Source of the DNA: Hyphomicrobiales bacterium
Lineage (GTDB): Bacteria > Pseudomonadota > Alphaproteobacteria > Rhizobiales > Xanthobacteraceae
Direction: 5' to 3'
DNA length: 64,000 nt
NCBI GenBank assembly: GCA_017305715.1
Contig: JAFKKG010000009.1
Location: forward strand, 62,001-126,000
In this document: positions 1-64,000 of the stretch, in pieces
Numbering within the stretch: the first letter of the stretch is position 1
How the letters are laid out: every line of letters starts with the position of its first letter
Notes under the pieces: model-generated
Databases searched by the model: none
Seen by the model: only the letters and a program-made list of their open reading frames with translations
What the model was told of the DNA's origin: nothing
Translations under genes and position numbers: made by a program

Positions 1-2
1 GG

Positions 3-1229
3 TCAAGGCTCGAGTCGTTCCTGACGAAGCGTCCGCAAGAAAACGGGCACGATCGCCGCCGCAAAACCCGACGCTGCACCGACGCCGAGCGCCCAGCGTG
101 GCCCGTAATGATTGGCCACCCATCCGACGATCGGCGCTCCGATCGGTGTGCCGCCGAGGGCGATGCCAACGCGGAGCGCCATCACCCGTCCGCGCATGGC
201 TGGCTCAGTTGAGAGCTGCATCAGGCTGTTCGTCGTGTTGGTGACGGTCAGGGCGGCGACGCCGATGATGACGAGCGCGCTGGCAAAGAACCAGTAGCCC
301 GGAGCAACGGCGGCCAGCGTGCAGCCGAGCCCGAAGACGCCGGCGCCGACCATCAACAGGCTGAATCGCGGCTTTTCGCGGCCGGCGCTCAACAGCGCGC
401 CGGCCACCGTGCCGATCGCCATGATCGATGACAGCAGGCCATAGCCGCGGGCATCGGCATGGAAGACGCCGACCGCCATGGTCGAGATGAAGATCGGGAA
501 ATTCAGGCCGAAGGTCCCGATCAGGAACAGCATGACCAGGATCGCCTTGAGGTCAGGGCGTCGCCACACGTAGCGGAACCCCTCCGTAAAGCTTCCTCTA
601 GCGCGGTGAGCCCTGGCGTTCGGACGAAGCTCCGCGATGCGCAGGAACGCCAGCGAGATCAGCACCGCAACGAAGGAGGCGCCGTTGATCAGGAAGGCCC
701 ACCCGGTGCCGATCGCGGCGATGATCATGCCGGACAGGGCTGGGCCGATCATCCGCGCTGCGTTGAACGAGGTCGAGTTCAGAGCCACCGCATTGTGCAG
801 GTCCTCGTCCCCGACAAGTTCCGCGACGAAGGTTTGGCGCACCGGCGCATCGAACGCCGCGGCACTGCCGAACAGGAAGGCGAAGATGTAGACGTGCCAG
901 AGCTGGACGACGCCGGTGACGGTAAGCGCGCCTAGTGCCAGGGCAAGAACCCCCATCGCCGCCTGCGTGGCGATGAGAAGCTTGCGCTGGTTGAAATGGT
1001 CGGCGGCAAAGCCCGTCCACGGCAGCAGCAGGAGCTGCGGCCCGAACTGCAACGCCATGACCAGGCCGACGGCAGAAGCGTCGTGATGGGTGAGTTGGGT
1101 GAATACCAGCCAGTCCTGCGCCGTCCGCTGTACCCAGGTGCCCACGTTGGAGACGAAGGCTCCGCCGACCCAGACCCGATAGTTGAACCCTCGCAGCGAC
1201 CGAAAAATACCCGCGAAGGGAGGGCTCAT
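3..1229 (-). CDS. MFS transporter (drug/metabolite exporter type)
   Basis: Integral inner-membrane transporter of the major facilitator superfamily, 408 aa, with about 12 hydrophobic segments. The N-terminus (FNYRVWVGGAFVSNVGTW followed by a QDWLV segment) and the loop with DHFNQRK between helices 2 and 3 fit the enterobactin-exporter (EntS/MFS_3) type group. The open frame extends upstream, but the extension is arginine-rich and overlaps the preceding gene, so I place the start at the ATG of MSPPFAGIF. That start overlaps the upstream membrane-protein gene by 4 bases, which suggests translational coupling. It is the last gene of a MarR-headed operon, so an efflux role is likely; the substrate is unknown. 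The stop codon lies at positions 3-5, so the gene is complete. Confidence 0.88.
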   Translation of the reverse strand: MSPPFAGIFRSLRGFNYRVWVGGAFVSNVGTWVQRTAQDWLVFTQLTHHDASAVGLVMALQFGPQLLLLPWTGFAADHFNQRKLLIATQAAMGVLALALGALTVTGVVQLWHVYIFAFLFGSAAAFDAPVRQTFVAELVGDEDLHNAVALNSTSFNAARMIGPALSGMIIAAIGTGWAFLINGASFVAVLISLAFLRIAELRPNARAHRARGSFTEGFRYVWRRPDLKAILVMLFLIGTFGLNFPIFISTMAVGVFHADARGYGLLSSIMAIGTVAGALLSAGREKPRFSLLMVGAGVFGLGCTLAAVAPGYWFFASALVIIGVAALTVTNTTNSLMQLSTEPAMRGRVMALRVGIALGGTPIGAPIVGWVANHYGPRWALGVGAASGFAAAIVPVFLRTLRQERLEP

Positions 1230-1555
1230 GGATGCTCCGGCTGGTTGCCGCCATGGAACCGGCCAAAATGCCGGGCGGAAAAAAGCGCGATCAGGAACGC
1301 GCCGGCGCCGAGTGCGGCAACGTCGGCCGTATCCTTCAGGCTGAATTCGCCGACACGGCAGACGAGCACGTAACCGATGAGGAGATTGAAGAAGCCCCAC
1401 AGTATGTTGACGGTGGACGAAGACAGCCCTTCTCCTGGCGGCTTGGCGAAGGGACTCTGAAACGGCCGCCCCATCATGCCGCTGACGAAATGAGGGATCG
1501 CGTTCGCCAGGAAGACCCCGCCAAAGAAATAGGACAGGAGAGAAAGCCATGTCAT
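1226..1555 (-). CDS. small membrane protein, function unknown
   Basis: A 109-aa protein with three hydrophobic segments (about residues 3-22, 48-68 and 78-95). The loop after the first helix carries the motif FVSGMMGRPFQSPFAKPPG, which looks conserved rather than random. It starts 1 base after the isochorismatase-like gene stops and ends overlapping the MFS gene by 4 bases, so it belongs to the same transcript. I recognise it only as a proteobacterial hypothetical membrane protein. It may assist the transporter, but nothing in the sequence shows that. Confidence 0.75.
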   Translation of the reverse strand: MTWLSLLSYFFGGVFLANAIPHFVSGMMGRPFQSPFAKPPGEGLSSSTVNILWGFFNLLIGYVLVCRVGEFSLKDTADVAALGAGAFLIALFSARHFGRFHGGNQPEHP

Positions 1556-1556
1556 C

Positions 1557-2126
1557 TCAGGCGCTCCTTGTTGTTTGCAGCAGATCGATGATCTCCCGGC
1601 TCGTGCCGGTCTCGCCGAGCCGCGGAAAGACGTTCCTGGTGCTGTAATCGTGGGCCTCGGGGCGTGTGTCGGTCATGGCGTCGAGCGCGAGGGTGACGTT
1701 GAACCCTAGCTCATAGGCCTGTCGCGCGGTCGACTCGACGCCGGTCCCCGTCGCCACGCCGGCGATCACCACCTGGGTGACGCCGCGCGCTTTCAGTTGG
1801 GTTTCGAGGTCGGTGCTGGCGAAGGCGCCCCAGGTCCGTTTCGTCACGACGATATCGTCGGACTGCCGGTCAAGTTCTGGAAGGAAATCGGTGAAGCCTT
1901 CAGGAAACGGATTCTCGTGGCGCCTCGGCTGTTCCGTGCGCCCCGGTGCGCCGCCGAGGACGTTGACCAGCACGACCGGAAGGCGTCGGGCGCGGAAGCT
2001 GTCGGCCAGCGCGCGCGACCGCTCGACCACCTCGCCGATGGGGTGGATGACAGGCACGCCAACAAGGCCTTTCTGCAAGTCTACAACGATGAGGGCCGTG
2101 TTCGGATCGAGCGTGGTCAATGCCAT
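1557..2126 (-). CDS. isochorismatase-fold protein, YecD-like (no catalytic cysteine)
   Basis: A 189-aa isochorismatase/cysteine-hydrolase fold protein. Asp16 in ALIVVDLQKG and Lys96 in VVTKRTWGAF match the first two catalytic positions of the superfamily. The third position, normally Cys before V-x-x-T-A, is Gly129 in GVATGTGVESTARQA. E. coli YecD, as I remember it, has the same Gly in NIGVESTARNA and a very similar C-terminus, so this is a YecD-type subgroup and not a damaged hydrolase. A classical amidase or isochorismatase activity is therefore doubtful. The gene lies 60 bases after the MarR gene on the same strand and is probably under its control. Confidence 0.88.
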   Translation of the reverse strand: MALTTLDPNTALIVVDLQKGLVGVPVIHPIGEVVERSRALADSFRARRLPVVLVNVLGGAPGRTEQPRRHENPFPEGFTDFLPELDRQSDDIVVTKRTWGAFASTDLETQLKARGVTQVVIAGVATGTGVESTARQAYELGFNVTLALDAMTDTRPEAHDYSTRNVFPRLGETGTSREIIDLLQTTRSA

Positions 2127-2186
2127 GGATGCTCCCTTTGGAATTTCAAGCGGATGCGATCGGGCGTGAGGCCCCTCGCACCGCGA

Positions 2187-2642
2187 TCAATCGTCCACGA
2201 GCCGCTTGAGCAGCTCGACGGCCTTCGCCACCTCGTCCTGTTCCTGCGGCGAAAGCTGCGCCTGGAGCATACGGATCAGCCGGTCCTGACGCGCCGCGCG
2301 TCCCTCTTCGGCCCATTTGCGACAGGCGTCCGTAAGGGAGAGCAGGGTCTGCCGCCCGTCCGCCGGGTCCGGCACGCCCCTGACCAGGCCGGCGCTGTCC
2401 AGCGCTGCGATGACGGGGGCCATCGATTGCGGACGCATCCCCTCCGCCCGCGCCAGGCTTGCCGCCGTGGCGGGGCCGTCCTTCTCCAGGCGAAGCAGCA
2501 CGGACACTTGGGAAGGCGTGAGGTCTCCGAAATGGGTTGGTTCGCGCAGGCGGCGTTTCAGCTTGCCCAGCAAAGCGCGAAGGTCCCGCGCCAAGGCCGC
2601 GGTGCGCTTGACCGAATGACGATCGTCCGACAGCGAGCTCAT
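2187..2642 (-). CDS. MarR family transcriptional regulator
   Basis: A 151-aa winged-helix regulator of the MarR family. The recognition region reads LTPSQVSVLLRLEKDGPATAASLARAEGMRPQ up to the wing PDPADGRQTLLSLT, whose D-x-R pattern is typical. I use the ATG giving MSSLSDD. The frame could begin seven codons earlier at a TTG, but that codon lies inside the palindrome upstream. It is the first gene of a four-gene operon ending in an MFS exporter, the usual setting for a MarR repressor that controls its own operon and responds to a small aromatic ligand. The ligand is not known. Confidence 0.9.
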   Translation of the reverse strand: MSSLSDDRHSVKRTAALARDLRALLGKLKRRLREPTHFGDLTPSQVSVLLRLEKDGPATAASLARAEGMRPQSMAPVIAALDSAGLVRGVPDPADGRQTLLSLTDACRKWAEEGRAARQDRLIRMLQAQLSPQEQDEVAKAVELLKRLVDD

Positions 2643-2649
2643 GTCGTGC

Positions 2650-2678
2650 CATCTAACAATCAACAGTCAAACTGTCAA
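2650..2678 (-). promoter_or_regulatory. putative promoter with MarR operator
   Basis: Immediately upstream of the MarR gene, ACAGT-CAA-ACTGT (2663-2675) forms a 13-base palindrome. On the minus strand a perfect -35 hexamer TTGACA (2673-2678) overlaps it, with a weak -10-like TAGATG 17 bases downstream. An operator overlapping the -35 box fits an autorepressing MarR protein. The assignment is inferred from position and symmetry. Confidence 0.45.
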
Positions 2679-2979
2679 GATTACCTGTTAATATGGCGAT
2701 GCTGGGGGACTTTGTTGCGATCGACCCGGCCATAGAGGTCATCGGATGCTTACGTTTCGGCGGGCAGGGTATCCCGGCGACGGCTGTCTGGCGTCAGTTG
2801 CGACGATCCATGCGATGGAGAGCATTTCATCGCCAGCGAGGCGACGGCCGGAGCAGCCGTTCTCAGTGTCGCCCGTCATCGGATCGACGGAGAGCGACGG
2901 TCCGTTCAGCACGGTCCAGTCATTGCAACAACGACAAGCGCGCTCTCCGGCGGTTTCCCAGCAGGCCGTCGAATAAGAT
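2679..2979. other. intergenic, no gene recognised
   Basis: About 300 bases between the MarR promoter and the terminator of the first PEP-CTERM gene. Two short plus-strand frames are open here, but their translations are arginine- and serine-rich and match nothing I know. I see no RNA gene or repeat. Confidence 0.5.
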
Positions 2980-2999
2980 GGGCCGCCCGGAGGCGGCCC
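2980..2999 (-). terminator. stem-loop terminator of PEP-CTERM gene 1
   Basis: GGGCCGCC-CGGA-GGCGGCCC gives an 8-bp perfect stem with a 4-base loop, starting 21 bases past the stop of the gene at 3021-3731. On the minus strand it is followed by the moderately T-rich ATCTTATTC. Confidence 0.6.
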
Positions 3000-3020
3000 T
3001 TTCGCGCAATACCGAGATAA

Positions 3021-3731
3021 TCAGGCGGCGAGCGTCGCCGTCTGATGACGCCGACGATAGGCCATGAAGCCGACGCCCGCAAAGCCCAGGATCATCATCG
3101 CCCAGGTTGACGGCTCAGGTACGCCGCCGACAGCCGTCAATTGCACGTCCGCCGTTACACTCAGATAGGCTCCCGTCTGCTCCCGATCGGCATAAAATAT
3201 TTCGAGCGTGTTGAGCCCGGCAAGACCGTTTCCGGCAAAGCTGACGCTGGTGACGCCGTGGATGCCGGGGTTCTGCCCAATCAGAATGCCGTTTAAATAT
3301 ACGAACGTGTCGTCATCTGAGTTAACCGCGAAATTTACGGTTCCCGCCGATGCCAGGGAGAATGAACCAAGGAATTTCGCGGTTTCGAAGACGCGGCTAT
3401 CGTTCGAGCCTGTGCTGTTCGGCGCGTACATGTTGCTTCCATAAGGAAGCGTTATCACCCCCGTGCCGGTGACCGATACGTTCGGATTGGCCGTGGTCCA
3501 CCACTGCAATTCACCACTCGGACCAATGGACGACACGCCGCCCGTGACGAACGGCAGGCCATTCACGAGGCCGCTTCCATTGGGGACAATGGGGGTGCCA
3601 CCCGGGAAATCAGGGCTCCCTTCAACGACTTGATAGTAGGTAGCAGACAAGGTGCCCGTGACGGAATCCGCGTGGGCGACCGATGATACCGAAAGCGCAA
3701 CAGCGGCAATCAAAGCAAATTTTAATTTCAT
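3021..3731 (-). CDS. PEP-CTERM sorting domain protein, fibro-slime/PA14-like
   Basis: A 236-aa exported protein. The N-terminal signal peptide MKLKFALIAAVALSVSSVAHA is followed by a beta-rich domain containing VNSDDDTFVYLNG and a downstream G-x-H element, a pattern seen in PA14 and fibro-slime domains. The C-terminus is a PEP-CTERM signal: [13 protein letters not shown], a hydrophobic helix, then YRRRHQ. Such tails are normally recognised by an exosortase/EpsH system, which is not encoded in this window. The ATG at 3731 is preceded by a strong GGAGGGG site; the longer frame upstream lacks one. The upstream DNA is AT-rich compared with its neighbours. Confidence 0.9.
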   Translation of the reverse strand: MKLKFALIAAVALSVSSVAHADSVTGTLSATYYQVVEGSPDFPGGTPIVPNGSGLVNGLPFVTGGVSSIGPSGELQWWTTANPNVSVTGTGVITLPYGSNMYAPNSTGSNDSRVFETAKFLGSFSLASAGTVNFAVNSDDDTFVYLNGILIGQNPGIHGVTSVSFAGNGLAGLNTLEIFYADREQTGAYLSVTADVQLTAVGGVPEPSTWAMMILGFAGVGFMAYRRRHQTATLAA

Positions 3732-3831
3732 GTACCCCTCCAATTTAATTTTAAAAACGTCTGCGGCGGGACGTATTGAATGCAAGCGACGGCGCACATA
3801 ATCGTTAATGTAAACTAAAACCTGCGTCAAT

Positions 3832-4128
3832 ATGTATCATTGAAGTGAATCGGTCTTTGGTGTTGGCCGCATTCAGGCCTCAGCGTTCTCTGCTGATTTT
3901 TGAAGTCCCCCAGCTTCTTTGGTGAGCAAAAACCAGGTTCCATCGCCGTATTGTATGGACATCGCGAAATGACGGAAGAACTGGCATACGCTCAATCCCG
4001 CGCACAGAAATAAATCCGCCGCCGGACGACTATGCCCGCGGGGGCATTTGAATGCTCGAAGCTCTCAGCACCGAAGGAATGCACACCAAGACGGGCAGGG
4101 CCAAAAATTCCAGGCGGGAGAACGGTTC
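3832..4128. other. intergenic, no gene recognised
   Basis: About 300 bases between PEP-CTERM gene 1 and tRNA-Ser. The only structure seen is a short inverted repeat, ATGCCC-GCGG-GGGCAT (4032-4047), downstream of the tRNA on its strand. It could end the tRNA transcript but has no T-run. Confidence 0.4.
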
Positions 4129-4218
4129 TGGCGGAAGGGGTGGGATTCGAACCCACGGTACCCTTGCAGGCACGCCGGTTTTCAAGACCGGTGCCTTAAA
4201 CCACTCGGCCACCCTTCC
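4129..4218 (-). tRNA. tRNA-Ser (anticodon UGA)
   Basis: Read on the minus strand this folds as a class II tRNA. The acceptor stem GGAAGGG pairs with CCCTTCC; the D region is TGGCCGAGTGG; the anticodon arm is CCGGT-CTTGAAA-ACCGG with anticodon TGA; there is a long variable arm; and the T arm is GTGGG-TTCGAAT-CCCAC. Discriminator G and an encoded CCA end follow at 4129-4132. The long variable arm and discriminator G fit serine. Confidence 0.96.
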
Positions 4219-4409
4219 GCACTGACGATTTCAGCAGATTAGCCAGGGTCCCGGGAGAACCTATGGGATTCTGCCAGCACCTTGTTATCGAACATCATCG
4301 GCGCGCCTGTTTAGGGCCGCGTGCAGTGCCGCGTCAACTGCCGCGGCCGCAGCTGAACACTCGCGAAGACGACGTGCGTCAAGCACGCGAGGTCGAAGCC
4401 GGTAACGTC

Positions 4410-4431
4410 AAGACCGCCCGAAGGCGGTCTT
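4410..4431 (-). terminator. stem-loop terminator of PEP-CTERM gene 2
   Basis: AAGACCGCC-CGAA-GGCGGTCTT is a 9-bp perfect stem with a 4-base loop, 24 bases past the stop of the gene at 4456-5016. The design matches the stems behind the other two PEP-CTERM genes. It could act in both directions. Confidence 0.6.
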
Positions 4432-4455
4432 TGCTGTGCTTTGATTGAGGAGAGA

Positions 4456-5016
4456 TCAGGCCGCTGCAGGCAAAGAAACCCGGCTGCGGCGGCGATGTGC
4501 CCATAAAGCCATTCCGAGGAATCCCAGGATCATCATGGCCCATGTTGAGGGTTCGGGAACCGCGGCAGCGATAACCACAGGCGCTCCGATCGAGAAACTT
4601 CCTTGAGCGATGGTGGGGCCATTCAGGCCGGAGTGCACCTGCCAGGAGTTCGTGAATATCTCCAACGTGAGGGTGGGGGCCGAAAAGTTCTGCAGGGCTG
4701 TCAGGGTAAAAATGATGCCTGCGCCGCCTGATCCTGCCGCGCCCGTATTAATGTAACTGTTCGACGCCAAATTCGCAGGCGTAATGGTGAACGACTGGCC
4801 ATTCTCGGTAAAATTCAAGGCCACAAGATAGGGCGCGATGCTGCCACTGAGATTCGACGCCGCCGCCAGACTTGGAAGGTTCAACTCGAGCGAGCCGCTC
4901 GTCGCACCGCCGGTAAAATTGCCGAACGTATAAAGGATGTTTGCCTGCGCCGGAGCTGAAATACCGGCCAGAACAAAGCATGCCGCGGTCAAAGCAAGCT
5001 TGAGCCTCGAAAGCAT
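4456..5016 (-). CDS. PEP-CTERM sorting domain protein
   Basis: A 186-aa exported protein with a signal peptide (MLSRLKLALTAACFVLAG to about residue 25, cleaved after APAQA). A low-charge, Ser/Thr/Asn-rich beta-type middle follows, then a C-terminal PEP-CTERM tail: [17 protein letters not shown] and AHRRRSR. It shares only the tail, not the middle, with the other two PEP-CTERM proteins of the window. The function of the middle is unknown. A surface or extracellular-matrix role after exosortase processing is inferred from the family. Confidence 0.88.
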   Translation of the reverse strand: MLSRLKLALTAACFVLAGISAPAQANILYTFGNFTGGATSGSLELNLPSLAAASNLSGSIAPYLVALNFTENGQSFTITPANLASNSYINTGAAGSGGAGIIFTLTALQNFSAPTLTLEIFTNSWQVHSGLNGPTIAQGSFSIGAPVVIAAAVPEPSTWAMMILGFLGMALWAHRRRSRVSLPAAA

Positions 5017-5243
5017 TTAATTCTCCAAACTTCTAAAAATGAGCTGCAATCCATAAATCAGGCGGTCATTTTTGTGTCAATTGAAATTATGGCGTTGAAG
5101 GGGTTAAGTAAATGCGCGCTATAAGCTTGCATTCGCACGCAAAAAAGACTGCCCGACGGTCATCTCCGCAGTCGTGATGGCTTTCAATATCCGACCGCGC
5201 AATCCGGGCCGCCCAGCCAGCGGCCTATCTCATTCGCCCCGCT

Positions 5244-5507
5244 TCAGCATCCGCATTCCCCAATGATGCATTTTGGCGTCTGGAGAGGGGCCTCGATCGG
5301 TGATTTTGATCTCCGACCGGCTCTGCACGCCCCCAACCAGCTCTGAAGTCCGGGTTTCTCGATGGGAATCTGCAATTGTGCAGCCCGCTCTTGCCGTTCC
5401 TTCCTGGAAAACTCGCGCTCGCGTTGCTCGAAGGCAACCAGTTCCTTTTGCGCCGCCTCGAGAAAGCGGTCGCGTGGTGTTACGGCCAATTGAGTGTGTC
5501 CTGTCAT
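5244..5507 (-). CDS. hypothetical small charged protein
   Basis: A possible 87-aa protein beginning MTGHTQLAVTPRD. Residues about 10-50 form a strongly charged Glu/Arg/Lys-rich helix (AFEQREREFSRKERQERAA) that could be a coiled coil. The remaining C-terminus is low in structure and ends in two cysteines. There is no clear ribosome-binding site and no recognised family, so it could be a chance frame in a gene-poor region. Confidence 0.3.
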   Translation of the reverse strand: MTGHTQLAVTPRDRFLEAAQKELVAFEQREREFSRKERQERAAQLQIPIEKPGLQSWLGACRAGRRSKSPIEAPLQTPKCIIGECGC

Positions 5508-5738
5508 TAACGCACCCCGCTCAATGCCCCGCTGCACACTACGCAAATGCAGGGACATCGAAAAGGTTCAGTCCCGGAAAATTACGGAATGGTGAAATCA
5601 GGTCACATCGGCCTACGGCGCAAACAGCCACGGGTTACGCAATCGTTCCGACGTGATGGAGGGCGGCAAGCTCTTGGGGACGGATCGTGTCCGGATGCGG
5701 GACCAGCGGCGATGGGAGTGACCCGCGCTTGTCCTGTA

Positions 5739-5837
5739 CTAGCCGAATGCGAAAGCCAGCAAACTGGAGCACAGCAGCACGAGGCTGGCCGTGGTCAGTG
5801 CAAGGAATCCGTTGGAGACCAAATCGTGGCTGCGCAT
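5739..5837 (-). CDS. 32-aa single-pass membrane microprotein
   Basis: A very short frame, MRSHDLVSNG followed by a continuous hydrophobic stretch (FLALTTASLVLLCSSLLAFA) and a stop. The ATG is preceded by GGAAGG seven bases upstream, a good ribosome-binding site. Its size, one clean transmembrane helix and the site argue for a real gene, but proof would need conservation or translation data. It lies just upstream of a second microprotein-like frame on the same strand. Confidence 0.45.
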   Translation of the reverse strand: MRSHDLVSNGFLALTTASLVLLCSSLLAFAFG

Positions 5838-5957
5838 GATACACCTTCCACTCTGGATGCTCGTCCGAATTGATTAAAGCTTTCCGAATCTCCAGCCTCG
5901 AAAGAGGTGATGCGTCTTTCCACCTGGGACCAGGGTCCTTGGGACCAAGGCCTCAGG

Positions 5958-5978
5958 CGGGCCTGAAATTCAGGCCCG
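5958..5978. repeat. 21-base near-perfect palindrome
   Basis: Two 10-base arms (CGGGCCTGAA and TTCAGGCCCG) around a single A. It overlaps the stop codon of the 29-aa frame at 5970-6059. It may be an intrinsic terminator-like stem or a protein-binding site. Confidence 0.55.
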
Positions 5979-6059
5979 GGAACGATAGCCTTCAAGCGCA
6001 TGGGCCAGAAAAATCCCCACGCTCACCAGGCCCATAACTGCTGTAACCGTCTCAATCAT
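5970..6059 (-). CDS. 29-aa single-pass membrane microprotein
   Basis: A short frame encoding MIETVTAVMGLVSVGIFLAH followed by ALEGYRSRA. It has one predicted membrane helix, an acidic residue near the start and an Arg-containing tail after the helix, which suggests a real small membrane protein with its C-terminus in the cytoplasm. An AGGA element lies about nine bases before the ATG. I recall similar very small proteins in Bradyrhizobium but cannot verify this here. Function unknown. Confidence 0.5.
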   Translation of the reverse strand: MIETVTAVMGLVSVGIFLAHALEGYRSRA

Positions 6060-6429
6060 CGCACAAATCCTTTGCGCCCCTGCGAAGCACAAAACGACCG
6101 CGCCGTTGCACAGTCAAAAAGATTCAGTGGCCGAAATGAAAGTCCGCGCCGAGTGATGATTTGCTGCAACAGGTTGTCTTAAAGCGGGGCAGGGCGGGAC
6201 GAAGCGAGCCGCAATGGAGTGCTAGCCGCGCTCCGATGCGCCCGCAGACCGGCGAGCAGGCCAACGACACCCGGAAAAAGGTTTGATTCACCATGCGGCG
6301 CACACCCCATTTCCGCCGCGTTCGGGTTGCGATATCTTCATGACTTGGTGCGGTGGTGGGCCGTATCAAGGAATCAGGCGGCGCGGCCTCGACATGGGCC
6401 TGCAGCCGGTGGAATGGTAATCGGGGCGA
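6060..6429. other. intergenic upstream of rlpA
   Basis: About 370 bases holding the rlpA upstream region. Short frames on both strands have arginine-rich, unrecognisable translations. I see no RNA gene or repeat. Confidence 0.4.
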
Positions 6430-7347
6430 ATGGGGATTCTGCGGCCTAAATCGATGGTCCGGGCGGCGCGCGGCGCTGCCGCCGTGACCGCGTGTCTCTT
6501 GCTCGCCAATTGCGCCTCGTCAGGCAAATTCGCCACCCGTGTCGATCCGAAATACGGCGTTTCCTCCAGCCCCCGGGTGGTGGCGATGGGCGAGCCCGTG
6601 CCGAAAGGCGGCGGGACCTATCGCATCGGCAAGCCCTATACGGTGGCCGGGCGGGTTTACGTGCCGGAAGAAGATCCCGATTATCGCGCCGAAGGCATGG
6701 CCTCCTGGTATGGCGATGACTTCCATGGCCGGCTGACCGCCAACGGCGAAGTGTTCGACATGACGTCGCTGACCGCGGCCCATCCAACGCTGCCGATCCC
6801 GAGCTACGCGCGAGTCACCAATCTGCGCAACGGCAAATCGCTGATCGTTCGCGTCAATGACCGCGGCCCCTACCATGGCAACCGCCTCATAGACGTCTCG
6901 AACAAGGCCGCGGAACTGCTTGATTTCAAAAGCAATGGCGTTGCCAAGGTTCGGGTCGAATATGTCGGGCGCGCGCCTCTCGAAGGCTCCGATGACCGCC
7001 AGTTGATCGCCACGCTGCGGACCGGCGTTCCGGCACCGTCGCCATCCTCGGTCCGGGTGGCTTCCGCCCGGCCGTTCGTTCCCGAACTGCCGTCGTCGGC
7101 GGGCCGCATTCGCGGTGAGGTGCCGATGCCGGAAGGGCGTCCGTACAGCTTGGGTAACACCTCGGCCGATTACGCCTCGATCAATGCGACCTCGGAAATG
7201 TCGGCCTCCAGCCGCTCCCGCGGCCGCCATTTGGAAAATCCGCGCGCGGTGTCCTACGAGAACGAGGCGGTATACACGCCGGCGCCTCGCGCGGCCTATC
7301 TGCCGGCCGGTCCGAGCGAAGTCCTGAGCGGGCGCGGGCTCTATTAA
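6430..7347 (+). CDS. rlpA: RlpA-like septal ring lytic transglycosylase lipoprotein
   Basis: A 305-aa lipoprotein. The signal ends in lipobox LLANC with the lipidated Cys28. The double-psi beta-barrel domain spans roughly residues 85-180 and shows both family signatures: ASWYGDDFHGRLTANGE and VNDRGPYHGNRLIDVS. RlpA proteins cleave peptidoglycan strands lacking stem peptides or help septal wall processing. The long C-terminal region (about 190-305) is Pro/Ser/Ala-rich and I see no SPOR domain, unlike E. coli RlpA. It lies upstream of a D,D-carboxypeptidase gene on the same strand, with a convergent hydrolase gene between them. Its stop codon overlaps the stop of that convergent gene. Confidence 0.9.
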   Translation: MGILRPKSMVRAARGAAAVTACLLLANCASSGKFATRVDPKYGVSSSPRVVAMGEPVPKGGGTYRIGKPYTVAGRVYVPEEDPDYRAEGMASWYGDDFHGRLTANGEVFDMTSLTAAHPTLPIPSYARVTNLRNGKSLIVRVNDRGPYHGNRLIDVSNKAAELLDFKSNGVAKVRVEYVGRAPLEGSDDRQLIATLRTGVPAPSPSSVRVASARPFVPELPSSAGRIRGEVPMPEGRPYSLGNTSADYASINATSEMSASSRSRGRHLENPRAVSYENEAVYTPAPRAAYLPAGPSEVLSGRGLY

Positions 7348-8282
7348 TCCGTCAGGAAGTCGATCAGGGCCGCGTTGACTTCGTCAGGGCGTTCCTGCTG
7401 AACCCAATGTCCTGCGCCGTCGATGATCAGCTTCCGCCACAGGTTCGGCAGCACCCGCTCCAGTTCGTTGACGCGCTTGGCCCCGATCAGTCCGGTGATG
7501 ACGGAATCCTCCGATCCTGCGAGAAAGAATGACGGCTGATGGATCTGGGCGCCCTGCCAGGGGGCCGTCAGTTCCCAGTTGCGATCGAGGTTGCGGTACC
7601 AGTTGAGGCCGCCGCGGAAGCCGGATTTCCGGTAGGCGGCGGTAAAATACGCAATGTCGGCCTCACTGAGCCAATCCGGGAGGTTTACGACCGGATTGAT
7701 GTTGCCGAGAAAGCCCTTGCCCTCGGTGATGTGGAGCGCCGCGGGATCGGACACGCCACGCCCGAGCACCAGACGCATGGTCAAGGCGACATCCCGCTCG
7801 AATTCGGCCTCGGCAACGCCGGGGGTCTGGAAATACTGCCAGTAGAAGTCGTTGATCCCAGCCTCGCGCAGGCTCTCGAGCGGCCGGCCGCGGCCACGGA
7901 ATGGCGGCGGGACGCTGAGGCCGGCAACCTTGGTGAACATATCGGGACGGAACATCGCCGCATGCCAGGCGACCGGCGCGCCCCAATCATGGCCGACGAT
8001 GACGGCCTGTTTCTCGCCCAGCGCCGTCACCAGCGCGACCATGTCGCCGACATTGTCGAAGATGCTGTAAGCGGCGACATCGGCGGGCGCGCTGCTGCGG
8101 CCGAAGCCGCGCATGTCGGGCGCCACGACATGAAAGCCGGCGGCTGCGATCGCCGGGATCTGGTGCCGCCATGAATAGGACAGTTCCGGCCACCCATGAC
8201 AGAGAATCACCAGCGGACCCTGGCCTTGTTCGAGCACGAACAGCTCGATCCCATTGGCGGAAATGGTGCGTGAGGATGGCAT
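7344..8282 (-). CDS. alpha/beta hydrolase, epoxide hydrolase type
   Basis: A 312-aa alpha/beta-hydrolase. HGWPE near residue 29 supplies the oxyanion-hole motif. Asp99 in VGHDWGAPVAW is the expected nucleophile, as in soluble epoxide hydrolases and haloalkane dehalogenases. Late acid and base positions are seen in SEDSVITG and GAGHWVQQERPDEVN. The HGWPE form favours epoxide hydrolase; the natural substrate is unknown. I start at the ATG of MPSSRTIS because the upstream extension does not look coding and would run into the promoter region of the divergent carboxypeptidase gene. Confidence 0.87.
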   Translation of the reverse strand: MPSSRTISANGIELFVLEQGQGPLVILCHGWPELSYSWRHQIPAIAAAGFHVVAPDMRGFGRSSAPADVAAYSIFDNVGDMVALVTALGEKQAVIVGHDWGAPVAWHAAMFRPDMFTKVAGLSVPPPFRGRGRPLESLREAGINDFYWQYFQTPGVAEAEFERDVALTMRLVLGRGVSDPAALHITEGKGFLGNINPVVNLPDWLSEADIAYFTAAYRKSGFRGGLNWYRNLDRNWELTAPWQGAQIHQPSFFLAGSEDSVITGLIGAKRVNELERVLPNLWRKLIIDGAGHWVQQERPDEVNAALIDFLTD

Positions 8283-8443
8283 CGCGTTTCCGCCCTGTTT
8301 TTCGTATCTTGTCGGGAAAGTCGCAGCATTCGCAGGATAGAGTCGTTCGCTTGGCGTCGCAATCGACCGCTCCGCAGCTACGAAAACCCGTGTTGTTTGC
8401 GATACTTCCAACTGTTAGAAGGCCGGGATTCAGGACATCGCCA

Positions 8444-9706
8444 ATGGCTGCCGACAGACCCGTTTCCCGCAAATCCTGTTCCGCGGCCGTGCGCCCGTGG
8501 CGGGGCCTGATGGCGGCTGCGCTGGCGCTCTCCGTCGGCTGGGGCAGCATCGTCTACGCCGCCAACAACAGCGTGCAGGGTGCCAAGAAGGAGGTAGAGG
8601 GCGGCTTCGACGGCGATGCGCCGACCGCGATCCTGATCGAGGCCACCAGCGGGAGCGTGCTGTTCGAGAAGAACGCCGATGAATTGCGCGCGCCGTCCAG
8701 CATGATGAAGCTGATGACGGCCGAGGTGGTGTTCAACGCCCTCCAGAACGGCAGCGTCAAACTGTCAGATGAATACCGCATCAGCGAGAACGCCTGGCGC
8801 AAGGGTGGCGCCCCGGCCGGCGGCTCGACGATGTTTGCGATCCTCAACAGCAAGGTTTCGGTCGACGATCTGCTGAAGGGCGCCATCATCCAGAGCGGCA
8901 ATGATTCCTGCATTGCGCTGGCCGAAGGCATGGCCGGCAACGAGCGGATTTTTGCCGCCGAGTTCATGACCAAGCGCGCCCGCGAACTCGGCATGACGAA
9001 GTCGACTTTCGGCAATTCCAATGGATTGCCTGATCCCGCCAACAAGATGACGGTGCGGGAACTGGCCAGCCTCGCGCGCCACATCATTCGCACCTATCCC
9101 GACATGTACAAACTGTTCTCGGAGAAGGAATTCACCTGGAACAAGATCCGGCAGCAGAACCGCAATCCGCTGTTGAATTCGCTCAATGGCGCCGACGGGC
9201 TGAAGACCGGTTACACCAAGGAGGGCGGCTACGGCATGGTCGGCTCGGCGGTGCAAAACGACATAAGGCTGATCGTCGTGGTCAACGGGCTTGAGGACCC
9301 GGACGATCGCGCATCGGAAGCCAAGAAAATGCTGGAATGGGGATTCCGCAATTTCGAGGCGCGCACGCTGTTCGCGGCCAACCAGCAGGTCGGTTACGCC
9401 AAGGTGTTCGGCGGCGAAAGCCGCACGGTCAAGCTTGCCAGCCACGAGCCGATCAAGGTGATGGTGCCGAAGAACGGCAACGAAAGGCTGATCGCGCGCG
9501 TCGTCTATAAAGGCCCGGTGCGGGCACCGGTCGCCGAAGGCCAGCCGGTCGGCGTGGTGCGGGTCTGGCGCGGCGCCAATGTCGCCATGGAGGCGCCGGT
9601 CTACGCCGCGGAGGCGATCGCGACCGGTTCGACCATGCGCCGCGCGATCGACGGGGTCAGCGAACTCGTCATCGGCATGTTCCGCGCGAGCGCAGAGAAG
9701 CTCTGA
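8444..9706 (+). CDS. D-alanyl-D-alanine carboxypeptidase (peptidase S11)
   Basis: A 420-aa periplasmic penicillin-binding protein that trims the terminal D-Ala from peptidoglycan pentapeptides. An N-terminal signal/anchor (about residues 20-40, ending SIVYAANN) precedes the catalytic domain. The three active-site motifs are visible: SSMMK (SxxK), SGN and KTG (in GLKTGYTKEGG). A C-terminal beta domain follows (about 320-400), and an amphipathic end (LVIGMFRASAEKL) may bind the membrane. The start is the ATG of MAADRPVS; the frame is open further upstream but overlaps the opposite gene. It heads a tight operon with tmk two bases downstream. Confidence 0.93.
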   Translation: MAADRPVSRKSCSAAVRPWRGLMAAALALSVGWGSIVYAANNSVQGAKKEVEGGFDGDAPTAILIEATSGSVLFEKNADELRAPSSMMKLMTAEVVFNALQNGSVKLSDEYRISENAWRKGGAPAGGSTMFAILNSKVSVDDLLKGAIIQSGNDSCIALAEGMAGNERIFAAEFMTKRARELGMTKSTFGNSNGLPDPANKMTVRELASLARHIIRTYPDMYKLFSEKEFTWNKIRQQNRNPLLNSLNGADGLKTGYTKEGGYGMVGSAVQNDIRLIVVVNGLEDPDDRASEAKKMLEWGFRNFEARTLFAANQQVGYAKVFGGESRTVKLASHEPIKVMVPKNGNERLIARVVYKGPVRAPVAEGQPVGVVRVWRGANVAMEAPVYAAEAIATGSTMRRAIDGVSELVIGMFRASAEKL

Positions 9707-9708
9707 CC

Positions 9709-10395
9709 ATGGCCGACGCAACGGTTAGCCGGCCTTCGGGACGCGGGAAGTTCATTTCGTTCGAAGGCGGCGAGGGTTCTGGAAAATCCACGCAGATCAA
9801 GAAGCTCGCCGAGCGTCTCGATGCGGTGAAGCTGCGCGCCATCGTCACCCGCGAGCCCGGCGGATCGCCGGGTGCCGAGATCATCCGCCATCTCGTGCTG
9901 TCCGGCATGGGCAAGCTGCTGGGGCCGGAAGCAGAAACGCTGCTGTTTGCCGCCGCCCGCGACGATCATGTGCGCACGGTCATCCAGCCTGCGCTCAACC
10001 AGGGGCTCTGGGTGCTGTGCGACCGGTTCTCGGATTCGACGCGGGCCTATCAGGGGCGGCTCGGGCAGGTCGCGCCCGGTGTGCTGAACGCGATGCAGCG
10101 CGTCACCATCGGCGACCTCCAGCCGGATCTCACCATCATTCTCGACATCCCCGTCGAAGTGGGCCTGAAGCGCGCGGCCGCCCGCCGTGGCAGCGGCGCG
10201 CCCGACCGCTTCGAGGCGGAGGATGTCAAGTTCCATCAGGATCTGCGCGACGCCTACAAGCAGATCGCGGCCGAAGACCCGCAGCGCTGTGTATTGATCG
10301 ATGCCGACGCGGATGCAGACACGGTCGCTGCCCAGGTCTGGTCCGCCTTGCGTGATCATCTGTTCGCCATTCCCACCAGGGCGAGCACCGCATGA
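9709..10395 (+). CDS. tmk: thymidylate kinase
   Basis: A 228-aa P-loop kinase converting dTMP to dTDP in dTTP synthesis. Seen in sequence: Walker A GGEGSGKST near residue 17, the DR(Y/F) equivalent CDRFSDSTRAYQG that binds the nucleotide monophosphate, and a lid-like stretch AAARRGSGAPDRFE. Length is normal for the family. It begins 2 bases after the carboxypeptidase gene and overlaps holB by 4 bases, the usual alphaproteobacterial order tmk-holB. Confidence 0.97.
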   Translation: MADATVSRPSGRGKFISFEGGEGSGKSTQIKKLAERLDAVKLRAIVTREPGGSPGAEIIRHLVLSGMGKLLGPEAETLLFAAARDDHVRTVIQPALNQGLWVLCDRFSDSTRAYQGRLGQVAPGVLNAMQRVTIGDLQPDLTIILDIPVEVGLKRAAARRGSGAPDRFEAEDVKFHQDLRDAYKQIAAEDPQRCVLIDADADADTVAAQVWSALRDHLFAIPTRASTA

Positions 10396-11432
10396 GCGCC
10401 CGAAAGGTCGAACAGGATACGGCCGTCCGGCATCCGCGCGAAACGCCGGACCTGTTCGGGCATCGCGAGGCGGAGACCGCGCTGTTGAACGCCTACCGCA
10501 GCGGACGCATTCCGCATGCCTGGCTGATCGGCGGGGCGCAAGGTATCGGCAAGGCGACGCTGGCCTATCGCATGGCGCGGTTCGTACTGACGCATCCCAA
10601 TCCGCTGGCGCCATCGGTGCAGCGCGCGGAAACGCTGGCGGTCGATCCGGCCGATCCGGTCGCGCGGCAGGTGACCAATGGCGCCCATGGCGGGCTATTG
10701 GTGCTCGAGCGCAGTCTTAACGATCGGGGCGTGATGCGGACCGTCATTACCGTGGATGAGACGCGCGAGACGATCTCGTTCTTCGGCTCGACCGCGGCCG
10801 TCGACGGCTGGCGGGTCTGCATCGTGGATACCGTCGACGAACTCAATCCGAACGCGGCGAACGCGCTGCTCAAGATCCTCGAAGAGCCGCCGCAACGATC
10901 GCTGTTCCTGCTGGTCAGCCATTCGCCGGCGCGGGCGCTGCCGACCATCCTGTCCCGTTGCCGCAAACTGCCGCTGCGGCCGCTCGCGACCGCTGACGTG
11001 ATCCGCGCCGCCGCACAGGCCGCGAACCTGAGCGCCGATGATCCGGCGCTGGTGGAAGCCGCCGAGGCGGCGGAGGGGAGCGTCTCGCGCGCGGTCACGC
11101 TGCTCGGTGGCGATGCGCTCAAATTGCAGCAGAGGACCGCAGCGCTGCTGGCGACCCTGCCCAATGTCGATCCCCGCGAGTTGCACGCACTCGGCGATGC
11201 GCTCGGCGGCAATGACCGCGTCGCGCTCGCCGCCTTCGTCGACGGCGTCGATCGCTGGATCGGCGAAAAGCTGCGTGCGGGCGATGCCAACGCCAATCTG
11301 CCGCGCCTTGCACGGCTGGCGGAGGTATGGGAAAAGATCATCCGCGCCGCGCGCGATACCGAATCTTACAATCTGGAACGAAAACCGCTGGTTTTCTCGG
11401 TATTCGGGATGCTCGCGGAAGCCACGCGGTAA
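10392..11432 (+). CDS. holB: DNA polymerase III subunit delta prime
   Basis: A 346-aa clamp-loader subunit. The N-terminal RecA-like fold has a modified P-loop ([16 protein letters not shown], near residue 39), followed by the family sequence [24 protein letters not shown] and the sensor region [23 protein letters not shown]. It overlaps tmk by 4 bases (ATGA). Delta prime opens the beta clamp together with delta and tau/gamma. Length and context are typical. Confidence 0.95.
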
Positions 11433-11484
11433 CGTCCGCAGAGATCCAGCCAGACAATCTGATTTGAACGTTCAAAGGAAATTC

Positions 11485-13368
11485 GTGGTGGCGAAGGCTA
11501 AGAAGACTTCCAAAAAGAAAAAGGCCAAGAAGGCCCCCAAATCCTCGCCGGCACGCGTCGGCAAAAAGGCTGCCGCCAAGCAGCGCGCGAGCAAGAGCAA
11601 GCGCGTCGTGAAGCCGCGCAAGGCGTCGAAGAGGGCTGCCAGGAAAGCTTCCAAGGCACCTGCGAAGAAACCCGCCCAAAAACCTGCGAAAAAATCGATT
11701 ACGCAGGCTGTCGCGGCCTCCAAAGCGCCGACTGCCATTGACAAGACCTCATCGGCGGAAAAGAAGCCGGTCGCAAGGCCGCGCGCGAAGGCGCCTGCGG
11801 CTGCAGCCCCGGTCGTGGCTGCGCCACGCAATACCTATTTCATCACCACCGCGATCGCCTATCCGAACGGAATCCCGCATATCGGCCATGCCTATGAAGC
11901 GATTGCGACCGATGCGCTGGCGCGATTCCAGCGGCTCGACGGCAAGGATGTGTTCTTCCTCACCGGTACCGACGAGCATGGGCTGAAGATGGTGCAGACC
12001 GCCGAGAGCGAGGGAATGGCGGTTGCCGATCTCGCAGCCCGCAATGCCGGCCGGTTCAAGGAAATGGACGAGCGGCTGAACGTGTCGTTCGACCGCTTCA
12101 TCCGCACCACGGAGCCGGCGCATCATCATTCGGTCCAGGTGGTCTGGAACCGGATGCAGCAGAATGGCGACATCTACATCGACACCTATTCGGGCTGGTA
12201 TTCGGTGCGCGACGAAGCCTATTACGCCGAAGAGGAAACCCTCGTCGGCGAGGACAATGTGCGCCGCGGCCCGCAGGGCTCGCCGGTCGAATGGGTCGAG
12301 GAGAAGAGCTACTTCTTCAAACTGTCAGCCTATCAGGACCGGCTACTCAAGCTCTATGAGAGCCAGCCCGATTTCATCGGGCCGGATTCGCGCCGCAACG
12401 AGGTGATCAGCTTCGTCAAGGGCGGCCTGAAAGACCTCTCGGTGTCGCGCAGCACGTTCGATTGGGGCATCAAGGTCCCGAACGACCCCGAACACGTGAT
12501 GTACGTCTGGGTCGACGCGTTGACCAACTACATTACCGGCGTCGGCTTCCCGGACGAGAACAGCGCCAACTGGCGCTACTGGCCGGCCGACGTTCATATC
12601 ATCGGCAAGGACATCATCCGCTTTCACGCGGTGTACTGGCCGGCGTTCCTGATGTCGGCGGGCATTCCCGTGCAGAAGCGGGTCTATGCCCATGGCTTCC
12701 TGTTCAACAGGGGCGAGAAGATGTCGAAGTCGGTCGGCAACGTCGTCGATCCCTTCAACCTGGCCGATCAATATGGCGTCGACCAGATGCGCTATTTCTT
12801 CCTGCGCGAGGTGCCGTTCGGACAGGACGGCAACTACAACCATGAAGCCATCGTCGCGCGCATCAATGCCGACCTTGCCAACGATCTCGGCAATCTGGCG
12901 CAGCGTTCGCTGTCGATGATCGCCAAACAACTGGGCGGCATCCTGCCGGAGCCCGGTGAGTTCACCGACAATGACAAGGCGATCCTGGCGCAGGCAGATA
13001 GCATGCTCGAAGCATCGCGGACCGCGATGGCGACGCAGCAGATCCACCAATGGCTCAACACGGTGTGGGCGGTGGTGGCCGAAGCCAACCGCTATTTCGC
13101 GGGCGAGGCGCCATGGGCGCTGGCCAAGACTGATCCGGCGCGGCAGAAGACGGTGCTGTATGTCACCGCCGAAGTCGTGCGCCAGATCGCGATCCTGGCG
13201 CAGCCGGTGATGCCGGAGGCCTCCGCCAAGCTGCTCGACAGCCTCAGCATTCCCGCTGACGCCCGGAGCTTTGCGGCTCTCGGCAGCGCCGGGCGCATGA
13301 CCGCTGGCACGACTTTGCCGGCGCCGGTCGGTGTGTTTCCGCGCTATGTCGAACCAAAGGTTGATTGA
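11485..13368 (+). CDS. metG: methionyl-tRNA synthetase with Lys/Ala-rich N-terminal extension
   Basis: Charges tRNA-Met. The catalytic core begins at about residue 116 ([19 protein letters not shown]) and contains the HIGH motif and KMSKS ([13 protein letters not shown]), with the anticodon-binding helical region after it. The core lacks the zinc-knuckle cysteines of the E. coli type, as in many shorter bacterial MetRS. Unusually, about 110 residues precede the core, rich in Lys, Ala, Pro and Arg with repeated KKA/PAKKP-type units, like histone H1-type tails. The reading frame is continuous. Start is GTG at 11485 or 11488, placed 5 or 8 bases after AAGGA. No ATG lies between there and the core. 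Confidence 0.93.
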
Positions 13369-13382
13369 TCGGTTCGAACATC

Positions 13383-14174
13383 ATGCTCGTCGACAGCCAC
13401 TGCCATCTCGACTTTCCCGATTTCGCCGCGGACCTCGATGGCATCGTCGCGCGCGCCGAGACCGCCGGAATCGGCCGCATCGTCACGATCTCGACGCGGG
13501 TGAGGCGGCTCGGCGGGTTGCTGCAAATTGCCGAGCGGTTTCCGAACGTCTACTGCTCGGTCGGCACCCATCCTCATCACGCTGACGAGGAGGATGGCAT
13601 TCCGGCGAGCGAATTGATTGAACTGTCCAAACATCCGAAAGTCGTCGCGCTCGGCGAGGCGGGGCTGGACAATTTCTACGACGACGGCTCGCCTGCCGCG
13701 CAGGAGCGTGGCTTTCGCGCGCACATTGCGGCCGCGCGCGCCACCGGCCTGCCGCTGGTCATTCATACCCGCGACGCCGATGAAGGTTGCGCACGCATCC
13801 TCGAAGATGAAATGGCCAAGGGATACTTCCGCGCGGTGCTGCATTGCTACACCGGCGGGCGTGAGCTGGCGATGAAAGCGATCGAACTCGGGCTCTCGAT
13901 CTCGTTCACGGGCATCCTGACCTTCAAGAAGTCGGAAGCCTTGCGCGAACTCGCGGCCGAACTGCCGGCCGATCGCATCATGGTCGAGACCGACGCGCCG
14001 TATCTGGCGCCCGGCAAATTCCGCGGCAAGCGCAACGAGCCGTCCTACGTGGTCGAAGTTGCAAAAGTGCTGGCGGAAACGCGCGGGGTGTCGCTGGAGG
14101 AGATTTCGCGGCAGACCACTGAAAACTTCTTCCGGCTGTTTTCCAAGGTGCCTGCGCCGAAGGCGGCCGCATGA
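13383..14174 (+). CDS. TatD family metal-dependent hydrolase (DNase)
   Basis: A 263-aa TIM-barrel hydrolase. The metal ligands of the family are visible: DSHCHLDF at the start, the Glu in ALGEAGLDNF, the His in VIHTRDAD and in VLHCYTGG, and the Asp in METDAPYLAPG. TatD proteins are 3'-5' DNA/RNA exonucleases or deoxyribonucleases. I chose the ATG of MLVDSHCH, 14 bases after metG, because the family begins directly at this motif. It overlaps the next gene by 4 bases. Confidence 0.94.
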   Translation: MLVDSHCHLDFPDFAADLDGIVARAETAGIGRIVTISTRVRRLGGLLQIAERFPNVYCSVGTHPHHADEEDGIPASELIELSKHPKVVALGEAGLDNFYDDGSPAAQERGFRAHIAAARATGLPLVIHTRDADEGCARILEDEMAKGYFRAVLHCYTGGRELAMKAIELGLSISFTGILTFKKSEALRELAAELPADRIMVETDAPYLAPGKFRGKRNEPSYVVEVAKVLAETRGVSLEEISRQTTENFFRLFSKVPAPKAAA

Positions 14175-14977
14175 GTTTGACACTGACCATCCTCGGCTGT
14201 GGTTCCTCGGCCGGCGTCCCGCGCCCCGCGCTCGGCTGGGGCGCCTGCGATCCGAACAATCCCAGGAATCGCCGCCGCCGCTGTTCGCTGCTCGCCGAGC
14301 GGGTGTCGGCGCAGGGGACGACGCGGATCGTGATCGACACCTCGCCCGACCTGCGCGAGCAGCTGATCGATGCCAACGTCGATCATATCGATGCGGTGTT
14401 TCTGACCCACGAGCATGCCGACCAGACCCATGGGATCGACGACCTGCGTTCGGTCGTGCTGCATCAGCGACGGCGCATTCCGGTTTATCTGAACCAGTCG
14501 ACCGCCAAGGACATCATGTCGAGGTTCTCTTACTGCTTCGTGTCGCCACCGGGCAGCGACTATCCGCCGATCCTCGATCATCTCGCGATCGAAGCCGGTG
14601 AAAGCCGCACCATCGAGGGCAAGGGCGGGCCGGTGACGCTGTCGGCCTTTATCATGCAGCACGGCAACATTCCGGCGCTCGGCTATCGCATCGGCGATGC
14701 CGCCTATACGCCTGACGTCAGCGACATCCCGGCCGAGAGCTGGCCGCTGCTCGAAAATCTCGAACTCTGGATCATCGACGGGCTGCGCTATGCCGGACAT
14801 CCAAGCCATTTCAGCGTCAGCGACGCGCTGTCATGGATCGCGCGCTTCAGGCCGAAGCGCGCCGTCATCACCAACATGCATTCCGACCTCGACTACGAGG
14901 TGCTGCGGGCGAGCCTGCCGGCCGGCGTGATCCCGGCCTATGACGGCCTGCGGCTGGTGCTTGAGCGGGCGGGATAA
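14171..14977 (+). CDS. MBL-fold metallo-hydrolase (PhnP-like)
   Basis: A 268-aa metallo-beta-lactamase-fold protein. The metal motif HxHxDH is seen in FLTHEHADQTHGIDD. Later ligands fit MQHGNIPALGYRIGD and the final His of NMHSDLDYE. The start TILGCGSSAGVPRPALGWG, with the CDPNNPRNRRRRCS segment, is typical of the PhnP/RNase-Z-like group of phosphodiesterases, but no phosphonate genes are nearby. It is the last gene of the tmk-holB-metG-tatD operon and overlaps tatD by 4 bases, an order conserved in alphaproteobacteria. Confidence 0.92.
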   Translation: MSLTLTILGCGSSAGVPRPALGWGACDPNNPRNRRRRCSLLAERVSAQGTTRIVIDTSPDLREQLIDANVDHIDAVFLTHEHADQTHGIDDLRSVVLHQRRRIPVYLNQSTAKDIMSRFSYCFVSPPGSDYPPILDHLAIEAGESRTIEGKGGPVTLSAFIMQHGNIPALGYRIGDAAYTPDVSDIPAESWPLLENLELWIIDGLRYAGHPSHFSVSDALSWIARFRPKRAVITNMHSDLDYEVLRASLPAGVIPAYDGLRLVLERAG

Positions 14978-15201
14978 GGAGGTACGCCGGGCTGAGCGTA
15001 ATCGTCTGGCCGCGTTTTTACCGGAATATCCGAGCGATAGCCCTGTTGTGGCTGCGATTATTTAATTCCGCGGCGAGGTCAATTTAACCCAACATTTAAA
15101 ATAATTGTCAATTTTGATCATTTTAGGTATTGTAATGTTCACTTGGAGCTTTAAGCTGCGCTCCGCAGGGTAAGATTTTATTAAATGACAAGAGGTTTCA
15201 A

Positions 15202-15831
15202 ATGAAGCGAGTTCTTTCTTACGGCGTCGCTGCTGCGCTAGCTGTGGCGGTCGGATTTTCGAGTGCCGCGAGCGCCTCCACGCTCACGTTCACGAATTAC
15301 GGTGCGTCTGACGGGATCACGTCAAATCTCGTTCAGCCCGTCGTCAGTACGCCTGGAGCGGTCAACCAGGTGGGTCAACCCTCCAGCAGCCTGCCGAATC
15401 CCGGCTGGGATCCGTTTGGAACCTTGGATACGACCCATAATTGGATAAACATTGGCGCATCAGGCACTGTCCTGACCTTCAGTCTGGCCAGCCTGGCAAG
15501 CAGCATTTACAATAATATCCTGTACTTCGTTTGGGGTTCGCCGAACGGCGACAATACAGTCACGCTAAGCAACGGCGACTCGCTGACGACTGCAGGTCTC
15601 GGGTCGGTCGTGAACCAGCCAAACAATCCAGCCGGATATCTGATCGGTTTAAACCTCACGCCTGGCGCTACCACCGTGTCGTTTACAACTCGTGAGACAG
15701 CCTTTGAATTTGCCTTCGCCGCAGCCGCGCCTGAGCCCTCCACTTGGGCCATGATGATTCTTGGCTTCGCAGGCGTGGGCTTCATGGCCTATCGCCGCAA
15801 GAGCCAGGCAGCAGGCTTCCGCATCGCCTGA
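15202..15831 (+). CDS. PEP-CTERM sorting domain protein
   Basis: A 209-aa exported protein with a signal peptide ending near residue 26 (SSAASASTL). The beta-type middle contains [16 protein letters not shown], and the C-terminal tail is [18 protein letters not shown] with YRRKSQ. The sorting tail is nearly identical to that of the gene at 3021-3731. The upstream 100 bases are AT-rich and a GAGG site precedes the ATG. The [10 protein letters not shown] segment resembles the Npun_F0296-type exosortase-substrate group, but I assign this weakly. Confidence 0.9.
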
Positions 15832-15853
15832 AACGGTACGCAATTTGTACTTG

Positions 15854-15880
15854 AAAGGCCGCCTCAGGGCGGCCTTTTTT
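15854..15880 (+). terminator. intrinsic terminator of PEP-CTERM gene 3
   Basis: AAAGGCCGCC-TCAG-GGCGGCCTTT forms a 10-bp perfect stem followed by a run of T, 22 bases after the stop codon. It is a textbook rho-independent terminator. Confidence 0.88.
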
Positions 15881-16025
15881 GTTGGCCGAGCATTGCACGA
15901 TGGCTCGACTCAAGTTGTGGGGGGGAGGGCATCATCGGGAAGGATTTCGGCCCGACAGTCAGAGAAACTGGCGCGCTGTGATCAAGGGTTACGCGAAGTA
16001 ACTCTCGGACGTCCGACAATATGTC

Positions 16026-17675
16026 CTACGCCGTAATCGCCTTCGCCGAGTCCACCTGGTCGCGCAGCAAAAACTTCTGGATTTTCCCGGTCGACGTCTT
16101 TGGAATGACGCCGAACACCACCGCCTTCGGCGTCTTGAATCCGGACATGTGGCCACGGCAGAACGCGATGATGTCGGCTTCGCTGGCTTTCGCACCTTCC
16201 TTCAGCTCGACGAAGGCGCAGGGCACTTCACCCCATTTCGAATCCGGCTTGGCCACCACGGCTGCGAACAGCACGGCAGGGTGCTTGTAGAGGATGTCCT
16301 CGACTTCGACGGATGAGATGTTCTCGCCGCCGGAAATGATGATGTCCTTGGAGCGGTCCTTGATGATGACGTAACCGGTCTCGTCGAGCACGCCGAGGTC
16401 GCCGGTGTGAAACCAGCCGCCGGCAAAGGCTTCCTGCGTGGCCTTCTCGTTCTTCAGATAGCCCTTCATGACGATATTGCCGCGGAACATCACTTCCCCG
16501 ATGGTCTCGCCGTCGCGCGGCACTTGGCGCATGGTTTCGGGATCGAGCACCGTGACGCCTTCCTGCAGCGGGTAGGGCACGCCTTGCCGGCGCTTGAGCT
16601 GGGCACGCTGATCGGCCGGCAGTTCATCCCAGCCCGGCTGTTCGGCGCAGACGGACGCCGGGCCATAGACCTCGGTGAGGCCATAGACATGCGTCAGCTT
16701 GATGCCGATGTTTTCCGCGCCTTCGAGCACGGCAACCGGCGGTGCTGCGCCGGCAATCAATCCGACCACCGGGCGCGCCTTGGCGCCCTTGGGGGCATCG
16801 GGCGCGTTGATCAGCGTGTTGTAGACGATCGGCGCGCCGCACATATGGGTGACGCCGTGCTTGGGGATCAGTTCGAAAATCTTCGACGGGTCGACCTTGC
16901 GCAGGCAGACATTGATGCCGGCGGACGCGGCGATCGTCCAGGGAAAGCACCAGCCGTTGCAGTGGAACATCGGCAGCGTCCAGAGATAGACCGGATGCTG
17001 GCCGAGATTGCCGGCGAGGATGTTGCTGACCGCATTGAGATAGGCGCCGCGGTGATGGGTGACGACGCCTTTCGGATTGCCCGTGGTGCCTGAGGTGTAG
17101 CTCAGCGCAATCGCATCCCATTCATCGGCGGGCAGGCGGGCGACGAAACTCGCATCGCCCTGCGCCACGGCGGCCTCATATTCGATTTCGCCGATCCGTT
17201 TTCCGCCGCCATAGGCCGCGTCGTCGACATCGATGACAAAGGGCTTTGGTCCTTTCATCAGCGTCAGCGCTTCCGCAATCACGCCGGAAAACTCCGGATC
17301 GACCAGGATGATTTTGGCGCCGCCATGGTCGAGCTGGAAAGCGATCGAGGGGGCATCGAGCCGGATGTTGAGCGCATTCAGCACCGCGCCGGCCATCGGC
17401 ACGGCGAAATGCAATTCGTTCATCGCCGGGATGTTCGGCAGCATCGCCGCCACCGTATCGCCGTGCCCGATGCCGCGGCCGGCAAGCCATGACGCGAACC
17501 GGCGGCAGCGCTCATGGGTCTGCGCCCAGGTGAACACGCGGCCTTCATAGACCGTCGAGACGGCATCGGGGTACACGGCCGCGCTACGCGCGAGGAAACT
17601 GAGCGGCGTCAGCGCCACATAGTTCGCCGGCGTCTTGTCCAATCCGGTGCTGTATTGATTTTGGGTTGCGCTCAT
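16026..17675 (-). CDS. AMP-dependent acyl-CoA synthetase
   Basis: A 549-aa adenylate-forming ligase that activates a carboxylic acid to its CoA thioester. The AMP-binding P-loop is LSYTSGTTGNPKGVVTHHRG (about residue 180). Later motifs are VYGLTEVYGPA (A5), GGWFHTGDLGVLDE (A7), KDRSKDIIISGGENISS (A8) and the catalytic Lys in KTSTGKIQKF (A10). Its length fits the medium/long-chain group close to DmdB and fadD3-like enzymes. The start is the ATG of MSATQNQYS; the frame upstream is open only as a shadow of the transporter gene. Its position 29 bases after a TRAP permease suggests that the imported acid is the substrate, which is inference. Confidence 0.93.
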   Translation of the reverse strand: MSATQNQYSTGLDKTPANYVALTPLSFLARSAAVYPDAVSTVYEGRVFTWAQTHERCRRFASWLAGRGIGHGDTVAAMLPNIPAMNELHFAVPMAGAVLNALNIRLDAPSIAFQLDHGGAKIILVDPEFSGVIAEALTLMKGPKPFVIDVDDAAYGGGKRIGEIEYEAAVAQGDASFVARLPADEWDAIALSYTSGTTGNPKGVVTHHRGAYLNAVSNILAGNLGQHPVYLWTLPMFHCNGWCFPWTIAASAGINVCLRKVDPSKIFELIPKHGVTHMCGAPIVYNTLINAPDAPKGAKARPVVGLIAGAAPPVAVLEGAENIGIKLTHVYGLTEVYGPASVCAEQPGWDELPADQRAQLKRRQGVPYPLQEGVTVLDPETMRQVPRDGETIGEVMFRGNIVMKGYLKNEKATQEAFAGGWFHTGDLGVLDETGYVIIKDRSKDIIISGGENISSVEVEDILYKHPAVLFAAVVAKPDSKWGEVPCAFVELKEGAKASEADIIAFCRGHMSGFKTPKAVVFGVIPKTSTGKIQKFLLRDQVDSAKAITA

Positions 17676-17704
17676 CGGCTGTGTCCCATCCGCAACATTG
17701 AAAC

Positions 17705-19603
17705 CTACAAGAACCCGATCGATATCCACGGGAAGATCGCCACGATGATGAGGCCGACCATCAGCGCCAGCAGATAACCCCAGATCGGCCTGATGCCTTC
17801 GGCCGGATCGACCCGTCCGATGGCGCAGGCGGCATAGTAGCCTACTCCAAACGGCGGCGCGAATAGCCCGATACCCATCGCCAGGATCACGATCATGGCG
17901 TAGTGGACCTCGTGCACGCCGACCGCCCGCGCGATTGGAAACAGCAACGGGCCGAACAGCACGATCGCCGGAATGCCCTCCAGCACGCTGCCCAGGATCA
18001 CGAATGCCACGATCGATACGGCGATAAACGTCGCGGAGCCGCCGGGCAGGCCGGTCATGGCGGCCGCCAGCGTGCGAGAGAAGCCGGATTGGGTCAGCCC
18101 CCAAGCCATGCCGGTGGCACAGCCGATAATCAGCAGGATCGCGCCTGACAAGCAGGCGGTCTCGACCAGCATCGGCAGGATCCGGCGCCAGTCGAAATTG
18201 CGGTAGATCAACAGGCCGTAGATCAAATAGCCGACGATGAAGGCATAGACGATGCCGATGGTGGAAACCTCGGTCGCGGTCGCGATGCCTTCGACCACGG
18301 CGTAGCGGATCACGAACGGCAGCGCCACGGCGGGCAGGGCGATGATGAAGGCGCGACCGATCTCGCCGCCGCTGGCCCGGGCGACGTGGGTCAGGTCCTC
18401 GTCGCGGTAACGCCACCACACCAGCGCCGACAGCGTGATCGCCAGTACCACGCCCGGCAGCAGGCCGCCGGTGAACAGCGCGGCAATCGATACGCCGGTG
18501 ACCGAGCCGATCGTGATCAGCACCAGGCTCGGCGGGATGGTTTCGGTCTGCGCGCCGGTGGCCGAGAGCAGGGCGACGAGATCGCCTGGCTTGGCGCCCC
18601 GCGCCTTCATTTCGGGAAACAGCACGGGGGCCACGGCGGCCATGTCGGCGGCCTTGGAGCCGGAAATGCCCGAGACCAGATACATCGCGCCGACCAGCAC
18701 GTAATGCAGGCCGCCGCGAACATGGCCGAGCAGGCTCGCCAGGAACGCCACCATGGCGCGGGCCATGCCGGTCATCTCGATCAGGAGCCCCAGGAACACG
18801 AACAGCGGCACCGACAGCAGGATGAGATGGCTCATGCCCTCGTCCATCCGGCCGACCAGCACCATCAGCGGCGTGTTGGTGGTCAGCGCGAGGTAACCGT
18901 AGGTCGCCAGCCCAAAGCCGAACGCAATGGGAACGCCGGCGAAGACGCAGAAGCCGGCCACGCCGACGAAGAAGATGATCAGATTGAGATTGCGCAGCGG
19001 CTTCAGCGCGCCTTGCAACAACCAGAATACCGCAATGATCAGAGCGACCGACACGATGGCCCACAGCACGGTACGGAAATCAGCCGATCGCGCCAGCCGC
19101 AGCAACGCAAACAGCGCCATCAGCGCGATGCCGACCGGCAGTGCCGCGGCGCGCCAGATATTGCGGATCTGCAGCGCCGGCGTGGTGATGTAGCTTTCCT
19201 CGTAGGCGTATTCGTAGGCCGGCCAGGCAATCATCAACAGGAAGGCCAGCGCGGCGCAGGTCGCGACCAGATCCAGATAAGCGCGCGTCGCAGGCTTGGC
19301 GCTGGCGACCACAGCCGTCATCCGCATGTGTTCGGCGCGGCGGAACGCCACCGCGGCCCCCAGCATCGCCAGCCACAGGAACAGGATTGACGCCAGTTCG
19401 TCCGACCAGATCAGCGGCCGGTGCATGCCGTAGCGCGCCACGACGCCCGCGAACAGGATCACGATCTCGGCGACAACCAGAAAGGCGGCCGGGAGCTCGA
19501 CCAGCATCCCAAGGAAATGCTCGATCGACGCCAGCAATGAACGACGGCGAGGGGGCTGAGCCACCTCGCCGGTCACCGTTTCGGTCAGTTCGGCATGAGC
19601 CAT
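17705..19603 (-). CDS. TRAP transporter permease, fused DctQ-DctM
   Basis: A 632-aa inner-membrane protein. The first part (about residues 30-190) looks like a small DctQ subunit with four helices (SDELASILFLWLAMLGAAVAF). The second part (about 200-632) is a large DctM subunit with many helices and the family motifs SGISGSKAADMAAVAPVLFP and GIGLFAPPFGVGYY. Normally the two subunits are separate; fusions are known in the family. Together with the DctP protein encoded 34 bases upstream, it should use the sodium or proton gradient to import an organic acid. Confidence 0.93.
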   Translation of the reverse strand: MAHAELTETVTGEVAQPPRRRSLLASIEHFLGMLVELPAAFLVVAEIVILFAGVVARYGMHRPLIWSDELASILFLWLAMLGAAVAFRRAEHMRMTAVVASAKPATRAYLDLVATCAALAFLLMIAWPAYEYAYEESYITTPALQIRNIWRAAALPVGIALMALFALLRLARSADFRTVLWAIVSVALIIAVFWLLQGALKPLRNLNLIIFFVGVAGFCVFAGVPIAFGFGLATYGYLALTTNTPLMVLVGRMDEGMSHLILLSVPLFVFLGLLIEMTGMARAMVAFLASLLGHVRGGLHYVLVGAMYLVSGISGSKAADMAAVAPVLFPEMKARGAKPGDLVALLSATGAQTETIPPSLVLITIGSVTGVSIAALFTGGLLPGVVLAITLSALVWWRYRDEDLTHVARASGGEIGRAFIIALPAVALPFVIRYAVVEGIATATEVSTIGIVYAFIVGYLIYGLLIYRNFDWRRILPMLVETACLSGAILLIIGCATGMAWGLTQSGFSRTLAAAMTGLPGGSATFIAVSIVAFVILGSVLEGIPAIVLFGPLLFPIARAVGVHEVHYAMIVILAMGIGLFAPPFGVGYYAACAIGRVDPAEGIRPIWGYLLALMVGLIIVAIFPWISIGFL

Positions 19604-19637
19604 TGCGGCCCCCTGACTTGATCAGACCCCTGTCCCG

Positions 19638-20657
19638 TTACGACAGCTTGCCGACGGACTTTTCGAGCAGCTCCCAGGCCTGGTCGCCGTATTTGCCCTT
19701 CCACTCCGCATAGAAGCCGGCCGAGCGCAGCTTGTCCCGGAACGGCGTCACGTTGGGCTGGTTGAACGCAAGGCCTTTGCCGGCCAGCTCCTGCTGCAGC
19801 CCGGCATTGAGCTTGGCGACGTCCTCGCGTTCCTTGACGCCGGCGGCGTTGATGTTCTTGGCGACGATGGCCCGGATGTCCTCAGGGACCTTTTCCCACG
19901 CGCGGCGATTGGCCAGGAACCAGAAGCCGTCCCACATGTGGTTGGTCAGCGAGCAATATTTCTGCACCTCGTAGAGCTTGGCGGTCGAGATGATTGCCAG
20001 CGGGTTTTCCTGGCCTTCGACGATCTTGGTCTGCAGCGCCGAATAGACTTCGCTGAAATTGATCGAGGCGGGCGCTGCATCGAACGCCTTGAACATCGAG
20101 GTCCAGAGCGGCGAGACCGGCACGCGGATCTTGAAGCCCTTGAGGTCGTCGGGCCCGTTGATCGGCTTGGTCGACGACGTCGTCTGGCGGAAGCCGTTGT
20201 CCCAGATCTTGTCCATGACCACGAGATTGGCTTTTGTGATCTCGCCGCGGACATAAGCCCCCAGTCCGCCGTCCATGGCCTTCCAGACCGTGTCGTAATC
20301 CGGGAACGCGAAGCCGATGCCGCTGATCGATGCCGCCGGCACCAGCGTCGCCAGGATCAGGCCCGACAGCGTGAAAAACTCGACACCGCCGGAGCGAATC
20401 TGGCTCAGCATGTCGGTGTCGGAACCGAGCTGGTTGTTCGGGAAAATCTGCAGGTCGAACCGGCCATTGGTCTCGGCCTTGATCGCCGCCGCCATCTCCT
20501 TGGCGCGGGCATTCATGGGATGGCCGTCCGGCAGGTTGTTGGCGTATTTGTAGGTAAATTCGGCCGTCTGGGCGCGCGCCACCCATGGCGCGCCAATGCC
20601 GCCCAACACCGCTGACGCAGCGGATGCCTTGAGAAGCGTGCGTCGTGAAAAGCTCAT
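19638..20657 (-). CDS. TRAP transporter substrate-binding protein DctP
   Basis: A 339-aa periplasmic binding protein with a twin-arginine type signal (SRRTLLKASAASAVL, cleaved near ARAQT). DctP-family features include LPDGHPMNARAKEMAA, the VMDKIWDNGFRQ strand, and RVPVSPLWTSMFKAF with the Arg that usually contacts the ligand carboxylate. The ATG at 20657 has a GAGGGAG site, while the longer frame lacks one. It is the first gene of a dctP-dctQM-acyl-CoA synthetase operon. The ligand is unknown; a monocarboxylate fits the neighbour. Confidence 0.94.
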   Translation of the reverse strand: MSFSRRTLLKASAASAVLGGIGAPWVARAQTAEFTYKYANNLPDGHPMNARAKEMAAAIKAETNGRFDLQIFPNNQLGSDTDMLSQIRSGGVEFFTLSGLILATLVPAASISGIGFAFPDYDTVWKAMDGGLGAYVRGEITKANLVVMDKIWDNGFRQTTSSTKPINGPDDLKGFKIRVPVSPLWTSMFKAFDAAPASINFSEVYSALQTKIVEGQENPLAIISTAKLYEVQKYCSLTNHMWDGFWFLANRRAWEKVPEDIRAIVAKNINAAGVKEREDVAKLNAGLQQELAGKGLAFNQPNVTPFRDKLRSAGFYAEWKGKYGDQAWELLEKSVGKLS

Positions 20658-21179
20658 CGAATTTCTCCCTCGAGGGTTATTGTTCTTGAGATGCAATCCT
20701 ATACGGACCTGATGCCGTGCGGTCATCAGCGATCTCATTCAGGGCGGGCTTATTGCAGCGTCTGGAAGCGGCGGCAATATCGGCGTCAGGATCGCGCGAC
20801 GAGCCAGCCATCGCGGGCTTCCGAACGGCGTTCGGGACGCGCCTCAGAGCCGCAGGCGACAGCCAAACTGATTTGCCGTGGTAGGAATTTCGCCTAAACA
20901 TCTGATTCAATTGTAGATATAAATATTCCATAATATACCTTATGCGAATTACGGTCATAAGGGTGAGCAATGCCAAATCATGGCCGTGCAAGCCGAAGTT
21001 TCTATTGGCGCTTGTTCTCCCTCTCGTTGTGCCCTTAAAGTGAGGATGGGACCCGCAGGATATTGGCGGCGCCGAAGCAACCTCGGCAGGATCCCGGATT
21101 TTGATACGGCCAAGATATTTCCCGAGGAGCTGATGATCACTCCTGTGCGTGCCGGTTTGTTCGTGGACGTTTTGCAAAG
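20658..21179. other. divergent intergenic region, likely promoters
   Basis: About 520 bases between the divergent TRAP operon and the cyclase operon. Positions 20901-20940 are strikingly AT-rich for this genome and probably hold the cyclase-operon promoter or a regulator site. A 71-codon plus-strand frame at 20980-21195 overlaps the cyclase start and does not look like a protein. Confidence 0.4.
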
Positions 21180-24100
21180 GTGGGCCCTGCCGTGAGCACA
21201 TGCCCGGTTTGCTCGGCCCCAGTCGCTCGCAAGCACCGGTACTGCCCGCAATGCGGAAGCAGGCTTGAAGGTGGCGCCGACAATTCTGCCGGCCTTCCGG
21301 CCACCGGCGCGGCGGCGCGCGATCCGCATCCCAACCAGCGCGAACATCGTCCGAAGTTGCGGGCGATGCGAATGTCGACGGAGAATAAGCAGGCCAGCGT
21401 GCTGTTCGTCGACGTCTGCAATTCGACCATGCTGTTGCAGCATGCCGATCCGGAAGCATCGCGGGAATATCTCGGCAAGACGCTCGACCTCCTGGTCGAT
21501 GCGATCGAAACCTTTGGCGGCACCATTAGCCAATTGCTGGGCGACGGTCTCGTTGCCCTGTTCGGCGCGCCGATTGCGCAGGAAGATCACGCCTTGCGGG
21601 CTTGCATGGCCGCCCTCAAGATCCAGCGCGCAACCATCCCCGCCTACGAAGCCCACGGCCTTGTCAGCCCCACCTTTCGCATCGGCATCAATTCCGGTGA
21701 GGTGCTGGTGGGCATCGTCGGCCAGTACCAATGGTCGCATTACGGCGCGGACGGCCAGACCATCCACATCGCATCGCGGCTCGAGCAGATGGCGCCGCCC
21801 GGCGGCATATTGCTCAGCGCGTCGACGCAGCGGCTGGTTGCGCAGCAGATCGATACGCGGCCGGTCGGGGTGCGACCGGTACGCGGACTGAACGCCCCGA
21901 TCGAGCTTCACGAAGTCCTGGTCGGCACGGAAAGCTCGGCGGCCGCGCCGCTGACGCGAAAACAGCAATGGGCGCCCCTCGTCGGACGCACCGATTCGTT
22001 GCAGGTGCTCGGCCGGGCCTTCGAAACCGTTCAAACTGGCACGATGCGGACCATCGGGCTGCGAGGCGATGCCGGGATCGGGAAAACCCGCCTGATCGCG
22101 GATTGGACGGGCGCGCTCACCAGTCAGGGCGTGGACGTTTGCATCACCCAGGCCAGGGGATATGCGAGCACGCGGGCCTACAGCACGGCCGCCGACCTGA
22201 TCGCGAACATGGTGGGCGTGCCTCGCAGCACCGTGACCGAAGCCAAGCAAATTGCAATGCAGGCGCTGGTCGCCAAATGGCCGGCAGATGGCGCCGACCA
22301 TCTGGCGGCCGTGAGCGACCTGCTCGGCCTGGGAGCGCCGAGCGAACTGTGGCTGGGATTGAATCCGGGCCAGAGGCGACGCCGGATCGGCGAGGCCATG
22401 TTGTGGCTGGTGCGCCGGCGTCTCCAGACAGGCCCGCTCGTGCTGGTGATCGAGGATGTCTTTCTGGCCGATCGCGACAGCCTGCGGCTGTTCGAGGCTT
22501 TGCTTCCCCGGCTCCAGGCGCTGCCGGTGCTGGTTTGTGTCAGCTATCGGCCGGATTTCGAACACCAATGGGCGCAGGCTGCGTGGTTCGCGGAGCACCT
22601 GGTGTCGTCCCTGCCCGACGGCGAGATGCTCGCCCTCGCCCGCGCCCTGCTCGGCGATGATCCTTCCGTGAACGGACTTATGGTCGAACTGGTGCGCCGC
22701 GCCGACGGCAATCCGTTCTTCATGGAGCAGATTGTCATCACGTTGATCGATGACGGATCGCTCGAAGGAACGCCGGGTGCGTACCGGTTGCAGAAACGTC
22801 TCGGAGAATTGCGGGTCCCGGGTTCGGTTGCCGCCGTCATCGGGGCGCGCGTTGACCGCCTGCCCGATGCCGCGAAGTCGGCGCTGGAGGCCGCCAGCGT
22901 TCTCGGCGATCCGATCACCCGGGAACTGATCGCCGCCATGCAGGAGGTCGATCTTGCGCGTGCGGAAGACCTCTTGGGTCTTTGCCTCTCGTCCGGCTTG
23001 CTGACCTCCCCCGCCAAGGTGCGCGGTTCGCTCGAGTCGCCCGCATTCCTGTTCCGTCATGCGCTGGTGCGGGATGTCGTGCTCGGAACCCTCACCCGCG
23101 CCCGCCTCAGGGCGCTGCATCGGCTCGCCTTCCTCGCCTTGCATGCGCAGCCCGGTGCCGACGATGCTGACGCCGCGCCGGCGCTCGCGCATCACGCCTT
23201 CAGGGGCGGAGAATGGGAGCAGGCGGCGCGGTACGCGGTGAAGTCGATGGCAAGCGCGATCTCGCGCTCGGCCAATCAGGACGCCCTGCAATTGTTCGAA
23301 ATGGGCATCGAAGCGTCCAGCCGCGTCGACGGCGAGTCCGCGGCACGCGCCCTTGAGCTGGCGCTTCGACTGGAAGCCATCGGCGCCATGATGGCGCTCG
23401 GGCAGATCGACGAAATCTTCAACAACATGGCACGCGCCGAAACCATCGCTGCGCAACTGAACGACCAGCGTGCACGCGCCTCGGTTTTGACCCAGACCGC
23501 GGTGTTCCTGTGGATGCGCGGGGATTTCGGGCAGGGTCTGCGGCACGCGACGCAGGGCCTGGAAGCGGCCCGCCTCGCGCAACGACGACATATGACGATG
23601 GCTGCGCATCAAACGCGCCTGCTGCACTTTCATGCGCTCGGACGATATTCGGAGGCTGCCGCGGAAGGTCGGGCCGTGCTCGCCGAGTTTGGTCCCGAGT
23701 TGGCGCAGCACTCCGTCCAGACCGGATGGGCTGCCATCCCGATCATCAACCTGTACGCATTCCATGCCAGCACGTTGTGGCGGCTTGGCGACTACCAGGG
23801 CGGGCAAAGCGTATGCGCCCTCGCCTACGACATCCTGTCGAAGGTCGACCATCCCTACTCGCGTTTGTTGATCGATACCGTCCAGGGGCAGATCTGGATC
23901 GAGCAACAGGAACTCGACAAGGCGGAAGCCTTGCTGCGCACGGCCGTTCAGCAATGCATGACACACAGCGTGCTGACCATGCTGGCCGTTGCACCGGGGT
24001 TCTCGGCAGTGCCCTGGCGCGCAACGGCAGGGCGTCCGAGGCCGTACCGCTGCTCGAAAAGGGGTTTGACGACCGCATCTATAGTGCAGCCGGTCCTTAT

Positions 24101-24388
24101 GGCAGGACCTTCATGCGTGTCGGCCTGGGCGTCGCCTATCGCAATCTTGGAAGGCTGGACGATGCGATCCGCGCCGGACGCAGGGCCGTCGAACAAAGCG
24201 GCGAAGAGTACGGGCACCGGACCGAAGCCCTTTACGAACTGGCCGAGACGTTGCGGCGGGCCGGCAATGATGCAGAGGCAGAGGATTGCTTCAGGCAGAC
24301 CCACGAGGCGGCGCGCCGCTTGGGAATGCCGTTTTTCGAAAGGCGGGCCGCAGCAGCCCTTGCAAAACCTGAGTGGCACCCGGCATGA
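21180..24388 (+). CDS. zinc-ribbon class III nucleotide cyclase with ATPase and TPR regions (frameshifted near 23996)
   Basis: A large signalling protein, about 1069 aa when the frame is restored. Order: N-terminal zinc ribbon (Cys8, Cys11, Cys22, Cys25); class III cyclase domain (about 70-235) with metal-binding Asp78 in LFVDVCNST and Asp122 in QLLGDGLVALFG, and RIGINSGEVLVG; an AAA/STAND-like ATPase with Walker A GDAGIGKT near 300; then a long TPR-like helical region. At about 23996, within CCGGGG, the frame shifts: the original frame runs to 24689 with arginine-rich nonsense, while the -1 frame continues as a good TPR (LGSALARNGRASEAVPLLEK, GVAYRNLGRLDDAI) and ends at 24388, overlapping the next ATG by 4 bases. 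This is either a real mutation, a sequencing error in the G-run, or frameshifting. GTG starts are possible at 21180 or 21192. First gene of a four-gene operon. Confidence 0.83.
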
Positions 24389-25668
24389 AAATCTCAACCT
24401 CCGCTCCCGATGCCATGCCGCCGGGCGTTCGCGCCCTGCTCTATGGCGCCTTTTGCTGGCTCAACCGCCACATCATCGTTTTGCGCGGGGTGGGCGCGCT
24501 ACTGCGGTTGTGGCCCTCCCTCGCCGGCCGGTTTGGCCTCGCTGCCCGCGCCAGCGCCGTCAAAGGCGTCCTGACGCGACCGCAGAGTTTTTCAAATCGT
24601 ACGCACGCGCCCGATCTGGTGGCTGGCGACTACCTGATCGCGATGGATCCCGGCCCGGTTTATGCTGCCGACAGGAAGTTGCTCGATAGCCGGTTGGCCA
24701 TTCTACGGGTTCAGGCCGACGCCGATCGTGAGGCGCAGAGGCTTGTCGCCAAACTCGGGAATCCCCCAGGGCAATCGTTCGATCTCATCGACGACTATCT
24801 GATGTGGATCGCGTTTCACGCGATCCAACCCGTGTTCGGCACCGCCGCCAGCGAGGTGGCCGCCGGCGCGGGAGGCGATGTCAATGATCCCGGTCTCCAG
24901 CGGCAGTACCTTCTGGAGATCAGATATGTGGCGGGCCAGCTTCTGGCCGGCAACTCGTCGACGCTACGCGTACAGCGGAGAGCGGAAGTCCACGCGGCTT
25001 CGCTGATTGCGCGCATCCAGGGGGTTTGTAGCAACGTTGAAAAGGCCTGGGGAGAGCCAAGCCCATCGGAGGGCACCGAACGCAACGCGGTCGGCCTCGC
25101 CTGGATTTCGCATCCGGTGACGGTGCAGTCCGGTGCCCTTGTCGTGCAGGAGCTTTTGAGCCGCCGAAAGGTCTATGAAGATCTTCGATCGGCAGCGAAC
25201 GAATTGGGAGAACGCGTCTGGACGGACCAGAGTTTTCGCAAATCCGTCTATGATCACGTGCTCGAGTTGATGCGATTCAGACCGATCTTTCCGCTGATGG
25301 CACGCGATGTCCCGCGCGACACCGAGTTTGCTACCGGCGGGCGTCGCAATGCCGTGTGCCCCGCCGGCGGCAAGGTCGCTCTGTTTTCGATCGGGGCGTT
25401 GTTCGATCGCCGTGCAGTCCGTCGTCCCGGCCGATTTTGTCCGCAGCGCGATTGGGGCGACCAGGAGGGCTTGCGCTGGCTGATGTTCGGATACGGCACG
25501 CGCCAGTGCCCTGCCAAGGACCATGCGGTGGATATCCTGACGAGTGCCCTGATCGGCTTGCTGACGATGCCGGAGCTGCGGCTGTCGAGCGATGACGGCA
25601 AGGCAATCGCCTACGATGGCCCGCTGATGTCACGCATGCGCGTGCGCTGCGCTGCGCAGGAGAAATAG
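24385..25668 (+). CDS. divergent cytochrome P450
   Basis: A 427-aa protein. The heme-binding loop MFGYGTRQCPAKDHAV is clear, with thiolate ligand Cys375. The ExxR pair is Glu294-Arg297 in LELMRFRPIFP. The PERF-like region before the heme loop is also present (RRPGRFCPQRDW). The usual I-helix AGxxT motif is not visible (the matching stretch is about 234-258), so oxygen activation may differ from typical monooxygenases, perhaps peroxide-driven. It overlaps the cyclase frame by 4 bases and is followed 5 bases later by a membrane-protein gene. Substrate unknown; the operon also carries a DyP peroxidase. Confidence 0.83.
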   Translation: MKISTSAPDAMPPGVRALLYGAFCWLNRHIIVLRGVGALLRLWPSLAGRFGLAARASAVKGVLTRPQSFSNRTHAPDLVAGDYLIAMDPGPVYAADRKLLDSRLAILRVQADADREAQRLVAKLGNPPGQSFDLIDDYLMWIAFHAIQPVFGTAASEVAAGAGGDVNDPGLQRQYLLEIRYVAGQLLAGNSSTLRVQRRAEVHAASLIARIQGVCSNVEKAWGEPSPSEGTERNAVGLAWISHPVTVQSGALVVQELLSRRKVYEDLRSAANELGERVWTDQSFRKSVYDHVLELMRFRPIFPLMARDVPRDTEFATGGRRNAVCPAGGKVALFSIGALFDRRAVRRPGRFCPQRDWGDQEGLRWLMFGYGTRQCPAKDHAVDILTSALIGLLTMPELRLSSDDGKAIAYDGPLMSRMRVRCAAQEK

Positions 25669-25673
25669 CAGCC

Positions 25674-27461
25674 ATGCTCACCACCGTCCGGCAGCAGATG
25701 ATTTGTGTGATTGCCCCGGACTGGTCCAGCGGGGCCGTTCTGCCGGATTCCAGATTGCTGGAGAAGTTTTTCGGTGACGTCGGGATCGTGCACTTCGCCT
25801 CGATTGCCTTGTTGCCGGCACTTGACGATGCGCCCGGCAAGAAATTGCCGTCGCTGATGCTCGAACTAGCCGTCGAAGAGGGGCTGCGGCCCTACGACGT
25901 GTTCTATCGTCTCGTGAACGATCCCAGCGGAACGATGTGGTCGCTCTACAGCGCGTACTGGTCCAATCCGTCCTCCCTGGTCAGCGAGCGCAACCAGGCC
26001 TTGGTCGATCGGTTGATGGAATGGCACTCTATCGCCGATGGCGGCTTCGTCGGGGCGCGGGACCGGTCGGTCGGGCAGATCAAAATGGAGCGCGATCTGC
26101 TTCAGCAAACGCGGGCCGAGGCGCGCCGGCTGAAGCCGCAATACGGCAGTGACCGCGCATCCTTTGCGCTGGCGCTCAGCCGATGGGCCCGTGGAAATCC
26201 AGCGCTGGAGTGGGCAGCCAAGCCCGCGCCCCGATCCTGGTATTGCAAAAGCGGCGCCGCGAAGGCGCTCTACGGATTGGCGATCGCCGGCGTGGTGCCG
26301 GCCGTCCTTTGGCTGGCGGGTGCGTTATCGCGGTTATTGATGCGCGCCGATGCATGGTTCTTCGGCATGCCGCATCCCGGGGTGCAGGCCGTGCTGGACG
26401 CGGTGAGCCAGGCAAGTCGGTCGCTGCTTTGGACTTGTGGACGCGGCGTCCTCGCGTTGTTGGCGCTTGTCGTTCTGGCGTGGCTGTTCTTTGTCGTGCT
26501 GCCGGCGATTTTCAAGGCCTGGCGGACCTGGCTGGCAAGCCTGCATCGCGAACTCGATCGGCCGACCGAGACGTGGTCGTCATTGGCGACTTACGTCGTC
26601 GGTTGGCTCGTCGGCGTGCCGCTCGTTATCGCGGTCCTCGCGTGTGCCGCAGCCTATACTTTCGCACCAGAATGGCTCGCAAGCCAGATCAAGCCGTTGA
26701 TCCCGCACGCTCCCGGATGGAAATTGCTCGGCATCGGTGCCGTCGTGTTCATTCTGGGTCTCGGCATTGTCCAACTGGCTAACCGGTTCAACCGTCTGCT
26801 TTCGAAGCTGAGCGCCCGGTTCTATCATCCACGCGAAGACGACGTGTACCGCGCGCAGCAGGTTCATCCATCGATCGATCAGTGCGAGGCGGACCTCGTC
26901 GGAAAAACCGCGCACATGATAAGTCTCACGGATATGCGCGATCCGAATGGATGGAGCGTCTGGTGGACCCGTGCCGCGCTGCGTATCGTGACATTCGCCG
27001 GACGGGTATTTTTCACGGAAGGACGCCTGGGCGATGCGCCCGGCATTCACTTCGGTCACTGGCATATTATCGACAACGGCCGCCGTTATCTGTTCTGCTC
27101 CAATTATGACGGCAATTTTGGCGGCTACCTCGACGATTTCATCAATGGCGCGACGGTCGGAACCACGCTGGCATGGCGGTGGACGAAGCTCAAGCGCCGT
27201 GCGTCCGCGGTCGCCGGTCAGCCTGATGTCGCCGAACCGCGCAGCTTTCCCCCGACACGGTTCGCTGTTTTCCGAGGTGTGAAGTGCGAGCTGAAGTTCA
27301 AATCCTATGCGCGCGACAGCATGCTTCCGCATTTGTATCGCTTCGAAGCCTGCAACACGACGGTCGACGAAATCGACCTTGCCACCGCGCTGCGCGACGC
27401 CCTGTTCGGCGAACGGAATGACAAGAACGACGACCTGATCATGAGGGCCATCGAATGTTGA
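25674..27461 (+). CDS. membrane protein of the cyclase-P450-DyP operon, unknown function
   Basis: A 595-aa protein with a soluble N-terminal region (about 1-185), four hydrophobic segments (about 195-215, 255-280, 308-330 and 348-368) and a soluble C-terminal region (about 375-595). The C-terminal part contains IHFGHWHIIDNGRRYLFCSN followed by YDGNFGGYLDDFI. A weaker echo of this pattern occurs near residue 38 (VHFASIALLPAL, then LMLELAVEEG), so the two soluble parts may be related domains flanking the membrane segments. I know no function. It overlaps the DyP gene by 7 bases, which argues that the two products act together, possibly placing the peroxidase at the membrane. Confidence 0.8.
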   Translation: MLTTVRQQMICVIAPDWSSGAVLPDSRLLEKFFGDVGIVHFASIALLPALDDAPGKKLPSLMLELAVEEGLRPYDVFYRLVNDPSGTMWSLYSAYWSNPSSLVSERNQALVDRLMEWHSIADGGFVGARDRSVGQIKMERDLLQQTRAEARRLKPQYGSDRASFALALSRWARGNPALEWAAKPAPRSWYCKSGAAKALYGLAIAGVVPAVLWLAGALSRLLMRADAWFFGMPHPGVQAVLDAVSQASRSLLWTCGRGVLALLALVVLAWLFFVVLPAIFKAWRTWLASLHRELDRPTETWSSLATYVVGWLVGVPLVIAVLACAAAYTFAPEWLASQIKPLIPHAPGWKLLGIGAVVFILGLGIVQLANRFNRLLSKLSARFYHPREDDVYRAQQVHPSIDQCEADLVGKTAHMISLTDMRDPNGWSVWWTRAALRIVTFAGRVFFTEGRLGDAPGIHFGHWHIIDNGRRYLFCSNYDGNFGGYLDDFINGATVGTTLAWRWTKLKRRASAVAGQPDVAEPRSFPPTRFAVFRGVKCELKFKSYARDSMLPHLYRFEACNTTVDEIDLATALRDALFGERNDKNDDLIMRAIEC

Positions 27462-28927
27462 AGAGCGCACCGGTTCTCTCGGAGCAACTCGGCGACATAC
27501 AGGGCATGCTGAAGAGCGGCTATGGTTGGCTCAAAACCAGCCGCTTCTGGCTGCTGACGGTTCGCGATGGCCGCGAGGATCAGGCAAGGGCCTGGCTCAA
27601 AGAACTGCTCAAGCCCGAGTTGGATTTGATCGTCAGTGCCGAACGCGTCGGCGAAGCGAAGACCAAGCGCATCGATGAAGCCCTGGCGATCGCGTTCAGC
27701 CATGCAGGACTCGTGAAACTTGGCTGCGAGGACACTGGCGCGCATCCATTCCCGACCCCGTTTTGCAGCGGTATGGGCAGTCGATTGCGCGAATCGCTGT
27801 TGAACGACAGCCCGCGGCAATGGCGCTGGTCGGACGTCGAAGGGTGCCTCGATCGACAGGCCGTCCATATTCTCGTGGCGCAATGGTCGCTGCGGGACGC
27901 AACGACCAGGATGCCCGATCCTGATCCGGAAGTGTTCCAGATCAACAAGGTCGAGAACAACCCCTACTCTTTCGCAAAGCGCAACGACGACCCGGAGGAG
28001 CGGTTGCGCGAGCCGTTCGGGTTTCGCGATGGCATCGCACAACCGGTGATCCTCGGCCTCAGGGACGTGGATGGTGAGAGCGACAAGGCAGCCAGGCTGC
28101 ATGCCGGTCCGTTGTATGAAGACCGTGTCGTCTCTCCCGGGGAATTCATTCTCGGCTATCGCAACGAGTACGACGAACTCACCTACTGTCCCGACGTTGA
28201 ACGATGGGCGCAGTTGCATCCGGGCAGCCGCTTCACGCTGAACGGAAGCTACCTGGCGGTGCGGCAGATCGAGCAGTACGTCAACGCGTTCAAGGAACTC
28301 GAAGACGCAAATGACGTGTCGGTCTGTGAGAAGATGATAGGGCGCAGGAAAAACGGCCTGCCGCTGTCGTGGAAGGGCAATCCGGACGATCAAATCCCGG
28401 ATTCGACAGCCGACGCCTTTCGTTACCAGGTAGACGACGCGAACGGCTTCATGTGCCCCAAAGGGTCGCACATCCGCCGGATGAACCCCCGCGACTCGCT
28501 GGGGAGCGATGTGCCATCGGGAGTCAAGGCATCCAAGCTGCACAGACTGTTGCGCCGTGGACGCCCCTATCTCGAGGAGACCGCGGACAAGGACGAGCCC
28601 AGGCAAGGCATATTCTTTATCGCCTGCAACGCCGATTTCGAGCGACAATTCGAATTCATTCACCAGCGCTGGATGCGCAACTTCCGCTTCGGCGCGCTTC
28701 ACCACGAGGATGATCCGATCGTGGGGGTGCCGCAGCAGCCCAGCAAGACCTTCACCATCCCGGCGCTGCCGAGCGGCCGTGAGGTGTCGTTGAAGGATCT
28801 GACCGGCACACTCGGAGGCGGCTACTTCTTCCTGCCGGGGATCAAGGCGCTCAACTTCATCGCGGAAAGCATGCGCCCTGCCCCGCGGGTGGCCGGCTCA
28901 TCTGCTGAAACTGCGACCGTTCGATAA
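27455..28927 (+). CDS. DyP-type heme peroxidase
   Basis: A 490-aa dye-decolourising peroxidase. The GxxDG motif is in PFGFRDGIAQP with catalytic Asp192. The probable proximal heme ligand is His339 in CPKGSHIRRMNPR. The Arg-rich LHRLLRRGRPY follows, and the C-terminal family block FIACNADFERQFEFIHQRWM is present. Length is in the range of the longer (C/D) DyP classes. I see no N-terminal Tat signal, so it is probably cytoplasmic, and no encapsulin-targeting tail. It is the last gene of the operon and overlaps the membrane-protein gene by 7 bases. Substrates are unknown. Confidence 0.92.
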   Translation: MLKSAPVLSEQLGDIQGMLKSGYGWLKTSRFWLLTVRDGREDQARAWLKELLKPELDLIVSAERVGEAKTKRIDEALAIAFSHAGLVKLGCEDTGAHPFPTPFCSGMGSRLRESLLNDSPRQWRWSDVEGCLDRQAVHILVAQWSLRDATTRMPDPDPEVFQINKVENNPYSFAKRNDDPEERLREPFGFRDGIAQPVILGLRDVDGESDKAARLHAGPLYEDRVVSPGEFILGYRNEYDELTYCPDVERWAQLHPGSRFTLNGSYLAVRQIEQYVNAFKELEDANDVSVCEKMIGRRKNGLPLSWKGNPDDQIPDSTADAFRYQVDDANGFMCPKGSHIRRMNPRDSLGSDVPSGVKASKLHRLLRRGRPYLEETADKDEPRQGIFFIACNADFERQFEFIHQRWMRNFRFGALHHEDDPIVGVPQQPSKTFTIPALPSGREVSLKDLTGTLGGGYFFLPGIKALNFIAESMRPAPRVAGSSAETATVR

Positions 28928-28931
28928 CGAG

Positions 28932-29738
28932 CTACCGCCCCCTGAACCGCGGCTTCCGCCGCTCCAGGAACGCCGCCAGGCCTTCCCGGTGGTCCTCGCT
29001 GAGGCTCGCCAGTGCGAACTGGTCGAGGTCCATATGGCTGGCGAGGTCGTCCAGCGCGTGCGCCAGCCGGTTGACGGTCAGCTTGGTCATGGCGACCGAG
29101 ATCGGCGGCTGGGCGGCGACCTTGGCCGCCAGCGCCATCGCGGCCTCGAAAGCCCGGCCGGGTTCGGCGACCTCCTCCACCAGCCCCCAATCGTGCGCCT
29201 CGGCCGCCGTGATGCGGTCGTCGGCCAGGATCACGGCCTGCTTGGTACGGGCCGGCCCCATCAAATGCAGCATGCGCGGCACGCTCTGCCAGCTCATGTT
29301 CATGCCGAGTGCGATCTCGGGCACCCGCAGATGGGCGTCGCAGGCCATGACCCGGAAATCGAGCGCGACCGCCAGCGCGACGCCGCCGCCGACGCAGAAG
29401 CCCTCGATGGCGCCGATCGTGATCTGCTCCATGTCCTGCCAGGCCCGCGTCATCCGCGGTCCAACCTTCAGATGCCGGCGCAGGGAGCCGAGGTCCATGT
29501 CTTTCCGCGCGCGGCCCTCGGAGTCCTTGAGATCAAAACCGGCGCTGAACGCCTTGGCGGCACCTGTCAACACCACGACCGAGGTGTCGCCGTCATCTTC
29601 GAAGCCACGGGCGGCATCGGTGAGCTGGCGCATCGCCTCCGGTGACATCGCGTTGATGCCGTCGCCGCGGTCGAACCGCACGACCGCGATGCGGCCCTCG
29701 GGTCCGAGGCCTTTTTCAATGGTGACATAGCTGCTCAA
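28932..29738 (-). CDS. enoyl-CoA hydratase/isomerase family protein
   Basis: A 268-aa crotonase-fold enzyme. The oxyanion-hole strands are visible: KAFSAGFDLKDSEG and GAIEGFCVGGGVALAVALDF, followed by RVPEIALGMNMSW where the catalytic Glu is expected. The C-terminus (LASLSEDHREGLAAFLERRK) is the normal trimerisation end. It hydrates or isomerises an acyl-CoA; the exact substrate cannot be read. It converges on the DyP gene with 4 bases between the stops. Confidence 0.92.
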   Translation of the reverse strand: MSSYVTIEKGLGPEGRIAVVRFDRGDGINAMSPEAMRQLTDAARGFEDDGDTSVVVLTGAAKAFSAGFDLKDSEGRARKDMDLGSLRRHLKVGPRMTRAWQDMEQITIGAIEGFCVGGGVALAVALDFRVMACDAHLRVPEIALGMNMSWQSVPRMLHLMGPARTKQAVILADDRITAAEAHDWGLVEEVAEPGRAFEAAMALAAKVAAQPPISVAMTKLTVNRLAHALDDLASHMDLDQFALASLSEDHREGLAAFLERRKPRFRGR

Positions 29739-29806
29739 GCGGCGTCTCCCTGCCCGTCATTTTTGGAAATCCTAGCGCACAAAAGCGCAATTAGCGCGCG
29801 TGACGA

Positions 29807-30568
29807 TTACAAATGGCCCGTGCGATGGCGCTCGGGCTTGGCACCCTCGACCGGAAACCGGATGGTGGTGCCAAGCGTGATCCAGTTGGCATTTTCGCCC
29901 GTGATGTTGTGGCCATAGATCAGGTCGACCGAAAAAATCTCGTTGGGCCGGTAGCGCACGCCGGTCTGGAACCGCGGCCGGACGGCGCTTGGCGTATCCG
30001 ACTGGCCGGCCTGCCCGAACGCTTCGATGGTCCACTGCAGGGTGTCGGTGAACTTCCAGTCGAAGCCGGCGCCATAGGTGAAGTAGTGCCGGTCGGCCAT
30101 GCGGTCCCATAACCAGCCGCCATTGAGGTTGATGCGCATGGTTTCGGAGAGCCGGTACGTCACCGGCACCACGGCGAATGCGGTCAGGTTTTCTCCCGTC
30201 AACGTGTCGAACGATCCGCCCGCATAGAACGACAGGCCGAACCTGCCAATGCCGGTTGGAATGAAGTTCCACTTGGCCTTGGGCGCAACGCTGGTGCTCC
30301 ATTCGCCATCGCTGCGGGACCGCACCGTCTGCAGGCTCAATTCCACCGGCCTGAAGATATTCACGGCACAGGATGGATTGGCCACGGCTGAGAAATCGGT
30401 GTTGGTTGCGGCCGAAAGCCAGCTTTCGACCTTGCAGGATCCGACATCGGCAATGTCGGCTGCATCGACCGCATAGGCGCCATTGGCGGCGCGCGCCTCC
30501 CCGGCCGGTAGCCAGACCCAAAAGGCCGCTGCCGCCGCGGTTGCGATGCGCCCTGCCCCGATCCCCAT
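29807..30568 (-). CDS. probable outer-membrane beta-barrel protein
   Basis: A 253-aa exported protein with a signal peptide (cleaved near AGEARA, residue 27). It is made of alternating-residue strands with aromatic girdles, such as LSFYAGGSFDTLTG, HYFTYGAGFDWKFTD and YRPNEIFSVDLIYG, ending in TLGTTIRFP. This looks like a small beta-barrel of the transporter/MetA-pathway-of-phenol-degradation type. I do not recognise the family with certainty. It is divergent from the nitrile hydratase genes, 62 bases away. Confidence 0.75.
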   Translation of the reverse strand: MGIGAGRIATAAAAAFWVWLPAGEARAANGAYAVDAADIADVGSCKVESWLSAATNTDFSAVANPSCAVNIFRPVELSLQTVRSRSDGEWSTSVAPKAKWNFIPTGIGRFGLSFYAGGSFDTLTGENLTAFAVVPVTYRLSETMRINLNGGWLWDRMADRHYFTYGAGFDWKFTDTLQWTIEAFGQAGQSDTPSAVRPRFQTGVRYRPNEIFSVDLIYGHNITGENANWITLGTTIRFPVEGAKPERHRTGHL

Positions 30569-30630
30569 GGACGAATGCTAGCAGAGTCTTCGGCTCGACA
30601 TAGCCCGGATTTTGCGACTATCCTGATTTC

Positions 30631-31263
30631 ATGAGCGACCATGATCACGACCACCATCACGATCACGACCATTCCGAACTGTCGGAGACCGAGTTGCGCG
30701 TCCGCGCGCTCGAGACGATCCTGACAGAGAAGGGCTATGTCGAGCCTGCCGCGCTCGATGCCATTATCCAGGCGTACGAGACCAAGATCGGCCCGCATAA
30801 TGGCGCGCAGGTTGTCGCCAAGGCCTGGACCGATCCCGCGTTCAAACGGGCCCTGCTGGAGGATGCGACCAAGGCCGTGAGCACGCTCGGACATGTCAGC
30901 CGGGTCGGCGACCACCTCGTCGCCGTCGAAAACACGCCGCAGCGCCACAACGTGATCGTGTGCACCCTGTGCTCCTGTTATCCCTGGGAAATGCTGGGAC
31001 TTCCGCCGGTCTGGTACAAGGCCGCACCGTATCGCTCCCGCGCCGTGAAGGACCCGCGCGGTGTGCTCGCCGACTTCGGCGTCAGCCTGCCCAAGGAAAC
31101 CGAGGTCCGCGTTTGGGATTCGACCGCCGAGACCCGCTTTCTGGTGCTGCCGATGCGCCCCGAAGGCACCGAGGGATGGAGTGAGCAGCAGCTCGCCGAA
31201 CTGGTGACGCGCGACTCGATGATCGGCACCGGTTTCCCGAAAACGCCGGGCGCGCCATCGTGA
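30631..31263 (+). CDS. nthA: nitrile hydratase subunit alpha (cobalt type)
   Basis: A 210-aa catalytic subunit that hydrates nitriles to amides. The metal site [17 protein letters not shown] gives ligands Cys111, Cys114 and Cys116 with Ser115. The Thr in CTLCSC marks the cobalt class, whereas iron enzymes usually have CSLCSC. Two of the cysteines are expected to be oxidised after translation. The N-terminus is unusual: residues 3-14 are nearly all alternating Asp and His, a possible metal-binding tail. It overlaps nthB by 4 bases. Confidence 0.97.
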
Positions 31264-31919
31264 ACGGCGTCCACGACATGGGCGGCATGGACGGTTTCGG
31301 CAAGGTCGAGCCCGAGCCCAACGAGCCGATGTTCCATACCGAATGGGAAGCGCGCGTGCTGGCGATGGTACGCGCGATGGGCGCCGCCGGTGCCTTCAAC
31401 ATCGACACGTCGCGCTTCTATCGGGAGGCGCTGCCGCCGCACGTCTATCTCAGCAGTTCCTATTACAAGAAATGGTTTCTCGGGCTCGAGGACCTCCTGG
31501 TCGACAAGGGCTTCATCGCCCCCGAGGACGTTGCGGCCGGGCATGCGGTGCAGCCGCCGAAGCCGCTCAAGCGCGGCAAGTTCACGGTCAATGACGTCGA
31601 ACGCATCATGGTGCGCGGCAAATTCGGCCGCACGGCGCCGGCGCCCGCGAAATTCAAGCCAGGCGAACTTGTGCGCGCCAGGAACATTCACCCGGCGACG
31701 CATACGAGGCTGCCGCGCTACGTGCGCGGCCATGTCGGCGTGGTCGAGCGCGACCACGGCTGTCATGTGTTCCCCGACTCGGCGGCGATGGAAGCCGGCG
31801 AAAACCCGCAATGGCTCTACACCGTCGTGTTCGACGGCACCGAGCTATGGGGCCCGGATGCCGACCCGACCGTAAGAGTATCGATCGATGCGTTCGAGCC
31901 CTATCTGGAGGCGGTATGA
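31260..31919 (+). CDS. nthB: nitrile hydratase subunit beta
   Basis: A 219-aa partner of the alpha subunit. Family landmarks are [19 protein letters not shown] at the start, the helical [20 protein letters not shown] region, and the C-terminal SH3-like domain with [19 protein letters not shown] and [10 protein letters not shown]. Start is GTG at 31260, overlapping the nthA stop. It overlaps the accessory gene by 4 bases. Confidence 0.97.
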
Positions 31920-32293
31920 TGGACGCTGCGGCGGCCCGCGCGACCGTGGCCGTGCCGGGCATTCCCCGCGATGATGAGGGGCCGGTGTTTCGCGAGCCGT
32001 GGGAGGCGCACGCCTTCGCGATGGCGCTCGCACTGCACGAGCGTGGATTGTTTACCTGGAGCGAATGGGCCGCCGCCCTCGCCGACGAAATCAAGCGCGC
32101 CCAGGCCGCCGGCGACCCCGACACCGGCGAGACCTATTACCGGCACTGGCTGGCGACGCTGGAGCATCTGGTCGCGCAGAAAGGCGTCGCGACATCCGAC
32201 ACGCTGCATCGCTATCGCGACGCCTGGGATCACGCGGCCGACCGCACCCCGCATGGCGCCCCGATCGAACTGACGCCGGGTGATTTCAGGTAG
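31916..32293 (+). CDS. nitrile hydratase accessory protein
   Basis: A 125-aa protein related to the N-terminal half of the beta subunit. It shows the family pattern PVFREPWEAHAFAMALALHE, then FTWSEWAAALADEI and YYRHWLATLEHLVAQKGV. Such proteins help insert cobalt and oxidise cysteines by subunit exchange in Co-type enzymes. Start is ATG at 31916, or the adjacent ATG at 31919; the first overlaps nthB by 4 bases. The three genes form one operon. Confidence 0.93.
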   Translation: MMDAAAARATVAVPGIPRDDEGPVFREPWEAHAFAMALALHERGLFTWSEWAAALADEIKRAQAAGDPDTGETYYRHWLATLEHLVAQKGVATSDTLHRYRDAWDHAADRTPHGAPIELTPGDFR

Positions 32294-32452
32294 CCGGGCC
32301 GCTCGCCGAGGTCGTTTCGGCGGGATTCTTCGCCTTGGAATTTTTATTCTGTTTACTTCGCCAATCCGGAATTCATAATCTATTCAAGAAATAGCGGATG
32401 TCGGCTATCAATGCCGGCAACGACAAATAGACCATCGAGGGAGGCCACATCC

Positions 32453-33448
32453 ATGAAGCGAAGAGATTTTCTTCGGGCTGGCGCGGCGACACTTGCGTGG
32501 GGTGCGACTGGCGCGGGACGCGCGCTGGCCCAGACCAGGATGGTGATCAAGGCTTCCGACGTCCATCCGCTCGGCTATCCGACGGTCGAGGCCGTGCTAC
32601 GCATGGGCAAGAAGCTGGAAGCCGCCACGGAAGGCCGGCTCACGATCCAGATGTTCCCGTCGATGCAGCTCGGCGGTGAAAAGGAAATGATCGAGCAGGC
32701 CCAGCTCGGCGCGCTGCAGATCGCCCGGATCTCGGTCGGTGCGGTCGGTCCCGTCGTGGACGACGTCAACGTCTTCAACATGCCGTTCGTGTTCCGCGAT
32801 TCCAAACATATGGAAGCGGTGATCGATGGCGGGATCGGCGACGAACTGCTGGCGAAGATTTCGGCCAATGAGAAGACCGGTCTGATCGCGCTGTGCTGGA
32901 TGAATGCCGGCTCGCGCAACATCTACAACAACAAGCGGCCGATCAGGACGATGGCGGATTTGAAAGGCCTCAAGGTCCGGATGATGGGCAACCCGCTGTT
33001 CGTCGATACGATGAACGCGCTTGGCGGCAACGGCGTCGCACTGGGCTTCGACCAGGTGTTCAGTTCGATGCAGACCGGCGTCATCGATGGCGCCGAGAAC
33101 AATCCGCCCTCCTTCATCGCCCAGAACCACAACCAGGTCGCCAAATATTTCACGATGACCGAGCATCTGATCATTCCTGAACTGCTCGTCTTCTCGCGCA
33201 TCTCCTGGCAGAAGCTGACGGCGGCGGATCAGGCGCTGATCAAGAAGCTGTCGAAGGAATGTCAGGCCGAGCAGCGTGTGCTGTGGTACGAGGCGGAGAA
33301 AACCGCGATCGACAAGATGAAGGCGGCCGGCACCGAGATGATCATGGAAGTCGACAAGAAGCCGTGGCGCGACGCCGTGAAGCCCGTATGGGACAAATAC
33401 GGCGCCAAATATGCCGAGATGGTCAAGCGCATCGACGCCGTGAAATAG
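32453..33448 (+). CDS. TRAP transporter substrate-binding protein DctP
   Basis: A 331-aa periplasmic protein with a twin-arginine type signal (MKRRDFLRAGAATLAWG, cleaved after ALAQ). Family features: MFPSMQLGGEKEMIEQAQLG, a GSRNIYNNKRPI strand, and KVRMMGNPLFVDTMNALGG with the ligand-binding Arg. The ATG has a strong GAGGGAGG site. It is the first gene of a dctP-dctQ-dctM operon directly after the nitrile hydratase genes. Uptake of an acid made from an amide or nitrile is possible but unproven. Confidence 0.95.
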   Translation: MKRRDFLRAGAATLAWGATGAGRALAQTRMVIKASDVHPLGYPTVEAVLRMGKKLEAATEGRLTIQMFPSMQLGGEKEMIEQAQLGALQIARISVGAVGPVVDDVNVFNMPFVFRDSKHMEAVIDGGIGDELLAKISANEKTGLIALCWMNAGSRNIYNNKRPIRTMADLKGLKVRMMGNPLFVDTMNALGGNGVALGFDQVFSSMQTGVIDGAENNPPSFIAQNHNQVAKYFTMTEHLIIPELLVFSRISWQKLTAADQALIKKLSKECQAEQRVLWYEAEKTAIDKMKAAGTEMIMEVDKKPWRDAVKPVWDKYGAKYAEMVKRIDAVK

Positions 33449-33457
33449 GGCTTGGTG

Positions 33458-34000
33458 ATGAATACCCAGTCCGCGGCGGCAAACGATCCCGGGGCCGGAC
33501 TGTTCCGCAGCGCCATGGACGCGGTCTACTGGACCGGCGCCGTCATCGCGTGCCTGGCGCTGGTGCTCGTCTCCGCGATCATTCCATGGGCGGTATACAC
33601 CCGCTACGTCCTGAACAGCGCCTCGTCCTGGCCGGAGCCGCTGGCAGTGCTGCTCACCGTCGGCATCACCTTCATCGGCGCCGCCAATTGCTATCGCCGG
33701 CGCATCCACATGAACATGACCGTGGGCACCGATCTGCTGCCCCCTCGGCTGCGCGCGGCATCCACCGTGATCAGCGAATTGCTGATGGGGGTCGTGGCGG
33801 TGTTCATGCTGGTGTGGGGCATGAAGCTGGCGCTGGCGACGTGGGGCAACTCGGTCGATGAGTTTCCCTGGCTCTCCGTCGGCGTCACTTATCTGCCGAT
33901 CGCGATCAGCGGCGCCATGATGTTGCTCTATGTGATCGAACGGCTGACCATCGGACCGCCGCCGTCCAGCGGCGGCGATCCCCACGTAGCTCTCGAATAG
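33458..34000 (+). CDS. TRAP transporter small permease DctQ
   Basis: A 180-aa membrane protein with four hydrophobic helices and the DctQ-type sequence YVLNSASSWPEPLAVLLTVG, followed by RRRIHMNM. ATG at 33458 is used; two codons upstream (TTG, GTG) could also serve. It lies 9 bases after dctP. Confidence 0.92.
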   Translation: MNTQSAAANDPGAGLFRSAMDAVYWTGAVIACLALVLVSAIIPWAVYTRYVLNSASSWPEPLAVLLTVGITFIGAANCYRRRIHMNMTVGTDLLPPRLRAASTVISELLMGVVAVFMLVWGMKLALATWGNSVDEFPWLSVGVTYLPIAISGAMMLLYVIERLTIGPPPSSGGDPHVALE

Positions 34001-34028
34001 CGTTTCCCTTCCCACGCACGGAAGTCCA

Positions 34029-35321
34029 ATGGATATCGCGGTTCTCCTTCTCAGCATGTGTCTGTTCTTCGCGATCGGCATGCCGATCGCCTTTGCGATG
34101 GCGCTCGCCGCCCTCGTCGGCGCGCTGTGGATCGACCTTCCGGTCACCGCGGTCATGCAGCAATTGGCCAGCGGCGTCGGCAAGGTCTCGATGCTGACCA
34201 TTCCGTTCTTTGTCCTCGCCGGTGCGATCATGGCCGAGGGCGGCATGGCGCGGCGGCTGGTGGACTTTGCCGCCGTCATCGTCGGTTTCACCCGCATTCG
34301 CGGCGGGCTGTCGCAAGTCAACATCCTCGCAACGACGATCATGAGCGGCATCTCCGGCTCGTCCGTCGCCGATACTTCCGCGATCGGCTCGGTGATGATT
34401 CCGCAGATGGCCGAAAAGGGTTACCCGCGCGTCTTTGCAACCAACGTCACGATCAGCGCCTCGGTGCAGGCCATCGTCGTGCCGCCGAGCCACAACGCCG
34501 TGATCTATTCGCTGGCGACCGGTGGCGTGGTCTCGATCACCAGCCTGTTCCTGGCCGGCATTCTCCCGGGACTGCTGCTCGGCTTCTCGCTGATGCTGCT
34601 ATGCTTCTTCTATGCCTATCGCGACAAGCATCCGAAGGGCGAGCCGGTCCCGATCCGGCAAGCCGCAAAGATGCTCGGCGAGGCGACGTGGGGAATCGTG
34701 ACCCTGGGAATCGTGCTCGGCGGCATTCTCACCGGCGTCTTCACGCCGATCGAGGCCGGCGCCGTGGCCTGCGTCTGGGCCTTCTTCGTCACGATGTTCA
34801 TCTACCGCGACTACAAATGGTCGGAACTGCCGCAACTGGCCTACCGGACGCTGCAGACGGTGGCGATGGTGCTGACGCTGGTCGCGACCGCCTCCTGCTT
34901 CGGCTATATCGCCGCTTTGATGCAGATGCCCGCCAAGATGACTGAATTCTTCGTCGCGATATCATCCAACAAATACGTGCTGCTGATGTGGCTGAACGTC
35001 ATGCTGCTCGTGCTGGGCACGGCGCTCGATCTCGCGCCGCTGCTGCTGATCTGCACGCCGATCCTGCTGCCGGTGGTCAAGAGCTTCGGCATCGATCCCG
35101 TACATTTCGGCATCGTAATGCTGCTCAATCTCGGCATCGGCCTGCTGACGCCGCCGGTCGGCACCACGCTGTTTGTCGGCTGCGCGATCGGCAAGGTCTC
35201 GGTCGACGACATCATGCGCGAGATCTGGCCGTTCTATTATGTAATGTTCGCGGTGCTGATGATCGTGACCTACATCCCCGCCGTCTCGCTGTGGCTGCCG
35301 CACTGGTTCGGATTCCACTAA
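34029..35321 (+). CDS. TRAP transporter large permease DctM
   Basis: A 430-aa inner-membrane protein with about 12 helices and the DctM motifs SGISGSSVADTSAIGSVMIP, VVPPSHNAVIYS, and LNLGIGLLTPPVGTTLFVG. It carries out gradient-driven import with DctP and DctQ. Last gene of the operon, converging on queC with 6 bases between the stops. Confidence 0.95.
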   Translation: MDIAVLLLSMCLFFAIGMPIAFAMALAALVGALWIDLPVTAVMQQLASGVGKVSMLTIPFFVLAGAIMAEGGMARRLVDFAAVIVGFTRIRGGLSQVNILATTIMSGISGSSVADTSAIGSVMIPQMAEKGYPRVFATNVTISASVQAIVVPPSHNAVIYSLATGGVVSITSLFLAGILPGLLLGFSLMLLCFFYAYRDKHPKGEPVPIRQAAKMLGEATWGIVTLGIVLGGILTGVFTPIEAGAVACVWAFFVTMFIYRDYKWSELPQLAYRTLQTVAMVLTLVATASCFGYIAALMQMPAKMTEFFVAISSNKYVLLMWLNVMLLVLGTALDLAPLLLICTPILLPVVKSFGIDPVHFGIVMLLNLGIGLLTPPVGTTLFVGCAIGKVSVDDIMREIWPFYYVMFAVLMIVTYIPAVSLWLPHWFGFH

Positions 35322-35327
35322 AACAGT

Positions 35328-36044
35328 CTAGGCCAGACGTCCCGCATATTCGCGCCAGCCCCTGGCGCGCAGTGAACAGGCCGGACATTCGCCACAGCCA
35401 TAGCCCCAGTCATGCTGCGCGCCACGCTCGCCGAGATAACAGGTGTGGGAGTGCTCGCGGATCAGATCGACCAGATCAGCACCGCCGAGATCATGCGCGA
35501 GCTGCCAGGTCGACGCCTTGTCCAGCCACATCAGCGGCGTGTGCAGCTCGAATTGCTTGGCCATGCCGAGGTTGAGCGCCGACTGCAACGCCTTGATGGT
35601 CTCGTCGCGGCAATCCGGATAGCCGGAATAGTCGGTCTCGCACATGCCGCCGATGATGTGGCGGATGCCGCGCCGGTACGCCAGCGCCGCCGCGAACGTC
35701 AAAAACACCAGGTTGCGGCCCGGCACGAATGTGTTGGGCAGGCCATCCTCGCCCATGGCGATCGCGACATCGCGCGTCAGCGCGGTGTCGGAAATCTCCG
35801 CCAGCGTCGGGATCTCGAGCGTATGGCTCTCGCCGAGTTTGGCGGCCCAGTCCGGCCGCACCGTTGTGATGCCTGACAGCAGGCGGTCCCGGCACTCAAG
35901 CTCGATCGCGTGGCGCTGGCCGTAACGGAAGCCGAGCATTTCGACGCGCGAAAAGCGCTGCAAGGCCCAGGCCAGGCAGGTGGTCGAATCCTGTCCGCCG
36001 GAAAACAGCACCAGCGCGGTTTCGGATAGCATCGGATCGCTCAT
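35328..36044 (-). CDS. queC: 7-cyano-7-deazaguanine synthase
   Basis: A 238-aa PP-loop enzyme making preQ0 for queuosine. The ATP pyrophosphatase motif [14 protein letters not shown] is near residue 15, followed by [12 protein letters not shown] and [14 protein letters not shown]. The zinc-binding C-terminal cysteines are seen in CYLGERG and [17 protein letters not shown]. Length and motifs are normal. The other queuosine genes are not nearby. Confidence 0.96.
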
Positions 36045-36180
36045 CGGGCCCCATTACCACTGTCTGACGCGCAGGCCAATCGGTGGAAATCAATGCGATG
36101 TGAGCGCGTTCCGCTGGGATCGGTGGGCGCCTTGCGGCATAAAGCGATAGCATTCTGATCCTGCCCCGACCGGTATTCCC

Positions 36181-37041
36181 ATGACCCCTTCCCGCGATAT
36201 TTCACGATTGCTCGAAATCATGGCGGCGCTACGGACGCCGGTCACCGGCTGCCCGTGGGACCTCGAACAGGATTTTGCGACGATCGCGCCCTACACCATC
36301 GAGGAGGCTTACGAGGTCGCCGACGCCATCGGCCGCGGTGATCTCGACGATCTTCGAGAAGAGCTCGGCGATCTGCTGCTGCAGGTCGTCTATCACGCCC
36401 GCATGGCCGAGGAACAAAACGCCTTTGCCTTCGGCGACGTGGTCGAGGCGATCACGACGAAGCTGATCCGGCGGCATCCGCATGTCTTTGCCGACAAGGA
36501 CGGCAATATCCAGCCGGCCGGCGTCAAGAGCGCCTGGGAGCGCATCAAGGCCGAGGAGAAGGCCGAGCGCGCCGCGCGGCGGCCGGCCGAACCGGCCGGG
36601 CCCAAATCGCTGCTATCCGGCGTCAAGGCCGGACAACCGGCGTTGACTCGCGCGATGGAATTGCAGCGCAAGGCCTCGACCGTCGGCTTCGACTGGAATG
36701 ACCCCCGCGCCGTGCTGCACAAGATCCGCGAGGAGGCCGACGAGATCGAGGCCGCCCTCGACAAGGGTGATGCGGAGGAACTTGCCGCCGAGACCGGTGA
36801 TTTGCTGTTCGCGCTGGTCAATCTGGCGCGGCATGTCGGCGCCGATCCGGAAGCTGCACTTCGCGGCACCAACTCGAAATTCGAGCGCCGCTTCGCCTAT
36901 ATCGAACGCGCGCTGGCGGCCAAGGGCCGCTCGCTCGAGGGCGCCTCGCTCACCGAGATGGACGATCTGTGGAACGAGGCCAAGGGTGAGGAACGTCCAA
37001 CAGCGCCTGCATCGGACAAAGCGCACGGCGGGCGCGGATAG
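36181..37041 (+). CDS. mazG: nucleoside triphosphate pyrophosphohydrolase MazG
   Basis: A 286-aa all-alpha NTP pyrophosphohydrolase. The first MazG domain shows CPWDLEQDFATIAPYTIEEAYE and EELGDLLLQVVYH with the EExxE...ExxD metal site. The second domain repeats the pattern (KIREEADEIEAAL, then ETGDLLFALVNLARH). It hydrolyses dNTPs and abnormal nucleotides to monophosphates. It converges on hflX with one base between the stops. Confidence 0.96.
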   Translation: MTPSRDISRLLEIMAALRTPVTGCPWDLEQDFATIAPYTIEEAYEVADAIGRGDLDDLREELGDLLLQVVYHARMAEEQNAFAFGDVVEAITTKLIRRHPHVFADKDGNIQPAGVKSAWERIKAEEKAERAARRPAEPAGPKSLLSGVKAGQPALTRAMELQRKASTVGFDWNDPRAVLHKIREEADEIEAALDKGDAEELAAETGDLLFALVNLARHVGADPEAALRGTNSKFERRFAYIERALAAKGRSLEGASLTEMDDLWNEAKGEERPTAPASDKAHGGRG

Positions 37042-37042
37042 C

Positions 37043-38419
37043 TCACGCCGCGTGCGGCACGGCTCCGAAGCGCGACACCACGATATCGTGCTTGGTCTCA
37101 TCGACCCGCACGGTCATGTCGAACCGCTCGCCGCGAAGCTCCTTGTTGAGCACTTCGGCGTTACGATGCAGCCAGCTGATCCCGGCTCCGTCAGAGGCGT
37201 CAATCGATAGATCCAGCGTCATGCGGAAGGTCGCCAGCCGGTCCTCGATCGCCGTCAGCAGGGTTTCGATCCCCTCGCCGGTCTCGGCCGAGACCAGGAA
37301 GCACGGCCGCTCCGCCGGACGGCGCGCGGCGATGTTGCGCAGATGATCGCGCTCCTCCGGATCGAAGCGATCGATCTTGTTCCAGACTTCGAGGATGCGT
37401 GCGCCGGCGTCCGGATCGATCCCGAGCTGGCGCAGCACCGCGTCGACGTCGCGCTCCTGCGCCTCGGCGTCCTCATGCGAGACGTCGCGGACATGCAGGA
37501 TGATATCCGCCTCCAGCACCTCTTCCAGCGTGGCACGAAACGCGGCGACCAGTTGCGTCGGCAGGTTGGAGATGAAGCCCACCGTGTCGGACAGCATCGC
37601 CTTGCCGCCATGCGGCAGGGTCAGCGCGCGCAAGGTCGGATCGAGGGTGGCGAACAGCATGTCGGCCGCCTGCACGTCGGCGCGGGTCAGCCGGTTGAAC
37701 AGCGTCGACTTGCCGGCGTTGGTGTAGCCGACCAGCGCTACCACGCGGTACGGCACCCGCTGCCGGCCGGCGCGATGTAGTCGCCGTGTCGCCTGCACCT
37801 TCTTCAATTCGTTCTCGAGGCGCGAGATGCGATCGCCGATCAAGCGCCGGTCGGCCTCGATCTGGGTTTCGCCCGGGCCACCCATGAAGCCGAAGCCGCC
37901 GCGCTGGCGTTCCAGATGGGTCCATGACCGCACCAGCCGGCTGCGCTGATAGTTCAGATGCGCCAGCTCGACCTGCAGCGAGCCTTCCTTGGTCTTGGCG
38001 CGGCGGCCGAAGATTTCCAGGATCAAGCCGGTGCGGTCGAGCACCTTGGTGTCCCAGGCCTTCTCGAGATTGCGTTGCTGGATCGGCGACAATGCGCAGT
38101 CCATCACGACCAGTTCGATGTCATGGCCTTTGATGAGGCCGAGGATCTCCTCGACCTTGCCCTTGCCGAGATAGGTCGCGGGTCTGAGCTGGCTGATCGG
38201 GGCGATCAGCGAATCAGCCACCGTCAGGTCGATGGCGCGCGCCAGGCCCGCGGCTTCTTCCAGCCGGGCGTCGGAATCGCGCACCGCCTCATTCGCCTGC
38301 GCATCGGCGTCGCCGCGGCGCGTACGCAAATAAGGACCGATGACGATCACCCGTCCGGTCTGTCTGTCTCCCGCCGACTGCGGACGGTCGGCGGCCCCTT
38401 CACGATCGAGGGGTTCCAA
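37043..38419 (-). CDS. hflX: ribosome-associated GTPase HflX
   Basis: A 458-aa GTPase. The N-terminal HflX domain includes [13 protein letters not shown], then the linker [20 protein letters not shown]. The G domain has G1 [13 protein letters not shown]3 DTVGF and G4 NKID. HflX splits or rescues stalled 70S ribosomes. It begins 11 bases after hfq, the usual hfq-hflX pair. The C-terminal domain ([18 protein letters not shown]) is complete. Confidence 0.96.
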
Positions 38420-38430
38420 TCAGGTCACTC

Positions 38431-38679
38431 TCAAGCCGGAGCATCCTCACCGCCTTCGAACAACTGGATCGGAGCGCCCGGCATGATGGTCGAAATCGCG
38501 TGCTTGTATACAAGCTGCGAATGGCCGTCGCGCCGAAGCAGCAGGCAGAAATTGTCGAACCAGGTGACAATCCCCTGCAGCTTTACTCCGTTGACCAGAA
38601 AGATCGTAAGTGGCGTTTTGGTTTTACGAACGTGATTTAGGAAGGTGTCTTGTAGGTTTTGTGCGCGGTCTGCCGCCAT
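38431..38679 (-). CDS. hfq: RNA chaperone Hfq
   Basis: An 82-aa Sm-like protein that forms hexamers and pairs small RNAs with mRNAs. The Sm1 part ([20 protein letters not shown]) and the Sm2 motif YKHAIST are intact, with the N-terminal [12 protein letters not shown] helix. The C-terminal tail is short, as in rhizobia, where Hfq also supports nifA and nitrogen regulation. It lies between ntrX and hflX. Confidence 0.98.
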
Positions 38680-38937
38680 TTTTGTTGTCCCGCTTGTGCT
38701 TCTTTTTATTAAACCGGTTGTTGCTCTCTCACGGAGCCTGCCCCGATCGCCGGCTTCCCCTGAGATCCCCCTCCGGTAAGCTCGGCGGAACGATTAGAGG
38801 GCACGCGCGCTTTTTAGGCAAGCCAGTTCGCGCGTCACCCCCTAGGAACCCAGTGACCATTCTCCGTAATTCTCCGGAAAGAGATGAATATTCTCAGGCA
38901 AGTGCATGGATCGGCGCGACCCCTTTTGGGCTGGATT

Positions 38938-40308
38938 TCACCCGACCCCGAGCGCCTTGAGCTTGCGATGCAGGGCCGAGCGCTCCATGCCGACGAATTC
39001 CGCTGTGCGAGAAATGTTGCCGGAGAACCGGCTGATCTGGGCGATCAGATAGTCACGCTCGAACACTTCCCGCGCTTCGCGCAGCGGTAGCCCCATGATG
39101 TGCTCGCCATTGTTGCTGGTCGGCATCGCCGGCACCATCGACCCGACATCCTGCGGCAGCATGTCGGCGGTGACGATCGCTTCCGGACCGCCGCCGGCCA
39201 GGATCATCACGCGCTCGACGTTGTTACGAAGCTGGCGAACGTTGCCGGGCCAGACATGGGATTGCAGCACCGCCATCGCATCCTGACCGATCTGGCGTTT
39301 CGGCAAGCCGGTCGCGATCGATATCTGGTCCATGAAATAGTCGATCAATTCGGGAATATCCTCACGCCGTTCCGAGAGCGGCGGAACCCGGATCGGCACC
39401 ACCGACAGGCGATGATAGAGATCCTCGCGGAACCGTCCTTCGGCGATTTCCTCCTCCAGGTTGCGCGCGGTCGAGGAGATGATGCGGACGTCGACATGCA
39501 CCTTGGCGGTGCCCCCCGAACGCTGGAAGGTCTGATCGACCAGCACGCGCAAGATCTTGTTCTGGGTTTCGCGCGGCATGTCGGCAATTTCGTCGATGAA
39601 CAGCGTGCCGCCATGGGCTTCTTCCAGCGCTCCGGCCTTGCGCGCCTGCTCGCCATTGGTCTGCTCGATCCCGAACATCTCGACTTCCATCCGCTCCGGC
39701 GTGATCGCGGCGGCGTTGATGACGACGAATGGCCCCTCGGCGCGGCTCGACGCGTGGTGCAGCGTGCGCGCCGCCAGTTCCTTGCCCGACCCCGGAGGGC
39801 CGACGATCAGGATGCGGCTGTTGGCCTTGGCGGCCCGGTCGATGGTCTGACGTAGCTGGTTCATGCAGGCCGAGCGCCCGGTCAGGACGCTGGCCGCTGG
39901 AGCCAGTTGCTTCAGCTCCTTCACTTCGCGTTTCAGCCGCGAGGTTTCCAGCGCCCGCGTCGCCACCAGGATCAGCCGGTCCGATTTGAAGGGCTTTTCG
40001 ATGAAGTCGTAGGCTCCGCGCTTGATCGCGGCGACCGCGGTCTCGATGTTGCCGTGGCCGGAGATCATCACCACCGGCACCTCGGCATGGTCCTTCTTGA
40101 TCTGCTCGAGCAACTGCAAGCCGTCGAGCTTGGAACCCTGCAGCCAGATGTCGAGGAACACCAGATGCGGGCGGCGGTTGGCGATCTCGGCGAGCGCCGA
40201 ATCGCTGTCCCGCGCGGTCCGGGTGCTGAAGCCTTCGTCGTCCAGAATGCCCGCAACGAGGTCCCGGATATCTGCTTCGTCGTCGACAATCAGAATGTCA
40301 CTGGCCAT
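38938..40308 (-). CDS. ntrX: nitrogen regulation response regulator NtrX
   Basis: A 456-aa AAA+ response regulator. The receiver domain has phospho-acceptor Asp53 in LVFLDIWLQG. The central domain has Walker A GPPGSGKELAA and Walker B GGTLFIDEIAD. The sigma-54-contact loop GAFTGA is absent; the region reads FGIEQTNGEQARKAGALEE, as known for NtrX of alphaproteobacteria, so it probably does not activate sigma-54 promoters in the usual way. A Fis-type helix-turn-helix closes the protein (NISRTAEFVGMERSALHRKL). The ntrY stop is 17 bases upstream. Confidence 0.96.
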   Translation of the reverse strand: MASDILIVDDEADIRDLVAGILDDEGFSTRTARDSDSALAEIANRRPHLVFLDIWLQGSKLDGLQLLEQIKKDHAEVPVVMISGHGNIETAVAAIKRGAYDFIEKPFKSDRLILVATRALETSRLKREVKELKQLAPAASVLTGRSACMNQLRQTIDRAAKANSRILIVGPPGSGKELAARTLHHASSRAEGPFVVINAAAITPERMEVEMFGIEQTNGEQARKAGALEEAHGGTLFIDEIADMPRETQNKILRVLVDQTFQRSGGTAKVHVDVRIISSTARNLEEEIAEGRFREDLYHRLSVVPIRVPPLSERREDIPELIDYFMDQISIATGLPKRQIGQDAMAVLQSHVWPGNVRQLRNNVERVMILAGGGPEAIVTADMLPQDVGSMVPAMPTSNNGEHIMGLPLREAREVFERDYLIAQISRFSGNISRTAEFVGMERSALHRKLKALGVG

Positions 40309-40325
40309 GGGTTACACCTGTCTTG

Positions 40326-42680
40326 TCAGTTGCCTGTCGCAGCTTCGATTTTTGCTTCATCATTGGTCGTCGATGTCGCCTCATTGGTTCCGGAAGCAGG
40401 CGGTTTTGTTTCGCCATCCTGCAACTTTGTCGGCGCGGCCGGCTCCTTGCCGTCGGCTTTCGGCGCCTGGCCCGAGACGGCGAAGCGCAACCGCATCCAG
40501 GCGCCCCGCTGCCCTGCCCGGAAGTCAGAGGCATCCTTGAGTTCGATGCGGCCACCATGGTCTTCGAGCACCCGGCCGACGATCGCGAGGCCGAGCCCGG
40601 TGCCCTTCTGCCGCGTCGTCACATAGGGCTCTAGCAGGCGCGCCCGGGAAGTCTTCGGCAGGCCGATACCGTTGTCGATCACGTCGATCACGATGTCGTC
40701 GCCCTCCTGCGCGGCGATGACATCGATGCGGCCCTTGCCCAGTTCTTCCAGCGGGACCTGCTCGATCGCTTCGGTTGCGTTCTTGATGATGTTGGTCAGC
40801 GCCTGCGAAATCAGCCGGCGGTCGAACTGCGCCCGTATCGGGTCCTGTTTGATTTCGGCCTCGATATCGAGGTCGGGATGTCCGACCTTCATCAGGAACA
40901 CGGCCTGGCGCACGGTATCGGCGACATCCTCGCCTTCCATGACCGGTTTGGGCATCCGTGCAAACCGCGAGAATTCATCGACCATCCGCCTGATATCGTC
41001 GACCTGCCGCACGATGGTGTCGGTGCACTGCTCGAAGATGCCCTTGTCCTCGGTGATGACCTTGCCGAATTTGCGGCGGATGCGTTCAGCCGAAAGCTGG
41101 ATCGGCGTCAGGGGATTCTTGATTTCGTGGGCGATGCGGCGCGCCACGTCGCCCCAGGCCGAGGTGCGCTGCGCGGAAACCAGCTCGGTGATGTCGTCGA
41201 GCGTGATGATGTAGCTGTCGCGCGACTGGCCGGTCTGTTCGGCGCTGACGCGAACCGACAGGTTGCGCTCATGGCCGTCGCGGGTGATGGTGATCTGGCC
41301 CTGCACCAGCTTCTGCGTGCCCTCGCGCGCGGTTTTCATCATGTCATCGAGCTCGGGCAGCACCTCCGACAGCGGATGATCCAGCGTCTCGGATTCGGCA
41401 TGCCCGATCAGCTTTTCGGCCGAACGGTTCAGGATGCCGACGCTGCCGGAGGCATCGACGCCGATGATGCCGGCGCTGGCCGACGACAGCACCGCTTCGA
41501 TGAAACGGCGGCGGCTGTCGATCAGGTCGCTGGCGCTGACCAGTTCATCGCGCTGGGTGCGCAATTCCTGGGTCATCTTGTTGAAGGTCTCGCCGAGCTG
41601 GGCGAGATCGCCTTCCGATTTGTGAACGGGCACCTGCACATGCAGATCGCCGGTGGACACGATGTTGGCGGCGCTCATCAGATTGCGGATCGGCGCCACC
41701 AGCCAGTTGGCAAAATTGAGCCCGATCAGCACCGACGCCATCAGGATCGTCAGCGCGATCACCGCAAACATCAGCGCGAACGCGACCTGGATGCCGAGCC
41801 GGCGGGCCTCGATCTGCGCGTATTCGGCGACGCTGGCCTCAGTCTGTTTCAACTGGCTGATGACGCGTGGATCGAGCAGACGTGCGACATAAAGGAAGGT
41901 ATCGGGGAACGTACGCAGACGAATGACGGCAGCGACGTAATTGGCTTCAGGGAACACCGCGATCTGCGGCTCCTTCTCGTCGACATTGCTGAGGAAATCT
42001 TGCGGCGGCGTCGTGAAGTCCTGCTGAATTCCGGTATTCGCCGACGCCAGCACGTTGCCGTCCTTGTTGACCAGCATGGTACTTGGCAGGTTTCGCGCAG
42101 CGGCGTTTGCGGTCAACCATTCGAGAAACGACTTGCGATCCTGCTCGTACAGCGGCCGAGCTTGAGGAACAGAAAGGTCGTTGGCCATTCCCAGAATATC
42201 GCCGCGGATAAGTTGGGCGTGTTCGTAGGTGTATGCGCGGGCAATGATCAACGAGTTCTCGATCACCCCGCGCGTCGGCCCCGAGAACAGCCGGTCGAGG
42301 CCGCGATCGATGGTGACGTTGGCCACGATCGCCACCAGCACCGCCGGCAGCACCGCAATCACCGAGAACAAGCCCACGATCTGGACGTGCAGCCTGGCCG
42401 CCGCCCGGCCACGGCGCCGTGCCTGCACCACTTGCCAGACCTCGCGGGTGATGATGGCCACCAGCAGCAGGATGGTCGCGGCATTGATCAACAGGAAGGA
42501 ATAGACAACGTGCTTCGTCGGCTCGATCGGCGTCAGGCCCGAAAGCACGATGAAGGTCAGGAATGCCGATAACAGCGCCGTGACGACCGCAAACGGCGCC
42601 ACCCACTTCCGCAGGATTCCTCCTGCGGAGTCGGCAAGCGAAGGATCAAAGGTAGGCGCCGAGGTCTCTGCGGTGGTCAT
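40326..42680 (-). CDS. ntrY: nitrogen regulation sensor histidine kinase NtrY
   Basis: A 784-aa membrane kinase. Three or four N-terminal helices (about 30-150) enclose a periplasmic sensor region (about 165-300), followed by a further helix near 310. Then come HAMP (NWLVAPIRNLMSAANIVSTG), PAS (SAGIIGVDASGSVGILN), a HisKA domain with His in [15 protein letters not shown], and an ATPase with N box and GIGLPKTSR / GTGLGLAIV. The C-terminal 50 residues are Pro/Thr/Ala-rich. It phosphorylates NtrX. It is 143 bases after ntrC, so a separate promoter is possible. Confidence 0.96.
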   Translation of the reverse strand: MTTAETSAPTFDPSLADSAGGILRKWVAPFAVVTALLSAFLTFIVLSGLTPIEPTKHVVYSFLLINAATILLLVAIITREVWQVVQARRRGRAAARLHVQIVGLFSVIAVLPAVLVAIVANVTIDRGLDRLFSGPTRGVIENSLIIARAYTYEHAQLIRGDILGMANDLSVPQARPLYEQDRKSFLEWLTANAAARNLPSTMLVNKDGNVLASANTGIQQDFTTPPQDFLSNVDEKEPQIAVFPEANYVAAVIRLRTFPDTFLYVARLLDPRVISQLKQTEASVAEYAQIEARRLGIQVAFALMFAVIALTILMASVLIGLNFANWLVAPIRNLMSAANIVSTGDLHVQVPVHKSEGDLAQLGETFNKMTQELRTQRDELVSASDLIDSRRRFIEAVLSSASAGIIGVDASGSVGILNRSAEKLIGHAESETLDHPLSEVLPELDDMMKTAREGTQKLVQGQITITRDGHERNLSVRVSAEQTGQSRDSYIITLDDITELVSAQRTSAWGDVARRIAHEIKNPLTPIQLSAERIRRKFGKVITEDKGIFEQCTDTIVRQVDDIRRMVDEFSRFARMPKPVMEGEDVADTVRQAVFLMKVGHPDLDIEAEIKQDPIRAQFDRRLISQALTNIIKNATEAIEQVPLEELGKGRIDVIAAQEGDDIVIDVIDNGIGLPKTSRARLLEPYVTTRQKGTGLGLAIVGRVLEDHGGRIELKDASDFRAGQRGAWMRLRFAVSGQAPKADGKEPAAPTKLQDGETKPPASGTNEATSTTNDEAKIEAATGN

Positions 42681-42823
42681 TCCGGCAATCGGTGATCTGA
42701 AAGGCTTTATATCCGCCTGCCGCGGACTGATGCATTCATATCACAATGTTGCCAAATTGCGACAATTCCGCGGCGCGCGTCGCTGCGAAAGCCATCGATC
42801 CCCGTATTTCGACGGAGCCTAAA

Positions 42824-44266
42824 TCAGCCGCCGCTTCGATAGACCTGAATATCGAGGTCCCTGATCTTCTTGCGCAGCGTATTGCGGTTGAGGCCGAGCA
42901 GGTCGGCGGCGCGGATTTGATTGCCGCGCGTTGCCGCCAATGCGGCCGTCAGCAGCGGCACCTCGATTTCCTTGAGGATGCGATGGTAGAGTCCCGGCGG
43001 CGGCACGCCGTTCGGGAAGCCCGAGAAATGCGATGAAAGGTAGGCTTCGACCGCGCCGCCGAGATTCTCGACGCCGAGCGGCGCATTGCCGCCGGAGGTC
43101 ACGGCCGGCGGCGCCAATTCGCCGTCAATCACGGAACCCGTGATCACATCCTGCGGATAGAGCGCTGCGAGCCGGCGTGCCAGGTTTTCCAGTTCGCGCA
43201 CATTGCCGGGCCAGCGGTGCTGCTTGAGGCGGTCCAGCGCCAGCGTATCCAGCTTCTTGGGCGGCAGCCCATCCTTCTCGGCGAGCGAGAAGAAATGCCG
43301 AATCAGGTCGGGCAGATCCTCGATCCGCTCGCGTAGCGGCGGCAGCCGCAGCGGCACGACGTTCAAGCGGAAAAACAAATCTTCACGGAACAGGCCCTGC
43401 TGGATCAGGATGCGCAGATCCTTGTTGCTGGCCGCCACGATCCGCACGTCGGTCTTGATCGGGGTTCGGCCGCCGACGGTGGTGTATTCGCCCTGCTGCA
43501 GCACACGCAGCAATCTGGTTTGCGCCTCCATCGGCATATCGCCGATTTCGTCGAGGAACAGTGTGCCGCCCTCGGCCTGTTCAAACCGGCCGGAAGCGCG
43601 CGTATTGGCCCCCGTGAACGCACCGCGTTCATGGCCGAACAATTCGGATTCAATAAGGTCGCGCGGGATCGCGGCCATGTTGACCGCAACGAACGGCCCG
43701 TTGCGCCGCTTGCCGTAGTCGTGCAGCGCGCGGGCAACCAGTTCCTTGCCGGTGCCGGACTCGCCGGAGATCATCACGGTGAGGTCGGTCTGCATCAGGC
43801 GGGCCAGCACACGGTAGATTTCCTGCATCGCCGGCGAACGGCCGACCAGCGGGATCGAATCGAACTCGCCCTCGTCGGCGGAACTCGCCACCCGCTCCTT
43901 CGGCTCCGCCAGGGCGCGGCCGACGATGGTGATCAGCTCCTTCAGATCGAACGGTTTCGGCAGATATTCGTAAGCGCCGCGCTCCGAGGCGCGGATCGCC
44001 GTCATGAAGGTGTTCTGCGCGCTCATGACGATGACCGGAAGGTTCGGCCGCATCTTCTTGATCCGCGGCAGCAGGTCGAACGCGTTCTCGTCGGGCATCA
44101 CGACGTCGGTGATGACGAGATCACCCTCGCCCTGGCTGACCCAACGCCATAGCGTAGCTGCGTTTCCGGTGAGGCGCACCTCATATCCGGCGCGCGAAAG
44201 AGCCTGATTCAGAACCGTACGGATGGCGGTGTCGTCATCGGCGACAAGTATGCTACCTGCGGGCAT
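42824..44266 (-). CDS. ntrC: nitrogen regulation protein NtrC, sigma-54 activator
   Basis: A 480-aa enhancer-binding protein. The receiver has Asp54 ([10 protein letters not shown]). The AAA+ domain has Walker [16 protein letters not shown], an intact GAFTGA loop ([17 protein letters not shown]) and Walker [12 protein letters not shown]. The C-terminal Fis-type helix-turn-helix is [21 protein letters not shown]. It activates nitrogen-starvation genes with sigma-54. It begins 9 bases after ntrB. Confidence 0.97.
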
Positions 44267-44275
44267 TGTTATTCC

Positions 44276-45451
44276 TCATCTTGCATCCTGTGAGGCAGGC
44301 GATGGCGTACCCGAAACGTCATCGCGATTGCTTTGGTCGAAATGCTTGGCGGCGTTGAACATCGGCAGCAGCACGCGGAACGTGGTCTTCCGCGATTGCG
44401 ATTCGCACTCGATGATGCCGCCGTGATCGCCGACGATCTTGGCAACCAGGGCGAGACCAAGCCCGCTGCCGGTCTGTTTGGTGGTCACGAACGGATCGAA
44501 CAGGTTCGGCAGCAGGTCTTCCGGCACGCCGGAGCCGTTGTCCTTGACGCAAAATTCCAGCGGCAGCGACACCCGCGATTTCTTGCCTGGCACCGACAGG
44601 CGGACGCCGGGGCGGAACGCGGTGGTGAGCTGGATTTCCGCATCGCTGCCGAGATCGGCGACCGCTTCGGCGGCGTTCTTCACCAGATTGAGGAACACCT
44701 GGATGAGCTGATCCTGATTGGCCAGCACCGGGGGCAATGAAGGATCGTATTCCTCGACGAAGCGGATGTTGCGGGCAAAGCCCGATTGCGCCAGCCGTTT
44801 GACGTGATCGAGCACGGAATGGATGTTGACGGGGCCGCGCGCCACCGGCCGGTCGTCGCCGAACACTTCCATGCGGTCGACCAGCGTGACGATGCGGTCG
44901 GCCTCGTCGCAGATCAGCCGCGTCAGCATACGGTCTTCGGACGACGCCGCCTGCTCCAGCAATTGCGCCGCGCCGCGAATGCCGGACAGCGGATTCTTGA
45001 TTTCATGCGCCAGCATCGCCGCCAGCGCGATCACCGAGCGTGCCGCGCTCCGATGCGTCAATTGCCGGTCCATCTTGTCGGCGATGGTGCGCTCCTGCAG
45101 CATCACGACGATGTGGCCCGGCCGCTCGGTCAAAGGAGCAACGTGAAGGTCGACCTGACGGTCGCCGCCGATCCGGGGCGTGCCGAGATCGACCTTGTAT
45201 TCGTTGACCGGTGAACTGCTCGATCGCACCTGATCGATCAGCGCCAGCAGCGGGCTGCCGAACGGCACCAACTCCTTGAGCGACTGCCGTTGCAGGAACT
45301 GGGTCGATATCTCGAAAAACGATTCGGCGGCGATGTTGGCGTCAACGATGCGGCCGTCGGGCGCAATCAGCAGCACCGGATTGGGCAGCGCGTTGAGGAT
45401 CGCGTCGCTTTCGGAGGGCATTCGCCGGCGTTGTTCTGCGGCCGAATTCAT
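44276..45451 (-). CDS. ntrB: nitrogen regulation sensor kinase NtrB
   Basis: A 391-aa cytoplasmic kinase/phosphatase controlling NtrC, normally under PII protein control. The PAS domain ([20 protein letters not shown]) is followed by HisKA with His149 in [20 protein letters not shown], and an ATPase with [18 protein letters not shown] and GSGLGLALV. The ATG at 45451 overlaps the dusB stop by 4 bases, so I prefer it to the codon five residues earlier. Confidence 0.96.
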
Positions 45452-46482
45452 GCAGCAGCACTCCATGCAAAATCGTCATAGGCGTCCTGGAGCGATCGAT
45501 GCACCCGATGTGGATCCTCCGACGTCAGAATCTTTTGCCGCCAGCCCTTGAGGGGTTCGACCGGTACACGGCTGCATTCGGCAGCGATCTCGAGCGCCCA
45601 GCCGAGATGCTTGCGCGCGTGCTTGAGTCCGATGCGCAGGCCATAATGGCGGCAGATTTCATCATAGAGCGCGCGGATATGCGTGAGCTGTTCGGACAAT
45701 GAGGGTGTGCTCTCAGCTTTGCCACCTTCAAGCCGACGGCCGATCTGGCCGGGTAACCACGGTTGCCCCTGCGCGCCACGTCCGATCATGACGGCATCCG
45801 CACCCGACATTTCGAGCGCACTCTCCGCCTTCTCGAACGAGGTGATGTCGCCGTTGACGACGAGCGGAATCGAGATCGCATGCTTGACTGCGCGGACCGC
45901 GCTCCAATCCGCCTCGCCCTTGTAGAACTGGCAGCGCGTGCGCCCGTGCACCGTGATCATCTGCACGCCCGCCGCTTCCGCGCGGCGCGCGAGTTCGGGT
46001 GCGTTGAGAGAATCGTGGTCCCAGCCGAGCCGCATCTTCAGCGTCACCGGCACCTTGACGGCCGCGATCGTCGCCTCGATCAGTTTCAGCGCATGATCGA
46101 GATCGCGCATCAGCGCCGAACCGGACTGGCCACCGGTAACGTGACGCGCCGGGCAACCCATGTTGATATCGATGATGTCGGCGCCCCCAGCCTCGGCCAC
46201 TCTGGCCCCTTCCGCCATCCAATGGGTCTGGCAGCCCGCAAGCTGGACGACATGCGGCCCGATTCCCGCAGCCTCGCAGCGCAATACCGACATCGGCCTG
46301 CCATGCACGAGGTCGTCGCTGGCGGTCATCTCGGAAACGACGAGTCCAGCTCCGAGGGTGGCGGCGAGGCGTCGAAAAGGGGCGTCGGTGATGCCGGACA
46401 TCGGCGCCAGGAGAACCCGGTTCGCAACCGAAATATCGCCTATCTTCAACGGTTTATGGCGTAGGTTGTCGAGGCCGGTCAC
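45448..46482 (-). CDS. dusB: tRNA-dihydrouridine synthase DusB (NifR3)
   Basis: A 344-aa FMN-dependent TIM-barrel enzyme that reduces uridines in the tRNA D-loop. Family motifs: [38 protein letters not shown] with the catalytic Cys, KMRLGWD, and [17 protein letters not shown]. Known in rhizobia as nifR3, upstream of ntrBC in one operon; the 4-base overlap with ntrB fits this. The upstream 250 bases contain the promoter region shared with the divergent ispDF. Confidence 0.96.
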
Positions 46483-46732
46483 GGCAATCTCATTGGTGTG
46501 GCGGCCGCTTCATTGCAACCGTCCGCGCATATTGTGAGCACAAATCTTGTGCAGTCAAGCTTCATGCCTACACTTTAGACAGTTCTATCATTTGTGCAAG
46601 TGCACTGCAACAAAAACTGCTTTTCCCACAGCTAACGGGAATCGCTCTGTTTTTGCGCATTCGGCATGGTAATGGCTGTGCGCCGCAAGGCCCGAACCCC
46701 GCCTCACCCGTTTCGTCCGTAACTTGAGTCAA

Positions 46733-47914
46733 ATGCCGAAACCTCAGCGTACAGCAGCCATTCTCGTCGCAGCCGGACGCGGGCTTCGCGCCGGCACCGG
46801 CGGGCCCAAGCAATACCGTACGATCGGCGGGCAGACCGTGATCTTCCGGGCGATGGAGGCGTTCTGCCGCCATCCGGATGTGTTTGCCGTGCAGCCGGTT
46901 GTGAACCCCGATGACGCTGCGATCTTCAACGAGGCGGTCGCGGGCCTGCGCCATCAGCCGCCGACCAACGGCGGCGCGACACGCCAGGCCTCGGTGCATG
47001 CCGGGCTCGAGGCGCTGGCCGGTGAGAAACCCGATATCGTCCTGATCCACGACGCGGCGCGCCCCTTCGTGACAGCGGCGGTGATTTCGCGCGCGATCGA
47101 CGCCGCCGGCCGTACCGGAGCGGCCGTGCCGGCGGTCGCCGTCACCGATACGATCAAGCAAGTCGGCGATACCGGCAATGTCGAGGCGACGCCGGACCGC
47201 GCGAGGCTGCGCATCGCGCAAACGCCGCAAGCCTTTCGCTTCGATGTGATCCTCGACGCGCATCGCCGCGCGGCGCGCGATGGGCGCAGCGATTTCACCG
47301 ATGATGCCGCGCTCGCCGAATGGGCGGGATTGACGGTGGCAACCTTTGAAGGCGATCCTGCCAACATGAAGCTCACGACCCCAGAAGATTTCGTCCGCGA
47401 GGAAGCCCGCCTCGGCGCCATGCTCGGCGACATCAGGACCGGCACTGGCTACGACGTCCACGCCTTCGGCGACGGCGATCATCTGATGATCTGCGGCGTT
47501 CATGTGCCGCATACGCGCGGCTTTCTCGCCCATTCCGACGGCGACGTCGGATTGCATGCCATGGTCGACGCCATCCTCGGCGCGCTGGCGGACGGCGATA
47601 TCGGTTCGCACTTCCCGCCCAGCGATCCCAAATGGAAGGGCGCTGCCTCCGACCGCTTCCTGAAATATGCGGTCGATCGCGTCACCGCGCGCGGCGGCCG
47701 CATCGCCAATCTCGAGGTCACGCTGATCTGCGAGCGGCCCAAGATCGGACCGCTGCGTGACTCCATGCGCGCCCGCATCGCCGAGATTACCGGGCTCGAC
47801 ATCTCGCGCATCGCCGTCAAGGCGACGACCAGCGAACGGCTCGGCTTCACCGGCCGCGAGGAAGGCATCGCCGCGACGGCAGCCGCCACCATCCGCCTTC
47901 CCTGGAGCGAGTAG
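46733..47914 (+). CDS. ispDF: bifunctional IspD/IspF isoprenoid enzyme
   Basis: A 393-aa fusion in the MEP pathway. The N-terminal IspD part (about 1-225) has AAILVAAGRGLRAG, QTPQAFRFDVIL and the DDAALAEW segment; it forms CDP-methylerythritol. The C-terminal IspF part (about 232-393) has TGTGYDVHAFGDGDH and GFLAHSDGDVGLHAMVDAIL with the zinc ligands; it makes the cyclodiphosphate. Fusion is usual in alphaproteobacteria. I use the ATG of MPKPQRTAA; a TTG three codons earlier is possible. Confidence 0.96.
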   Translation: MPKPQRTAAILVAAGRGLRAGTGGPKQYRTIGGQTVIFRAMEAFCRHPDVFAVQPVVNPDDAAIFNEAVAGLRHQPPTNGGATRQASVHAGLEALAGEKPDIVLIHDAARPFVTAAVISRAIDAAGRTGAAVPAVAVTDTIKQVGDTGNVEATPDRARLRIAQTPQAFRFDVILDAHRRAARDGRSDFTDDAALAEWAGLTVATFEGDPANMKLTTPEDFVREEARLGAMLGDIRTGTGYDVHAFGDGDHLMICGVHVPHTRGFLAHSDGDVGLHAMVDAILGALADGDIGSHFPPSDPKWKGAASDRFLKYAVDRVTARGGRIANLEVTLICERPKIGPLRDSMRARIAEITGLDISRIAVKATTSERLGFTGREEGIAATAAATIRLPWSE

Positions 47915-47915
47915 C

Positions 47916-48518
47916 ATGAGCGGCAGCGACGCCCGCGCCCTCTCCCGCTCGCTGCTCGATTTGTGCCGGATGCGCAAGCTGACGATTGCGACCGCCGAAT
48001 CCTGTACCGGCGGTCTGGTCGCCGGCGCCCTCACTGACATTCCCGGTTCCTCCGACGTCATCGACCGCGGTTTTGTCACCTATTCCAACGACGCCAAGCG
48101 TGCGATGCTCGGCGTCAAGGCGACGACGCTGGCGACCTTCGGCGCCGTCAGCAAGGAGACCGCGACGGCGATGGCGATCGGCGCGCTGGAGAAGGCCGGC
48201 GTCGATCTCGCCGTCTCCATCACCGGCATTGCCGGCCCCGGCGGCGCGACCCCGGGCAAGCCGGTCGGTCTCGTGCATTTCGCCGTTGCCGCACGCGACG
48301 GCCGCATCCTGCACCGCGAATGCCGCTTCGGCGCCATCGGCCGCATCAGTGTGCGCCAGCGCTCCGTGGTCGAGGCGCTGCGCATGCTGATGGAGCTGGC
48401 GCGCGGGCCGCAGGCATCCGTCAAGCCGCGCCGCGAATCCGTCAGCCGCTTGCGTCCCCGTGTCGCCCGCTCGACCCGGGGCAGCGCCGTCAAGCGACGG
48501 CGTCCGCCGCGGACCTAA
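47916..48518 (+). CDS. pncC: CinA-family nicotinamide-nucleotide amidase
   Basis: A 200-aa protein of the CinA C-terminal domain type. It shows TIATAESCTGGLVAGALTDI, GFVTYSNDAKRAMLGV and SITGIAGPGGATPGKPVGLV, the family signature. Such enzymes deamidate NMN to NaMN in pyridine nucleotide recycling. The last 35 residues form a very basic tail (14 Arg or Lys) that is beyond the usual end and may bind nucleic acid. It begins one base after ispDF. Confidence 0.93.
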   Translation: MSGSDARALSRSLLDLCRMRKLTIATAESCTGGLVAGALTDIPGSSDVIDRGFVTYSNDAKRAMLGVKATTLATFGAVSKETATAMAIGALEKAGVDLAVSITGIAGPGGATPGKPVGLVHFAVAARDGRILHRECRFGAIGRISVRQRSVVEALRMLMELARGPQASVKPRRESVSRLRPRVARSTRGSAVKRRRPPRT

Positions 48519-48525
48519 CACGCCA

Positions 48526-50205
48526 TCACTTCGCCGCGGCCAGCGCCTTGGCGCGGGTCTCGCTGAGCGAGGCCGCCGGCGTCAGCGCTTCCGGACTGAT
48601 CGTGAGCTCGATGATCGCGGGAAGCCGCGAGGCTACCGCTTCATCGAAGGCCTTTGCAAAATCCTCGGTGCGATCAACCCGAGCGCCAAAGCCGCCAAAG
48701 GCACGCGCCAGCGCTGCGAAATCAGGGTTGGCGAGATTGGTGCCGGACACCCTCCCCGGATAAGTCCGCTCCTGATGCATGCGGATCGTGCCGTACATGC
48801 CGTTGTTGGCGACGATCACGATGATCGGCAGCCGGTTTTCGACCGCGGTCATGAACTCGTTCCCGGTCATCTGGAAACAGCCGTCGCCGGCGAAGGCGAT
48901 CACCATTCGGTTCGGATGCAGATGCTTGGCCGCAACCGCCGCCGGCAAGCCATAGCCCATCGAACCCGACGTCGGCGCCAGTTCGGTGCGGAACTGCCGG
49001 TAGCGCCAGAAGCGATGGACCCAGACGGCGTAATTGCCGGCGCCGTTGCAAATGATCGCGTCTTCCGGCAGGCGCTCGCTGAGGTCGCGCACGATCCGCG
49101 ACAACTGCACGTCGCCGGGCGAACGGGTCGGCTCATTGAAGGCGAGATAGTCGGCATGCGCCGCCTTGAGTTCGTCGCCGCGCGGCTGATGCTTTGGCTT
49201 CAGTCTGCTGATCGCGGATGCGAACGCCGCGCTGCCCGCAACGATGCCGAGCGTCGGCGCATAGACACGGCCGATCTCCTCGGGATCGGGATAGACATGT
49301 ACCAGCGGTTGCTTCGGCTCCGGAATGTCGAACAGGCTGTAGCCTGATGTCGTGATCTCGCCGAGCCGGGCACCGAGCGCGATGATCAGATCGCTGTCAC
49401 GAATCCGCTCGGCGAATTTCGGCGAGATGCCGATGCCGACATGGCCGGCATAGGCGGCATGCAGATTGTCGAAATAGTCCTGACAGCGGAACGACGCGGC
49501 GACCGGCACTTCATGCGCGGTCGCGAAGGCTTCGAGGTCGCGGCGCGCCTTGTCGCTCCAGCCGCCGCCGCCGACGATCAGCAGCGGCCTGCGCGCCGCG
49601 GCCAGCAATGCCTCGAACTGCCGCAGGCTTTCCTCGCCCGGCGCGACGGTTTGCGGCTTGTAAGGCGGCGCATCGGCCACATCGGCCACGTCGGTCAGCA
49701 TGTCCTCGGGCAGCGCCAGAACGACGGGGCCCGGTCGGCCGGAGGTTGCCGTATAAAACGCCCGCGAGATGAATTCGGGAATTCGCCGCGCGTCGTCGAT
49801 CTGGGCGACCCATTTGGTCATCGGCCCGAACATCTGCCGGTAGTCGATTTCCTGGAACGCCTCGCGCTCCATCATGTCGCGTCCGACCTGGCCGAGCAGC
49901 AGGATCATCGGCGTCGAGTCCTGAAACGCGACATGGACGCCCGCGGAGGCATTGGTGGCGCCGGGGCCGCGCGTCGCAAAGGCGATGCCCGGCTTTCCCG
50001 TGAGCTTGCCATAGGCATCCGCCATCATGGCCGCGCCGCCTTCGTGCCGGGAATTGACGAAGCGTACGCGCTGGTTCTGGTACATGCCGTCGAGGGCCGC
50101 CAGAAAGCTTTCGCCGGGCACGCCGAACACGGTGTCGGCGCCGTGCAGCGCCAGTTGATCGATCAGAATATGTCCACCGGTTCTCACGGGTGCCTTGATG
50201 TCCAT
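48526..50205 (-). CDS. thiamine pyrophosphate-dependent enzyme (acetolactate synthase-like)
   Basis: A 559-aa ThDP enzyme. The cofactor-activating Glu is in NSRHEGGAAMMADAYGKLTG. The central nucleotide-fold domain is about 190-330. The ThDP/Mg motif is AFAGDGCFQMTGNEF followed by VANNGMYGTIRMHQ. It resembles ilvB-type catalytic subunits, but no regulatory ilvH partner is adjacent and other ThDP enzymes (for example glyoxylate carboligase or oxalyl-CoA decarboxylase types) share this layout. Substrate not assigned. The ATG of MDIKAPVRT has a GGAAGAGG site. Confidence 0.9.
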   Translation of the reverse strand: MDIKAPVRTGGHILIDQLALHGADTVFGVPGESFLAALDGMYQNQRVRFVNSRHEGGAAMMADAYGKLTGKPGIAFATRGPGATNASAGVHVAFQDSTPMILLLGQVGRDMMEREAFQEIDYRQMFGPMTKWVAQIDDARRIPEFISRAFYTATSGRPGPVVLALPEDMLTDVADVADAPPYKPQTVAPGEESLRQFEALLAAARRPLLIVGGGGWSDKARRDLEAFATAHEVPVAASFRCQDYFDNLHAAYAGHVGIGISPKFAERIRDSDLIIALGARLGEITTSGYSLFDIPEPKQPLVHVYPDPEEIGRVYAPTLGIVAGSAAFASAISRLKPKHQPRGDELKAAHADYLAFNEPTRSPGDVQLSRIVRDLSERLPEDAIICNGAGNYAVWVHRFWRYRQFRTELAPTSGSMGYGLPAAVAAKHLHPNRMVIAFAGDGCFQMTGNEFMTAVENRLPIIVIVANNGMYGTIRMHQERTYPGRVSGTNLANPDFAALARAFGGFGARVDRTEDFAKAFDEAVASRLPAIIELTISPEALTPAASLSETRAKALAAAK

Positions 50206-50272
50206 CGCCTCTTCCTTCCGTTCCCAAATCAGGTGCGCTGACCGCGCTCTTGTTCCAATTCCCCCTCGGGGG

Positions 50273-50728
50273 CTAGCCTTTTCCATACACCACATCCGCA
50301 CGCTTCTCGAACGCCGCGGCAAAGCGCTGGAATGCGGTGTCGAACATCGTCCCCATCAGGACAGCGAGCATCCGGCTCTTGAATTCATAGGCGAGGTAAA
50401 ACCCGACATCGCAATCGGTTTCGGATTTGGGCTCGAAGGTCCAGCGGTTCTCGAGGTTGCTGAACGGGCCCTTCAGGTATTCCACCATGATCTTCAGATT
50501 GGGATGATCGAGCGTCACGCGGCTGGTGAAGGATTCCCGAACCAGCTTGAACGACACCGTCATGTCGGCGACCACGATCTCGGTGCCGTCGGGCTTTGGC
50601 GTGCGCTGGCGAATTTTGAGCGACTGGCACAAGGGCACGAATTCCGGATAGCGCTCGACGTCGGCGACCAGATCGAACATCTGCCCGGCGGTGTGATGCA
50701 CCCGCCGCTTGCTCGAAAAGCGCGGCAT
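50273..50728 (-). CDS. SRPBCC protein, COQ10/RatA-like
   Basis: A 151-aa START-like lipid-binding fold. It begins RRVHHTAGQMFDLVADVERYPEFVPLCQ and ends with FEFKSRMLAVLMG-type helix sequence (here YEFKSRMLAVLMGTMFD). This matches bacterial COQ10 homologues, thought to chaperone ubiquinone, and the E. coli RatA family annotated as a toxin that blocks ribosome assembly. In alphaproteobacteria, next to lipA, the ubiquinone-binding role is more likely. One base overlaps the upstream gene. Confidence 0.9.
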   Translation of the reverse strand: MPRFSSKRRVHHTAGQMFDLVADVERYPEFVPLCQSLKIRQRTPKPDGTEIVVADMTVSFKLVRESFTSRVTLDHPNLKIMVEYLKGPFSNLENRWTFEPKSETDCDVGFYLAYEFKSRMLAVLMGTMFDTAFQRFAAAFEKRADVVYGKG

Positions 50729-51264
50729 CAGTGCACCACTTCCGCATGTTCGTGTTGGCTGAAATTCGCCAGATACCGCTCCGCCTGCGCCCTGTCGGTA
50801 AAGCAGATCAAGGGCTGATCTGCGCGAAGTCCTCCAAAATATTGCAGCAATTTCGGCCTTTGCTCCCGTCGATAGGTCCAGACGTAGCGGAAGAATTCGA
50901 GGTTGATCCGCTCAGGGCACCCCTCCGCCATCTCCGGCCGCACGCGGCCGTAGCTCGTGGCAATCCTGTTCATGAGTCCGACCATGCAGGTTCGCCTCGG
51001 CAGGTCAAACCAGATGACGGCGTCGGCGACACCGCGCCTGACATCGCCCGCCCACCAGATATAGTCGCCATCGATGATCCAGCGGGGCAGGCGTACGGCC
51101 TCGGCCACGCGCGCCTGAAACTCGGCTGCATCCGACGGCTGCCAGCCCGGCCTCCAATACAGCGCGTCGAGCGACACGACGGGAATCCCCGTGACCTGGG
51201 ACAGCCGACGTGCAAACGTCGACTTGCCCGATCCGGGCGATCCCATGACAAGAATACGCTCCAT
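50728..51264 (-). CDS. P-loop NTPase, adenylate-kinase-like (FlaR/topology-modulation type)
   Basis: A 178-aa P-loop protein. Walker A MGSPGSGKSTFARRLS lies at residue 8, followed by the family features VSLDALYWRPGWQ, WIIDGDY and IWFDLPRRTCMVGLMNR. Proteins of this shape are annotated as DNA topology modulation protein or kinase-like AAA; the activity is not known. It lies between lipA (15 bases) and the COQ10-like gene (1 base overlap), so co-transcription is likely. Confidence 0.85.
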   Translation of the reverse strand: MERILVMGSPGSGKSTFARRLSQVTGIPVVSLDALYWRPGWQPSDAAEFQARVAEAVRLPRWIIDGDYIWWAGDVRRGVADAVIWFDLPRRTCMVGLMNRIATSYGRVRPEMAEGCPERINLEFFRYVWTYRREQRPKLLQYFGGLRADQPLICFTDRAQAERYLANFSQHEHAEVVH

Positions 51265-51279
51265 ACCCCAAGTCCGGAC

Positions 51280-52239
51280 TCAGCGTGCAAGTGCTGCGCG
51301 CGCCGCCTGCAATTTTGCAAAATCCTCCCCGGCATGATGCGAGGAGCGCGTCAGCGGGCTGGCTGACACCATCAGGAACCCCTTGGTGTAGGCGACCTTC
51401 TCGTAGCCCGCGAACTCGTCGGGGGTCACGTAGCGCATGACCGCGTGATGCTTGCGGGTCGGCTGCAGATACTGACCGATGGTGAGGAAATCGACGTCCG
51501 CCGAGCGCAGATCGTCCATCACCTGCAACACTTCGTGGCGCTCCTCGCCGAGGCCGACCATGATGCCCGACTTGGTGAAGATGGTCGGGTCGATTTCCTT
51601 GACCCGCTGCAACAGCCGGATCGAGTGGAAATAGCGCGCGCCCGGCCGCACCGTGAGGTAGCGCGACGGCACGGTTTCCAGATTGTGGTTGAACACGTCG
51701 GGTTTGGCGGCCGCGACGATCTCCAGCGCGCCTTCCTTGCGCAGGAAGTCGGGGGTGAGGATCTCGATGGTCGTGGTCGGGCAGCGGGCGCGGATCGCGC
51801 GGATGGTTTGCGCAAAATGCGCGGCGCCGCCGTCCGCAAGATCGTCGCGGTCGACCGACGTCACGACGATATGGGCGAGCCCGAGCTTGAAGGTGGCTTC
51901 GGCGACATGCTCCGGCTCTGACGCATCGAGCGCGCCGGGCATTCCGGTCTTGACGTTGCAGAACGCGCAGGCCCGGGTGCAGGTGTCCCCCATGATCATG
52001 AAGGTGGCGTGCTTCTTGTCCCAGCACTCGCCGATGTTCGGACAGCCGGCTTCCTCGCAGACCGTGACGAGGCCGTTCTCCTTGACGATTTTCCGGGTGT
52101 CGGCGTAGCCGCGCGTGTTCGGCGCGCGCACCCTGATCCAGTCCGGCTTCGGCGGGGACAGCGCATCCGGCCGGTTCACCTTTTCAGGGTGGCGCGGGCG
52201 AACCGGGTTGGATGAGACGGTATCGACGAGAACGACCAT
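51280..52239 (-). CDS. lipA: lipoyl synthase
   Basis: A 319-aa radical SAM enzyme that inserts two sulfurs into octanoyl groups. Auxiliary cluster ligands are Cys61, Cys66 and Cys72 ([12 protein letters not shown]). The radical SAM cluster ligands are Cys87, Cys91 and Cys94 (CTRACAFC). The C-terminal motif with the essential Ser is in [13 protein letters not shown]. Length is normal. Confidence 0.98.
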
Positions 52240-52401
52240 GTGAAGTCCGAATATTCCTGAAGACCTTAGCTAATCCGTGTGGCGCTGCGCCGCAACCTCG
52301 TTGCAAAGCCGGCAGCCGGGTTGGACAAGGCTCGCCCAACCTAGCAGAAACATGCAAGGTATTGGGGCGCTTTCCCCCTGTTCCCGCTGATTCCCCTCAA
52401 A

Positions 52402-53007
52402 ATGGTTCAAATCTCCAAACCGGCCGAAGCAAAGGCCCCTCGCCTCGGCAAAGCCCTGAAACGCGGGTTTTTCGCCCGCAGTGTGCATGAGGTCGCGCCC
52501 GATCTGATCGGCACCACGCTGCTGGTCGGCGGCGTCGGCGGTATCATTGTCGAGGTCGAGGCCTATCATCACACCGATCCGGCCGCGCATTCATTCAACG
52601 GGCCGACGCCGCGCAACCAGGTCATGTTCGGCCCGCCCGGTTTTTCCTACGTCTATCGCTCCTATGGCATCCACTGGTGCGTCAACTTCGTCTGCGAGAA
52701 GGAAGGCTCCGCCAGTGCCGTCCTGATCCGCGCGCTGCAACCGACCCACGGCATTCCGGCGATGCGCCGCCGCCGTGGCCTGCATGACGAGCGCGCGCTG
52801 TGTTCGGGCCCCGGCAAACTCTGCGAGGCGCTGGGCATCACCATCAAGCAGAGCGAACTGGCGCTCGATGCGCCGCCGTACAGTTTGCATGCGCGGGTCG
52901 GCGACGTGGAGATCGCCACGGGGTTGCGGATCGGCATTAGCAAGGCGGTCAATTTTCCGTGGCGCTATGGGCTGAAGGGATCGCGGTTTGTAAGCAAGCC
53001 GTTTTGA
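52402..53007 (+). CDS. DNA-3-methyladenine glycosylase (AAG/MPG family)
   Basis: A 201-aa base-excision repair enzyme. Family markers are [20 protein letters not shown] with the catalytic Glu, [27 protein letters not shown] and [14 protein letters not shown]. It removes alkylated purines. The C-terminus is complete. Divergent from lipA. Confidence 0.95.
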
Positions 53008-53570
53008 TACAGTTTCGCGATCCCGCGACGCGTTGCGCCCGAGTCTTGCTGAAAACTTACCGCCCTCGCTAATCCGAGGGCGCAGGGAATGCCGGATGCG
53101 CGCTGCACCCGCGGTCTCATGTGCAATGTGCACAAGAGAGTGCGCACATGAGCATACAGGGCAGCGGAGAACATCCGACATTCCCTGCGCGATGGCTTTA
53201 CGGCTTATCACGTGCTCTCCCCGGAGAACGGCTCTTTTGCCTCCGTTGCGCCCTGGAAAGTCGAACGCCTCCAGGTGCTTTGACGCCAGCAACGCGACGT
53301 CGGGACCACACGCTTTTGCCGTACGCTTCGGCCGCGCTCGTCAGGCGACAGCCTCCACGTCCACCGCTCCCCGCCCAACGTCCGTGACGACGGCCGACGC
53401 CCTTCTGACCAGGACGGGATGGGCATCGATATGAACTGATTTGCCATTCTGGTAAACAGAAATATTTTTTATTCTGGGGCTTGACATCACTTCCGCAAAT
53501 CGGAAATCGTGATTGCCCCGGCTTCGCTAAGGCTGCGCCGGGCGCAGCCGTCGGGTCAGTTTGTCACGGC
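53008..53570. other. non-coding, repeat-like intergenic region
   Basis: About 560 bases with no convincing gene. It contains strong inverted repeats (53061-53082 and 53080-53190, annotated separately). Much of it resembles DNA I have seen dispersed in Bradyrhizobium genomes. Short frames here are arginine/serine-rich. Positions about 53440-53490 are AT-rich and could hold a promoter. Confidence 0.5.
53061..53190. repeat. structured inverted-repeat element
   Basis: GCGCAGGGAATGCCGGATG (53080-53098) and CATCCGACATTCCCTGCGC (53172-53190) are inverted copies with one mismatch over 19 bases, enclosing 73 bases. A second hairpin, CGCCCTCG (53061-53068) with CGAGGGCG (53075-53082), lies at the left edge. 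I recall similar sequence repeated in Bradyrhizobium, so it is probably a non-autonomous or BIME-like element. Confidence 0.6.
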
Positions 53571-53957
53571 TCACACCGGGTGATGACACACCGCCTCGAC
53601 GCGGTTGCCGTCGGGGTCGCGCAGGAACGCGGCGTAATAGGACGCGTGGTAGTCGCGCAGGCCCGGCGGGCCATCGTCGGTGCCGCCAGCCGCGATGCCG
53701 GCGTCCCAGAACGGATCGACCTGGGTTCGCCACTTCGCCTTGAAGCACCAATGGCGGCCGAAGGCTTCCTCCGGCTTTGGGCCTTTGCGGATGGTGAGAT
53801 AGACGCGGTCCGGATAGGCCGGACGCGCCCGCTCGCCATAGCCCAGCCAGTCGTCGCGGCGGCCGACCTTGACGATTTCAAGCGTCTTCATGATGGCGTC
53901 GTAGAACCGCTCGGCGGCTGATATGTCGGAGACCGTGATGGAGACGTGGTCGAGCAT
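53571..53957 (-). CDS. VOC family protein (glyoxalase/bleomycin-resistance fold)
   Basis: A 128-aa protein with the paired beta-alpha-beta-beta-beta fold of vicinal oxygen chelate proteins. His4 in MLDHVSITVSDI, and Glu in FLRDPDGNRVEAVCH, are the usual metal ligands. The role could be a lactoylglutathione lyase-like or dioxygenase-like enzyme; the substrate is not readable. The upstream and downstream DNA is repeat-rich. Confidence 0.9.
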   Translation of the reverse strand: MLDHVSITVSDISAAERFYDAIMKTLEIVKVGRRDDWLGYGERARPAYPDRVYLTIRKGPKPEEAFGRHWCFKAKWRTQVDPFWDAGIAAGGTDDGPPGLRDYHASYYAAFLRDPDGNRVEAVCHHPV

Positions 53958-54003
53958 GGAGGGGTCCGCCGGTTTGTATTGCGCTTGGCTGACATCGCGG
54001 CCA

Positions 54004-54118
54004 CATGGTTCGAGACGCGAGGCGGTGCCGCGCTCCTCACCATGAGGGTCCGAGGTCGAAGCTGTCGGACCTCATCCTGATGAGGAGCATCGCAAAGCGA
54101 TGCGTCTCGACGGATGCA
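54004..54118. repeat. Bradyrhizobium-type palindromic intergenic repeat
   Basis: Two related half units: GGTTCGAGACGCGAGGCGGT with CTCCTCACCATGAGG, and, inverted, CCTCATCCTGATGAGGAGCA with GCGATGCGTCTCGACGGATG. They flank GTCCGAGGTCGAAGC-TGTCGGAC. The CTCCTCA.CATGAGG and GAGACGC units are ones I recognise as highly repeated between genes in Bradyrhizobium. It lies between the VOC gene and valS and may act as a bidirectional transcription end. Confidence 0.6.
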
Positions 54119-54127
54119 GCCACCGAA

Positions 54128-56992
54128 CTACGACGCGTTCTTCAGCCGCTCCAGCGCTTCGAGTATCTTTTCCTTTCGGGCCACGGCCGCCTCGCGCTTT
54201 TCTTTCTCTTCCTCGACGATCTCTTCGGGCGCATTGGCGACGAATTTCTCGTTGCCGAGCTTGGCGTCGACGCGCTTGATGTCGGCGTCGGCTTTGGCGA
54301 TTTCCTTGTCGAGCCGGGCCTTTTCGGCCGCCAGATCGATCACGCCCTTGAGCGGCAGCGCCACGACTTCGCCGCGCACCAGTAGCTGCACGGCGCCTTC
54401 CGGCGGGCGGTCGGCAAAGGAAATATCGGCAAGGCGCGCCATGCGCTTGACCGTATCGCTCCAGCGTTGCGCGCGATCCCGGGTCTCGGCGGAGGCGCCC
54501 GACAGCACCAGCGGCGTCAGCGTCGCCGGCGCGATGTTCATTTCCGCGCGCACCGAGCGGATCGCGGTGACGAGATCGACCACCCAGCCGATCTCGGCTT
54601 CGGCGGCGGGATCGCTGAAGTCGTCGGCATCAAGCGCTGCGATGACGGGCGGGATCAACGAGTCGCTCGGACCCGCCATCGCCATCGCCGCCAATTGCTC
54701 CCCGGTCGCGATTGCCTTGCGCGGCCACTCCGCCAGCACCAGCAGGCCGTCGCGCTTGGCCGTCACCGCCCACAGTTCCTCGGTGATGAAGGGCATGAAC
54801 GGATGAAGCAGCTTTAGAATCTCATCCCGCGCCCAGGCGACCATGGCACGGGTCTCGGCCTTTGCGGCCCCCTCCTCGCCCAGCAACATCGGTTTTGCGA
54901 GTTCGATGTACCAGTCGCAATAGACGTTCCAGACAAAGCGGTAGATCGCATTGGCCGCGTCGTTGAAGCGATAGGCTTCGATCGCCTCGGTGACTTCACG
55001 CGTGGCGCGCGAGGTTTCGTGCGCGATCCAGCGGTTCAGGGTTTCCTTTGCGCCCGCCGGATCGAATCCCTCCGGCATCACGCAGCCATTCATTTCGGCA
55101 AAGCGGCAGGAATTCCATAGCTTGGTTGCGAAATTGCGATTGGTTTCAACGAGTTGCGGCGACAACTTGATATCATGGCTGTGCGCCGCGCCGCGTGCCA
55201 GCGCAAAGCGCAGCGCATCGGCGCCGAAATCGTCGATGACGCCCAGGGGATCGATGACGTTGCCTTTCGACTTCGACATCTTCGCGCCCTTCTCGTCGCG
55301 AACCAGGCGGTGGATGTAGACGGTCGAGAACGGCGCTTCCTTCTTGAAGTGAAGGCCCATCATCATCATGCGGGCAACCCAGAAGAAGATGATGTCCCAG
55401 CCGGTCACCAGCACGTTGGTCGGATAGTAGCGCGCGACTTCCGGCGTCTGCTCCGGCCAGCCGAGCGTCGAGAACGGCCACAGCGCCGACGAGAACCAGG
55501 TGTCGAGCACGTCTTCATCGCGGGTAATGAAACCCTCGCGCTGGGCGGGATCTTCCGCCATCGCCTGCCCCTGCTCCGGCGTAATCACTTCCTGCTCGAC
55601 GTAATAGCCGAGCGCGTTGCCGACCGCTTCCTCTTCGGTCTCGGCGACGAACACCTTGCCGTCGGGGCCGTACCAGGCCGGGATCTGGTGACCCCACCAG
55701 AGCTGGCGGGAAATGCACCAGGGCTGGATGTTCTCCATCCATTCGAAATAGGTCTTTTCCCAGTTCTTCGGCACGATTGTGGTGGCGCCGCCACGCACCG
55801 CCGCGATCGCCGGCTGCGCCATCGTCTTGGCGTCGACATACCATTGGTCGGTCAGATACGGTTCGATCACCACGTTGGAGCGGTCGCCGTGCGGCACCAT
55901 GTGGGTGTTCGGCTCGATCTTGTCGAGGAAACCGAATTCCTCGAGGCGCGTGACGATGCGCTTGCGGGCGGCGAAGCGTTCGACATGGTGGAATTCTTCC
56001 GCAAACTGCGAGGCGCCTTCCGGCAGGCCGCGCAGATAATCCTCGTTGTCCACCAGCGCGAGACATCCCTCCTGATCGAGCACGCTGATCTGCGGCAGGC
56101 CATGGCGCTTGCCGATCTCGAAGTCATTAAAATCATGCGCCGGCGTGATCTTGACCGCGCCCGATCCCTTTTCGGGGTCGGCATAGTCGTCGCCGATGAT
56201 CGGGATGCGACGGCCGACCAGCGGCAGGATGACATGCTGGCCGATCAGGTGGCCGAGCCGCTCGTTGTCCGGATGCACGGCCACCGCCGTGTCGCCCAGC
56301 ATGGTCTCGGGCCGCGTGGTCGCGACCACGATGAACGTCGAAGCGTCGTCGGGGCTGAAGCTCTTGCCCTCGATCGGATAGCGCAGGTACCAGAGGTTGC
56401 CCTTGACCTCGATCTGCTGCACTTCGAGATCGGAGATCGCGGTGAGCAGTTTCGGGTCCCAGTTGACCAGCCGCTTGTCCTTGTAGATCAGGCCTTCGCG
56501 GTGCAGTTCGACGAACACTTTTGCGACCGCGCGCGACAGGCCCTCATCCATCGTGAAACGTTCGCGCGACCAGTCGCAGGAGGCGCCGAGCCGCTTCAAC
56601 TGGTTGACGATGACGCCGCCGCTTTCGGCCTTCCACTGCCAGACGCGTTCGAGGAATTTGGCGCGGCCCATGTCGCGGCGGCCCGGCTCCTGGCGCTCCA
56701 TCAATTGCCGCTCGACCACCATCTGGGTCGCGATCCCGGCGTGATCGGTACCTGGTTGCCACAGCACGTCGCGGCCACGCATGCGCTCGAAGCGGCAGAG
56801 GATGTCCTGCAGGGTGTTGTTGAGCGCGTGGCCCATGTGCAGCGAGCCCGTCACGTTGGGTGGCGGGATCACGATGGTGAAGGGCTCGGCGTCCTTGCGC
56901 TCGGGGCGCCCGGCCTTGAACGCGCCGCTCGCCTCCCAAAGGCTGCTCATGCGGCTTTCGATATCGGCGGGCTGGTAGTTTTTCTCGATCAT
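54128..56992 (-). CDS. valS: valyl-tRNA synthetase
   Basis: A 954-aa class I synthetase. The HIGH-type motif is in PPPNVTGSLHMGHALNNT and KMSKS is in KGAKMSKSKGNVIDP. The editing domain lies about 190-350 (VATTRPETMLGDTAVAVHP). The tRNA-binding helical region and a C-terminal coiled coil (KARLDKEIAKADADIKRVD to VEEEKEKREAAVARKEK) complete it. Length is typical. It lies downstream of popZ on the same strand. Confidence 0.98.
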   Translation of the reverse strand: MIEKNYQPADIESRMSSLWEASGAFKAGRPERKDAEPFTIVIPPPNVTGSLHMGHALNNTLQDILCRFERMRGRDVLWQPGTDHAGIATQMVVERQLMERQEPGRRDMGRAKFLERVWQWKAESGGVIVNQLKRLGASCDWSRERFTMDEGLSRAVAKVFVELHREGLIYKDKRLVNWDPKLLTAISDLEVQQIEVKGNLWYLRYPIEGKSFSPDDASTFIVVATTRPETMLGDTAVAVHPDNERLGHLIGQHVILPLVGRRIPIIGDDYADPEKGSGAVKITPAHDFNDFEIGKRHGLPQISVLDQEGCLALVDNEDYLRGLPEGASQFAEEFHHVERFAARKRIVTRLEEFGFLDKIEPNTHMVPHGDRSNVVIEPYLTDQWYVDAKTMAQPAIAAVRGGATTIVPKNWEKTYFEWMENIQPWCISRQLWWGHQIPAWYGPDGKVFVAETEEEAVGNALGYYVEQEVITPEQGQAMAEDPAQREGFITRDEDVLDTWFSSALWPFSTLGWPEQTPEVARYYPTNVLVTGWDIIFFWVARMMMMGLHFKKEAPFSTVYIHRLVRDEKGAKMSKSKGNVIDPLGVIDDFGADALRFALARGAAHSHDIKLSPQLVETNRNFATKLWNSCRFAEMNGCVMPEGFDPAGAKETLNRWIAHETSRATREVTEAIEAYRFNDAANAIYRFVWNVYCDWYIELAKPMLLGEEGAAKAETRAMVAWARDEILKLLHPFMPFITEELWAVTAKRDGLLVLAEWPRKAIATGEQLAAMAMAGPSDSLIPPVIAALDADDFSDPAAEAEIGWVVDLVTAIRSVRAEMNIAPATLTPLVLSGASAETRDRAQRWSDTVKRMARLADISFADRPPEGAVQLLVRGEVVALPLKGVIDLAAEKARLDKEIAKADADIKRVDAKLGNEKFVANAPEEIVEEEKEKREAAVARKEKILEALERLKNAS

Positions 56993-57276
56993 GACAATGC
57001 AATTGGGGTCTTGAGGAAGGAACGGCGTTTCGAGCGAAGTTCGGATACCGGTGCGCGTCAGCCATCAAGTTTACGCAGATTGCGTGCACTTATCTGCGAA
57101 AAACGCGTCAAAACAACTGACTAGCGCCTGATTCTGAGACGGTTAGATACCTTGCGGATGACTAGAAAGCCGCCGCAAGGCGCCAAGTCAACCGGACGCC
57201 TTGGCGAAACCGCGATAAAGCCGGTTTGGGATGGCTGAATAAGGGCCGGAGCGGCCGCTGGGGGCGGGTTTCCGGG

Positions 57277-58041
57277 TCAGCGCCCGCGCGAAACCCGCTC
57301 GATTTCGGCTTTGACGATCCGCTCCACCAGTCCCGGCAGGTTGTCATCGAGCCAGGATTTCAGCATCGGCCGCAGCATTTCCTTGACCAGATCTTCCAGC
57401 GTGCGCGCGTTGTTGCTGAGCACGGTGTTGGCCAGCGAATTGAACGCGGATTCGACCGCGGACACTGTCGTGCGTGACAATATCTGCTGCGCCGGAGGAA
57501 CGTCAGCGCTCTCGAACGGCGGCGGCTCATAGGCCGGCTGCCGATGCAGCGCCCTGGCGGCGGTGGTCTCGGTAAACTCGATGTCGTCCTGCGGCTCGAT
57601 CTTGTTGAACGAGGATATCCCCGGTGCCGGATCGCTCACGGCCATCTCATCGGTGAGCTCGAACACGTCGGCATCAGGCTGGGCTTCAGGCTGGGCCGGC
57701 CGGATATCGGCCTCGGGCGTTGCGGCGTCGAGGCTCGCCAGCATCGCGTCGATATCGTCCTGGTTATTGCTGGCGGCTGGCTCCGGCACGGGCGGTGGCG
57801 GCGCGGGCTTCGGCGCCGCGGCAGCAGGTTTCGGAGCGATCGCCGATGGCGGGATGTCCTTCATCTTGGCGGGCGGCGGCGCTGGCTCCGGCTTCGCCGG
57901 TGGCGGCGCGCTGGCGGCAGCGGGTTTTAGCTCGGCAGGCTTTGCGTCGGCAGGCTTGGCTTCGTCGTCGGCGATGATGCGACGGATCGACGCCAGAATC
58001 TCCTCCATCGAGGGCTCTTGGACCTTTGCAGGTTGCGTCAT
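57277..58041 (-). CDS. popZ: PopZ-like polar organising protein (DUF2497)
   Basis: A 254-aa protein. A short N-terminal helix (SMEEILASIRRIIADDEA) matches the region of Caulobacter PopZ that binds partner proteins. Then comes a long Pro/Ala/Lys-rich disordered linker (about 30-100), an acidic segment (about 100-165), and the conserved C-terminal oligomerisation helices TLEDLVKEMLRPMLKSWLDD and LPGLVERIVKAEIERVSRG. In Caulobacter, PopZ forms a polar hub that anchors the centromere. Adjacent to valS as in related species. Start is the ATG of MTQPAKV. Confidence 0.9.
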   Translation of the reverse strand: MTQPAKVQEPSMEEILASIRRIIADDEAKPADAKPAELKPAAASAPPPAKPEPAPPPAKMKDIPPSAIAPKPAAAAPKPAPPPPVPEPAASNNQDDIDAMLASLDAATPEADIRPAQPEAQPDADVFELTDEMAVSDPAPGISSFNKIEPQDDIEFTETTAARALHRQPAYEPPPFESADVPPAQQILSRTTVSAVESAFNSLANTVLSNNARTLEDLVKEMLRPMLKSWLDDNLPGLVERIVKAEIERVSRGR

Positions 58042-58337
58042 CTCCGACTCCACATCGAAACCATTTTATACCAAGCCCGTTGGGATTTGCCGGTTCCGGA
58101 TATGCTGGCCGGGATTTTCATCGCGCAAGCCAGACTTGTCCCCAGATCAAGCCCGCCCGATGCATCGCGCAGGTTTCCGCTCCCTCAAGGCAATCCGGCA
58201 CGCGGTCCATAGACTTGAAAAGCGGTGCGAATCGCCCTGCTGCCTCCAAGAAAAGTATGTCACGGCAACAAGTGATTGCAACAACGCACCCGGCATACTC
58301 CCGTCGGATGGTGACATCATCGTGGCAGAGCGAGGTT

Positions 58338-58406
58338 GTCATCCCAAGGGTTGCCCCTTGTCATCCCCGCATGACGCTCGTCATCCCCGGATGACGTTTG
58401 TCATCC
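58338..58406 (+). repeat. four GTCATCC repeats at about 20-base spacing
   Basis: GTCATCC begins at 58338, 58360, 58380 and 58400, a spacing of 22, 20 and 20 bases, close to two turns of DNA. Copies two and three pair with ATGACG behind them; CGTCATCCCCGGATGACG (58379-58396) is a perfect hairpin with a CC centre. Confidence 0.6.
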
Positions 58407-58417
58407 AAGGGTAATGT

Positions 58418-58437
58418 ATCCCGCACGCGTGCGGGAT
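58418..58437. repeat. 20-base perfect palindrome downstream of TolC-type gene
   Basis: ATCCCGCACGCGTGCGGGAT reads the same on both strands. It lies 10 bases past the stop of the TolC-type gene and may act as its transcription end, although no T-run follows. Confidence 0.6.
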
Positions 58438-58446
58438 GAGGCGATA

Positions 58447-59862
58447 TCAGCGGCCGTCGGGCGTGCGGACACCGATCCAGCTGTCGCGCACCTGATGATA
58501 ATGCACGCTGGGATCGTACGTCACGGTCGGCAGGTTGAGCACGGTCGGCGACAAACGGCCGACCTTGTCGAGCACGGAATAGGACGCGACGACGCGGTCG
58601 TGCTGGGCGGTGACGAGTGCCACTCGTGCGTTGACCAGCGCCTGCTGCGCGTTCAACACGTCGAGCGTGGTGCGCTGACCGGCCTTGGCTTCCTCGCGCA
58701 CGCCGTTGAGCGCGATTTCGGATGCCGACACCTGTGCCTGCGCCGACTGAACCTGCGCCTTGCCGGCGACCAATTGGCCCCAGGCCGTGACGACGTTGGC
58801 ACGGGTCTGATCGCGTTGCTGTTCGAGAACGAGGCGCTGGTTCGCCAACGTTTCCTTGGACTGGCGGATCAGCGAATATTCGGCGCCGCCCTGGTAGATC
58901 GGGACATTGAGCTGCGCGACGGCCGATGCACCGAATGAACTGTAAACCGTCATCTGCTGTTCATAAGCCTGCTGCACCGACGCCTGCAGGTTCAAACTCG
59001 GCAGCAGCGCACCCTCATTGACCTTGACCTGGAGATAACTGACGTCGATGCCGAACATCGCCGCGGTTACGTTCGGGTTTTGGATCAGGCCGAGTTCGAC
59101 GGCGCCGGGCAGCGTGCCCGGCAAGAAACGATCGACCGGCGAACCCGGAGCCAGCGCGACGGGCTCGTTGCCGATAATGCGGCGGAAATTCGAACGCGTG
59201 GTGGTGAGGTTCGATTCGGCGGTGAGTTGCTGGGTCTTGCCGGCCGCAAGCTGCGCTTCCGACTGGGCGACGTCGGTGCGCGTCACTTCGCCGACATTGA
59301 ACCGGTCCTTGGTCTGCTTCAGCGTCTGTTCGAGCACCCGAACGTTGCTCTTCTGCACCTCGACGATCGCGGCGTCGCGCAGATAATCCATATAAATGGT
59401 GGCCGCGTTCAACAGCACGGTCTGTTCGAGCACGCGCAAGGCTTCGCGTGCGGCGGAAACCTGGCTTTCGGCGGCCCGGGTCTTGTTGGCGGTCTGCTGG
59501 CCGTTGAACAGGTTCTGCGTGACGGTGGCGCCGACGCTGCGCGGCGCATTGGCGCCATGAATCCCGGTGCGCAGGATCGACTGCGGCAAACCGCCGGAGG
59601 TGCTGTGGACGTCGGTATATTGATAACCGGCGCTGGCGGTGACGGCGACCTTCGGACGATAGCCCGACAATGCCTGCGGCACGCCTTCGTCGGTGGAGCG
59701 CACAATCGCGCGCTGTGCATTGAGCTGCGGGTTATTCTGATAGGCGCGCACCAGCGCGGCCTCAATCGTATCGGCCAAAGCGGGCATCGGGCCCGCCAAG
59801 GCCAGCAGAAGGACCGAGGCCGCAGCCCCGGTGAAAGCCTTCACACCACGCATCCCTTGCAT
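58447..59862 (-). CDS. tolC: TolC family outer-membrane efflux protein
   Basis: A 471-aa outer-membrane channel. A signal peptide of about 30 residues (ending near PALAD) precedes DTIEAALVRAYQNNPQLNAQ, the standard TolC start. Two repeated helical hairpin halves follow, with TVTQNLFNGQQT and QLNVPIYQGGAEYSLIRQS as the paired strand regions. Type I secretion and multidrug efflux use such channels. No membrane-fusion or inner-membrane partner gene is nearby. Start is the ATG at 59862; the next Met is three codons later. Confidence 0.93.
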   Translation of the reverse strand: MQGMRGVKAFTGAAASVLLLALAGPMPALADTIEAALVRAYQNNPQLNAQRAIVRSTDEGVPQALSGYRPKVAVTASAGYQYTDVHSTSGGLPQSILRTGIHGANAPRSVGATVTQNLFNGQQTANKTRAAESQVSAAREALRVLEQTVLLNAATIYMDYLRDAAIVEVQKSNVRVLEQTLKQTKDRFNVGEVTRTDVAQSEAQLAAGKTQQLTAESNLTTTRSNFRRIIGNEPVALAPGSPVDRFLPGTLPGAVELGLIQNPNVTAAMFGIDVSYLQVKVNEGALLPSLNLQASVQQAYEQQMTVYSSFGASAVAQLNVPIYQGGAEYSLIRQSKETLANQRLVLEQQRDQTRANVVTAWGQLVAGKAQVQSAQAQVSASEIALNGVREEAKAGQRTTLDVLNAQQALVNARVALVTAQHDRVVASYSVLDKVGRLSPTVLNLPTVTYDPSVHYHQVRDSWIGVRTPDGR

Positions 59863-60076
59863 TCCGTTCGTTTTAGTTCGCCGGCCCAACACAGGAACCG
59901 GACGTCACTACAGTGTTAGTGAGTCCCGGCTCACCTTATGACGCAGCTAGGCTGGACGGAACCACCCCGCAAGCGAACCCGGTCGAAACTCTCGACATGG
60001 GGCAAACGGGCCACACTTCTGATTTCGAAACGGAATTCTGGCGGGGTTTTCAGGCTGATTTGGCGTGCTTGGGGCG

Positions 60077-60661
60077 CTAGAAAACGAACGCCGGGAGCCG
60101 TTCCATGCCTGGAAGCACCGGAGCAGCGGCGTCAAACAGCGCGCGGTTCCCGAAATCGCCGTGGGAACAGGTCACGATGGTCGCCCGTGGCGGCTGGGAC
60201 ATTGCAAAGATTCCGACCAGCCGGCCGCCATCGCGCAATTGCCGATAGAGCTTCTCGGGCACGATCTCGGTCGCACCGTTCAGGACGATGACGTCGAAGG
60301 GGGCGCCCGCCTGCTCGCCGTCGGCCGACGCGGCGGTGTGAACCTGCCCGGCGAATTTGGCGATGACTGCCGCCGTATAGCCGGTCGCGCAGCCCACCAC
60401 GAGAACCTGGTCGGTTTCCTTGATTTCCGCCGCCTGCAGCATCTTCGCCAGCACCGCCGGCTTGATCAGGAATCGGCTGGCCGAGCCATCTGCGCTGACG
60501 TCCAGATCGAGGTCGAGGTAGGCCAGCGCGCGCTTGTTCTCGGGAACGAACGTCTCGCGCGGCACCGCCAGCATGGCGTCAATGATGCGGATATCGGTGA
60601 CGTCGCTCGGACGCACCTGACCATCGACCATTTTCTGACGCGCGGTCGAAAACCCGGACAT
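60077..60661 (-). CDS. PCMT-like methyltransferase with apparent internal deletion
   Basis: A 194-aa relative of protein-L-isoaspartate O-methyltransferase. The N-terminus (ARQKMVDGQVRPSDVTD, PRETFVPENKRALAYLD) and SAM motif I (VLVVGCATGYTAAV) match the alphaproteobacterial family. Directly after the motif I helix (KFAGQV) the sequence jumps to ADGEQAGAPFDVIVLNGATE. The usual second strand, with its acidic ribose-binding residue, and the following helix are missing, about 25-30 residues. The reading frame is kept. It may be inactive. It is upstream of the TolC-type gene on the same strand. Confidence 0.82.
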   Translation of the reverse strand: MSGFSTARQKMVDGQVRPSDVTDIRIIDAMLAVPRETFVPENKRALAYLDLDLDVSADGSASRFLIKPAVLAKMLQAAEIKETDQVLVVGCATGYTAAVIAKFAGQVHTAASADGEQAGAPFDVIVLNGATEIVPEKLYRQLRDGGRLVGIFAMSQPPRATIVTCSHGDFGNRALFDAAAPVLPGMERLPAFVF

Positions 60662-60821
60662 AGGCGAAGACCCCTGGCTAAGATACGGAAAGCATGCGGC
60701 GTTGCCGCCGGAAAAGCTGGAACCGGGTCATCTTTGGTACAAGCTTTGGCAAAACGCAACACGCCGCGCGCGCCAGCCGGGCACGGCATCGGTGCGAAAG
60801 CGGGTCTATTCGATCGTGCAG

Positions 60822-61001
60822 CTATTCGATCGTAACGGCAAGCCGGCCGATCAGCTGCGCCACCTCGTCCAGATGCTCCAAATCATGCTCCTCAACGGCG
60901 CGCGCGAGCCGGAGCAGGCATTCGTCATCGCTCAAATTGGGAATATCATTCGGCACGATCGAAGGCACGGCTCTCATCAGGTCGGTGGCAGTGGCTGGCA
61001 T
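60822..61001 (-). CDS. small acidic hypothetical protein
   Basis: A possible 59-aa protein starting MPATATDLMRAVPS. A GGGAG element is 8 bases before the ATG. It is helical and acidic (LSDDECLLRLARAVEEHDLE, then HLDEVAQLIGRL), with no membrane segment. The composition looks like a real protein, but I recognise no family. Confidence 0.5.
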   Translation of the reverse strand: MPATATDLMRAVPSIVPNDIPNLSDDECLLRLARAVEEHDLEHLDEVAQLIGRLAVTIE

Positions 61002-61272
61002 CGAATCAGCTCCCGTAAAACCCGGCGGCTGCAAAATTCAGGGCCGATTGAGTCGAATTGGCGGCTTGCGCCATACCGCGCGGGGATGCCGGGATTGCGG
61101 GCGCGCGTTACCGGTTATTTCTGCCCAGCGGGCCGGAAACGGCGGCAAATCGTTGAGCCATCGAGGGTTTCCGGTCCGGTTCGCGATCGTGCCGGGGATC
61201 GATATTTGGTCCTTTGCAAGCCCGGAAGGCTTTGTTATACGCTCCCCGCTCGCGAACATTTGTTTCGCCTAT

Positions 61273-61347
61273 TCCTCGGTAGCTCAGCGGTAGAGCATTC
61301 GACTGTTAATCGAATGGTCGCTGGTTCGAATCCAGCCCGGGGAGCCA
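61273..61347 (+). tRNA. tRNA-Asn (anticodon GUU)
   Basis: 75 bases including encoded CCA. The acceptor TCCTCGG pairs with CCGGGGA; D arm GCTCAGCGGTAGAGC; anticodon arm TTCGA-CTGTTAA-TCGAA with anticodon GTT; T arm CTGG-TTCGAAT-CCAG; discriminator G. All stems pair. Confidence 0.97.
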
Positions 61348-61778
61348 GCAATTTTCAGCCCTCAGAACGACACTTCTGTTCGACGCTCGACGCTGAACCG
61401 TCGTGCGGTCGCCCGGCTTGGGTGCATTGCGCCGTCAACCGACGCGCTTCGACGGTGACGTGGGCGGGATTCGCCTGATCAATCGCATTGCGCATTAGCG
61501 CGCCGCCAGGACCCACTCTGAAAATCCGTCGAGCGCTGGGTGGTGGACCCTCTCGATCGCCGTCCGTTAGCTGGGCTTCAACTGGAAGCGGCCGCCGACA
61601 TCCCCAATGGGATCCGCGTCAACACCCTCGAAGCAGTGGAGAATTTGTCGCACCCCCTTCTGCAACTAATGGGTGCATAATGTTTCTGATTGTTTTTGTT
61701 TCATGTCTATATGTTTCTGAGAGTGATCCGTCGGCAAGTGGGGAGCAACGATTGTTGGGACGGCGAGAGGGAATCGGA
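61348..61778. other. intergenic between tRNA-Asn and methyltransferase gene
   Basis: About 430 bases. A frame at roughly 61540-61680 gives the protein-like PLDRRPLAGLQLEAAADI and continues NGIRVNTLEAVENLSH before a stop; it has no proper start and may be a gene remnant. The part from 61680 on is clearly richer in T. I see no repeat of the tRNA 3' end. Confidence 0.4.
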
Positions 61779-62600
61779 ATGGGCAGCGTGAAGGCCGTCG
61801 CCAAGCAACTCATCCGGCGGACAACCGGGCTGGAGATCGTAAATCCGAAGAAATATGACATCGTCGCAAAAGCGCGCCGCATGATAAAAATGGACGTGCC
61901 GAGCTATCCGATCATATCTTACGCGCGGCGCGACAGCTTCGAACTTGCCGAACAAGAGGCCGGGATTGGATACGTAGACCCCATCCTGGTCGAGGGTGAC
62001 AGATCAACAACACTCTCGCCAGATCTGACGTTGCTACCCGACTACTTCGGGGCGCAGATCGCCGCTTTCGCCATCGTGCTCAGTCAATTGTCAGGCCGGC
62101 CACTCACCGTGATGGATTTTGGCGGCGCGCATGGCGATCTTTGCCGCATCGTCACTTCAGCGCTGGGATTGCCTCAGAACGTTCTGAACTGGAACGTCGT
62201 CGAGACGGACGTTTATGTCGAGCACGCAAAGCGCAACCCGCAACCCGGCATCACGTTTCATCGAACGACGGAGACGTTGGCCAATATCGATATCGCCGTC
62301 TTCAGTGGCGTGATCCACCTGTTGAAGGATTGGCAAACTCACCTGCTCGATCCCAAGGTGTCGGAGGCGTCTTTCGTGCTGACGAGCAGAACCCCGATCG
62401 GGAAGATCGAGGTACCGTTCTTGCAGACCGTCGAATATTCGCACGGAAAGGTCCGTTACCCGGGCCGCATCATGGCGGAGAACGAAATCAGCGATGCGCT
62501 TTCGCGAACCCACAAGCGATTGATCGCATGGGACCTTGCGCACCACATGGTGAGCTTGGGCATCGTTGGAGCCCCTACTGTTCTTTGGCAGCGCCGTTGA
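61779..62600 (+). CDS. putative methyltransferase, TIGR04325-like
   Basis: A 273-aa protein with a SAM-dependent methyltransferase core. LTVMDFGGAHGDLCRIVTSA is motif I. It is followed by WNVVETDVYVEHAK (acidic residue after strand 2) and DIAVFSGVIHLLKDW (motif IV). The FVLTSRTPIGK segment is what I recall from the TIGR04325 group, found in polysaccharide or surface-modification clusters. Here it stands alone after tRNA-Asn. ATG at 61779 has a GAGAGG site; the upstream extension (MFLIVFVS...) looks non-coding. Confidence 0.75.
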   Translation: MGSVKAVAKQLIRRTTGLEIVNPKKYDIVAKARRMIKMDVPSYPIISYARRDSFELAEQEAGIGYVDPILVEGDRSTTLSPDLTLLPDYFGAQIAAFAIVLSQLSGRPLTVMDFGGAHGDLCRIVTSALGLPQNVLNWNVVETDVYVEHAKRNPQPGITFHRTTETLANIDIAVFSGVIHLLKDWQTHLLDPKVSEASFVLTSRTPIGKIEVPFLQTVEYSHGKVRYPGRIMAENEISDALSRTHKRLIAWDLAHHMVSLGIVGAPTVLWQRR

Positions 62601-62689
62601 AAGATCGCGGCGATCACGGCACACGATAGCGTCGACGGGAACGTGCAAGGTTACACCAGCGGGATAGGATCATCGGCCACCGGCTGCGC

Positions 62690-63175
62690 TCATCCCGCGG
62701 CGATGGCCCAGATGAACAGCGCACATGCCAGCGTGGATGAAACCGTGCGAACGTGATTCCACAGCGTCCAGTCGGACAAATAGCGCGCCCATAGCGATGC
62801 GGCCCCGGCGCTTGCCGGATCGACGGTGGCCAGCGCGTCGTTCAGGGGCACGTTGAAGACCGCCGTGCACACGAACATGCCGATCATATAGAGCACGCCG
62901 CCGGCCAGCATCGCGCCCGCTCCGGGCTCGCTCCAGCGCAAGGCGGCGGCAATCGCCAGCAGCAGGCTCGCCAGGGTGGTACCGAGGAATAACGGCATGA
63001 ACAGCGATTGCACGATCACGATGTTGATCGCGTTCATCGCCATGATGCCCGGCACCTGGCCGATGCGGCCGAGCGCGGTCATGATGAAGGCCGAAAACGC
63101 GAAATACAGCCCGGCCAGCAATCCGCAGCCGATCGCACAAAACCACAGCAATCCGGTGATGACCGATTGAAGCAT
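62690..63175 (-). CDS. DUF1772 (anthrone oxygenase-like) membrane protein
   Basis: A 161-aa membrane protein with four hydrophobic helices (about 5-30, 50-78, 85-105 and 140-160). It has the DUF1772 features AGLYFAFSAFIMTALGR, FNVPLNDALA and W...W...N-H-V-R-T near the end. The role in bacteria is unknown; fungal relatives oxidise anthrones. Divergent from the TetR gene, which probably controls it. Confidence 0.88.
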   Translation of the reverse strand: MLQSVITGLLWFCAIGCGLLAGLYFAFSAFIMTALGRIGQVPGIMAMNAINIVIVQSLFMPLFLGTTLASLLLAIAAALRWSEPGAGAMLAGGVLYMIGMFVCTAVFNVPLNDALATVDPASAGAASLWARYLSDWTLWNHVRTVSSTLACALFIWAIAAG

Positions 63176-63196
63176 CGGGAACCCCTTGCGCTAAAC

Positions 63197-63240
63197 ACGA
63201 GAATACCTCGTATTTGTAAAATGCGATAAACTCTCGTATT
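63197..63240. promoter_or_regulatory. putative TetR operators in divergent promoter
   Basis: Between the divergent DUF1772 and TetR genes, ACGAG-AATAC-CTCGT (63197-63211) and the nested AATAC-CTC-GTATT (63202-63214) are palindromes. CTCGTATT recurs 26 bases later (63233-63240). The arrangement fits binding of the TetR protein; this is inferred. Confidence 0.45.
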
Positions 63241-63270
63241 AAATTGGTCAAGGCGTTTTTGGAGCGGCGG

Positions 63271-63915
63271 ATGGCAGCGAAGCAGAAAACCGGAACGGAG
63301 AAGGCTCCAGCGCTGGCGCGGCTGGTTCCGACACAACAGCGCAGCCGCGAGCGGTTCGAGCGCATCCTTGGAACGGCGGCCGAAATCATGGCCGAGAAGG
63401 GCAGCGAGGCGTTCCGGATGAGCGACATCGTCGCGCGCACCGGCGTCGCCTTTGGCTCGCTCTATCAATATTTTCCGGACAAGACCGCGATCATCGGCAC
63501 GCTGGCGGAGCGCTACAATGCGGTCGGCCGCGAATGCGTCCGGCGCGATCTGGCCGCGGTGAAGACCGCGCGGGATCTGCATCCGGCGCTCTGCCGCATC
63601 GTCGACAGCTACTACCGGATGTTCAACGACGAACCGGTCATGCGCGACATCTGGCAGGCGACCCAGGCCGACCGGAGCCTGCAAAAACTCGATGAAGAGG
63701 ACGGCGCCTATCTCGCCGGCCTGCTCCACGAGGCGTTACGGCGAATTGCGCCGAATGCGCCCTCACCCGCGCTGGCGTCGTTCTCGCAACTGATCATGAC
63801 GCTGATCGCGGCCACCGTGCGCCACGCGATCGCGCTGGAGCCAAAGGAAGCCGCGCGAATGCTGGCGCTGTTCAAGCGGATGCTGCCGAAGAATCTGGCG
63901 GCGCTGGAGATTTGA
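63271..63915 (+). CDS. TetR family transcriptional regulator
   Basis: A 214-aa regulator. The DNA-binding domain has the TetR helix-turn-helix FRMSDIVARTGVAFGSLYQYFPDKTAII (about residues 45-72). The C-terminal ligand-binding region is all helical. The ATG has GGAGCGGCGG directly upstream; a TTG nine codons earlier is in frame but less likely. It probably represses the divergent DUF1772 gene and itself. Confidence 0.93.
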   Translation: MAAKQKTGTEKAPALARLVPTQQRSRERFERILGTAAEIMAEKGSEAFRMSDIVARTGVAFGSLYQYFPDKTAIIGTLAERYNAVGRECVRRDLAAVKTARDLHPALCRIVDSYYRMFNDEPVMRDIWQATQADRSLQKLDEEDGAYLAGLLHEALRRIAPNAPSPALASFSQLIMTLIAATVRHAIALEPKEAARMLALFKRMLPKNLAALEI

Positions 63916-64000
63916 TCCCCGGCGTGGGGTCGGCGATGCCCGGTCAGGTAGAGCAGTTCCTGCCGCGCTCAATTGGACAGTGACGCTGGCGTTCACGGAC

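What the first reader, a model, noticed from the sequence alone, without database searches (positions are those of the whole stretch)
21180..28927. Four-gene operon: nucleotide cyclase/ATPase/TPR, P450, four-helix membrane protein and DyP peroxidase
Seen: four plus-strand genes joined by overlaps or tiny gaps (ATGA, 5 bases, 7-base overlap), each with clear family motifs except the membrane protein. Known: class III cyclases make cyclic nucleotides; P450s and DyP enzymes are separate heme oxidants. Inference: a membrane-linked oxidative module with two heme enzymes, sensed or controlled by its own large signalling protein. The P450 lacks the usual I-helix oxygen-activation motif, so both enzymes could use peroxide. 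I know no described system of this composition. It lies behind an AT-rich promoter region between core-type genes, as an acquired unit would.
Basis: partly seen in the sequence, partly recalled or inferred. Interest (0 to 1): 0.72.

Follow-up and report, generated by a model that had tools for sequence, protein, structure and literature searches.

The report
Bacterial peroxidase–P450 lipid-oxidation cassette
A small gene cassette found in scattered bacteria joins two heme enzymes, a peroxidase and a cytochrome P450, through a previously unnamed linker domain, and it may be a bacterial counterpart of the pathways that make fatty-acid signal molecules in animals, plants and fungi.

Summary
The four genes are real: class III cyclase–ATPase–TPR, P450, membrane protein and DyP peroxidase, tightly packed. 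In the window the cyclase carries a one-base frameshift near 23,987. The unit recurs. Of 54 DyP loci tabulated outside the window, 50 have within 6 kb a companion domain, without Pfam match where scanned, which forms both ends of the "membrane protein". Of these 50, 31 have a P450. Nine have P450, companion and DyP in one polypeptide. Seven have, instead of P450, a catalase-related protein whose best solved relative is coral allene oxide synthase; none has both; twelve have neither. Phospholipase-type genes lie beside a few clusters. The window P450 lacks the oxygen-activating acid–alcohol pair, and 30 of 32 P450s lack the acid, but two keep the pair. In the window the operon is a cassette of about 8 kb between two genes that are 0.3 and 0.8 kb apart in two relatives. 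Best reading (about 50%): a peroxide-driven lipid (hydro)peroxide pathway that works like fungal dioxygenase–P450 fusions but is built from unrelated parts. Substrate, products and the cyclase's role are inferred, not shown.

The parts
20955..28930 (.). Inserted cassette: sequence absent from the empty sites in two relatives (operon plus 225 bp upstream of it)
   Evidence: Homology to L135 and L136 stops at 20954 and resumes at 28931; the flanking DctP and enoyl-CoA hydratase genes are 322 and 777 bp apart there
20882..20941 (.). AT-rich stretch (26.7% GC), on the flank side of the insertion boundary
   Evidence: no promoter-like site above chance
21180..24388 (+). Zinc-ribbon-like / class III nucleotide cyclase / AAA_16 ATPase / TPR protein; frameshifted near 23,987 in this genome (zinc-ribbon models below their cut-offs)
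21381..21887 (+). Class III cyclase domain, both metal-binding Asp motifs present (role recalled)
21975..22535 (+). AAA_16 ATPase domain
24002..24316 (+). TPR repeats, in the shifted frame
   Evidence: ORF 23510-24388
24385..25668 (+). Cytochrome P450; ExxR and heme Cys present; I helix reads ISHPVT, no acid-alcohol pair in either possible register
25674..27461 (+). Membrane protein made of two companion domains with membrane helices between
25674..26213 (+). Companion domain copy 1 (MEMn)
   Evidence: hhalign of its family to that of copy 2: probability 97.8, E 1.1e-12
26253..26789 (+). Four strong hydrophobic segments
26820..27458 (+). Companion domain copy 2 (MEMc), found within 6 kb of DyP in 50 of 54 loci
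27455..28927 (+). DyP-type peroxidase, catalytic Asp192 and proximal His339 conserved (roles recalled)

Best explanation
The operon encodes a membrane-anchored, peroxide-driven lipid-oxidation module. Steps with sequence evidence: a DyP peroxidase works as one unit with a companion domain (here duplicated and tied to the membrane) and, in most loci, with a second heme enzyme, either a P450 that has mostly lost its oxygen-activation acid or a catalase-related protein of the allene-oxide-synthase type. Inferred steps: unsaturated acyl chains, in some loci released by a neighbouring phospholipase, are peroxidised or their hydroperoxides handled by DyP; the second heme enzyme rearranges the hydroperoxide (or uses it as oxidant) into an oxygenated fatty-acid product without a redox partner; in some lineages a class III cyclase protein gates or reports the reaction.
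For: Same order in six full-length Bradyrhizobium loci, and P450, MEM and DYP with other layouts in distant ones. P450+companion+DyP in one polypeptide in 9 of 54 loci, companion+DyP in six more, P450+DyP in one. P450 in 31, catalase-related protein in 7, both in 0 of 50 companion-DyP loci. The A4 profile's best PDB matches are coral allene oxide synthase 1u5u (1.3e-6), 3dy5 and 3e4w; RxxxY kept in 7 of 7 (by eye). In 31 of the 42 genomes with such loci it has 9 matches, 7 beside DyP; 3 of these 7 built the profile. Lipases: patatin in L100/L102, L131, L134; FadL in L100; LCAT-like in L128; Tle1-like in L129; a GDSL-like stretch, below Pfam's cut-off, fused in L105. 4 of 151 patatin matches in the 31 genomes lie at the cluster, 0.35-0.46 expected. 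No acid in the I-helix pair in 30 of 32 P450s, the window's included. DyP catalytic Asp and proximal His kept in 55 of 55 (46, 9 more).
Against: No substrate or product is known. No lipase was found in the window's own operon, nor in most loci as far as scanned. Twelve of 50 companion-DyP loci have neither heme partner by these profiles. Two P450s (L126, L128) keep an Asp-Thr pair, and in 16 of 25 a Thr follows the Pro that marks the family; if that Thr is the usual alcohol, only the acid is lost there. P450-like domains of L105 and L132 lack ExxR. No lipoxygenase or COX was met in the proteins scanned, so DyP itself would have to make the hydroperoxide or receive it. The patatin excess rests on three independent loci (P 0.005-0.012). 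The P450s are not CYP152 by model (none of 150 genomes matched NF053744 at E 1e-60), and their best PDB matches are ordinary bacterial P450s. No systematic scan for redox partners was made. The window's cyclase is frameshifted.
Confidence: 0.5

Rival explanations
1. Catabolism or detoxification: DyP and the P450 act on aromatic or xenobiotic compounds, with peroxide or ordinary O2 chemistry; lipid genes are incidental neighbours.
For: DyPs oxidise dyes and lignin models (recalled); two Skermanella plasmid hosts come from oil- or hydrocarbon-contaminated sites; P450 and DyP of the window have no hydrophobic segment by hydropathy; two related P450s keep Asp-Thr.
Against: Replacement of the P450 by an allene-oxide-synthase-like catalase relative and phospholipases in the same gene runs are not expected.
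Confidence: 0.23
2. Conflict or abortive-infection system: the cyclase-ATPase senses an invader and the heme enzymes poison the membrane by lipid peroxidation.
For: Patchy cassette (7 of 36 genomes of the genus, own included) in a variable site; patatin of L100 resembles CBASS phospholipases (NF041079 159 bits, below its cut-off of 200; PADLOC effector 200 bits); some plasmid copies near CHAT, nuclease, toxin or restriction genes.
Against: PADLOC has no match for the window's P450, membrane protein or DyP, and the PycC match covers only the cyclase domain; a cyclase was found in only 17 of 50 companion-DyP loci (L060 left out as TPR only).
Confidence: 0.15
3. Lipid-peroxide defence: DyP and P450 or catalase relative remove fatty-acid hydroperoxides made by oxidative stress, with no signal product.
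For: Same gene content; 3e4w in the PDB list is, as recalled, a mycobacterial catalase-related peroxidase.
Against: A lipase in the run and a regulatory ATPase-cyclase fit regulated synthesis better than scavenging (inference).
Confidence: 0.12

Closest known systems
Fungal linoleate dioxygenase-P450 fusions (Ppo / DOX-CYP)
   Same: A heme peroxidase-type enzyme and a self-sufficient P450 on one chain, acting in series on fatty acids (PMC13049297, passages)
   Different: Here the first enzyme is a DyP, not a COX-type peroxidase; a companion domain and membrane helices are added; P450 is N-terminal in eight fusions, C-terminal in L131, L105 and probably L132; substrate untested
Coral allene oxide synthase-lipoxygenase and plant CYP74
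   Same: Either a catalase-related protein or a P450 can handle fatty-acid hydroperoxides (recalled); the same alternation is seen here
   Different: No lipoxygenase met in the scanned neighbours; relation of the P450s to CYP74 was not tested
CYP152 peroxygenases
   Same: The I-helix acid is lost and a Pro stands in the pair (Arg-Pro in CYP152, PMC5377825 passage; Pro in 27 of 32 here)
   Different: No Arg before the Pro; whether the Pro sits at the alcohol or at the acid position depends on the register; no match to the CYP152 model at the cut-offs used
Pseudomonas aeruginosa oleate-diol synthase (PA2077/PA2078)
   Same: Bacterial oxylipin pathway; a RoxA-like di-heme protein follows companion-DyP in L022, and in L055 by NF040606 match
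   Different: Only RoxA-like resemblance; PA2077/PA2078 themselves were not compared; the paper was seen as passages (PMC4496055)
Class C/V DyPs such as Alr1585 (AnaPX; class recalled)
   Same: Best solved relatives are 8re3, 8re2 and 5c2i/Alr1585
   Different: Usual descriptions treat DyP alone (recalled); here a companion domain accompanies it, also in one Nostoc and one Streptomyces plasmid (profile made without them)

Membership tests
DyP-type peroxidase | GxxD-type motif with catalytic Asp, proximal His, conserved Arg, Dyp_perox_C domain | tested here: met
   Pfam 1.8e-8; Asp, His and Arg in 55 of 55; TIGR01413 93.4 bits, just under its 100.5 cut-off
Cytochrome P450 | ExxR and heme Cys | tested here: met
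   Window: both. ExxR in 31 of 32 (not L105), Cys in 32 of 32; the P450-like tail of L132, counted apart, has Cys but no ExxR
O2/reductase-dependent P450 monooxygenase | I-helix acid-alcohol pair | tested here: not met
   Window: no pair in either register. Acid absent in 30 of 32; L126 and L128 keep Asp-Thr. Ungapped match to MycG puts Pro at the alcohol position; the Asp-Thr of L126/L128 puts it at the acid position
CYP152 peroxygenase | Arg-Pro in the I helix; CYP152 model | tested here: not met
   No Arg; best NF053744 match seen E 0.036 for L100; no genome of 150 at E 1e-60
Oxylipin synthase pathway | Conversion of fatty acid to hydroperoxide and rearranged product | not testable with these tools
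   Only gene content and alternation
Allene-oxide-synthase-type catalase relative (partner in 7 loci) | Sequence similarity to catalase-related AOS and RxxxY heme-ligand motif (motif recalled) | tested here: met
   1u5u E 1.3e-6; RxxxY 7 of 7 by eye; Pfam Catalase only sub-threshold in L134, no Pfam match in L050, L053, L103
Pycsar / CBASS defence | Defence cyclase with cyclic-nucleotide-activated effector | tested here: inconclusive
   PycC matches in the cyclase domain only; no PADLOC match for the other three window proteins
TOMM kinase/cyclase fusion | NCBIfam TIGR03903 cut-off 705.75 bits | tested here: not met
   218.8 bits

The most novel reading that the evidence does not exclude
A widespread, undescribed bacterial eicosanoid-like pathway: phospholipase, DyP with a new companion domain, and an interchangeable P450 or allene-oxide-synthase-like catalase make lipid mediators, gated in some lineages by a cyclic-nucleotide ATPase protein. 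It would give class C DyPs a physiological role and show that the peroxidase-P450 tandem arose independently in bacteria.
Probability: 0.32. Interest if true: 0.9.

Novelty: categorically new. Interest (0 to 1): 0.74.

Why it matters
The natural role of DyP peroxidases is largely unsettled (recalled), and the roles of oxylipins in prokaryotes are described as largely unidentified (start of the abstract of PMC5155153, listing). A conserved unit that ties DyP to a new domain, to a P450 or an allene-oxide-synthase-like partner, and at times to phospholipases makes that role directly testable, and the single-chain versions (1.4-1.6 thousand residues) are candidate biocatalysts.

Tried and rejected
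AlphaFold of the whole membrane protein from 8 sequences was useless (pLDDT 41); the companion domain from 32 sequences gave pLDDT 73.5 and only weak Foldseek matches (best E 0.028, target TM about 0.5) to dimeric ferredoxin-like/ABM proteins, so the fold is a lead. The genome-contig scan with DyP found only three close relatives. Pycsar/CBASS membership left inconclusive. CYP152 membership rejected. That the L022/L055 di-heme protein equals P. aeruginosa 10S-DOX was not established: NF040606 rang in 1 of 14 control genomes, Thermus, below cut-off. Pfam alone did not name the catalase-related proteins; the profile search of solved structures did. Promoter and terminator scans gave nothing above chance. 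A search on the physiological role of DyP listed 37 papers, none on this by the ten titles shown.

The 54-locus table holds loci from the MEM, DyP and companion searches plus ten plasmid regions chosen by hand from 18 and 81 records. The profiles behind it were partly built from the same loci. L132's C-terminus reads by eye as a divergent P450 but did not reach the threshold and is counted as 'neither'. The loci are not independent: several are close relatives. L060's cyclase label is a TPR match only. For some searches I gave 31 of the 42 genomes with such loci, leaving out mainly close relatives; the patatin place list was cut by the tool, so the 151 is the sum of the per-genome column and some matches are pieces of one gene.
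Full report
Observation. The window is from a Bradyrhizobium-type genome: its three DyP relatives in the named collection are Bradyrhizobium records. The cyclase gene is frameshifted near 23,987: six full-length relatives keep one frame of 1064-1073 aa, and the window lacks one base against the three relatives aligned. Whether this is a mutation or an assembly error cannot be told here.

Acquisition. Seven of 36 sampled genomes of the genus, the own genome included, carry the membrane protein at high similarity (E 1e-150 or better). In the window the operon separates a DctP gene from an enoyl-CoA hydratase gene. In two relatives these two genes are 322 bp (G012) and 777 bp (G001) apart, and G001 has the operon on another contig. 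Homology to both empty sites stops at 20,954 and resumes at 28,931, so a cassette of about 8 kb was gained as a unit. In G004, G015, G019, G023, G028, G033 and G035 the two genes are about 3-5 kb apart, so the site is variable. GC is ordinary (63.5% against 63.0%), but GC3 of the four genes (0.74-0.79) is below that of three flanking genes (0.83-0.89).

Recurrence. CYC-P450-MEM-DYP in this order is found in six full-length loci (L012-L017). More distant genomes keep parts but not the layout. In L020 and L045 the cyclase is convergent with P450-MEM-DYP. In L021 membrane protein and DyP are one chain. In L040, L041, L046, L047, L051, L052, L054 and L058 P450, companion domain and DyP are one chain of 1408-1633 aa (longest start), behind a cyclase gene in five (TPRs scanned only in L040) and behind a TPR protein without cyclase match in L041, L054 and L058. 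L105 runs companion, DyP, a P450-like domain and a GDSL-lipase-like stretch (27.0 bits, under Pfam's 32.9) in one chain of 1587 aa. In a phylum sample all 14 of 299 genomes with a membrane-protein match (E 1e-3) are among the 24 of 299 with a DyP match (E 1e-10). In a class sample 12 of 385 genomes have the companion domain.

The membrane protein. Its C-terminal domain (about 150 aa) reaches no Pfam cut-off in 7 of 7 stand-alone copies scanned. It lies within 6 kb of DyP in 50 of 54 loci tabulated; the four without it are L094, L096, L101 and L104. It is also present in one Streptomyces and one Nostoc plasmid, by a profile made without them. Its N-terminal part is a second copy (hhalign probability 97.8, E 1.1e-12), and in L056, L099, L100 and L102 a second companion gene, in L056 with its own hydrophobic helices, aligns with it. 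The model of the domain (pLDDT 73.5) resembles dimeric ferredoxin-like proteins only weakly. That DyP belongs to the same fold class is recalled, not tested.

The second heme enzyme. Among the 50 loci with companion and DyP, 31 have a P450 within 6 kb, seven a catalase-related protein, none both, and twelve neither. The catalase-related profile matches coral allene oxide synthase best among solved structures (1u5u, E 1.3e-6). In 31 of the 42 genomes with such loci it has nine matches, seven of them beside DyP; three of these seven built the profile, so four are independent. L093 keeps a large cyclase-ATPase together with the catalase-related protein on one strand. Alternation between a P450 and a catalase relative is what eukaryotic hydroperoxide-metabolising pathways also show: plant CYP74 and coral AOS (recalled; the P450 side also in passages of PMC13049297).

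P450 chemistry. Over 32 P450s (25, seven more; the P450-like tail of L132 counted apart) the heme Cys is present in 32 and ExxR in 31. At the I-helix pair 27 read x-Pro, two Ala (L020, L045), one Gly (L131), and two keep Asp-Thr (L126, L128). So the acid is absent in 30 of 32. Where the Pro sits is open: an ungapped pairwise match to MycG (3zsn) sets AGYES against AGFVP and puts Pro at the alcohol position, as in CYP152, where Arg-Pro replaces the pair (PMC5377825, passage); the Asp-Thr of L126 and L128 stands at Pro-Thr and would put Pro at the acid position, with the Thr kept in 16 of the first 25. In the window (ISHPVT) neither register gives an acid-alcohol pair. The operon P450s are not CYP152. 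Peroxide use is therefore an inference, and the Asp-Thr members speak against it for their loci.

Lipid neighbours. L100 has patatin and FadL in the run with companion, second companion, DyP and P450; L102 of the same genus has a patatin at the same place. L131 (divergent) and L134 have patatin, L128 an LCAT-like hydrolase, L129 (divergent) a Tle1-like phospholipase. Of 151 patatin matches in 31 genomes four lie at the cluster among those listed; 0.35-0.46 are expected (P about 0.0005-0.0013; 0.005-0.012 if the two loci of one genus count once). The estimate assumes even gene placement. Neighbours were scanned in part only; the window's operon has no lipase.

Co-inheritance. In 18 non-redundant loci, distances of DyP and companion correlate (Spearman 0.65, Mantel P 0.001), P450 and DyP less (0.39, P 0.001), P450 and companion least (0.24, P 0.046). 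Shared descent of hosts is not removed by this test.

Regulation. A cyclase was found in 17 of 50 companion-DyP loci (two of them in L134 are of another make). All 17 rows aligned keep both metal-binding Asp motifs; the usual transition-state Asn is His in the large forms except L132, and Asn in the shorter ones; the Arg is kept in 16 of 17 (not L132) (residue roles recalled). So control by cyclic nucleotide is optional at best.

Literature. Searches for DyP with P450 plus cyclase and operon, gene neighbourhood and fusion, Bradyrhizobium and cyclase, or patatin found no paper; DyP with oxylipin found one fungal transcriptome paper (listing only). The library is open-access PMC, so absence there is not absence in print. 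PMC13049297, PMC5377825, PMC4496055 and PMC9112060 were seen as passages only.

Verdict. That this is one functional module is very likely (my estimate 0.95). That it works on lipid hydroperoxides, like peroxidase-P450 oxylipin synthases, is the best-supported mechanism (0.50, lowered from 0.55). It is not a member of those families by descent as far as tested: the parts are DyP, a new domain and P450s outside CYP152; CYP74 was not tested. I rate the system categorically new in composition, with the mechanism to be shown.

Noticed in passing
window 30631-32293: Three consecutive plus-strand ORFs look like nitrile hydratase alpha (CTLCSC motif), beta and activator; recognised by eye, not scanned.
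   Followed up: no
L059 4350-7314 and L060 5433-8396: One Streptomyces and one Nostoc plasmid share companion domain, DyP and a 337-342 aa protein (62% identical between the two, no Pfam match): another partner of companion-DyP.
   Followed up: partly
L022 6517-10255, L055: Companion-DyP followed by a RoxA-like di-heme cytochrome c (NF040606, about 494 bits) in two genomes of the genus.
   Followed up: partly
L043, L044, L062: Rhizobium and Sinorhizobium plasmids carry a companion-DyP fusion followed by an endonuclease/exonuclease/phosphatase-type protein, near nucleases, a CHAT protein or restriction genes.
   Followed up: partly
L061 2902-9823: Sinorhizobium plasmid: companion, DyP, NIPSNAP, second companion, DUF4331, with a gene annotated hemA upstream.
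   Followed up: no
L130 5239-10477: Three companion domains in tandem before DyP, followed by an MFS-like protein (just under Pfam's cut-off).
   Followed up: no
L051 2356-6033, L052 16816-18375: A subtilase (L051) and a metallo-beta-lactamase-fold protein (L052) lie on the 3' side of the fused P450-DyP gene; the two loci look alike by eye.
   Followed up: no
L126 and L128: P450s beside companion-DyP that keep an Asp-Thr pair where their relatives have Pro: natural comparison for oxygen versus peroxide chemistry.
   Followed up: partly
G012, G001, G019, G023, G028, G033, G035 between DctP and enoyl-CoA hydratase: The insertion site varies across the genus (about 0.3 to 5 kb between the two genes in these), possibly an integration hot spot.
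   Followed up: partly
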